A stretch of 35,461 nucleotides of DNA from Synechococcus sp. AG-679-A04 (lineage in GTDB: Bacteria > Cyanobacteriota > Cyanobacteriia > PCC-6307 > Cyanobiaceae), in assembly GCA_003210775.1 (NCBI GenBank), contig QCUI01000016.1, positions 1 to 35,461 on the forward strand. Direction: 5' to 3'. Made by a program: the position numbers and the translations under genes. Numbering within the stretch: position 1 is the first letter of the stretch; every line of letters begins with the position of its first letter. Under the pieces are notes generated by a model. That model did no database searches. It was not told where the DNA came from and saw nothing but the letters and a program-made list of their open reading frames with translations. Of this stretch, positions 1 to 35,461 are shown one piece after another.

Positions 1-301
1 ATGTTTCGTCCGATGGGATCGGTACGATCAGACAAGATCCACTTGAGACTTCACTTGGGTCATCAGGTTCCCAGTCACTCTCAGCATTCCACTCCATGCA
101 AAAAGGAGATCGATACTCACTGCTAGAAGGTTGAGATGATGCTTTGATCAACTCTAGAATTTTGTTTTGATCATCGTTGAATATTTTGATGGATATTTCA
201 CTAAGTACATCTTCGAATTGTTGAAATGCAAGGGAGTGGCCGCTTCTCATTGAGCGCCATTCTCCAATGCTTTGAGCAACAAACTGCTCAATACCCATCA
301 T
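1..301 (-). CDS. cpeS: Phycobiliprotein bilin lyase CpeS (3' end beyond window)
   Basis: Partial gene read on the minus strand from the ATG at 301 (a second ATG follows at once) and running off position 1, so about 100 N-terminal residues are visible. The protein begins MMGIEQFVAQSIGEWRSMRS, followed by GHSLAFQQFE and later an acidic ESDWEPDDP segment and a hydrophobic LIVPIP strand. These are hallmarks of the CpcS/CpeS lipocalin-like S-type lyases, which attach phycoerythrobilin to the conserved Cys82 site of phycoerythrin subunits. Its place downstream of the phycoerythrin linker genes fits. The start overlaps the end of the preceding small ORF by 14 nt, which suggests translational coupling. 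CpeS rather than CpeU/CpcS is inferred from gene context; the C-terminal half cannot be seen. Confidence 0.85.
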   Translation of the reverse strand, partial: MMGIEQFVAQSIGEWRSMRSGHSLAFQQFEDVLSEISIKIFNDDQNKILELIKASSQPSSSEYRSPFCMEWNAESDWEPDDPSEVSSGSCLIVPIPSDET

Positions 302-473
302 TGATTCTACCTTGGCTGTCGAATCCTTCAGTGTTTTTAGGTAAATTAGCCTGCATCATGTTGACCATCGAGTCAACCATCATTGACATGGCCATCGGGA
401 CTGATGACACTGACTTATTGAAAGCGTCTGTTTGATTGGGGTCAGACCTGTTGGTGTCTCTAAGAATTGGCAT
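288..473 (-). CDS. Small Met-rich hypothetical protein upstream of cpeS
   Basis: A 61-residue ORF between cpeE and cpeS, same strand as both. It has a cluster of methionines in the middle (MAMSMMVDSMVNMM) and a polar C-terminus, with no signal peptide and no domain I recognise. Its stop codon lies inside the first codons of cpeS (overlap 288-301), an arrangement typical of translationally coupled genes. No good Shine-Dalgarno precedes the first ATG, and a later in-frame ATG at the Met cluster is an alternative start. It may be a small conserved protein of the marine phycobilisome region, but function is unknown. Confidence 0.5.
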   Translation of the reverse strand: MPILRDTNRSDPNQTDAFNKSVSSVPMAMSMMVDSMVNMMQANLPKNTEGFDSQGRINDGY

Positions 474-523
474 GTAAGGGTGTGTAGACGAGAAAACTAA
501 GAGTTTGTCTGACTGATTGATGG

Positions 524-557
524 AATGGGATTAGCGTTAGCTGGCGCCAATCCCATT
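524..557. repeat. Inverted repeat downstream of cpeE
   Basis: Perfect 9-bp arms (AATGGGATT at 524-532, AATCCCATT at 549-557) separated by a 16-nt loop that contains GGCGCC. It lies 44 bp past the cpeE stop and before the small ORF. There is no T-run on either side, so it looks more like an intercistronic RNA hairpin (partial termination, processing or 3' protection) than a classical terminator. Confidence 0.4.
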
Positions 558-600
558 ATCTCTGATCCAATCAACAATCAGAGCTCACCCCCGCGAAGGG

Positions 601-1335
601 TTAAGCCTTCGAAATAGAAACGATGCGACCACCTTGGGCTTGGATGCTCCGCAGAGTTGCAGACATGGAGCTTTGGCTGACAACTGATTTCTGCATCACA
701 CGGCGATTAGCGCTGACCTGACGACGGGTCGTCCAAAAGATTGAGATTGCATTGGCGTTGCCTACGCTCTTGCGATCGACAATCGCAGGTGCATTTCCAG
801 TGGAGAGGCTGCTCAGCAGTTTTGATCCATTGCTGGCCGCGTCGTAGCCTGCGAAGCCCGCATCAACCGCAATTCCACGTGTGTAATTAATGGTTCTTCC
901 GCCACTAATTGATTCACTTGAGCGATTGTGGGGTACTTGGTCGATACCAAAGGCAGCCAGGTACTCTTCGCTATAGGTGTAGCTTGCAATTTCTGCCTCG
1001 TATCCTTCAGTGTTCATGCGGGTGACATGCTCCATCAGTTCTTTCTGATCATGAGGAGGTCTTCCCAGTAAATGTTTGAAATTGAGCTCTACAAATTGAT
1101 AGGGGCTCGTGTTTTCGAGGAAAAGTCTCTTGTAGGTATCAGATTGTGCAAGCGCTGTAACGAACCCCTGAACCGTAAGATCGCCATTCATAAACAAGGC
1201 TTCGAGAGACTTGTTGACGTCAAGCTCCATGAGGTGACGGTTGCCGAAAACCTGCTTGTAAATGCTTTGAATCACTTCATCAGCATGTCCCAGATCTGCA
1301 TTGGCCTGGGTCGCCAGTGTGGTGGTTTCCGTCAT
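601..1335 (-). CDS. cpeE: Phycoerythrin I rod linker CpeE-type
   Basis: A 244-residue phycobilisome rod linker. The PBS linker (Pfam PBS_linker_poly) domain covers about residues 18-145, with the signatures IYKQVFGNRHLME, FVELNFKHLLGRPP and the YLAAFG...VP end. The C-terminus (about 215-244) carries a CpcD-like capping segment, ending LRSIQAQGGRIVSISKA. A single linker domain plus a CpcD domain, short length, and position between mpeD and cpeS match cyanobacterial CpeE, which joins phycoerythrin I discs. The ATG is at 1335; an 85-bp gap with a strong hairpin separates it from the upstream mpeD. The exact linker name rests on synteny and length. Confidence 0.8.
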   Translation of the reverse strand: MTETTTLATQANADLGHADEVIQSIYKQVFGNRHLMELDVNKSLEALFMNGDLTVQGFVTALAQSDTYKRLFLENTSPYQFVELNFKHLLGRPPHDQKELMEHVTRMNTEGYEAEIASYTYSEEYLAAFGIDQVPHNRSSESISGGRTINYTRGIAVDAGFAGYDAASNGSKLLSSLSTGNAPAIVDRKSVGNANAISIFWTTRRQVSANRRVMQKSVVSQSSMSATLRSIQAQGGRIVSISKA

Positions 1336-1366
1336 GTCTCAGGTGATTAGGTGATGGGTCAATTTT

Positions 1367-1393
1367 TAGGCCCTTTGATCATCAAAAGGCCTA
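1367..1393. repeat. Intercistronic hairpin between mpeD and cpeE
   Basis: Near-perfect hairpin with arms TAGGCC-C-TTTGAT and ATCAAA-A-GGCCTA around a single central base (one C/A mismatch). It sits between the mpeD stop (1421) and the cpeE start (1335). On the minus strand it is followed by A-rich sequence rather than a U-run, so it is unlikely to be a strong terminator; it could stabilise or separate the two linker messages. Confidence 0.5.
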
Positions 1394-1420
1394 TTCAACA
1401 AGTCGTTGATGGAAATTCGC

Positions 1421-3038
1421 TTACATCACTTCGGTGATGGACACGATTTTTCCACCTCTTGCGTGGATGTACTTCATCTGGCTGGACATGTCTTTGCCAG
1501 ACACCAAGTAGGTGCTGCCTGCGGTGCGTTGCCTTGTACGTGCAGCTTGAGCTGAAACCACAATCCGGAAGCGCTTTTTGGTGGGATCTGGTGCACCAGA
1601 TTGGGTGCCAGTTCTGTTGATTCTCGTTGTGGTGGAGGTCCATCCACCCGGAACCATTCCTGTTGCCACTGAAGTGACCAAGGAAGAACTGGTCAGAACT
1701 GTGTCGCTTGCAGCGAAACCTTCAGCCAACTTGAGATGACGGTTGAAGGCAACCTGTGAGCGGCCCTCTTCGGAGAGAATTCGTGCGAATGGCACGGTGT
1801 CTTCACCGAAAGTGCTTTGGTATTCCGCGCAGTCAACGTAACTGCAAATTTCCGCGTCGTAACCACCTTCAGCCAGAATTCGAGTGTGCTCACTGATTTC
1901 TGCTTGGGATTTTGGCGCACGTCCAAGGAAATGCTTGAAGTTCAGTTCGATGAAGCGATAGGGGGCATTGGTCTCGAAGAAACGCTTTTTGTATTCGGCG
2001 GAAAGGCCAATCGCCCGCACAAATTCGCGAGTGCTCAGATAGCCATCGATGAATTTGCTTTCTGCAGATACGGACCGTTCGAATTCCATGAGATGGGGGT
2101 TGCCCATCACCTGCTTGTATGAGGCCCGAATCAGTGCATTCAGTTGATCTGCACTATCGCCAGGGCAACGTTGGAACGTTTCTTGCTCCCTTTGCCCCAA
2201 CCCAAAGAACACGTAGGAGTCACCGCGCATCGGTGCGCTGTCGCCGCCGCTGGTGATTCCAGGAGCTTTGCTTGGAATCTGACCACGCGAGAATGCTGTG
2301 GAGGGGCGGACTCCTATGGCTTCGGAAGGACGACTGATTCGGGGGGCAATCCCTGCCGCCATGCTGGTTGTCAGTTCCAGCAAAGCTCTTTTGCAGTGCT
2401 GCCAGCATTGAGAACGCTGAGGTGGCCAGATCTGCAGGTGAGCTCCAAGCACGGGCGTAGGGAACAATGTCACTGCCGAACACCTCGAGGTATTCCGCCG
2501 AGTCGATGATGCTGTCGATCAGTGCAGCGTGGCCGCTTTCAGCCTGCAAGCTGATTTTTTGAGACACCTCAGCCTGAGAATGGGGCGCGCGACCCAGCAA
2601 ATGCTTGAAGTTCAGTTCGATTCCACGTTGTGGTGCAACCGCAGAAAAGAAACGAGACTTGTAGAAGCTTGACTGTGCCAGCCCTCGGATGAAGTTCCTA
2701 ACTGTGAGCCTGCCGTCTCTCAGTTGTGCTTCCAGTTCACTACAACGTTCAAAATCCATGACGTGCGCGTTGCCGAACACCTGTCGGTAACTGGCAGCAA
2801 TCACTTCATCCAGTGATGCCTGGTCGTCGGGGCTGTAGCACTCCGCTGTGACGCGGTGGGGACAATCCTCATGGCTGCGAGGACCCACACCGATCGCCAT
2901 CTGATCGCATGACTGTTTGAGGAATTCGCCAATAGTCAGTGCAGGCTTTTGAGCGTTTTGTCCTTTCCTCTGGAAGCTGACAGGGCTATTCCACTTGGTT
3001 TCAGCGCCGAATCCGTTCGAAGTTTGGTTGGTTGCCAT
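1421..3038 (-). pseudogene. mpeD: MpeD-type fusion phycoerythrin linker, frameshifted between its two linker domains
   Basis: The region encodes a linker made of an MpeC-like half fused to a CpeD-like half, the architecture known for MpeD of marine Synechococcus (about 548 residues). The N-terminal half starts at ATG 3038, has Cys-containing segments (QSCDQMAIGVGPRSHEDCP) like the bilinated gamma linkers, then a PBS linker domain (ASYRQVFGNAHVMD, GIELNFKHLLGRAP). The second half, in another frame, carries a complete linker domain (ASYKQVMGNPHLMEF, IELNFKHFLGRAP) and a C-terminal CpcD-like segment ending GGKIVSITEV. The span is 1618 nt, one base more than 539 codons. The reading frame must change between about 2400 and 2340; a run of six C (coding sense, 2341-2346) is the likely site. 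Either a real +1 lesion or a sequence error; removing one base restores a 538-residue protein. Confidence 0.8.
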
Positions 3039-3092
3039 GGTTCAGATCTAATGAAAGGTTGTTGGGTTGGTCGAATGCTTGTTCAGATGAGA

Positions 3093-4007
3093 TCAGGTCA
3101 CCGGAGTGATGCTTGCGATCTTTCCGCCTTCTCGGTGAATCCTTTTGAATTGCTCGGAAAGCTTGTCGAACGGAACGTAGAAGACCCGGTTACTGCGGGT
3201 ATAGCGAGAGATGCGCCGCAGATTGTTGGCGCTGTAGCCCGTGACTTCCACTCGGTAAGTCACTCCCTCCTCGCCAGCACCAGCACCCAGTCGGGTCGGT
3301 GCATCCTGCAAATTGGTTGAAGGGCGGAAACTCCAGCCTGTGGACTGAGTGGATGACGGAGGAACCACGGGAAGTGGCAGGTTCTGATAGGCCGCAGCAC
3401 CAAGCTTGCTGCGGTTGCCCGCCAGGTCACCCTTCAGGCTGCTGCTGCTGTTCCCACGCAACAACTGGAAGCTCCAGGTGAATTCCTGGAGAGTCGTGCA
3501 ACATTCAGTTTTCCAACCGCGTTGATAGGGAACGGTCCACTCACCGAATGCATTCTGGTAATCGTCTGAATCGAGAAAACTGTCGATATCTGCTTCATAC
3601 CCCTTGTTGTCTAGTCGCTCAGCATGGGTGCGCATTTCCTGGAAGTCTTCAGGAGCCCTTCCGAGAAAGTGGCGGAAGGCCAGCTCGATGTAGCGGTAGC
3701 GCGCACAGGTATCGAAAAAGCGCGTGCGATAAAGCTCGCTCTTGGCAATGCGTCGCACCAGCTCTCGCACGCTGATCTCACCGAGCTTGAACTGCGATTC
3801 AGCAATGATTTGGCGCTCGCTTTCCATGACGTAAGCGTTGCCAAGCACCTGCTGATACACCTTGCGGATGATCTGCTCCTTCTTGGCATCGTCGTCGCCA
3901 GGGAGCAGTTCGAGGGGTGCTTCACTCTCGTCCGAGAAGCGCTCGACCCCCAAAAGCGAGGCAGGACCGAAGGGCATGAAGGTTCTCGCGATATTCGCAG
4001 GCCCCAT
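3093..4007 (-). CDS. cpeC: Phycoerythrin I rod linker CpeC
   Basis: A 304-residue rod linker. PBS linker domain at about residues 40-165 (VYQQVLGNAYVMESER, YIELAFRHFLGRAPEDFQEM, DDYQNAFG..TVPYQRG), then LRGNSSSSLKGDLAGNRSKL, a segment conserved in CpeC proteins, and a C-terminal CpcD-like domain (YRVEVTGYS ... FKRIHREGGKIASITPV). This connects phycoerythrin I hexamers in rods. Many CpeC homologues begin MPFGPAS, which here is the internal ATG at 3977; the annotated ATG at 4007 would add ten residues and neither has a clear Shine-Dalgarno. It lies 54 bp upstream of mpeD and downstream of a pentapeptide-repeat gene, all on the minus strand. Confidence 0.85.
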   Translation of the reverse strand: MGPANIARTFMPFGPASLLGVERFSDESEAPLELLPGDDDAKKEQIIRKVYQQVLGNAYVMESERQIIAESQFKLGEISVRELVRRIAKSELYRTRFFDTCARYRYIELAFRHFLGRAPEDFQEMRTHAERLDNKGYEADIDSFLDSDDYQNAFGEWTVPYQRGWKTECCTTLQEFTWSFQLLRGNSSSSLKGDLAGNRSKLGAAAYQNLPLPVVPPSSTQSTGWSFRPSTNLQDAPTRLGAGAGEEGVTYRVEVTGYSANNLRRISRYTRSNRVFYVPFDKLSEQFKRIHREGGKIASITPVT

Positions 4008-4120
4008 CGTCAGTCAGAACGGCCGCGCGCGAGCGCCTTCTTTATAAAGCTCAATCAAGTGTGTCTAAACATTGCGTGACATGACAATTCAGTGCTCCTG
4101 GAAGGGGTTTTAAGCAGGCA

Positions 4121-4759
4121 TCAGTTTTGGTTTTCTGAACCATTTTTTGCTTTCAGCGATTCCAGGCTTGTCCTTGTTGAGCTGCGTGTTAACGGGTTCC
4201 ATTGATCCAGTTCAAGCGCTTCACGCTTCAGCAATGTCTCCAGCTGCTGGTCAAGACCTCGGCAAAGACTGAAGTCAGCACCCCGAATTGAATCGACGCA
4301 GTCAAGCGCTGCAGCTTCCAGGTCTGCACCTCGGAAATCGGCCATATCCAGCTGGCTGGTTCCAAAGCGTGTGCCTCTGCACATTGAACCTCGCAAGTTG
4401 GCGTGTCGAAGATCTGCCCCAGCCATGGCCGTGCCATCGAGAATTGCCCCGCTGAGATCGGTACCGCTGAGATAAGCACCCATTAACACCGCTTTGCGCA
4501 GGTCAACTCCTCTTAAATCTGCGTTATTCAGAAAAGCACCATTGAGCTTTGCTCCTGGACCAACGGCTCCGCTGTTTTGATGATCGAAATTCTCGGGAAA
4601 CTTGGTGTTCGAGTCGTATACCGCCAGACGTAGATCTGCGCCTTCCAGTTTGCATTGGCTTAAATCACTGCCACGCAGGTTGCAACGGCAGAGCAAGGCG
4701 CCGCTCAGATCACGTTGACCCAAATTCTGTTGGCTCCAGTCGGAACCACGAGCATCCAC
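4121..4759 (-). CDS. Pentapeptide-repeat protein in the phycobilisome cluster
   Basis: About 212 residues from a GTG at 4759, with repeated A(D/N)LXX units (DLSGALL, GADLRLA, NADLRGVDLRKAVL, GTDLSGAILDG, GADLRHANLRG, MADFRGADLEAA), which fold as a right-handed quadrilateral beta helix. The frame stays open and protein-like upstream for 26 codons (LTSQFIDLRNWTAPETQ...) to a CTG that follows a perfect AGGAGG, so the true protein may be about 238 residues. Pentapeptide proteins are known next to rod linker genes in marine Synechococcus but their role there is unknown; a scaffold or assembly role is speculation. It precedes cpeC by 113 bp. Confidence 0.8.
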   Translation of the reverse strand: MDARGSDWSQQNLGQRDLSGALLCRCNLRGSDLSQCKLEGADLRLAVYDSNTKFPENFDHQNSGAVGPGAKLNGAFLNNADLRGVDLRKAVLMGAYLSGTDLSGAILDGTAMAGADLRHANLRGSMCRGTRFGTSQLDMADFRGADLEAAALDCVDSIRGADFSLCRGLDQQLETLLKREALELDQWNPLTRSSTRTSLESLKAKNGSENQN

Positions 4760-4834
4760 TGCTGAACCTTGTGCGTTTTCAGGCGTTTGCGTTTCGGGGG
4801 CCGTCCAGTTGCGAAGGTCGATGAATTGAGACGT

Positions 4835-4851
4835 CAGAGCTCGAGCCTCCT
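4835..4851 (-). promoter_or_regulatory. Strong Shine-Dalgarno before a CTG codon (possible non-AUG start)
   Basis: On the minus strand AGGAGG (4851-4846) is followed by 8 nt and then CTG (4837-4835), in frame with the pentapeptide protein and upstream of its GTG at 4759. No ATG, GTG or TTG lies in this frame between the upstream in-frame TAG and the GTG. The spacing is ideal for initiation, so CTG may be the real start. Confidence 0.4.
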
Positions 4852-5025
4852 GAATTGCATTGCATCGAGGCTACCTCTCCCCCACCTGAATGATCTAAAC
4901 CAATCAGTGCTCAAGGGTGATGGTTGTTGAGATCGAGTTGGTCCTTGCGCCTTGTGTGGGCCCTATCAATCGATCATCCCATGATGGAGTGCTGAATTGC
5001 GCTTTTTTGGGACTGGATGCAGTCA

Positions 5026-5057
5026 TCAAAAAGCACCGACTGGATCAGTCGGTGCTT
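5026..5057 (-). terminator. Rho-independent terminator after the MpeC/MpeE-type linker
   Basis: Perfect 12-bp stem (AAGCACCGACTG at 5031-5042 with its complement at 5046-5057) and a 3-nt loop, followed on the minus strand by a T-run (TTTTTGATG). It lies 53 bp past the stop of the linker gene ending at 5110, so it ends the transcript coming from the right. Confidence 0.85.
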
Positions 5058-5109
5058 CGATGTTCAACTGTTCGTTGAACTTGGTTTGCTGAGTCCTCAG
5101 ACTCTTTCC

Positions 5110-6012
5110 TTATGCCCAGGTTTTTGCATTCTTAGACTGATACATGCGTTGGAATGCACCGCTGTAAGGATCTTTGACGGCCTTGGAGTAAACGAATCCA
5201 CTGACGTCGTATCCTGAGCCTGATTGAGAAATTCGGCGAGCGTTGCTGAATTCCATCACCAGTTGGCTGCGCCCTTCGATGGTTGTATCTGAAGCAGCGT
5301 TGGCAGGAGTGACTCTGGCCAGATTGGTGAATGTGGAGCAATAAGCACCAGCTGCCGAAGTCCAGGCGCGTGGATACGGAACAGTGTCTGTTCCAAACAC
5401 CTCCAGATACTCCCCAGAGTGGGTGATTTTGTAGATCAATGCATCAAATCCACCTTCTGCGATGAGCGTGATCGCTGCACTCACTTCAGCTTGATTAATG
5501 GGGGGTCTTCCAAGCAAATGCTTGTAGTTCAATTCGATGCCGCGAATCGGCGAAACACGATGGAAATACTTTTCTTTGTAGAGGTCAGACTTGGCGAGTC
5601 CTGCCACGAAATCCCTCACGCTGATTTCGCCGGTGCTGAGTTGCGACTCCAGCTCAGTGCAGCGCTGGTTACCCATGGGGCCGAGGTTGCCGAAAACCTG
5701 CTTGTAGCTTGCGGCGATCGCTGTCTCTAGGGCATCGCTTCCATTGGCTGCGTAAACCTCGTTGACACTGCTGAAAGGACATTCGCTGTGAACCCTTGGT
5801 CCGATGCCAATGCCCATGGAGGAACAAAGGTTTGCTTTGTATTCCTCAGGTGTTGAAGCAGCGCGGCCCTGGCGCGGAATCAAGTTGCCTTTTTCGCATT
5901 CCTGTCGGTAGAGATTGGTCGCCGTGTTGCGTCGTGTTTTGGTGGAGTTCCCTGCGGCGTAGGAGACGCGGTTCAGGTTCGTGAAATCACGTGTCGGCTT
6001 GATGGCGACCAT
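5110..6012 (-). CDS. Phycoerythrin II gamma-type rod linker (MpeC/MpeE family)
   Basis: A 300-residue linker from the ATG at 6012 (an in-frame TTG at 6024 is a weaker start). A basic N-terminal extension with cysteines at about positions 39, 63 and 78 (NLCSSMGIGIGPRVHSECPF) resembles the bilin-binding N-terminus of gamma subunits MpeC, MpeD and MpeE; these linkers carry phycourobilin. The PBS linker domain follows (ASYKQVFGNLGPMGNQR, GIELNYKHLLGRPP, YLEVFGTDTVPYPRAW). There is no obvious CpcD domain; the C-terminal tail ends in RMYQSKNAKTWA. The length of 300 matches published MpeE, while MpeC is a little shorter, but I cannot separate these paralogues from sequence alone. A terminator follows. 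Confidence 0.85.
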   Translation of the reverse strand: MVAIKPTRDFTNLNRVSYAAGNSTKTRRNTATNLYRQECEKGNLIPRQGRAASTPEEYKANLCSSMGIGIGPRVHSECPFSSVNEVYAANGSDALETAIAASYKQVFGNLGPMGNQRCTELESQLSTGEISVRDFVAGLAKSDLYKEKYFHRVSPIRGIELNYKHLLGRPPINQAEVSAAITLIAEGGFDALIYKITHSGEYLEVFGTDTVPYPRAWTSAAGAYCSTFTNLARVTPANAASDTTIEGRSQLVMEFSNARRISQSGSGYDVSGFVYSKAVKDPYSGAFQRMYQSKNAKTWA

Positions 6013-6210
6013 TACTGATCTCAAAGGGGTACTTGTGTCCAGACAATAATCGCGTTTTAGGGTGAACTCCCAAGAGCCATGAGGCTTGCAACAAAATGTT
6101 TTCTCGCGATTCTTTGATTTTCTTAATGGTCGACGATTGACTGCTTAATGATTCTTGATGGCTGCTTTTGTGGCTGATTGGTTGTCATCAAGTGACGCTG
6201 TTTGCAGGTT

Positions 6211-6233
6211 AAAGCGGCTCTTTCGCCGCAAAA
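6211..6233 (-). terminator. Weak terminator-like hairpin downstream of cpcG2
   Basis: The 312-bp gap 6013-6324 between the cpcG2 stop and the next linker start holds no gene. It contains a short GC hairpin (GCGGC/GCCGC, 6-nt loop) followed by TTT on the minus strand, about 95 bp past cpcG2. The rest is AT-rich and probably carries the promoter and leader of the linker gene that starts at 6012; I see no firm promoter motif. Confidence 0.35.
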
Positions 6234-6324
6234 CCTCTAGTCATCTTGCGAATCCATCAAGACGATCGGCGTTCTGAGTCGTCAGTTGTGACTGAAATCG
6301 ATTTCTAGATCAAGTGCACTTCAA

Positions 6325-7047
6325 TTAGCGAGTGCCATACATTTCTCCGGCCACAATGAGAAGAACTCTGATGATTTCAAAGGTTCCAATGGCAGCCAAG
6401 CCAAGCCACGCCTTTTTAGCCCACTCAGGCGTTTTGATATAAGCAGGGACAAGAGTCTCGATTTCAATTCTGGCTTGTAGTTTCTGATCCCATTGCCGAT
6501 CTCTCCAGTCGCTTCCGTAGCGAGGAAATTGCTGGTAGATCGGCATCACTCCTGTTGAGGCACCTGGAATCACCCGTGATCGCTGACTTGGAACATCGTC
6601 ATAGCCAAACGAATCGAGATATTCGCTGCTATCGAGCACAGCGTCAACAAAGCTGCTAAAGCCCTTGTCTGCGATCAGGATTGACCAACTGATTCGTTCA
6701 CTTTGCCCATGTACTTCCCTCCCTAGAACGCGTCCAACGACCTGGTCGACCAGCCTGTAATTCGTGCTGCAGGACACATAGCCTTCTTGGAAGCGTCTTG
6801 ACAGCAACAATCCTCTTATGAAGTCTCTGGCTGTGATGCTTCCATCGCGGAACTGAGATTCAAGATTCACGTCACGATCGCATTTCATGGCGTGAAAGAA
6901 GATCTGGCGATAGGCCTGTTCGATCTGTGCGCTTCGATCTTCGCGGCTTGGGAATGTCGCGCGATTGAGCTCCGCCTTCAGGCCGCCCTGGTCGCCGACA
7001 CGATTATTTTGGCTGGTCAGCGGGTAGTCGAGCAGCTGAAGCGCCAT
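6325..7047 (-). CDS. cpcG2: Phycobilisome rod-core-type linker CpcG2 with C-terminal hydrophobic helix (CpcL-like)
   Basis: A 240-residue linker starting MALQLLDYPLTSQNNRV, the conserved CpcG N-terminus. The PBS linker domain spans about residues 35-160 (AYRQIFFHAMKCDRDVNLES, ITARDFIRGL, YRLVDQVVGRVLGREVHG, ISWSILIADKGF, EYLDSFGYDDVP). The C-terminus has a strongly hydrophobic segment at about 213-235 (AWLGLAAIGTFEIIRVLLIV). In freshwater cyanobacteria a helix at this position distinguishes CpcL (CpcG2), which anchors rods to the membrane and serves photosystem I, from CpcG1, which binds the allophycocyanin core. By analogy this linker may build membrane-bound, core-free rods. It lies next to aplA. 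Confidence 0.85.
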   Translation of the reverse strand: MALQLLDYPLTSQNNRVGDQGGLKAELNRATFPSREDRSAQIEQAYRQIFFHAMKCDRDVNLESQFRDGSITARDFIRGLLLSRRFQEGYVSCSTNYRLVDQVVGRVLGREVHGQSERISWSILIADKGFSSFVDAVLDSSEYLDSFGYDDVPSQRSRVIPGASTGVMPIYQQFPRYGSDWRDRQWDQKLQARIEIETLVPAYIKTPEWAKKAWLGLAAIGTFEIIRVLLIVAGEMYGTR

Positions 7048-7103
7048 CCGTAGAAATGCTCAGGCAACGCTGCTCATTTTATGTCTGCATCACTGTCTTT
7101 CTG

Positions 7104-7745
7104 CTACGTGCCGTCGTGTCTCTTCATCTCCTTGCGAATCGTGTTGCAAAGATGAGCTACCGCGTCGCCCAGTGCTTCGGCTTCTGCTCCTGCTCCAAGC
7201 CTGCGGTAACTGGCCACAGCATGTAGGCGTAGGCGATCCAGAGCCAGCAGTAATGCAGCCACAGGAACATCAAGAAGTGCGTAAAGCTCCGCCAGGGATC
7301 GCATGCCGTCGCTGTCCGTGATGTCGGCTCTGCGTAACGCGGTTCCGTAAATGCTGACTCGCAGAAAATGGAAGCAGTCGCGCCAGCATGCCTCGGCCCG
7401 ATCCTGCGGAAACAACTTGCCGCCCGGTTGCACCAGTTGGGGCTGCTCTTTCAGAAGATCTGCACGCGCCTGGTCGACAAGATCCGAAACCTGTCGTTGC
7501 AATGCAGTCAGCGGAGCGGCGTCAACACCTGACCAGCCGCAACACAATTGAATTTCCTCGTCGTTGAGTAAGCGTTTGTGCTGATCTGCTTCATCGATCA
7601 GATCACGCAGTTTTTCTGGAAGGCTGGTATCTCGACTGAGTCCACACACCTTCGACTGTTTAGCCAGTTCTTTGATTCGTTCTGCTGAAGTGGAACTCAC
7701 GGATGAACGGCTTTGTTTCTGGAAGTGATGGGAAGAATCGGGCAT
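7104..7745 (-). CDS. aplA: AplA-like allophycocyanin-related protein
   Basis: About 213 residues from ATG 7745. The C-terminal 130 residues resemble the phycobiliprotein globin fold: EACWRDCFHFLRVSIYG at about 118-134 aligns with the phycobiliprotein C-x-RD...FLR...Y motif, with Cys120 in the place of the bilin-binding Cys84, followed by DGMRSLAELYALLDVPVAALLLALDRLR. The N-terminal 40 residues are polar and unlike true antenna subunits. AplA-type proteins are a divergent class thought not to act in light harvesting. Position beside cpcG2 in the phycobilisome region supports the name. The start overlaps the end of the upstream gene by 49 nt; a start further downstream is possible. Confidence 0.65.
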   Translation of the reverse strand: MPDSSHHFQKQSRSSVSSTSAERIKELAKQSKVCGLSRDTSLPEKLRDLIDEADQHKRLLNDEEIQLCCGWSGVDAAPLTALQRQVSDLVDQARADLLKEQPQLVQPGGKLFPQDRAEACWRDCFHFLRVSIYGTALRRADITDSDGMRSLAELYALLDVPVAALLLALDRLRLHAVASYRRLGAGAEAEALGDAVAHLCNTIRKEMKRHDGT

Positions 7746-8143
7746 GCGGTCAGCCAGCCATGGCGTTCCAGATAGAACGCCCACGCAATCTCCTGGCCCA
7801 CTCCCGGGCAGTGACAGGGGATTGCATCCGCAATTTGATCACTTATTCCAAGACGTTTCAGCAGTGCTCCAACATCGGAAGCAGATCTGACTGCCGTGCT
7901 GCGGATGGCAGCACCAACAACCCATGTGAGTTTGGTTGCTTCCAACGGGCAGGCGTCGCTTTCGCATGCGAGCAGCACATTCCCAGGTTCTGCCATGGCT
8001 GCGAAGGTGTCCTGCCAGAGCTGCAGGTCATCGGGTTTCAGATTCAGTCGCAGGATCTGATCTCCGACCGAATGGAGCTGTTCGTTTTCATCTCCGACCC
8101 CCTCGAGCAATGACATGAGGTTGGCCTGCTGTGATCCATTCAT
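7697..8143 (-). CDS. Conserved-type hypothetical protein beside aplA
   Basis: From the ATG at 8143 the product is 148 residues, starting MNGSQQANLMSLLEGVGDEN. It is alpha-helical in character with several cysteines (CESDACPLEA; AIPCHCPGVGQEIAWAF). No membrane segment or known domain is evident. The frame is open further upstream and a plausible extension (FKQYGYSSIGRIW precedes the ATG) could start at GTG 8215. It overlaps aplA by 49 nt and lies at the outer edge of the phycobilisome cluster, so it may be one of the uncharacterised 'unk' genes of that region. Confidence 0.6.
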   Translation of the reverse strand: MNGSQQANLMSLLEGVGDENEQLHSVGDQILRLNLKPDDLQLWQDTFAAMAEPGNVLLACESDACPLEATKLTWVVGAAIRSTAVRSASDVGALLKRLGISDQIADAIPCHCPGVGQEIAWAFYLERHGWLTACPILPITSRNKAVHP

Positions 8144-8314
8144 CGCCCAAATCCGGCCTATGGAACTGTATCCGTACTGTTTGAAATCTCTGGTGCCTCT
8201 CGTCAGAGATGTCACCAGAAGCCTTATGGAGCGAGCGTTGGGTGCGTTGACGCCAGGTACTCCTGGACAACCCACGCACGATCGATACCATCGGGCCGCC
8301 ACTGCTCGTGTCCC

Positions 8315-8779
8315 ATGGCTGCAGCTGAACCCAATGTGCTGATGGTCCAGCAGCTCAGTCGACAGCTGCATTCAGTCAGCGAGATTGCTGAGTCGCTCAC
8401 GTTGCGTTTGCTCGCATTGGAGGAGCGTTTTGAGCAGTTGCATCTGAATGCTTTGTCTGATGGATCAGACCCTGTGCCAGATGAAGCCAGTCAACAGCTG
8501 CTTGATGACAGTGGTGATCGTCTCAGGCATCTTCAAGGGTTGCTGGACGAGGAAGCTCCTGGCCAGGTGCTTGCACTCGTTACTCCAACAGTCGATGAGC
8601 TGACGTCTGCCTGCGTGGATGAAGTGATTTCTAATCGGGAAGATCTGGATGATCTTGAGGATGAGCTTGATCCCACGCTGAATGAGACGGTCTACGTGGA
8701 TGACCCGCAGATCGATCCTTCTCGTGGCGAAGTCAATGATCAGGACGAAGATGATCAGATTGATCTCTTGAGTGCCTGA
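8315..8779 (+). CDS. Acidic hypothetical protein
   Basis: A 154-residue protein, divergent from the phycobilisome cluster. The first 45 residues form a leucine-rich amphipathic, possibly coiled-coil stretch (LTLRLLALEERFEQLHLN); the remainder is very acidic (DLDDLEDELDPTLNE, NDQDEDDQIDLL). No catalytic motif or domain recognised. The ATG at 8315 has no clear Shine-Dalgarno; an in-frame ATG at 8342 is an alternative. A strong hairpin follows the stop. It probably marks the boundary between the phycobilisome region and the accessory region. Confidence 0.65.
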   Translation: MAAAEPNVLMVQQLSRQLHSVSEIAESLTLRLLALEERFEQLHLNALSDGSDPVPDEASQQLLDDSGDRLRHLQGLLDEEAPGQVLALVTPTVDELTSACVDEVISNREDLDDLEDELDPTLNETVYVDDPQIDPSRGEVNDQDEDDQIDLLSA

Positions 8780-8795
8780 TGATTTGGGTTCAAGC

Positions 8796-8825
8796 CCTAC
8801 TTCAGCTGCTCACAGCTGAAGTAGG
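8796..8825. terminator. Hairpin between convergent genes
   Basis: Perfect 13-bp stem (CCTACTTCAGCTG at 8796-8808 and its complement at 8813-8825) with loop CTCA, placed between the stop at 8779 (plus) and the end of the minus-strand ORF at 8810, whose last codons it includes. Likely a two-way terminator, though T-runs are weak. Confidence 0.6.
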
Positions 8826-8986
8826 CGAACCCTGAACTGAGCGACCTGGCGAGCTTGCTTTGGCTCTGACTGCACGAAAGGATGGTCGTTCAAATGTTCG
8901 ATCACTGTTTCGATTTTCTCATCGATTGATTTGTCTTCGAGCTCGCCGAGCCTCAGACATTCTTTCCAGGCTGGATCGAACACCAT
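8810..8986 (-). CDS. Small hypothetical protein
   Basis: From ATG 8986 a 58-residue protein (MVFDPAWKECLRLGELEDKS..., charged, helical, with DEKIETVIEHLNDHPFVQSE). The frame is open to a TTG at 9115, which would give 101 residues, but the extra N-terminus is low-complexity (AASSSSPGAG) and overlaps the tRNA-like repeat, so the short form is preferred. No domain recognised; it lies at the inferred edge of the accessory island. Confidence 0.45.
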   Translation of the reverse strand: MVFDPAWKECLRLGELEDKSIDEKIETVIEHLNDHPFVQSEPKQARQVAQFRVRLLQL

Positions 8987-9058
8987 GGCGAAGCCATCGG
9001 CATTGTTGAACTGTCGATCGTCGTTAACCGGTATTGGAATCAATGATCGATTCTGCGA

Positions 9059-9082
9059 AGTGCCAGCACCAGGACTTGAGCT
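9059..9082 (-). repeat. Degenerate copy of the tRNA-Phe 3' end (possible att site)
   Basis: A 24-nt stretch that matches 18 of 24 positions with the T-arm and acceptor end of tRNA-Phe at 14557-14580, in the same orientation. A tRNA on the minus strand whose 3' end faces left would, after integration of an element there, leave such a direct repeat at the far end of the insert. The match is imperfect and no integrase is present, so this is a suggestion. Confidence 0.3.
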
Positions 9083-9213
9083 ACTAGCAGCGATCAAGGC
9101 AATGCCTTTAAGCAAACCCTTGACTTGCTGCTCCCATACCGCGTCCTTACCCTTGGTTTGGTTTCGAGGCAGGTCCTTCGCCCCCTGAGTGTTGGCGTTG
9201 GTATGGGAACTCT

Positions 9214-9579
9214 ATGTCTCGCTCTCTTCCCCAGAACTGGATCGACGGCACCCTGCACACCCTCAATGTGGTGCGTGATCTGGGATGGGGAGGGGAGATC
9301 GTTCATCCATCCCTCGCTGTCTTCCGCCAGAAACCAAGCGCAAAAAGCAGGAAGACCAAGCATCTCCAATGGCGTTTTCTCCCTGAAAGGGCAGATGACC
9401 CGCGTCCCTTTGCGGGAAGCACCAACAGAGGGCAAGGCAAGCGGCTTTCGATCGAGGGCACCTCCGTGGATGACGTCAGACGCCAATACAAAGGCCTGAT
9501 CCGTAACCTTTTTATGGAGGCAAGATCTGATTTCCCTGCTCTAACGTGCCCGGACTTCCTAGCAATGAAAATGAAGTAA
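9214..9579 (+). CDS. Hypothetical protein, accessory region
   Basis: A 121-residue ORF from ATG 9214 with GGGAA about 5 bases upstream. The protein is basic, with WIDGTLHTLNVVRDLGWGG near the N-terminus and a C-terminal GTSVDDVRRQYKGLIRNLF helix. No domain recognised; the charge and the DVRRQY-type helix could suit nucleic acid binding, but that is a guess. It stands alone among short ORFs and overlaps the next small ORF by 34 nt in another frame. Confidence 0.5.
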   Translation: MSRSLPQNWIDGTLHTLNVVRDLGWGGEIVHPSLAVFRQKPSAKSRKTKHLQWRFLPERADDPRPFAGSTNRGQGKRLSIEGTSVDDVRRQYKGLIRNLFMEARSDFPALTCPDFLAMKMK

Positions 9580-9800
9580 GCAGCAAGGAAAAAGATTTTG
9601 GTAGTCAAAAGAAAGCGATGCTTGCTTATTGCTTAATTCAGATTTCTGCCACCGTCGTGTCGGCTATTTCCCTTGCCGCAATCGCCTTGGGTCTCTGTGC
9701 TGTTAAGCAGGAAAGCAAGGCTTTTAATGGATGAGTTGAAACGGTCATCGCTAACGGCAGGACCAATGCCGAAGCAGTTCGCTTCTGCAATGGCGGCTGA
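9546..9800 (+). pseudogene. Small membrane protein with C...CNGG ending, interrupted by in-frame TGA
   Basis: The frame opens at GTG 9546 (or ATG 9619), encodes a hydrophobic helix (LIQISATVVSAISLAAIALG), then LCAVKQESKAFNG, and stops at TGA 9732-9734. The same frame continues as VETVIANGRTNAEAVRFCNGG to a second TGA at 9798-9800. As far as I remember, short picocyanobacterial proteins of this type have an FN-x-C-V segment followed by a terminal FCNGG, so the TGA sits exactly where a cysteine codon (TGT/TGC) would be. This reads as a single-base nonsense mutation in a small single-pass membrane protein; function of the family is unknown. Confidence 0.55.
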
Positions 9801-10111
9801 GGCCTCTATTTTGTGCCTCCCTCTATTCAGTGGAAGGCACCTGCACGGAATTCTTTCCTCAATAGAAAGCTTGATGGCGGTGTGCAGGATGTTTAGTCTT
9901 ATTATCAGATCGTGTGGCTGGGCGCCGTCACAGAGAAGTGGAACTCCTCAGTGTAAGAAGTCTGTAGACAGAGAGCGATGACATAGATGCAATGTCAATC
10001 GATGTTGGCTGGCTAGGGATAGACGAGTTTGGTCTGAATCTTCTCTCAGGTATCGATCATTGCTTTAAGAGTCTCGCCTGTCTACCTTGTTCGAAGCAGG
10101 TTCCCACATCC
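9801..10111 (+). other. Gene-free stretch upstream of the TPR lipoprotein
   Basis: No convincing ORF, RNA or repeat seen. The frame of the TPR gene is open back to 9992, but the added residues (MSIDVGWLGIDEFG...) precede the lipoprotein signal peptide and are not expected to be translated. The promoter of the TPR gene probably lies here. Confidence 0.4.
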
Positions 10112-10738
10112 ATGTCTCGCAGGACGACTGCCATCGCTACAGCGCTGTGTGTGCTCGCAATTGGATCTCCATTGATAGCTGGTTGCGCGAACCCATTGGC
10201 GACGAAATCTTACAATAGTGGAATAGAAAAGTATGAACAAGGCGATTATCAAGGCGCAATTGCCAGTTTCACAAAGGCAATAGAAATTAATCCTCAAGAT
10301 GCCGATTATTATTACGGCCGTGGTGATTCTAAATTTGAATTAAAAGATTTTCAAGGAGCAGTAATTGATTACACTAAAGCGATAGAGATCAACCCGCAGT
10401 TTGCCTATTCCTACTCGAATCGTGGCGCCTCCAAGGATTACTTGGGTGATTATCAAGGGGCTATTTCTTATTTCACGGCGGCAATAGAAATCAATCCTCA
10501 AGTTGCCGATTTTTATTACAACCGCGGCAATGTCAAGGGGCAATTGAAAGATTATCAAGGAGCAATTGCCGACCTGGACACGGTAATAGAACTCAATCCG
10601 CAGTTTGCCGATGCCTATCTCACTCGTGGTAACGCGAAGGAATTTGTTAATGATCTTGCCGGTGCCTGTGCTGATTGGAAAAAAGCAGCAGATATGGGAA
10701 TTAAAGAGCCTGCTGAATGGGTGCAAAATCAGTGTTGA
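10112..10738 (+). CDS. TPR-repeat lipoprotein
   Basis: A 208-residue protein from ATG 10112, chosen because it places a lipoprotein signal peptide at the N-terminus: basic MSRRTT, hydrophobic core, then lipobox LIAGC at about residues 20-24. The mature part is five tandem tetratricopeptide repeats of about 34 residues, each containing the YQGAI...FTKAIEINPQ theme, ending in a cysteine. TPR lipoproteins act as protein-protein scaffolds at the outer or plasma membrane. The coding sequence is visibly AT-richer than neighbouring core genes (many AAT, GAA, ATT codons), suggesting acquisition. No operon partner; function unknown. Confidence 0.85.
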   Translation: MSRRTTAIATALCVLAIGSPLIAGCANPLATKSYNSGIEKYEQGDYQGAIASFTKAIEINPQDADYYYGRGDSKFELKDFQGAVIDYTKAIEINPQFAYSYSNRGASKDYLGDYQGAISYFTAAIEINPQVADFYYNRGNVKGQLKDYQGAIADLDTVIELNPQFADAYLTRGNAKEFVNDLAGACADWKKAADMGIKEPAEWVQNQC

Positions 10739-10911
10739 TTGGGGGCTCTGCAATCGCGTAATGAGGCTCTCCACCTTCCTCAAGACGTGGAGCACGCCTC
10801 AATGCAGGAAGTTTGTAAGTATCACGATTGACCAATCAATGATCAATATTGCCTCCGCTGCGTTGTGACTCTCCTGAGGCAGGTCTAAAGTCCTAGTTTA
10901 TTTTATCTGAA

Positions 10912-12345
10912 ATGAGTCTGAGGACTGCTGCTCGAGATGTCCTCAAGAAGGTGTTCGGCGAATCCTTCTATGGAGAGTTGAGGGATTTTTATCGCAATGC
11001 TCGGTACGGCGATAGAAGTAAGCCTGAAGGGCGGGTCTCGATGGACCTCAACCATGAGGCGCCTGAGCCTCAATGGAAGGAAGTTGGTGCCTCGACTTAC
11101 AAGTGGGTTCCACCGAGTCAGGCCCAGGAGGCATTGCCTGAGGTGGTGGAAGAACCACTGGTTGTCCCTGCGGATTCTGAGACCGACCTCAGCGAGGAGC
11201 AAAACCTTCCTCTGCTCTGTGAGAAGTTCCTGGTCCAAGACCGTTTTCTGATCGATTACGTCGACAAGTCAGGCAACGCCACCAGGAGGCCCATCCGTGT
11301 GGAGGAGGTTTATGCGTATGACGATGGTGTCTTTGTTCTTCGTGCCTGGTGCTTGCTGAGGAAGGGCTACAGGACGTTTGTCAGTACCCGGATCAAGGGT
11401 TGTAGCGATGCCTTCTCCAAGGAAATGGTTTTTGACTTGCTTTCCCGTCTGAGGAAACGGTCACTCTCAGATCCAGGCAACGTGGCCCAGGAAATTCTGG
11501 ATGGCATGGCGCTGGAAATCGTTATTTCCATCTACACGTTGATGCACTATTCAACGGGCAAGGGGTATGAGAAGCGGTTCGTTAGCGGGAAGAAGAAAAA
11601 TGCCTTGGTCGACTGGGTGTTGAAGCAGTCCAAGGCGGAATCCCTACTGGGTTCACTGGATGCCGATAAGCACAGCGAAATGGAGGAACTTGTGAGCGAA
11701 TCCATTGGAGACATCAAGGTCACCCAGAGCCGTTATGAATCCTGTGCTCGGGCGTTGAAGAGAACGCGATATGTCTTCTCTAACAATGATGGTTATGAAG
11801 TTAGGAGGCAGGACCTTATTCTTTTCGTCGAGAATGCGCTTGAGGGAGAAGCAGCGAGAGATACTGCCCTCACCCGCCTCAAACAGGACCTTCTGGATCC
11901 CTCCTTCCGTATTGGTAGAGAGGTCGACATCGACAAGTTCATGGAGGAGTTCGGCAAGGTCAAGAAGGATTCCAAAAAGGCAGAGAAGAAGTACAAACGC
12001 AAGAAAAAACCAGAGCTTGTTTCCAAGCAGTACCGGCGCTACGAGCGTGGTGAGCCTGTTCGTCTATTGGCGATTGAAGTGGCACAGCGGAACCTTCAGC
12101 AATGCCTTGACGATGACCGTTTGCTTTTTGGTAAAGACGAATTTGAAGAGTGCGTTGTGAGAGAGGTGGAACTTGCATTTACAGAAGAAGAGTTAAAGAA
12201 AGCGGGAGAGATGTTTCGTAAGCGTTGTGGAGCAGGCTTGAGCACTGCCTATTGCTCCTTCGGGCTACGCAAAGAAAAGCGCTCTTGGTTCACAGACTCA
12301 AGGGGCAAGTCCTGGTTGGATTTGAAGACAAGAATTGGTGCCTGA
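10912..12345 (+). CDS. WYL-like domain protein, 477 aa, no HTH
   Basis: Residues about 111-165 (RFLIDYVDKSGNATRRPIRV ... VLRAWCLLRKGYRTFVSTRI) follow the pattern of the WYL ligand-sensing fold: a strand with IDY, a vrP turn, and xLxAWCxLRxxYRTFxxxRI. WYL proteins usually regulate defence or DNA-damage genes and normally have an N-terminal HTH; here the N-terminus (1-100) is a short basic helix region followed by an acidic linker. The C-terminal 300 residues are helical and charged, with a Lys-rich block at about 353-366 (KKDSKKAEKKYKRKKK) and no motif I recognise. There is no Shine-Dalgarno at 10912; ATG 11041 is an alternative start. Isolated in the accessory region. Confidence 0.7.
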   Translation: MSLRTAARDVLKKVFGESFYGELRDFYRNARYGDRSKPEGRVSMDLNHEAPEPQWKEVGASTYKWVPPSQAQEALPEVVEEPLVVPADSETDLSEEQNLPLLCEKFLVQDRFLIDYVDKSGNATRRPIRVEEVYAYDDGVFVLRAWCLLRKGYRTFVSTRIKGCSDAFSKEMVFDLLSRLRKRSLSDPGNVAQEILDGMALEIVISIYTLMHYSTGKGYEKRFVSGKKKNALVDWVLKQSKAESLLGSLDADKHSEMEELVSESIGDIKVTQSRYESCARALKRTRYVFSNNDGYEVRRQDLILFVENALEGEAARDTALTRLKQDLLDPSFRIGREVDIDKFMEEFGKVKKDSKKAEKKYKRKKKPELVSKQYRRYERGEPVRLLAIEVAQRNLQQCLDDDRLLFGKDEFEECVVREVELAFTEEELKKAGEMFRKRCGAGLSTAYCSFGLRKEKRSWFTDSRGKSWLDLKTRIGA

Positions 12346-12580
12346 TGTAATCCGACCTTTGTGGTTTATTTGGCGTTCTTGCATGTGAGCCTGCTATTGG
12401 GTATTCAGGTTATGGGTCGCAAATGAAAGATTAAAGTAGGCGTTTGTATCTGCCGATGTCGGAGGCTCGGTGTCTTCTGTCTCTTTGAATGCCTTTCATG
12501 CGCCTATATTGTGCCTCCTGGATTGTCATGGGTTTCGTGCTAGTAGTCCATGCCAGTGTGTTTGTCGATCATCGAATAAT

Positions 12581-12823
12581 TCATTGCACTCCGCCCAGGC
12601 CGTTGCAAACCCTTGTCGCTGATTCTAAATGCATAGTCTCTCCGCGATTGGGCGCCTTCGCTCTTTCGGTCATGTTCCATTGAATGCACTGCACTCGGTA
12701 GTGAGCGTCTTTGGAGATGGGATCCATCTGGATTAGGAATATCGCTGCGCCTATCACTGCCAGGGTCTTAAATATCGGAATTTGAGGGAGCTTTCCAGTG
12801 ACGATGGCCATCTCCTTGCTCAT
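12581..12823 (-). CDS. Small membrane protein with C...CNG ending
   Basis: An 80-residue protein from ATG 12823 with AGGGATT upstream as a fair Shine-Dalgarno. It has one hydrophobic helix (IFKTLAVIGAAIFLIQM) near residues 17-33, then YRVQC and a C-terminal ATRVCNG. The plan (one N-terminal membrane helix, a cysteine, about 25 residues, then CNG near the end) matches the interrupted small protein at 9546-9800. The two cysteines could form a disulfide outside the cytoplasm. Function unknown. The flanking stretch 12346-12580 holds nothing I can support. Confidence 0.55.
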   Translation of the reverse strand: MSKEMAIVTGKLPQIPIFKTLAVIGAAIFLIQMDPISKDAHYRVQCIQWNMTERAKAPNRGETMHLESATRVCNGLGGVQ

Positions 12824-12891
12824 GACGGTAATCCCTATTGAATAGCAGTCACAGAGTACACACCAGCACTATTGATGTAAGTTAAATCCGA

Positions 12892-13119
12892 ATGAGGTCG
12901 ATGGATTTACTGCAACGAGTGAAGGTTGTTGTTGGTGGTGGGTTGATTCTTGCTGCCTATTTCATCGCATTGCATCTTGATGTTGTGACTGGGATCATCG
13001 TTCACTTAACTGCAGTGACTATTTCGGTGCCCAATTGCAGCAGCGATATGACAAGCCAGGCTGATCAGGCTAGGGAGTGTGATTCAACACTATTGCCTGA
13101 TACGTTTTTGTTTGTTTAG
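12892..13119 (+). CDS. Short membrane ORF, possible gene remnant
   Basis: 75 residues from ATG 12892 (or ATG 12901). Residues 4-45 read as a membrane protein (LLQRVKVVVGGGLILAAYFI, then a second hydrophobic strand), which looks like the start of small two-helix proteins I recall from marine picocyanobacteria; the tail after ISVP is polar and unlike them. It may be a truncated copy. Low certainty. Confidence 0.35.
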   Translation: MRSMDLLQRVKVVVGGGLILAAYFIALHLDVVTGIIVHLTAVTISVPNCSSDMTSQADQARECDSTLLPDTFLFV

Positions 13120-13207
13120 GTTGCTTCGAATTCTCAAGTTTTGCGACCTTGTGTAGCCACTCAATGACTTTCCTCGCTACATCACGGCTGATTCCACTTT
13201 CATTCTT

Positions 13208-13387
13208 TTAGTTCTTCGGTAGAGGCTGTGGAGGGATGTTCAGCCTGATTCCCTTGGTTTTAATGTCTTTCCCCGCTGGATGTAGGTAGTCAGCAGTTGC
13301 TCTCAGCACCTGTGCGGTGATGCGTCTTGCGTCAGGGTTGCTCCACAGCAGGATTCCAGCCCCAACGCCAATAAGTAGTTTCAGCAC
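13208..13387 (-). CDS. 59-residue hypothetical protein
   Basis: From GTG 13387 with GAGGTGG just upstream as ribosome-binding site, encoding VLKLLIGVGAGILLWSNPDA, then RRITAQVLRATADYLHPAGK and a Pro-rich end (RLNIPPQPLPKN). The N-terminal glycine-rich hydrophobic helix followed by an amphipathic helix is typical of small single-helix membrane proteins of picocyanobacteria and their phages. No function known. The good ribosome-binding site and protein-like composition support it despite its size. Confidence 0.55.
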   Translation of the reverse strand: MLKLLIGVGAGILLWSNPDARRITAQVLRATADYLHPAGKDIKTKGIRLNIPPQPLPKN

Positions 13388-13722
13388 TTGACCACCTCTT
13401 GCTCCTTGATGATGCGGGTCATGGGTGCGAGTGCCAGTCCTGTCTTCTTTGATCGGCCTTTAGGACATGCCTTTTCAGTTCGCACGATGGGCCAGTGCGC
13501 CCTGCTTGGGTGATCAAAGGGATGGGCCAAGGAGATTGTGGAAGGTGCTTTTGAGGAATGGATGGCAGAACTTTCTGTTGTTTGATGATCTGAGCTTGAA
13601 CCTTAGAAGCTGCTGGGAAAGCGTTTCTTGTTTTCTATTGCCTTCTCGGTTGGGTTTGTTTAGAAAGCAGTTAGACCCGAGGAACACCTGCCCTTCTGGA
13701 GAGGACAGAGTTCTCATGGGTA

Positions 13723-13750
13723 GGAAGGGGGGCAGAAATGCCCCCCTTCC
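13723..13750 (+). terminator. G/C-rich 12-bp hairpin
   Basis: Perfect stem GGAAGGGGGGCA with its complement around a GAAA tetraloop, followed by TTTATGG on the plus strand. Stable enough to terminate transcription although the T-run is short; no gene with a matching end is evident upstream. Confidence 0.5.
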
Positions 13751-13834
13751 TTTATGGGGAGTTGATGCTGTCCGGCAGCCTTTCAGCACAAATGCCTGAC
13801 GCGTGGACTGAGGCAGGAAATATCGCATGGGAGC

Positions 13835-13870
13835 AAAGACCAGGGAGGCCAAACAGTCCCTGGTCTTTTA
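13835..13870 (+). terminator. Rho-independent-type terminator
   Basis: Perfect 12-bp stem AAAGACCAGGGA (13835-13846) and complement (13857-13868) with a 10-nt loop, running into TTTTA on the plus strand. The upstream transcript is unidentified, which suggests a small RNA or a decayed gene. Confidence 0.55.
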
Positions 13871-14313
13871 GGGAAAATGCGCACTGCATTCATGGAACCA
13901 CCAGCGCATCGTTGCTGGACGTTGTGCTTGGTGTCGTTTCTCCGGGCGACATGTTCAGTGCTTTTTTGGGAAAGGGATAGCGTCCTCCCTTTTCGTGCTC
14001 TGTGGATGACTGAAGCAGTTGTTGTCTCTAGGGTTTTGCTGTGAGAGGGAGACCAAGCGGGCGTGGTTGCTTGTTTTGGTGGGTGGGGTCACGCTCACTG
14101 CCTCTTTCACACCTCTTTGGCTGAGAACCGCACCAACAACGAAGCTCGAAACTGGTTCCGATGGTTCTCTTGCTCCTCACGATCCGAGCGTCAGCAGGAA
14201 TTGGACGGTGCGTCATTTGAGAGACAACCAGGCCTCTGGTTTCCCGGCATGTGACACCAAGGAGTCTTTTGTGTCCTGAAGAACCATTTCTCAAAATTGT
14301 GCCTTTGACGACG

Positions 14314-14336
14314 TTGTGTATCACGTCGATACACAA
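14314..14336. repeat. Palindrome TTGTGTATC-N5-GATACACAA
   Basis: Perfect 9-bp arms around ACGTC. It has the size and symmetry of a dimeric repressor operator, but could also be an RNA hairpin. It lies 63 bp upstream of a plus-strand terminator. Confidence 0.4.
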
Positions 14337-14398
14337 ACCTGTCGAGGTACAAAAGAGAGGGGCGCTGCAGGACACGGGAAAACACCAGTAGGCGAGTG

Positions 14399-14429
14399 AC
14401 GGGGTGGTGCGAGAACCATCCCGTTTTTT
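14399..14429 (+). terminator. Rho-independent terminator, plus strand
   Basis: Stem ACGGGGTGGT/ACCATCCCGT (one G-T pair) with loop GCGAGA, followed directly by TTTTT. A classical terminator with no protein gene upstream on this strand, so a small RNA ending here is likely. Confidence 0.65.
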
Positions 14430-14496
14430 GTGTTCAGTCGGCGAGTTCTGGGTCCCTAGGTCTGCTGTTGCTCCACTTGGCAGGTCTTCGGTACAG

Positions 14497-14538
14497 AAAA
14501 AGCACCGTACGGTGCCAATTCCGGAACCATTCGGTGCT
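14497..14538 (-). terminator. Terminator downstream of tRNA-Phe
   Basis: On the minus strand AGCACCG (14538-14532) pairs with CGGTGCT (14507-14501) and is followed by TTTTC, about 20 bp past the tRNA 3' end. A nested palindrome GCACCGTACGGTGC overlaps it. Confidence 0.6.
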
Positions 14539-14558
14539 CTTATGGCGCTTAAGAAAGG

Positions 14559-14631
14559 TGCCAGGACCCAGATTTGAACTGGGGACACGGCGATTTTCAG
14601 TCGCCTGCTCTACCAACTGAGCTATCCCGGC
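14559..14631 (-). tRNA. tRNA-Phe (GAA)
   Basis: A 73-nt cloverleaf on the minus strand. Acceptor GCCGGGA pairs with TCCTGGC, the D-arm has AGCTCAGTTGGTAGAGC, the anticodon loop contains CTGAAAA (anticodon GAA), and the T-arm has GTTCAAATC; discriminator A, CCA not encoded. Its 3' end faces the accessory region, a common site for island insertion. Confidence 0.95.
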
Positions 14632-14677
14632 GCGTTGTCCACGCGACCTATGAATCTTAAATCACGGGGTGGAACTC

Positions 14678-15328
14678 CTAAGGGGTTCTGGCCAGGCAGA
14701 GCACCCCTTGGATGCTGATTCCTGAGGCCTGAAGAACCTGTTGCGCGGCCAGAACAGTTGCACCTGTCGTCACGATGTCATCAACAAGCCAGATCTGCGG
14801 CTGACGACGCAGGTTCGTGCAGGGATGGTTTGTCCATTGGCTCGACGCCTTGTTCAGCTTGAAGCTGCCGTGTTGGTTGCACACTCGTTGCCGACGGTTC
14901 AGACGGTGCTGGCCCACCGTGGGGCGACAACGCTGCAGCAGCTGACGTGTCGGTCGTTCCAGGCAGCGGCACATCAGTTCTGGTAGTGGATTCGACCGGC
15001 TCTTGGCCTTCCAGCCGGGAATCGGAATCAGCAGACTGTCTTGCGGCAGATCGCACTCAACGATTCTGCAAATCGCTTGCAGAGAGTCAATGTCGTGATT
15101 CCTGCGCAACGACAAAATTAACCGGCGCATTGCGCCTCCATACCAGGAGGCTGCCCTCCAGGGCAGCGGGCTCATGCCCCTGACCGCAGAGTCTGCAAGA
15201 CCCAGGTGTCGTTGGCAGGCCTGGCAGACATTTGACTGATCAGCTTCTGAGAGGGTCTGTCGCTTGCAGATCGTGCAACTTGGTTCGATCAATAGCTGCT
15301 TCAGACAGCTCTTGATGGAGGTCAGCAA
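14678..15328 (-). CDS. comF: ComF family phosphoribosyltransferase-like protein
   Basis: A 216-residue protein from TTG 15328. The N-terminal zinc-binding pattern CTICKR...CQACQRHLG (about residues 18-41) and the C-terminal PRPP-binding signature WLVDDIVTTGATV (about 180-192) define the ComF/GntX family, amidophosphoribosyltransferase-like proteins implicated in DNA uptake. Marine Synechococcus carry other competence genes (dprA lies 10 kb away). The usual spacing between zinc motif and PRTase core is present, so the gene looks intact. Start uncertain because only TTG is available at the expected position. Confidence 0.85.
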   Translation of the reverse strand: MLTSIKSCLKQLLIEPSCTICKRQTLSEADQSNVCQACQRHLGLADSAVRGMSPLPWRAASWYGGAMRRLILSLRRNHDIDSLQAICRIVECDLPQDSLLIPIPGWKAKSRSNPLPELMCRCLERPTRQLLQRCRPTVGQHRLNRRQRVCNQHGSFKLNKASSQWTNHPCTNLRRQPQIWLVDDIVTTGATVLAAQQVLQASGISIQGVLCLARTP

Positions 15329-15349
15329 GGCAAATCTCTGCGATTGACT

Positions 15350-15637
15350 TCAGGATTCCCCTTGGTCAGCCCCGGCAGGCATGGCCCTCAACATGGCCAC
15401 GAGAGTGCGGTGAGCATCCTCACTGTCCGTGAGCGTGTGGTCGAAGGGAATGCTGACGGGCTCGCCATTGACCTCAAGGGTCATGGCTTCCGCAGTGACC
15501 CCTGTCATTTGGGCTGCCGTTGCGGATGTTTGACCTCCGTAGTGGTGTGCGTAGCGAAGTACAGCATCACTGTGGTCGTCATTCATGTGACGACAGATGC
15601 GTTCACTGATGGCTGGAGTGAGCGGTTCGGCGGCCAT
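15350..15637 (-). CDS. DUF2470 domain protein
   Basis: A 95-residue protein from ATG 15637. ICRHMNDDHSDAVLRYAHHY near the N-terminus and a DSEDAHRTLVAMLRAM C-terminal helix are typical of DUF2470, the domain found at the C-terminus of HugZ-type haem-degrading proteins and in plastid haem-oxygenase-related proteins, where it contributes to haem or tetrapyrrole binding. As a stand-alone domain its role is unknown; tetrapyrrole binding is a family-based inference. It ends 21 bp before comF begins on the same strand. Confidence 0.8.
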   Translation of the reverse strand: MAAEPLTPAISERICRHMNDDHSDAVLRYAHHYGGQTSATAAQMTGVTAEAMTLEVNGEPVSIPFDHTLTDSEDAHRTLVAMLRAMPAGADQGES

Positions 15638-15667
15638 GGGAAAGATGCAGAGATTGGATGAACGAAA

Positions 15668-15832
15668 TCAGCTAAAGCGCTGCCAGAGCAGCAGGGCCAG
15701 TCGAAAACCGCTGTACCCCACGTATCCGGCCAACACGACGAACAACCCGATGGCGAGCGCGTCACGGAGTTTGTTTGCCAAAGGCTCATGGAAGCTCCGT
15801 CGATTCTCTCCCGGAATGGCTGATTTAGTCAT
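15668..15832 (-). CDS. Small membrane protein (54 aa)
   Basis: Starts at ATG 15832, overlapping the end of the upstream sugar kinase gene, so probably translationally coupled to it. The first 20 residues are polar (MTKSAIPGENRRSFHEPLAN); one membrane helix follows (DALAIGLFVVLAGYVGYSGF), then LALLLWQRFS. No assigned function. The frame is open to 15910 but that part overlaps the kinase and is unlikely to be used. Confidence 0.65.
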   Translation of the reverse strand: MTKSAIPGENRRSFHEPLANKLRDALAIGLFVVLAGYVGYSGFRLALLLWQRFS

Positions 15833-17073
15833 GCTGCTGTTGCAGAGCGCTGAGTGCGAGTCGCGCCACCCCCGCAGCAGGAGGGCTGTAACAACTGCGG
15901 ATCGGAACACCGATCAACCGTTGCCTCAAGCGTCGCCACTGGGGGTTTCTGGCGCCCCCCCCCCAGGGTCACTAGTCGTTTTGGAGCGGGTGCTCCGAGG
16001 TCAGTGAGCTTGGTCCAGCCCTGGCATTCAATCCGGCTCAGTCCTTCCAAAAGACCATGCAGATACAGCGCATCACTCACCGGTCGTGGAGTCAGTATTG
16101 GTGCAAGATCGGGGTCATCCACGGGAAAGCGCTCTCCTTGGCCGATCAGAGGCAGCAGCTTCAGTCCACTCTCTTGATTAGGGTCGATCTGTCGGCTCAG
16201 TTCATTGAGGTCGATTCCTGGAAAGCACTGGCGCAGCACTGCACCGCCGCTGTTGGACGCTCCCCCTGCAAGCCAGCGACCGCCGACTCGGTGAGTGGAC
16301 GTCCCTGCACCATTCCGTAAAGGGATGGTGGTGAAGCGTTTGAGCACCAGAGTGCTTCCCAGCACGGTGATGCCTTCATCGTCGGCGGCATCGGCGGTGA
16401 GGACTGCCGCATTGGCATCGGTTGTGCCTGCGATCACGAGCATGTCCTTCGACAGTCCCAACTGGTTGGCTCGGCCACTATTGATGTTTCCGAGCCTTGA
16501 GCCGCTCGGTCGGATCTCCGGCAGTGCCTCAAGCCAGAGCTGTTGCTTAAAGGCATCAGGCCATCGCTGATTGGTCAGTGACCAGCCCAGGCGAAGGTTG
16601 TTGCCTTCCTCTCCAAACCTCCAGTCTCCAAGCAGCCAGCCGCTGATCCAGTCAGCCTGGTGACGAAGGATCAGTGGCTGCGAGTGTTGTTGCAAGAGCC
16701 TCAGCGCGCGGGCCAGGCTGCCACTGGCGCTCGATGCCGGCTGGCCTGCTTGCACCAGCTCACGCACCCGAGCCAGCTGTTCCGGACAGGCAACGTTGTA
16801 GGGCAAAGCCTTTCCCTGGGGGGTGCCTTGTTGATCACAGGCCAACAGTGTCCCTGAGGTTCCATCAACAGCCAGTGCCATGAGCTGGCTGCGAAGTTCC
16901 TGTGGGATGGCCTTGATCAGCTGGATGCAGTTTTTCAGCCAATCATCCGGATAGGCCAGACCTCGGTCGTACTCGGTGGAATCCGTGTACAGCAGCTCAC
17001 GCTGTTCATTGAGGACCGCAACTCGCACTCCACTGGTGCCCAGATCGATTCCGAGCGCCAGTGAATCCTGCAT
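15829..17073 (-). CDS. FGGY family sugar kinase (D-ribulokinase-like), C-terminus frameshifted at a G10 tract
   Basis: From ATG 17073, 7 bp past the metK stop. N-terminal LALGIDLGTSGVRVAVLNEQ is the ASKHA/FGGY phosphate motif; LAVDGTSGTLLACD, AGTTDANAA and a glycine-rich GGASNSGGAVLRQ follow. The short two-domain form resembles cyanobacterial/plastid kinases shown to phosphorylate D-ribulose (AtXK-1 type). Up to LVTLGGG the sequence is normal, then it turns into RQKPPVATLEA... In the neighbouring frame the expected FGGY ending appears (GGGARNPQWRRLRQR ... GVARLALSAL), stopping at 15825. The switch falls in a run of ten G on the coding strand (15955-15964); nine would restore a 415-residue protein. 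Confidence 0.8.
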   Translation of the reverse strand: MQDSLALGIDLGTSGVRVAVLNEQRELLYTDSTEYDRGLAYPDDWLKNCIQLIKAIPQELRSQLMALAVDGTSGTLLACDQQGTPQGKALPYNVACPEQLARVRELVQAGQPASSASGSLARALRLLQQHSQPLILRHQADWISGWLLGDWRFGEEGNNLRLGWSLTNQRWPDAFKQQLWLEALPEIRPSGSRLGNINSGRANQLGLSKDMLVIAGTTDANAAVLTADAADDEGITVLGSTLVLKRFTTIPLRNGAGTSTHRVGGRWLAGGASNSGGAVLRQCFPGIDLNELSRQIDPNQESGLKLLPLIGQGERFPVDDPDLAPILTPRPVSDALYLHGLLEGLSRIECQGWTKLTDLGAPAPKRLVTLGGGRQKPPVATLEATVDRCSDPQLLQPSCCGGGATRTQRSATAA

Positions 17074-17080
17074 CAACTGA

Positions 17081-18313
17081 TCAGGCGTTGCGCAGTTCTG
17101 CCGCCTTGGCATCAACGTCTTCCCAGGGAGCCTTCAGGTCGTTGCGGCCGAAGTGTCCGTAAGCCGCGGTGTCCTGGTAGAAGCGACCACCGCGTTGCTG
17201 CGGCAAATTGCGCAGTCCGAAGCTTTCGATGATGGCTCCGGGTCTCAGGTCAAAATGCTTCTGCACCAAGCCTGTCAGTGCATCATTGTCAAACTTGCTT
17301 GTTCCGAAGGATTCGACCAAAATCGAGACTGGCGTGGCAACGCCGATGGCATAGCTCAGCTGCACCTCGGCCCTTTCAGCCAGACCAGCTGCCACAAGGC
17401 ATTTCGCTACGTAACGCGCCGCATAGGCTGCCGAGCGGTCCACTTTGGTGGGGTCTTTTCCTGAGAAGGCGCCACCGCCATGCCGGGCATAACCCCCGTA
17501 GGTATCCACAATAATCTTGCGACCGGTCAGCCCGGCATCACCCTGGGGTCCGCCCACAACAAACTTTCCGGTCGGGTTGACGAGATATTTGGTCTCTTCG
17601 CGACTGGGTTTCAGAGCCAGATCGGCAGTTGCCGGCTCAACGACGTGGGTCCAGAGGTCCTCTGTGATCCGCTCGCGGATACCCTGCTCGTCACTGATTC
17701 CTCCCACCTCAGCGGTGTGCTGGGTTGAAATCAGAATCGTGTCGATCGCAACCGGCTTGTTGTTGTCATAAACCACACTCACCTGTGTTTTGCCGTCCGG
17801 AAGGAGGTAATCGAGCGTGCCGTTGTGACGTACTTCCGCCAACCTTCTTGCGAGGCGGTGGGCCAGGCTGATGGGCAAAGGCATCAGCTCGGGTGTCTCG
17901 TCGCATGCATATCCGAACATGATCCCTTGATCCCCGGCGCCAACCAAATCCAGGGGATCACCGGCGTGGTCGTCGGCTTCATTGACACCCTGAGCGATGT
18001 CGGGCGACTGCTGGTCGAGGGCGACCAAGACCGCACAGCTGTTGGCATCAAAGCCACCGGCGCGGGCTCCGCTGTAGCCGATCTCCTTGATCACGTTGCG
18101 AACAAGGTGGATGAAGTCCACTTGCGCTTTGGATGTCACTTCGCCTGTGATCATGCATAGGCCAGTGTTCACAACTGTTTCGCAGGCCACACGGCTGGTG
18201 GGATCCTGCGCCAGAAGGGCATCGAGTACGGCATCACTGACCTGATCGCAGATCTTGTCTGGATGCCCCTCCGTGACTGATTCGGAGGTAAAGACGTAAC
18301 GACTCATAGCCAT
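17081..18313 (-). CDS. metK: S-adenosylmethionine synthetase
   Basis: A 410-residue enzyme making S-adenosylmethionine from ATP and methionine. Signatures: [20 protein letters not shown] at the N-terminus, [12 protein letters not shown] at about 128-139 and [16 protein letters not shown] near 270, all intact. ATG 18313 gives [11 protein letters not shown]; the second ATG (18307) gives the more usual MSRYVF start. It lies between the HAD phosphatase and the sugar kinase, same strand, with short gaps, consistent with one transcript. No SAM riboswitch is visible in the 34-bp leader. Confidence 0.97.
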
Positions 18314-18347
18314 CGGTGATTGCCGGCGACTTTACGAGGTCGACTCG

Positions 18348-19145
18348 TTAGGCCTTTGACATTGCGTCTTTGGTCGCGGTCAGCTCGCTCCAGTGACTGA
18401 TCAGATGTTCATGGGCGGTGAGCGTTGGTTCGCGATGCCATCCGGCTACATAGCCGAGGGTCAGACCGATCCCTGCCTGACGTGCCATCAACAGATCGGT
18501 GTCGGCGTCTCCGATCAAGGCGCAATTCTCCACTGTCAAGCCCAACTGTGAGCACAGTCCCTCAACAGCTCCGGGGTCCGGTTTGGCTGGGTGGTGATCG
18601 GCACTCCACAGTCCGCTGATGCAGTCGTTGAGATGGTGCTGGTGCAGAAAATTCTCGATGCCCTCCGTGGTGTCATTGCTGATCACGGCGCAGATGATTC
18701 CAGCAGCGGACAGCTCTCTCAGAAGCCTTGCTGCATCGGGCAACAATTCAATCGGGTCTCCATCTGGATGCAGCGTTTGTCTGTGGCGATCCACGTGATC
18801 AAACACCTCCTGAGCAAGTATCAGTGATTGAGGCCAGCTCAGATTCATCTGACAGAACACTGTTGCGGTGCTCAGCAGGTTGTGATGTCTCGACGCCACG
18901 GCCAGTGTGCCGTCAGGAATGACGCCGCCCTCGCAACGGCCGTAGGTTCTCGCCAGCAGATCGTCCAGCTCCTGCAGCATCGTGGCTGATGCGCCTTGCA
19001 AGCTGAATTGGCGCCCTGCTTCCTCGATCCGGGCGTCAGCCAGTTCGATCAAACGCGGCTCGCTATGGGAAAGGGTGCCGTCCTTATCGAACAGCACCCC
19101 CTGAACTGAACCGAGCGCGCGGTCCTTGAGCTTGAGATGAGCCAT
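18348..19145 (-). CDS. HAD-superfamily phosphatase
   Basis: A 265-residue protein with HAD motif I VLFDKDGTLSHSEP (about 18-31), a helical cap, motif II in AVISNDTTEG (about 153-162), and motifs III/IV KPDPGAVEGL...CALIGDADTDLLMARQAG. This is the phosphoglycolate phosphatase-like (Gph/PGMB) branch, acting on small phosphate esters in the cytoplasm. The substrate cannot be read from sequence; 2-phosphoglycolate is a reasonable guess in a cyanobacterium. Starts 13 bp after the rpsA stop. Confidence 0.85.
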   Translation of the reverse strand: MAHLKLKDRALGSVQGVLFDKDGTLSHSEPRLIELADARIEEAGRQFSLQGASATMLQELDDLLARTYGRCEGGVIPDGTLAVASRHHNLLSTATVFCQMNLSWPQSLILAQEVFDHVDRHRQTLHPDGDPIELLPDAARLLRELSAAGIICAVISNDTTEGIENFLHQHHLNDCISGLWSADHHPAKPDPGAVEGLCSQLGLTVENCALIGDADTDLLMARQAGIGLTLGYVAGWHREPTLTAHEHLISHWSELTATKDAMSKA

Positions 19146-19158
19146 GGGCTCAGTGTCC

Positions 19159-20265
19159 TCAGACCATCATTGAACCCAGGGGCTCTTCACCTTCCTCGGC
19201 TTGCTCAAGCAACATCTGCTTGTAGCGGGCGGCCATTTCTTCTGCCTTGTCAAACACCTTCTGCGGATCCGTGAGCATGTCACCAGGCTCCGGCTCCAGT
19301 GCCTTGGTGGACAGGGAGATCCGGCCACGCTCGGCGTCGAGATCGATGATCATCACTTTCATCTGATCATTCACATTCAGCACCGAGTGAGGGGTCTCGA
19401 TGTGCTCGTGACTGATTTCAGAGATGTGCAGCAGACCGCTGACGCCACCGATATCGATGAAGGCGCCATAAGGCTTGATTCCGCGAACCGTGCCTACAAC
19501 AACTTCACCCACTTCGAGGCGATTCATCTTGCGTTCAACCAAAGCGCGCCTGTGGCTCAGCACTAGACGATTGCGCTCTTCGTCAACCTCAAGGAACTTG
19601 AGGGGGAGGAAGTCGGCAACAAGTTCTTCCTTGGGTTTACGGGTGCTGATGTGGGATCCAGGGATGAATCCACGCAGACCTTCGACCCTCACCAGGGCTC
19701 CGCCCCTGTTGGTGGCAAAAACCTCTGAGTAGATGGTGGCGTCTTCCTTTTGGAGCTGGCGCACTCGTTCCCAGGCTCGTTGGTATTCGATCCGACGAAT
19801 GGAGAGGGAGAGCTGTCCGTCTTCGTTCTCCTCGCTCATGATGAAGAACTCCCGGATTTCGCCGGGTTGGAGCACATCGCTCAGTCCTTCAACGCGATTG
19901 ATCGACACCTCCTGAAGAGGCATGAATGCAGCGGTTTTCGCTCCAATGTCGATCATGGCGCCCTTCGATTCCAGGGCGAAAACCGTGCCGTTGACGATGT
20001 CTCCGGGTTTGAAGTTGTAGTCGTATTTGCTGAGTAATGCTGCGAACTCATCCAGGGTGAATCCAGCACTGTCCATGTCCCGGCTGGTTGCCCGGCTGCT
20101 GGGGTCATCAGCTGTTGGGATGTCTTCGGGAATGCCGAGGTCTTCATCGGTACCGAAGTCGGCTTGATCAGCTGACCCTTCAGCGACTGCTTCGGTTTCG
20201 GATGTGACCGCTTCTGCGGTGTCCACTGCAGATTCCTGGGAAGGATCTGTGGGAGTGACAGTCAT
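19159..20265 (-). CDS. rpsA: 30S ribosomal protein S1
   Basis: A 368-residue protein from ATG 20265 (the frame is open further upstream, but MTVTPTDPSQES is the normal acidic start). After an acidic N-terminal 80 residues come three S1 RNA-binding domains: about 90-165 (PGDIVNGTVFALESKGAMID), 175-245 (RGGALVRVEGLRGFIPGSH) and 255-330 (VVVGTVRGIKPYGAFIDIGG, HISEISHEHI). Three repeats is the usual number for cyanobacterial and chloroplast S1. It helps mRNA bind the small subunit. Confidence 0.95.
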   Translation of the reverse strand: MTVTPTDPSQESAVDTAEAVTSETEAVAEGSADQADFGTDEDLGIPEDIPTADDPSSRATSRDMDSAGFTLDEFAALLSKYDYNFKPGDIVNGTVFALESKGAMIDIGAKTAAFMPLQEVSINRVEGLSDVLQPGEIREFFIMSEENEDGQLSLSIRRIEYQRAWERVRQLQKEDATIYSEVFATNRGGALVRVEGLRGFIPGSHISTRKPKEELVADFLPLKFLEVDEERNRLVLSHRRALVERKMNRLEVGEVVVGTVRGIKPYGAFIDIGGVSGLLHISEISHEHIETPHSVLNVNDQMKVMIIDLDAERGRISLSTKALEPEPGDMLTDPQKVFDKAEEMAARYKQMLLEQAEEGEEPLGSMMV

Positions 20266-20366
20266 GGAACGTTGGCGGTCTGCCTCTGGGACAGAGCGAT
20301 GGAATCCGAAACAGGCCCGCCGACCTGAATCAGGCAATTGCCGAGTCTACAGATCGATGACCAAGC

Positions 20367-20843
20367 TCAGATCGCGGCTGTCAGCTCCGCCTTGGTTGCA
20401 GTAATGCCTTCCAGAGTGGCCACAAAATCACTGACACCACTGAACTGGCGATAAACGGACGCAAAACGGATGTAGGCGACCTCGCTGAGAACTTTCAGCT
20501 TTTCGAGCACGAGCTCTCCGATGTCGCGGCTCGACACCTCACGTCCGCTGCGTTGTTGAAGGCTGAGCTCCAGCTCTTCAACCATGGTTTCAAGGCGTTC
20601 TGGAGGAATGCCTGTTTTCTCGCAAGCTCTGCTCAACCCATGAAGCAGTTTGCCCCGAGTGAAAGTTTCACGATTCCCGTTTCTCTTGATCACTGTGATT
20701 GGAACGGTTTCAACTCGTTCGTAAGTGGTAAAACGAAATTCGCAATTGAGGCACTCTCGGCGGCGACGCACACTTCTTCCGCCATCGGCGGCTCTTGATT
20801 CGAGCACCCGGCTATCTGTGTTCTGGCAGGAGGGGCACTGCAC
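20367..20843 (-). CDS. nrdR: Transcriptional repressor NrdR
   Basis: A 158-residue protein from GTG 20843, chosen because NrdR proteins start at the zinc ribbon ([17 protein letters not shown]). CPSC at residues 3-6 and CLNC near 31-34 form the zinc ribbon with the intervening RRRRE basic patch; the ATP-cone domain follows ([20 protein letters not shown]). NrdR represses ribonucleotide reductase genes according to nucleotide levels. The frame extends to 20915 but those residues are not family-like. It lies downstream of the psbB-psbT terminator on the same strand. Confidence 0.93.
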
Positions 20844-20926
20844 GCCCTTGTCATTACGTAGATGTATTAATTGTAAGGGTCGCGTCCACCCACGACATCT
20901 GCTGGGCGAATTCACGTTTTAGACAT

Positions 20927-20953
20927 AAAAAAAGCCCCGCTGAAAGCGGGGCT
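20927..20953 (-). terminator. Terminator of the psbB-psbT transcript
   Basis: Stem AGCCCCGC/GCGGGGCT with loop TGAAA (minus strand TTTCA), followed on the minus strand by seven T. It begins 8 bp past the psbT stop, a textbook Rho-independent terminator. Confidence 0.93.
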
Positions 20954-20960
20954 GAAATGA

Positions 20961-21056
20961 TCACTTGCCGATCTTCGGAGGATCGCGGAATGCGATAGCG
21001 AAGAACAGAGTTGCAATCGCGAGAGTGAGGATGAGGATGTAAGCGAAGCTTTCCAT
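20961..21056 (-). CDS. psbT: Photosystem II protein PsbT
   Basis: A 31-residue single-helix protein: [20 protein letters not shown] then [11 protein letters not shown]. The sequence is the typical PsbT, a subunit at the PSII dimer interface. It has a clear AGGAGA ribosome-binding site 8 bases before the ATG, and lies 21 bp downstream of psbB with a terminator right after, so both genes form one operon. Confidence 0.97.
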
Positions 21057-21077
21057 CGGTTATCTCCTAAGAACGGA

Positions 21078-22637
21078 TCAGCTGAGCGGAGTGCCTGCAG
21101 GGGGCACGTAGCCCTCAGGCAGTTTGCGGGTGGTGCGGTCTCCAAGTTTCTGGAAGAGGCCGAACTCAATCTGTTCACCGAGGTCGGGATCGATGCCGGC
21201 GAACACATCGCGGTACAACGTACGGGCTCCGTGCCAGATGTGGCCGAAGAAGAAGAGAAGTGCGAATACCGCGTGACCGAAGGTGAACCAACCGCGAGGC
21301 GAGCTGCGGAAGGTGCCATCGGAGTTGTAGGTCTCGCGATCGAATTCAAACGCTTCTCCTAGCTGTGCTTTACGAGCCAAGCGCTTTACGTCAGCAGGGT
21401 CGCTGAAGGTTTGACCGTCAAGTGCACCTCCGAAAACAGACGCACTGACGCCTTGCTGTTCGAAGGAATACTTCGCTTCAGCGCGACGGAAGGGAATGTC
21501 AGCTCGAACAATGCCGTCACTGTCTTCGAGAATCACGGGGAAGTTCTCGAAGAAGTTCGGCAGACGACGGACCTGCAGTTCACGTCCGTCTTTATCCGTG
21601 AAAACAATGTGACCCAACCAGCCAGTGGCTAAGCCATCGCCGTTGACCATGGGGCCTACGCGGAACAAGCCACCTTTGGCTGGGCTGTTTCCGACGTAGT
21701 CATAGAACGCCAGTTTTTCGGGAATCGAGGCGTAAGCCTCTGCCGCTGATTGACCCTGATCCATCGCTGTTTGCACGCGACGGTTGATCTCGGTCTTGAA
21801 GTAACTCTGATCCCACTGATAGCGAGTGGGCCCAAAGAGCTCGATAGGAGTTGCAGCAGCTCCGTACCACATGGTTCCTGCAACGATGAACGCTGCAAAG
21901 AACACAGCAGCGATGGCGCTAGCCAAAACTGTTTCGATGTTGCCCATCCGCAATGCCTTGTAGAGACGTTCCGGAGGACGGGTGGTGATATGGAAGACAC
22001 CAGCAATGATGCCGACGATTCCAGCTGCAATGTGGTGAGCAACAATTCCACCTGGGTTAAACGGATTAAACCCTTCAGGTCCCCAGGACGGTTGCACTGG
22101 CTCTAGGTGCCCGGTGATCCCATAAGGATCAGTGACCCACATTCCTGGGCCAAAGACTCCAGTGAGGTGGAAAGCTCCGAAGCCGAAGCAGCCAAGACCT
22201 GCCAACAGAAGGTGGATGCCGAAAATTTTGGGTAAGTCAAGAGCTGGCTCCCCAGTGCGGGGGTCTTGCCAGATCTCGAGATCCCAGAATGTCCAGTGCC
22301 AAATGGCGGCCAACATGAGCAGGCCACTGAAAACAATGTGAGCAGCAGCGACACCTTCGAAGCTCCAGAAGCCGGGGTCAACGCCTGTGGCTCCCGTAAT
22401 GCTCCAGCCTCCCCAGCTGTCCGTCACGCCCAGTCGGGCCATGAAGGGCATTACGAACATGCCCTGACGCCACATCGGGTTCAGGACTGGATCGGAGGGG
22501 TCGAAGATGGCGAGTTCATAAAGGGCCATCGAGCCGGCCCAGCCGGCGACGAGGGCAGTGTGCATGAGGTGCACGGCCAGAAGGCGGCCTGGGTCGTTAA
22601 TCACGACGGTGTGCACCCGATACCAGGGCAATCCCAT
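21078..22637 (-). CDS. psbB: Photosystem II chlorophyll-binding protein CP47
   Basis: A 519-residue inner antenna protein starting [20 protein letters not shown]. Six membrane helices with histidine ligands ([78 protein letters not shown]) and the large lumenal loop between helices V and VI are present. The C-terminus ends [14 protein letters not shown]. Length and motifs are complete. Divergent from the ferredoxin gene, with a 259-bp gap that should hold both promoters. Confidence 0.98.
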
Positions 22638-22896
22638 GGGTCAGGTTCGGGGGGACGGAGCTGCTATGCAGTCAGACCCAGTGATCGTAGGCCGTTCGCT
22701 TCGATGTACGCGGCAGGCTGTCTTGAGCTGAAATGCGAATTGACGGTCTCGGAGATGATCGAAGTTCTCGTGCCCGCCGGAGTCCTGGGTTTGCTTGTCT
22801 TTGCAGCCATCTCTCGCGGGGGTTACAAAACGCAACCTGGAGCTCTTAATGTCGGCCCCTCGGCGTGTCGCAACGCCCTTCTTTTACGGAGCTCCA

Positions 22897-23391
22897 ATGC
22901 CTGTCATCCGTTTTGTGCGCGAGGGTCGCGATGTGGAGTGCTTCCCAGGAGAAAATCTGCGCGCTGTCGCTGTGAGAGAAGGAATCCAGCTCTACGGACT
23001 GAAGGGTCAGCTTGGTAACTGTGGTGGCTGCGGTCAGTGCAGCACTTGCTTCGTGAAGGTTGAAGGCAAAACGTCCGCAGCCGCTATGAGTCCGAGAACC
23101 GCTGTGGAGGAGGTCAAGCTGAGGCGCAGGCCAGAAGAATGGCGCCTGGCTTGTCAGTCTCTGGTTGAGAAGTCGGTGGTTGTGGTGACGAAACCACAGG
23201 CTTCGATGCCTGATCAGGACAAGCGGGTCGCTGCGGCCATGGCGGCACCTCTTCCTCCGGGGCCAGAAGAATGGCCCGGTGCGCTTGCCGTTGATGAGGA
23301 CGCTGATGTTGAGTCAGCCACTGAAGAAACGATGCATGCGCTGGAGACCTCTAGCCAGGGTTCGCCTGCAACGCCCGGTGAAGAGCGCTGA
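22897..23391 (+). CDS. 2Fe-2S ferredoxin-like protein beside psbB/psbM
   Basis: A 164-residue protein from ATG 22897, with GGAG 7 bases upstream (the frame is open to 22795 but lacks that site). The N-terminal 90 residues form a beta-grasp 2Fe-2S domain: Cys42, Cys48, Cys51 in GNCGGCGQCSTC and Cys86 in WRLACQS give a C-x5-C-x2-C...C cluster pattern, plus an extra Cys45. The last 70 residues are Pro/Ala/Glu-rich and probably disordered. A ferredoxin gene between psbB and psbM is a neighbourhood I recall as conserved in cyanobacteria, suggesting a PSII-linked redox role, but this is not established. Confidence 0.88.
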   Translation: MPVIRFVREGRDVECFPGENLRAVAVREGIQLYGLKGQLGNCGGCGQCSTCFVKVEGKTSAAAMSPRTAVEEVKLRRRPEEWRLACQSLVEKSVVVVTKPQASMPDQDKRVAAAMAAPLPPGPEEWPGALAVDEDADVESATEETMHALETSSQGSPATPGEER

Positions 23392-23449
23392 TCGGTTCGT
23401 GTCAAAGCTTTCCGGACGGTGATACGTTCCAGCAGGTTCTTTCACGTTC

Positions 23450-23554
23450 ATGGAAACCAACGATCTCGGCTTCGTGGCCAGCCTGCTGTTTGTTCTGGTG
23501 CCGACCGTCTTCCTGATCATCCTGTTTATTCAGACCAATAGCCGTGAAGGTTGA
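23450..23554 (+). CDS. psbM: Photosystem II protein PsbM
   Basis: A 34-residue single-helix protein: [20 protein letters not shown] followed by FLIIFI-type hydrophobic residues and QTNSREG. This is the standard PsbM sequence, a small subunit at the PSII dimer interface. It lies 58 bp after the ferredoxin gene on the same strand. The helix and the conserved N-terminal METN motif are intact. Confidence 0.97.
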
Positions 23555-23598
23555 GTTCCTTCCCGGCTGTCGTCATCAGCTGTTCTGATCGTGGTCAG

Positions 23599-24447
23599 TC
23601 ACCTCTGCTCCGGTTCTCTCACGAGAAGCACCGGGGCAGGGGCGTGTACTCGGATGTAGTCACTGACTGAACCTCCGAGCAGTTTGTCGAGGTCAACCAG
23701 TCCTCTTGCCACAAGAGGCCGGCGATCCTGAGAGGCCAGCACAACCAGATCAGCGTTGACCTTCTCGGCTGCGAAACACACGCCCTTGCCAATGTCGGCG
23801 TCAGTCACGTGCAAAGGTTTGAGTTCAACGCCCAGTTTTCGAGCTCTCTGCACAGCACGGTCGAGGTAGCTGTCGCTTTTGCCAGCTGCTCCTCGGGATG
23901 GGGTCGGGTCCTGGCGAGCTACGTGAACGCCTGTCAGTTGTCCTCCGGGAATCTCTTGAACCATCTCGCAGGCCAGCTTGAGGGCGTCGTCGCCGACGCC
24001 TGTTCCATCGATGGTGACCAGGACCCTGTTGATATGTCGGATGTAAAGGTCGTCGCGAACCAGCAACATGGGACGCGTCGACAGTTGGAAGACGTACTGG
24101 CTGGCACTGTTGGACAGGATTGACCGAAGCCTGCCAAGACCTCGGGATCCCATCACGATTAGGTCCACGTTCAATTCGTCCGCCACATTGAGAACGGTCT
24201 GCTTGGTGTCCCCCTGGCGAATGATTGAATTCACATCCTGTGGATTGAGACCCAATTTCTCCACAGCTCCAGCCAGGAGACTGCCTGCGCTTTCCCAGTG
24301 CTGTTGTGTTGCGGCCATGGTCTGTTCTGGGACCACATGCAGCAGGTTGATCCTGGCTGCTTTGAAAGCCGGCAAGTCGCGCAGCATGTTGATCATTTCA
24401 CCGACATGGCCTTTGCCTGAATCGGCGATCAGAAGGTTCTTGAACAC
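23599..24447 (-). CDS. Tandem universal stress protein (UspA)
   Basis: A 282-residue protein from GTG 24447 with two Usp domains in tandem. Domain 1 (about 1-140) has the ATP-binding style end VMGSRGLGRLRSILSNSASQ and STRPMLLVRDD; domain 2 (about 145-280) ends ASQDRRPLVARGL...GSVSDYIRVHAPAPVLLVR. Tandem Usp proteins respond to stress and may bind nucleotides. It points toward psbM (convergent) and lies 54 bp from the divergent thioesterase gene. Confidence 0.9.
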   Translation of the reverse strand: MFKNLLIADSGKGHVGEMINMLRDLPAFKAARINLLHVVPEQTMAATQQHWESAGSLLAGAVEKLGLNPQDVNSIIRQGDTKQTVLNVADELNVDLIVMGSRGLGRLRSILSNSASQYVFQLSTRPMLLVRDDLYIRHINRVLVTIDGTGVGDDALKLACEMVQEIPGGQLTGVHVARQDPTPSRGAAGKSDSYLDRAVQRARKLGVELKPLHVTDADIGKGVCFAAEKVNADLVVLASQDRRPLVARGLVDLDKLLGGSVSDYIRVHAPAPVLLVREPEQR

Positions 24448-24501
24448 GGCGAAGTTTCAGCCTATGCAGCAGCCTATGGCCGATTGGAGTTCCCAGTTCG
24501 G

Positions 24502-24951
24502 ATGCTGAATGAGAGCGTTACCAGGCTCCCCTGGCGCCTGGTCAAACGAGTCCTGCCACAGCACACAGACCATGGCGGAGTGATGTGGCACGGAGCTTAT
24601 GTGGGATGGCTTGAGGAGGCTCGGGTGGAGGCACTGTCCGCCACGGGCTACCCCTACGAAAAGATGGCTTCAAATGGCCTGGAAATGCCCGTTGTTCAGC
24701 TTCAGATCCGCTACCGGGAGGCGCTGATGCTTGGGGATGAGGTGGAGCTGATGAGTGTCTCCAGTGCTCCTCGGGGTGTTCGCTGGCCCTGGTCAACCCG
24801 TTTCATGAAGGGTGGTACCTGCGTAGCTGAAGCCACGGTGGAGCTTGTTTTGGTGAGAGTGCATCCCGTTCGAAGGGTTCTGCGTCACCCTCCTGAAGCA
24901 GCGGCAGAGGCATTCAGGACCCTGATCGAAGGGCCAAAAGAAAGTTGTTGA
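24502..24951 (+). CDS. Hotdog-fold acyl-CoA thioesterase
   Basis: A 149-residue protein from ATG 24502 (an in-frame TTG lies at 24484). RVLPQHTDHGGVMWHGAYVGWLEEAR is the 4-hydroxybenzoyl-CoA thioesterase/YbgC-type active-site region (normally Y-x-D-TD-GxVxHxxY), and YREALMLGDEVEL matches the following strands. In cyanobacteria such enzymes include 1,4-dihydroxy-2-naphthoyl-CoA thioesterase of phylloquinone synthesis, which is a likely role but not provable here. The usual Asp is replaced by His in QHTDHG, which deserves a check. Confidence 0.8.
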   Translation: MLNESVTRLPWRLVKRVLPQHTDHGGVMWHGAYVGWLEEARVEALSATGYPYEKMASNGLEMPVVQLQIRYREALMLGDEVELMSVSSAPRGVRWPWSTRFMKGGTCVAEATVELVLVRVHPVRRVLRHPPEAAAEAFRTLIEGPKESC

Positions 24952-24978
24952 TAGTGTATTTGTACTAGCAATGATTTC

Positions 24979-26094
24979 GTGTTGGAGCGCTCCTGGCGGT
25001 GGCTGTGGTTGAAGTGTCCTGGGATCGGTTCGGCTCGGATGCGCCAGCTTTGTTTTGCTGCCGCTGAGGTCCCTCAGGGTTTTCAGGAGCTTTGGAGCTG
25101 GTCTCTGTCGAAATTGCACAAGGAGTTCGGATGGCCGGCGTCGGTTCTGTCTTCGCTCGAGCGTTATCGAGCAAGCCACGGCCTGAAACCTTGCATCGAG
25201 GTCCCCCTTGATGTTCTGTTGCCCTGCGATCCTCAGTGGCCAGCTGGTTTTGCAAGGCTGGAGCGCCCGCCTTTGTCGATTCAGTGGCGTGGACGTCGAG
25301 GTCTGTTGTCCTTGCTCTCGTCGCAGCAGGCGGTTGCCGTGGTTGGAACGAGGAGGCCTTCCAGTCACGGCCTTCGGATGGCGGACAAGTTGGGTCGAGT
25401 CCTCGCCCAAGCTCACTGGCCCGTGGTCAGCGGTCTGGCTGAGGGCATTGATGCAGCTGCTCATCGAGGCTGTCTTCAGGCTGGCGGTAGTCCCGTCGCT
25501 GTTCTTGGAACTCCCCTGCATCGTGTTTATCCGACTGAACATCGCTGTTTACAGCAGGAGGTCGGGCAGGCTGGCTTGCTGATGACTGAGCTCCGCGATT
25601 CCGAGAGGGTCACGCGATCCAGTTTTGCTCTGCGCAACCGCTTGCTCGTCGCCGTCACCAAGGCTGTGGTGGTGGTCGAGTGTCCAGAGAACAGTGGAGC
25701 GCTGCGATCGGCAGCGATGGCATGTTCTTTGGGAATCCCCGTCTGGGTTGTTCCAGGTGATGCTCTGCGTGAATCGTCTCAGGGAAGCAATGCGCTGCTT
25801 CAGTCGGGGGCACTGCCGCTGATAAACGCCCAAGATTTGATTCATCAACTTGGGACAGGCCCTTGTGGCTCTTTTGTTGAGGAAGGTGATGCCCTTGCTT
25901 TGAAGTCAGAGAAACCTCTTATCCCCAACCCTGTGCAGACTCGCTTGCTGAAGTTGGTGGATAACGATTCCAGCTTCGATGAAATGGTGCATGCACTGCA
26001 ATCCAATCCTGAACGTGTCGCTGCGGAGCTGCTGAAGCTTGAGCTCCAAGGTCTGGTCGTATCGCAGCCAGGTCTGCGTTGGCGCTCGCTCTAG
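24979..26094 (+). CDS. dprA: DNA processing protein DprA
   Basis: A 371-residue protein from GTG 24979. A helix-hairpin-helix-like N-terminus (CPGIGSARMRQL) precedes the Rossmann core: AVVGTRRPSSHG at about 121-131, SGLAEGIDAAAHRG at 151-164 and a VAVLGTPLHRVYPTEH strand. A C-terminal winged-helix region (FDEMVHALQSNPERVAAELL) is present. DprA loads RecA on incoming single-stranded DNA during transformation. Together with comF this suggests retained competence functions. prmC follows 9 bp later. Confidence 0.95.
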   Translation: MLERSWRWLWLKCPGIGSARMRQLCFAAAEVPQGFQELWSWSLSKLHKEFGWPASVLSSLERYRASHGLKPCIEVPLDVLLPCDPQWPAGFARLERPPLSIQWRGRRGLLSLLSSQQAVAVVGTRRPSSHGLRMADKLGRVLAQAHWPVVSGLAEGIDAAAHRGCLQAGGSPVAVLGTPLHRVYPTEHRCLQQEVGQAGLLMTELRDSERVTRSSFALRNRLLVAVTKAVVVVECPENSGALRSAAMACSLGIPVWVVPGDALRESSQGSNALLQSGALPLINAQDLIHQLGTGPCGSFVEEGDALALKSEKPLIPNPVQTRLLKLVDNDSSFDEMVHALQSNPERVAAELLKLELQGLVVSQPGLRWRSL

Positions 26095-26103
26095 GTTGAA
26101 TCA

Positions 26104-26997
26104 ATGGTGTCCGCCCCTTGTTCAGGACAGGAGTTGCTGGCCTGGCGGCGCCGACAATTGCTGCGTGGCGGGCGGGCTGTTGATCTCGACTGGCTTCTGG
26201 CGATGGAGGCCAATTTGAGCTGGGCTGAACTTCAGCGGCTACGAATCCTGCCTGAGTCAATCGTTCCTCTGGCCAGCACCCTGCAGGACCTCGAGAAGCT
26301 CTGGGCAATGCATCTTCAGAAGCATGTTCCGTTGCAGCATCTCGTCGGACGCTGTCCATGGCGCGATCTTGACCTTCAGATCAGCTCAGCAGCACTGATC
26401 CCGCGGCAGGAGACGGAACTCCTGATTGATTTCGCGCTTGATTGCCTCCAGGATCCACAAGCGCCAGGTTGTGGATCGGCGGGTCGCTGGGCTGATCTGG
26501 GAACAGGCAGCGGAGCACTGGCGATTGCCCTCGCTCGTGCCCTTCCGGGATGGGATGGACATGCTGTGGATCTCAGCACTGCTGCTCTCGAATTGGCGCG
26601 GATCAACCTCAACGCCTTGACGACTTCTCGGACATGGCATCTGCATCAAGGATCTTGGTGGGATCCCCTCGATCGCTGGTGGGGACAGTTCAACCTTGTT
26701 GTCGCCAATCCGCCTTATATCCCCTCCCAGGTTGTGGACGCGCTCGATCCTCTCGTTCGCGACCATGAGCCAAGACAGGCTCTATGTGGAGGTGAGGACG
26801 GTTTGGATTGCTGTAAAGCGATTCTGGAACGGGCCCCTCAGGCACTCTCCCCAGGCGGATGGCTGCTGCTTGAGCATCATCACGACCAGAGTGATCAGGT
26901 GCTTGGCCTGATGCGGTCTGCAGGACTCGTGCGTTCTAGAGCTCGCTCTGATCTCAGTGGAGTGAAGCGTTTTGCCATCGCCAGGCGCCCCCTTTGA
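26104..26997 (+). CDS. prmC: Peptide chain release factor N5-glutamine methyltransferase
   Basis: A 297-residue methyltransferase. The N-terminal helical bundle (substrate recognition) is followed by ADLGTGSGALAIALARA (motif I, about 130-146) and the catalytic NPPYIPSQ at 202-209, as in PrmC/HemK, which methylates the GGQ glutamine of release factors with S-adenosylmethionine. Complete compared with the family. Starts 9 bp after dprA and probably co-transcribed with tsaC, 27 bp further on. Confidence 0.95.
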   Translation: MVSAPCSGQELLAWRRRQLLRGGRAVDLDWLLAMEANLSWAELQRLRILPESIVPLASTLQDLEKLWAMHLQKHVPLQHLVGRCPWRDLDLQISSAALIPRQETELLIDFALDCLQDPQAPGCGSAGRWADLGTGSGALAIALARALPGWDGHAVDLSTAALELARINLNALTTSRTWHLHQGSWWDPLDRWWGQFNLVVANPPYIPSQVVDALDPLVRDHEPRQALCGGEDGLDCCKAILERAPQALSPGGWLLLEHHHDQSDQVLGLMRSAGLVRSRARSDLSGVKRFAIARRPL

Positions 26998-27024
26998 CGC
27001 TGATCCTGTTCTTCGGTCTTCCTC

Positions 27025-27642
27025 ATGACCAATGACAAGTTTTTATTGATGCCAGCCAAGCAGTTGGCACTGCATCTCAGATGTGGTGGAGCAGCTCTGC
27101 TGCCCACGGATACCTTGCCAGCACTTGCCGCTTTCCCCAATCATGCGGCACAGATCTGGGCTCTCAAGCAGCGTCCGCAGGACAAGCCTTTGATCCTGAT
27201 GGCAGCTCAGGCTGATCTGTTGCTGGCACTCACCACTGAAGAAGCAAGGGTTGATGCTGAACCGCTGGCCCGTCGCTTTTGGCCAGGCGCACTCACCCTG
27301 GTGCTTCCTGTTGAGGGGCGTCTCACTCAGAGCCTCAACCCTGGTCAACGAACCCTGGGAATGCGTATCCCTGCATGTGATGTGACCCGAGCCCTGCTGA
27401 TGCAGAGCGGTCCACTGGCGACAACGAGTGCCAATCCTTCAGGCGCTCCGCCAACTCAGAGCGCAGCCGAAGCCGCTGACGCTTTTCCGGATCTGCCGCT
27501 GCTGGCTCCTCTGCCCTGGCCTGATCCGTCTGGTCTGGCGAGCACCGTGATTGCCTGGACATCTTCCGGATGCTGGCAATTGCTGCGCCAGGGCGCTGTG
27601 ATGGTTGATGTGATTGAGAGATCCCCACCATGCTCTGGCTGA
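27025..27642 (+). CDS. tsaC: Threonylcarbamoyl-AMP synthase (YrdC/Sua5 family)
   Basis: A 205-residue YrdC-domain protein. Motifs ALLPTDTLPALAA (about 30-42), KQRPQDKPLIL, FWPGALTLVLP and PLATTSANPSGAPP are the substrate-binding elements of TsaC, which makes threonylcarbamoyl-AMP for the t6A37 modification of ANN-reading tRNAs. Single-domain length, so TsaC rather than the longer Sua5. An ANN-reading tRNA (tRNA-Thr) lies just downstream, a coincidence in position. Start at ATG 27025; ATG 27049 possible. Confidence 0.9.
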   Translation: MTNDKFLLMPAKQLALHLRCGGAALLPTDTLPALAAFPNHAAQIWALKQRPQDKPLILMAAQADLLLALTTEEARVDAEPLARRFWPGALTLVLPVEGRLTQSLNPGQRTLGMRIPACDVTRALLMQSGPLATTSANPSGAPPTQSAAEAADAFPDLPLLAPLPWPDPSGLASTVIAWTSSGCWQLLRQGAVMVDVIERSPPCSG

Positions 27643-27803
27643 TCGCCCTTGTGCTGGCGCTCCAGGCCCTCTTTCACTGGACGCTGGAACCGGCGATTCG
27701 TTGGTTTACGCCCTTGTTCGAACTGAGACTGCTGCCCGTGCTACTGGCCTTGGTGGGGATCTGGTTGCTTGCTGGGCGCACTGACTCCGATAGAACGCCC
27801 TGA
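27630..27803 (+). CDS. Small membrane protein (57 aa) overlapping tsaC
   Basis: ATG 27630 overlaps the last 13 bp of tsaC in another frame, suggesting translational coupling. Two hydrophobic stretches (MLWLIALVLALQALFHW and LLPVLLALVGIWLLAG) make it a likely two-helix membrane protein, with a polar C-terminal RTDSDRTP. No function known. Composition and the overlap support it being real. Confidence 0.65.
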   Translation: MLWLIALVLALQALFHWTLEPAIRWFTPLFELRLLPVLLALVGIWLLAGRTDSDRTP

Positions 27804-27826
27804 ACGTTCGGAGTTGAGTCCTAAGA

Positions 27827-27898
27827 AGCCGGCTGACGGATTTGAACCGACGACCTTCGCTTTACAAAAGCGCTGCTCTACCACTGAGCTAAGCCGGC
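27827..27898 (-). tRNA. tRNA-Thr (TGT)
   Basis: A 72-nt cloverleaf on the minus strand. Acceptor GCCGGCT pairs with AGCCGGC, D-arm AGCTCAGTGGTAGAGC, anticodon loop TTTGTAA with anticodon TGT, T-arm GGTTCAAATC. CCA is not encoded. Its 5' end overlaps the stop region of the upstream LuxR-type ORF. Confidence 0.95.
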
Positions 27899-28131
27899 AA
27901 TGAAGGAACTCTACTGGCGCACATCCGCTTGTCTTCCGTGTCCTGCTGCATCCACCAAAGGCTGAGCTGCAGTCGTGAACGACATCCTGTCTTCCCTAGG
28001 GAATTGCTGATATGGCTTTCAACGGTGCGCACACTTAGAACAAGTATTTCGGCGATGGCACGATTGCTATTGCCCTGCAGCAGAAGATTGAGCACGCCAA
28101 TTTCGGCTGGTGTGAGCTGAAAGTTCGTCAT
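27889..28131 (-). CDS. LuxR-type HTH protein (stand-alone domain)
   Basis: An 80-residue protein that is almost only a GerE/LuxR helix-turn-helix: LTPAEIGVLNLLLQGNSNRA then IAEILVLSVRTVESHISNSL. There is no receiver or ligand-binding domain, so it is either a small regulator or works with a partner. Its stop codon (27889-27891) lies inside tRNA-Thr, with a 10-nt overlap. It follows minE by 48 bp on the same strand and may be expressed with the min genes. Confidence 0.85.
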   Translation of the reverse strand: MTNFQLTPAEIGVLNLLLQGNSNRAIAEILVLSVRTVESHISNSLGKTGCRSRLQLSLWWMQQDTEDKRMCASRVPSLPA

Positions 28132-28179
28132 GGATCGAGGGAAGTCCTGGTGTTGGGATTCCCCTCAATCGCCAACGCG

Positions 28180-28458
28180 TCAATCCTGTGAGCTGGTCGC
28201 CATTGAACGTCTGATCGGCAGATTGGCTACCAGTGCTGTTACGCGATCTTCTGTCTCCAGGCTCACATCCCCTTCCTCGAGATCAATGTCCACATATTTG
28301 GCCACGACTTCAAAGATTTCGCGTCGCATCTGATCCAGCGTTTCAGGGCTCAGGTCGCTGCGATCGTGGGCCAGAACCAACTGCAAGCGTTCACGTGCTG
28401 TGGTTGCACTGGCGGGTTGACGGCGCAGGATTTTGTCAATCAGGTCTTGCAAGGTCAT
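28180..28458 (-). CDS. minE: Cell division topological specificity factor MinE
   Basis: A 92-residue MinE. The N-terminal amphipathic and MinD-contact helix ([12 protein letters not shown]) is followed by [20 protein letters not shown], and the topological-specificity beta-helix domain ([20 protein letters not shown]). MinE drives MinD from the membrane and so sets the Z-ring position. Starts 5 bp after minD. Confidence 0.95.
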
Positions 28459-28463
28459 GGCAT

Positions 28464-29279
28464 TCAGAAAATCTTGGTTTGCATCAGTTGGCGAACCCTG
28501 GCGCGAATGCCGCGTCGTCCGCTTTTCGCAGGGTCCATCAGGGGGATGTCCTCTCCCTGGAGGCGACGGGCGATGTTCCCGTAAGCCTTGGCAGCAGGAG
28601 AAGCATGTCCATTGAGTGTCAGGGGTTCACCCCGGTTAGTGCTGACAATCACCTGCTCATCTTCAAGAACCAGGCCAAGTAGCGGTAGAGCAAGGATGTC
28701 GGTGACGTCGTCGACCGCCAACATCTCCTGATTGGCCATCATTTTCGGTCTCACTCTGTTCAGTACGAGCTGAACGGGTGAGACGCCATTGGTGTTGAGC
28801 AAACCGATCACACGATCTGCGTCTCTGACCGCCGACACTTCAGGAGTCGTGATCACGATCGCTTCCTTCGCTGCCGCAACGGCATTCTTGAAGCCGTCTT
28901 CGATCCCTGCTGGGCAATCGATCAGAACGTAGTCGAAACGCTCCGACAGCATTCCAACAATGGTCTGCATGTCTTCAGGTTTCAACCACTCGAGCATCCG
29001 CGGATTCCCCGCAGGCAGCAGTGCCAGGTTCGGCTCCTGCTTGTGCTTTACCAGTGCCTGGTCAAGCCGGCAGGTTTCTGCCAGCACCTCCTGAGCTGTG
29101 AACACGATTCGATTCTCAAGGCCAAGCAGCAGATCGAGATTTCTGAGGCCGAAGTCCGCATCCAGAACCACGGTGCGAGCCCCTTGCCCGGCCAGCGCAA
29201 TGCCGAGATTGGCAGTGAGGGTGGTCTTGCCGACGCCACCCTTTCCAGAGCAGATCAGGATCGTTCGCGAATTGGTCAC
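28464..29279 (-). CDS. minD: Septum site-determining ATPase MinD
   Basis: A 271-residue ParA/MinD ATPase from GTG 29279 ([20 protein letters not shown]); the frame is open to 29408 but the extra residues are not family-like. Deviant Walker [11 protein letters not shown] at about 11-20, [22 protein letters not shown] (Walker B) and a C-terminal amphipathic membrane-targeting helix ([16 protein letters not shown]) are all present. It carries MinC to the membrane and oscillates with MinE. The middle gene of a minC-minD-minE operon. Confidence 0.96.
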
Positions 29280-29341
29280 GGGGTCCCGTTTTGATCGCGC
29301 CACCTTAATGGCATTGATTCGTCTCGTCTGCCTGACAACGA

Positions 29342-30022
29342 TCAGGTTTGCTGAGCGAAGAAGGGAGCACTGGCTGGCTCGATGGAGATGGCACCATCCA
29401 GAACGCAAGCCTGCTCGGCAAGACCGGGCTGGGGCTGTTCTTCAGGACCTCTCGCCACAAGCTCCGCGATCCGCAGCTGAAGTGGTCTCAGCTGCAATGC
29501 CACGATCTTGGCGTTGCTGTTGCCCTTGCTGCCTGCGTGGGCACGGCCTCGCAGGCGTCCCCAGACGTAGACATCTCCCTCGGCGGACGCCGACCCCCCT
29601 GGATTCACATCACCAACGATCAGCAGGTGACCACGAGTTTCGATGTGATCACCGGACCGCAAGGTTCCCCGGTGAACGGTTAGGTCAACATGGGTTTTGG
29701 TCTCGTTCGGCTGATCATCCCTGGCTTCACTCGTGTGGATGTCATTGCTGGCCTCGCGAACAGGTAAACCCAGTGCCGCTGCGCTGATCAACGTGTCTCG
29801 GCAGCGCGTGATCAACAACTGAACCTCGTGGCCAGCCTGTTGCAAAGCATGGAGCAGTTCGTCTAGATCGCGACAGCTCAGGCTCCAGTCTCCAATGTCC
29901 AGATCGATGGCTCCTGGGGGGATGGATGGCAGCTGTGCCGGAAGCCATTGCTGCCAAGCCACGGAACGGAACCCCGGGAGTCTGAGGCAGTAAGGGACCT
30001 GCGGTGTTGGTTCATCGGTCAT
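29342..30022 (-). CDS. minC: Septum site-determining protein MinC
   Basis: A 226-residue protein from ATG 30022. The C-terminal MinC domain is clear (VHRGTLRSGDHIETRGHLLI, VGDVNPGGSASAEGDVYVWG, GRLRGRAHAG), a beta-helix that binds MinD and FtsZ. The N-terminal half is divergent, as usual in cyanobacteria. It inhibits FtsZ polymerisation away from mid-cell. 62 bp upstream of minD and 26 bp after the HD gene, same strand. Confidence 0.92.
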   Translation of the reverse strand: MTDEPTPQVPYCLRLPGFRSVAWQQWLPAQLPSIPPGAIDLDIGDWSLSCRDLDELLHALQQAGHEVQLLITRCRDTLISAAALGLPVREASNDIHTSEARDDQPNETKTHVDLTVHRGTLRSGDHIETRGHLLIVGDVNPGGSASAEGDVYVWGRLRGRAHAGSKGNSNAKIVALQLRPLQLRIAELVARGPEEQPQPGLAEQACVLDGAISIEPASAPFFAQQT

Positions 30023-30048
30023 GGCCGGACAGTAGGGAGATCCCCCGC

Positions 30049-31296
30049 CTAGCGAATGCTGGCCATGGCCACATTCAGTTCGGTTGAGATCTCTCCCGGG
30101 TGAATCAACCAGGCTGACGCTGCAGGAATCGCGAGGCTGTTCACCAGTGGCGAGCACTGTTCAAGCGCCTGAAGGCTTTGACCGTCCCACAGGCGCAATC
30201 CACCTCGATAGGGGTGATATCCCCGGATCTGATGATGTCGAAGTCCACAACACATCTCAGGGTCGAGGCCTGTTGCAGCCGCATAGGTCTGCGCTTTAGC
30301 CAGCATTTCCAACTGCGTTGATGCATCCATCTGGCTGACATCGAGAGCTTTAAACAGTCTCCGGTTCAGAAATCGATCGCAGAGATCGGCAAGAGGCTCG
30401 GGTGCTTCCTCCCTCCATCGCTGAAAGTGATAACCGGTTCGTAGGTCGTCATTGGCGAGGTAACTATGGAGGTCGAGCTCCTGGGTCTGCCACAGCCACG
30501 CCTGCATGGTGCGGTCAGCCCAGATTCGACTGGGGCCGAGCAGTCGCGCCTGGCGGATCAACTGATCCAGCAACCAATTGCAAACCACATTGAGCCGGTG
30601 GTTATAAACGCTGCGGTACATCAGGCTTCGGACTACCAGGTAGTGCTCCACCGCCATTAAGCCCTTCGGATGAATGGCCAACTCACCATCGGGTGCCAGG
30701 GTGATCGCACTGAGGATGCGATCCAGATCCAGCTGGCCGTATCGGGCCCCTGTGCTGTAGCTGTCGCGTAAGAGGTAATCCAGACGATCACAGTCAAGCT
30801 GGCTGCTCACCAGAGCCTTGATAACGCCACGTTCGGCACGTCCATGTTCGAGAAGATCGGCCACCGAGGCAGCTGTGCCTGACGCAAACTGTTCAAGGGG
30901 GCCCTGAATGTCGGGGTGTTCCCGGATCACACGAGCTGACCACTGTTCGTGGTGCGTGCCAAACATCTCTTCGCCTGAATGGCTGAGAGGAGCGTGGCCA
31001 AGGTCATGGAGCAGAGCGGCGGCGTAAAGCACACCCTTTTGCTTGTCCAGAGAGGGGTCGAGCTCAATCAGGCGGCCCATCGCTCGGCGCGCGATGGCAA
31101 AAACACCCAGCGAGTGGGTGAATCGACTGGATTCGGCGCCGTGGAACGTGAGGAATGCTGGGCCGAGCTGGCGGATACGCCTAAGACGTTGAAAAGGTGC
31201 CGAATCCACGAGCGCAAGCACCATGGCTTCCGCTGGTTGATCTGCGTCCAGGCTGATGCCGCGATGGAGTGGGTCGTGATATGTGCGAGAGCCCAT
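30049..31296 (-). CDS. HD-domain phosphohydrolase
   Basis: A 415-residue protein with the HD motif: RFTHSLGVFAIARRAMGRL (first His), LLHDLGHAPLSHSGEEMFG (HD pair) and a conserved LDCDRLDYLLRDSYSTG further on. This is the dNTPase/SAMHD1-like branch of metal-dependent phosphohydrolases; substrate cannot be told. Its ATG directly follows the ctpA stop (TGA then ATG, 0 bp), so the two are tightly coupled. Confidence 0.9.
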   Translation of the reverse strand: MGSRTYHDPLHRGISLDADQPAEAMVLALVDSAPFQRLRRIRQLGPAFLTFHGAESSRFTHSLGVFAIARRAMGRLIELDPSLDKQKGVLYAAALLHDLGHAPLSHSGEEMFGTHHEQWSARVIREHPDIQGPLEQFASGTAASVADLLEHGRAERGVIKALVSSQLDCDRLDYLLRDSYSTGARYGQLDLDRILSAITLAPDGELAIHPKGLMAVEHYLVVRSLMYRSVYNHRLNVVCNWLLDQLIRQARLLGPSRIWADRTMQAWLWQTQELDLHSYLANDDLRTGYHFQRWREEAPEPLADLCDRFLNRRLFKALDVSQMDASTQLEMLAKAQTYAAATGLDPEMCCGLRHHQIRGYHPYRGGLRLWDGQSLQALEQCSPLVNSLAIPAASAWLIHPGEISTELNVAMASIR

Positions 31297-32631
31297 TCAG
31301 CTCAACGGCTCCACTTCCACGTCATCCGTGATCGGTATTTGATCTGTAATGGCCTGACTGGCTTCCTGATCAATCATCGACTGGAGCACCAGTTCGGCGT
31401 CCGTAAGCCAGCGATCACCTTCTCCGCCGGGATTCAGTGGTTCCGGTCCGTCCAGGATCCTGTCCGGAGTGATGCCTTCGCCCTGAATGTCTCGACCGCT
31501 GGGGGTCACGTAGCCCGCCACAGTCACGGCGAGTCCACTGCTGTCACTGAGGTTGGTCAGAGTCTGAATCAGACCTTTCCCGAAGGTGTTGCTTCCAAGC
31601 AGCAGCGATCGTTCATTGTCCTGAAGGGCGCCAGCCAGAATTTCGCTGGCGCTTGCCGTACCTCCATTGACCAGCGTCACCATCGGTCCCGAGTAGAGCA
31701 CTTCAGCTCCTGCCTGGATCGGATCGGCAATGCCGCTGCGATTTCGGGTCTCCACAATCGGTTGCTGATCCAGGAATGCATCGGCAACCGCGAGTCCTGC
31801 ACTAACTAGCCCCCCCGAGTTGTTACGCAGATCAAGCACCAGCCCCTCCACGCTCTTGTCGGATAACTCATCGATGGCTTCGCGAACCTGTTCGGGCACG
31901 CCCTCGCTGAACTGCGTGATCCGGATGTAACCGAGGGTGTGGGTGTCACTGCGCAGCCGCCTTGTCCGCACCGGTCGCAGGTCGATATTGCGTCGTTCAA
32001 GAGTGATTTCCTGCTGCTCTTCCTGCGGCGTCAGCACAGTGAGTAACACCTGGGTTCCCACCGCTCCCCGGAGACGTGCCGCGGTCGTTTCGAGGCCGAG
32101 CATCTCAACAGCTTCTCCATTCACTGCCAAGACTTCAGTTCCACTCACGATGCCGGCCTCAGCTGCGGGGGATCCTTCCAGTGGAGCAATCACCACGGTT
32201 GCATTGCTGTCTTGGCGATGACCCAGCTGCAGTCCAACACCGCTGAGGTTCCCCTCGTTACTTGCCTTCATCACTTCGTAGTCCGCAGGCCTCAGCAGGC
32301 GGGTGTAGGGGTCATTGAGCGGCAGCAGCATCGCCTCGATGGCGTTGTAAGCGTCTTCGCTGGTTTCAATCGTGTTTTCAAGTGCCTTCTGGCGAAGGCG
32401 TTTCCAGCGGATGCGGTCGAACTGTTCAGGGTCCAGATAACCCTGATTCACGAGACGCCAGCTTTCCACCACCAGTTGCTGCGCATCGTTCAGTGCCAGG
32501 GCCTGCGGGCTGGCAATCAGAACGATCAGAATGGCACTCGCCAAACCAAAAGCCAGACGTCGCAGACGATCTGAGCTTCCGTTAACAGTCGGCAACATTG
32601 GCTTCATCCCTGCCCGCAACTGGAACGACAT
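31297..32631 (-). CDS. ctpA: Carboxyl-terminal processing protease (S41)
   Basis: A 444-residue protein from ATG 32631 (GTG 32658 and ATG 32607 also possible). A signal peptide (LAFGLASAILIVLIASPQAL) is followed by a PDZ domain (GVGLQLGHRQDSNATVVIAP) and the S41 protease core with the catalytic Ser in NGGTASASEILAGAL and the Lys in GSNTFGKGLIQTL. Exported to the thylakoid lumen or periplasm; CtpA matures the D1 C-terminus of photosystem II. Which Ctp paralogue this is cannot be settled, but the neighbourhood beside petB fits CtpA. Confidence 0.85.
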   Translation of the reverse strand: MSFQLRAGMKPMLPTVNGSSDRLRRLAFGLASAILIVLIASPQALALNDAQQLVVESWRLVNQGYLDPEQFDRIRWKRLRQKALENTIETSEDAYNAIEAMLLPLNDPYTRLLRPADYEVMKASNEGNLSGVGLQLGHRQDSNATVVIAPLEGSPAAEAGIVSGTEVLAVNGEAVEMLGLETTAARLRGAVGTQVLLTVLTPQEEQQEITLERRNIDLRPVRTRRLRSDTHTLGYIRITQFSEGVPEQVREAIDELSDKSVEGLVLDLRNNSGGLVSAGLAVADAFLDQQPIVETRNRSGIADPIQAGAEVLYSGPMVTLVNGGTASASEILAGALQDNERSLLLGSNTFGKGLIQTLTNLSDSSGLAVTVAGYVTPSGRDIQGEGITPDRILDGPEPLNPGGEGDRWLTDAELVLQSMIDQEASQAITDQIPITDDVEVEPLS

Positions 32632-32664
32632 CGGTAGACTCTCGCAATCCAAGCCCACCTCTGC

Positions 32665-33321
32665 ATGGCGAACTCCTCACCTGTCTACGACTGGTTCCAG
32701 GAACGTCTTGAAATTCAGGACATTGCTGATGACATCAGCACCAAGTACGTGCCTCCACACGTCAACATTTTTTACTGCCTCGGTGGAATCACACTTGTGT
32801 GTTTCCTGATTCAGTTCGCGACAGGCTTCGCGATGACCTTCTACTACAAGCCGACGGTTGCTGAGGCTTACACCTCCGTTCAGTACCTGATGACGGATGT
32901 GAGTTTCGGTTGGTTGATCCGTTCGGTCCATCGCTGGAGTGCCTCGATGATGGTGCTGATGCTGATTCTCCATGTGTTCCGCGTCTACCTGACTGGCGGT
33001 TTTAAGCGTCCCCGTGAACTCACCTGGGTGACAGGTGTCACAATGGCCGTGATCACGGTTTCCTTTGGCGTTACTGGCTATTCCCTCCCTTGGGATCAGG
33101 TTGGCTACTGGGCTGTGAAGATCGTTTCAGGTGTTCCTGCTGCCATCCCTGTGGTCGGAGACTTCATGGTTGAACTGCTTCGTGGCGGTGAAAGCGTCGG
33201 TCAGTCCACGCTGACTCGCTTCTACAGCCTTCACACCTTTGTGATGCCATGGCTTCTGGCAGTCTTCATGCTGATGCACTTCCTGATGATTCGGAAGCAA
33301 GGTATTTCCGGTCCCTTGTGA
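32665..33321 (+). CDS. petB: Cytochrome b6
   Basis: A 218-residue cytochrome b6 of the cytochrome b6f complex. Four membrane helices carry the two His pairs ([20 protein letters not shown] and [20 protein letters not shown]) that ligate haems b, and Cys in IFYCLGG is the covalent haem c-i site. N-terminal [12 protein letters not shown] and the [17 protein letters not shown] motif are typical. Complete. Divergent from ctpA, whose coding region likely holds its promoter. Confidence 0.98.
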
Positions 33322-33396
33322 TCCGTTTCATTCTCTGAGCGCTCTTGCGTTCAGCGCCCCTTGTCTGATTAAGGTTTATTCATCACTCCCTGATCC

Positions 33397-33879
33397 ATGC
33401 ACATCCTTAAGAAGCCGGATCTGAATGATCCGAAAATGCGCGCCAAGCTCGCCAAGGGCATGGGCCACAACTATTACGGCGAACCCGCCTGGCCCAACGA
33501 CCTCCTCTACATCTTCCCGGTCGTGATCCTTGGCACGATCGCCTGCATTGTCGGACTCGCAGTCCTCGATCCAGCCATGCTTGGTGACAAGGCAGATCCG
33601 TTTGCTACACCTCTGGAGATTCTTCCTGAGTGGTACCTATATCCCGTTTTTCAGATCCTGAGGGTTGTCCCTAACAAGCTTCTGGGAATCGCTCTTCAGA
33701 CACTTGTGCCTCTTGGTCTGATGCTCGTTCCGTTCATTGAGAGCTTCAACAAGTTCCAGAACCCTTTCCGCCGCCCTGTTGCGATGGCAGTGTTCCTGTT
33801 CGGAACAGCCACCACCATCTATCTCGGTATCGGTGCAGCAATGCCCATCGATAAATCTCTAACTCTGGGCCTCTTCTGA
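33397..33879 (+). CDS. petD: Cytochrome b6f subunit IV
   Basis: A 160-residue subunit IV. Starts [20 protein letters not shown], has the Qo-site PEWY motif ([16 protein letters not shown]) and three helices, ending in a helix with [11 protein letters not shown]. With petB it forms the quinol oxidation core. It follows petB by 75 bp and is followed by a strong terminator, so petB-petD is a two-gene operon. Confidence 0.98.
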
Positions 33880-33902
33880 ATCCCGGTTGAAGGGATGTCA
33901 TC

Positions 33903-33930
33903 AGCCCAGCCTTATGGCTGGGCTTTTTTA
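33903..33930 (+). terminator. Terminator of petB-petD
   Basis: Stem AGCCCAGCC/GGCTGGGCT with loop TTAT, followed by TTTTTTA, 24 bp after petD. It sits at the 3' end of the convergent invertase gene. Confidence 0.95.
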
Positions 33931-35436
33931 ATGGTGATCCCAGTCGTGATCACTGTCTTCGTGATCCTCATCCGCAGGGTCAGGAACAGCCCCTTCATCC
34001 AGGTCCAGAAGCAGTACGTCATCGGGATTGACGCGCAGGAAGTGGTGGAGCAGCAGGAAGCCAACAATCGTCCAGGTCTGGTAGGTCCTGGACTGTTGAC
34101 CCACCCAGGTGCCTGTTGGGCCATCGAAGTATTCAGCCCACTGTTGCCTCGGCAACTGGTTGAGATGACTCCAATAACACTCCTCCAGCAGGGCTTTCAT
34201 CTGCCCCATCAGCAGAACATCGGCATGGGGATGGCGGCGCTCGTGCAGAAGGATGGAGCCACCGAAGAACCACAACAGGCTCGGCCAGTGACCACCGTTG
34301 TGATAGCTCCAGGGCCAGTTCTTTGGATCCGACCCCGTCTTGTTCTGCCATTCGAGGCTTTCCATCGGAGGGTGGCAGATGCGCATGGGCATTTCGGCCA
34401 TCAGGTGGTCGCGGTTGTGCAGCGTCAGGCGAAATAGTGCCCGTTGTTGCGGGGCAGTCAGTAGTCCGAATAGGCAGCCAAGCGAATTTCCGAGGCTGTA
34501 AAAGCGGAAGTCAGGACGTCCGGTGCGCATGTTGCCGATCAGGTAGCCACCTCGGTTCTCGAGCCAGTCCTGCAGCCAGTCAGGAATGACCTGTGGCTGA
34601 ACATTGAATTCGTTTTGGTGCTGGTTGTCCCCGTACTGTTCTGTCGGTCTGCGACGCAACACCTGCATGGTTTTGCTGGTGACCCAGTAGTGCTTGAGAA
34701 GAAACTGGCGAAGGTCGTGAACCCACTGCCGCGTCAGCACCAGTCGTTGGTCCAGCAGCCTGCTGTTGTGGTGCTTTCGTCCCAGCTCCATCAGCTGAGT
34801 GCAGCAACGCAGGGATCCGTAGAGCAACACCTCCACTTCCAGTGGTGCACCCCAGACGTCCATCGGACGGTCAATCATGAATGCGCAGTCCGGCACAAAC
34901 AGAACCGGAGTTCCTTCAAAGGTGGGATGCAATACCAGGTCCAGCAGAAGCTGAACACCCCGCTGCACAGCCTGGCTGGAGGCAAATTCCTCATCCCCAC
35001 TTGATTTGACATACATCCAGCACAAAACCGGCCACCAGAGGCTTGCGTCGACTGACGTGATCCGGCCGATGGAGCGTTGGCCATAGTCCGCAATCAGATG
35101 GCCTTCCTCCTCCACGAAACTGGTGGGGAAAACACCTCGTGTCTGATACGTGGTGCTTTGCAGGTCAAGACAGATGGTCAGGAACTGACGAACGATGTCG
35201 AATCGCTTCTGCGTCAGCAGGTAGACCATCACGGGAACGTTGTCCCTCAGGAAGATCTCGCCGTAGTTGAGAGCTTCGTCATGACGGGGATGTTCCAGGG
35301 CAGCGACGCTGCCAGCCAAGTGACCACGCAGGGGAATCAGTGTTCGCTCGAAGTGCTCGCGGGCCTTCTGGACTACCTGGTCTTCCTTCGAGCTCGGTCT
35401 GACACGCTGGTTCTGCTGGCTGAAACGTCCTGCCAT
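33928..35436 (-). CDS. Alkaline/neutral invertase (GH100)
   Basis: A 502-residue GH100 enzyme that hydrolyses sucrose to glucose and fructose in the cytoplasm. Conserved blocks: LNYGEIFLRDNVPVMVYLL (about 56-74), ITSVDASLWWPVL at 126-138 with the catalytic Asp region, NENRGG-like and RPDFRFYSLGNSLG, PKNWPWSYHNGGHWPSLLW, and YFDGPTGTWVGQQSRTYQTW near the end. The C-terminal tail is acidic (DEDHEDSDHDWDHH). It belongs to sucrose turnover, an osmolyte pathway in marine Synechococcus. Convergent with petD; start ATG 35436. Confidence 0.93.
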   Translation of the reverse strand: MAGRFSQQNQRVRPSSKEDQVVQKAREHFERTLIPLRGHLAGSVAALEHPRHDEALNYGEIFLRDNVPVMVYLLTQKRFDIVRQFLTICLDLQSTTYQTRGVFPTSFVEEEGHLIADYGQRSIGRITSVDASLWWPVLCWMYVKSSGDEEFASSQAVQRGVQLLLDLVLHPTFEGTPVLFVPDCAFMIDRPMDVWGAPLEVEVLLYGSLRCCTQLMELGRKHHNSRLLDQRLVLTRQWVHDLRQFLLKHYWVTSKTMQVLRRRPTEQYGDNQHQNEFNVQPQVIPDWLQDWLENRGGYLIGNMRTGRPDFRFYSLGNSLGCLFGLLTAPQQRALFRLTLHNRDHLMAEMPMRICHPPMESLEWQNKTGSDPKNWPWSYHNGGHWPSLLWFFGGSILLHERRHPHADVLLMGQMKALLEECYWSHLNQLPRQQWAEYFDGPTGTWVGQQSRTYQTWTIVGFLLLHHFLRVNPDDVLLLDLDEGAVPDPADEDHEDSDHDWDHH

Positions 35437-35461
35437 GGTCCGTTGCGTGTAGCCAAAACGT

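Follow-up and report, generated by a model that had tools for sequence, protein, structure and literature searches.

A 29-bp deletion between the two linker domains of mpeD, and a decayed mpeY-type lyase gene, in the assembly of Synechococcus sp. AG-679-A04

In the 35,461-base stretch of DNA analysed here (the window; bases 1-35,461 of contig C16, which by size order is probably the entire contig), the two halves of an mpeD-type gene lie in different reading frames, raising the question of whether the gene was broken in the cell or by the assembly, or still works as two. MpeD is known as the chimeric PEI/PEII rod linker of marine Synechococcus, and the accessible part of its description assigns PUB binding to two cysteines in the 43-59 region (PMC2246261). 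The gene in the window shares with that linker, as far as the same text describes it, the order of a PEII-type and then a CpeD-like domain and the place among the rod linker genes (PMC2246261). Its N-terminal PBS linker domain is MpeC-like, its C-terminal CpeD-like linker carries a CpcD domain, and the two-Cys region is kept: residues 44 and 59 of the translated sequence are cysteines, predicted to bind PUB. It differs in lacking 29 bp between the halves and hence a single reading frame, whereas relatives encode the intact 548-aa form (1647 bp in G009, the closest intact relative).

The assembly (2.28 Mb in 107 contigs, completeness 73.87%, contamination 0.35%) resembles a single-cell genome. 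In the first 7 kb of the window the minus strand carries a series of phycobilisome linker genes, whose linker domains Pfam confirms; the individual names come from gene order and the accessible part of PMC2246261, NCBIfam models matching only below their cut-offs. The coordinates are collected in Table 1. The mpeD gene sits 1.4-3 kb from the contig start, beside an assembly gap, and arithmetic from the alignments places the start of contig C40, the window's neighbour in G009 order, about 2.4 kb away. Elsewhere in the window, some 4.5 kb (about 9811-14283) have no DNA match in the collinear G009 stretch and may represent a variable island or an insertion that separates the rod region from the next conserved genes.

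Table 1. Positions of the mpeD features, the neighbouring linker genes and the mpeY-type pseudogene. Positions refer to the window unless a contig of the own genome (G000) is named.
Feature	Position	Strand	Remarks
CpeE-type linker	601-1335	-	Intact, downstream of mpeD; 95% to G009; ORF list and Pfam
mpeD	1421-3038	-	Frame-broken two-domain linker gene
3' part of mpeD, CpeD-like half	1421-2373	-	PBS_linker_poly and CpcD domains; open, in the other frame; ORF list, Pfam, codon alignment
5' part of mpeD, MpeC-like half	2220-3038	-	221 native codons (3038-2376), then 51 out-of-frame codons and TGA at 2222-2220; ORF list, Pfam, codon alignment
ATG in the frame of the CpeD-like half	2230-2228	-	5 nt upstream of the new TGA; possible re-initiation site, 269-aa product
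C6 run (coding sense)	2341-2346	-	G009 and G025 have a run of equal length, in frame; codon alignment
29-bp deletion junction	2375/2374	-	Left flank GGAA, right flank CTGACAA; missing bases between 2375 and 2374; alignments
CpeC-type linker	3093-4007	-	Intact neighbour; 98% to G009; ORF list and Pfam
MpeC-type (gamma) linker	5110-6024	-	Intact neighbour; 99% to G009; ORF list and Pfam
Further PBS linker	6325-7047	-	Pfam linker domain
Decayed mpeY-type bilin lyase gene (L197)	G000 contig C40 1-1020		Beside PEII subunit genes; nonsense codon, two 1-nt deletions, lost stop codon

Our analysis bears out what a sequence-only reading had noticed, namely that an mpeD-type fusion linker is split by a change of frame between its halves and that its length exceeds a multiple of three by one base. 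The gene spans 1618 bases, and the MpeC-like half stays open for 272 aa; a full PBS_linker_poly domain (PF00427) is found in the first half at residues 72-196 (E 5.4e-47) and another in the second (E 3.4e-45), where it is joined by a CpcD domain (PF01383, E 2e-09), so that both linker domains are whole but in different frames. The first half is 96% identical to G009 over residues 1-228 and 51% to the MpeC-type neighbour. Codon alignment with five other genomes of the genus shows 29 bases to be missing from the window after gene position 664. The same alignment moves the break away from where it had been sought: homology of the N-terminal half had been followed to about GTDNQHGGR, of which TDNQHGGR is already in the wrong frame, and slippage or a sequencing error had been suspected at a C6 run that in fact lies about 30 nt downstream of the break. 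This proximity is what speaks for a homopolymer error, an explanation that we reject as having next to no probability, because the run reads GCC CCC CGA in the window and GCC CCC CGC at the same codons of G009 and G025, where the frame is unbroken, and because the alignment demands a 29-base gap upstream and not one base at the run. The proposal that reads with five C here would expose an assembly error likewise does not apply, since six C is the in-frame state of G009. The 29-bp deletion is present in the assembly, and its size and place are established.

The comparison with related mpeD genes that the sequence-only reading had called for shows the gap to be peculiar to the window, against 14 of 14 aligned related loci; the comparison genomes include none of the same species. 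Some match to mpeD occurs in all 31 genus genomes, the own one included. Nineteen of the other 30 align from end to end of the gene: the span is 1645-1647 bp in 18 of them and 1601 bp in one, which is cut at a contig end. The remaining 11 match in part and stand outside the frame count. Among 57 related loci collected, 56 could be judged (L067 was dropped for want of a first half upstream), and 53 of these hold both halves in one frame, a count that includes L068, which has an internal stop and a first-half match far upstream. A programmed frameshift as a family feature is therefore rejected. The halves lie in different frames at L063, L069 and L043; in the first two, over 1 kb separates the second half from the first-half match upstream, which so probably belongs to another linker gene. 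L043 (3001-3905), on an N-containing contig of a metagenome-assembled genome, apparently carries an independent frame change in mpeD. With up to two mismatches allowed, a scan of 400 genomes of the family, themselves a subset of a larger group, detected the deletion junction in the own genome only, and the exact junction was found in none of the viral contigs of a collection where few matches are expected. A second, intact mpeD copy was sought in the own genome and none was found, in an assembly that is 74% complete.

The deletion falls in the tether between the linker domains, placed at residues 194-297 by pLDDT values below 50 in an AlphaFold prediction for intact MpeD of G009; that model (25-sequence alignment, mean pLDDT 56.8, pTM 0.33) is of low overall confidence and was used solely for domain limits, to place the deletion between domains. 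Among the MpeD proteins of 525-565 aa obtained from 38 of 45 loci (31 distinct sequences), domain 1 matches G009 at an identity of 0.83, domain 2 at 0.91 and residues 232-275 at 0.63. The ten deleted residues average 0.89, and the lost piece is thus not a freely variable stretch. In intact relatives TGACA occurs twice next to the break, 29 bases apart, within the near-repeats AGTGACA ... ACTGACA. An exact repeat of at least 5 bp within 2 bp of the break would accompany 31 of the 1557 possible 29-bp deletions in the gene, and the strict microhomology at the junction is 1 bp. The near-repeat is consistent with replication slippage, without proving it.

In a small sample that gives no genome-wide rate, 84 G009 ORFs were set against the window and 20 further own stretches of 20 kb, and 8 were flagged for a frame break; two of the eight are clear mid-gene breaks, in mpeD and in an FGGY-family carbohydrate kinase gene. 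Four others shift within their first 17-55 nt, and we take them for antisense ORFs or differences of start; one region has stop codons in every own frame and is taken to be intergenic, and one ORF is poorly conserved. In the reverse comparison with G009, 11 of 87 own ORFs were flagged; mpeD and the kinase gene recur among them, and at least two others show a one-base shift at 83-119 nt. The kinase gene (15789-17115, minus strand) has G10 in coding sense at 15955-15964, where G009 has G9 and where the run is interrupted in G017 and in the L015 genome; the resulting +1 shift near its 3' end may reflect a real slip or an error in the homopolymer.

The neighbouring contig C40 carries, next to PEII subunit genes of the same rod region, a decayed mpeY-type lyase gene. 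Its intact counterpart is a 398-aa CpeY/MpeY-family lyase (G009:C1:477941-479137; 184 bits with the NCBIfam CpeY model, whose cut-off is 600). The own copy, whose first 175 bases lie beyond the contig end, has TGA in place of CGA as its nonsense codon; the two phycobilisome subunit genes that it adjoins are assigned to PEII by place. Its branch carries 18 nonsynonymous and 12 synonymous changes (N / S), against 21 N / 46 S on the G009 branch (Fisher p 0.013). Judged by this pattern, which a single sequencing slip cannot explain, the gene is truly decayed. Decay does not appear to extend to other phycoerythrin genes: 23 of the 28 G009 ORFs next to the phycoerythrin region match C40 and 5 fall in the gap, and among the 23 the mpeY-type gene is the sole broken one, besides an ORF antisense to the PEII subunit genes that gives two overlapping pieces.

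An intact mpeZ-type paralogue is present on contig C34 of the own genome. In G009 its counterpart stands beside two AraC-type helix-turn-helix genes, one just below the Pfam cut-off, which by place are fciA and fciB. Between the mpeZ-type lyase and the next gene no such regulators are found in the own genome, G017, G014, G008 or G028, nor does any of these five contain an fciA/fciB-type match elsewhere at E 1e-15, a search in which 13 of 31 genus genomes match; in the own genome, 74% complete, the sequence is continuous from mpeZ to unk10 and contains neither. An mpeY-type match is likewise lacking in G017, G014, G008 and G028, and G016 has the same lyase and regulator counts as these four, from counts alone. 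In two other genus genomes, matches of the fciA/fciB type hold one TGA and one TAG (G006:C1:1246575-1247603) or consist of fragments with several stops (G021:C1:2255492-2256164), and are possibly relics of decayed CA4 islands.

These gene contents recall BIOS-E4-1, a blue-light-locked natural mutant said, in the accessible parts of two papers, to have lost fciA, fciB and mpeY (PMC9705338, PMC3877281), even though the text of the 2013 paper, where accessible, still puts mpeY in all PEII strains (PMC3877281). The own genome shows the combination of this genotype, mpeZ kept, mpeY lost and fciAB apparently lost, and shares with BIOS-E4-1, as those sources describe it, the retention of mpeZ-type and unk10-type genes, fciA/fciB not found and the loss of mpeY function (PMC3877281, PMC9705338). 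It differs in that its mpeY is still readable as a pseudogene; judged by its genes, the genome looks like an intermediate toward the BIOS-E4-1-like blue-light-locked type, whose cells would show a high, fixed PUB:PEB fluorescence ratio. The mpeD deletion is additional to that pattern, and goes unmentioned for BIOS-E4-1 in the accessible text of both papers (PMC3877281, PMC9705338). G017, G008 and G028 keep the gene in frame, as does G014 (L015) up to the point where its contig ends, from which we conclude that the deletion is not part of the genotype change. A literature search with subscription journals mostly outside its reach yielded no title on a broken mpeD.

We suggest, with a probability of roughly 60%, that the window records a recent, real 29-bp deletion of the tether in the cell's own genome, most likely by replication slippage, which puts the CpeD-like half out of frame. 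Its presence in the cell, the mechanism and the effect on the rod are what we infer. Counted in its favour are the junction's occurrence in the own genome only, the gap against all aligned relatives together with the lack of a second mpeD, the position in the low-pLDDT tether, and the repeat at the break. The sequence-only reading had named sequencing error as the simple alternative; shorn of its C6 version, an artefact stands as a serious one, though the less probable. The cell would then have an intact mpeD, and the deletion would have arisen in whole-genome amplification or in the assembly of a low-coverage stretch near the contig end. That the assembly is fragmented and incomplete fits this, as does the place of mpeD beside a gap, where coverage may be poor; so do the good conservation of the ten lost codons, the single base of strict microhomology, the intact frame in compared relatives of the same lyase genotype and the second, homopolymer break in the kinase gene, should that be an error. 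A chimera arising in a single molecule, however, is normally outvoted by the remaining reads. Short direct deletions are moreover a minor class of chimera in multiple displacement amplification (MDA), 11 of 475 having joined segments in direct orientation within 10 kb in the accessible part of one study, where deletions as small as 29 bp may have gone unscored (PMC1855051). It is this kind of lesion, rare among MDA chimeras, together with the real decay of the mpeY-type gene next door, that favours a real mutation, which we weigh against an artefact at about two to one.

The pattern of substitution also speaks to this choice, for both halves still look constrained, as an intact gene in the cell would. 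On the window branch mpeD has changed by 0 N / 9 S over codons 1-221, 2 N / 1 S over 233-262 and 4 N / 8 S over 263-548, against 9 / 25, 4 / 5 and 2 / 27 in G009 plus G017 (Fisher p 0.17 for codons 1-221 and 0.050 for 263-548); the 4 amino-acid changes among 12 in the second half fall below random expectation (binomial p 0.002, with an unweighted expectation and over the codons at 2230-1421 only). By these counts mpeD appears to show little ageing, with no clear sign of it. Constraint on the second half would also suit a functional split, in which two single-domain linkers are made by stop-start re-initiation at the ATG just ahead of the new TGA, or a trace of fused product by +1 slippage in the C6 run. 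CCC-C is a slippery sequence, and a +1 step at CCC C CGA would reach the second frame; both domains are whole and open, and the product predicted from the ATG retains the complete second linker domain and the CpcD domain. We nevertheless consider such a split very improbable: no Shine-Dalgarno sequence is seen upstream of the ATG, the constraint may predate a recent deletion, the second half has more amino-acid changes than in G009 plus G017, and no compared relative was seen with a split mpeD. The MRGD motif at the ATG occurs in 26 of the 31 distinct intact proteins.

Returning to a real and recent deletion, we envisage that slippage between the two near-repeats removed the 29 bp and put the CpeD-like half out of frame. 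Translation would then yield an MpeC-like protein that retains linker domain 1 and the two-Cys region and runs on through foreign residues to the new TGA. The chimeric protein, the presumed connector of PEI and PEII discs, would be lost, unless the second half were made separately by re-initiation. Internal initiation at the ATG may produce a split linker; the plain reading is that the bridging linker is lost. It is a long shot that in a wild Synechococcus lineage with a decaying chromatic acclimation system MpeD has become two linkers of one domain each, translated separately, with rods that do without a covalent PEI-PEII bridge. Firmer than the case for mpeD is that of a genome with a decayed yet readable mpeY beside its PEII subunit genes, an mpeZ and no fciA/fciB match. 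If the mpeD deletion is real as well, this cell would carry a natural mutation in the linker that is believed to bridge both phycoerythrins, and would test the need for that bridge.
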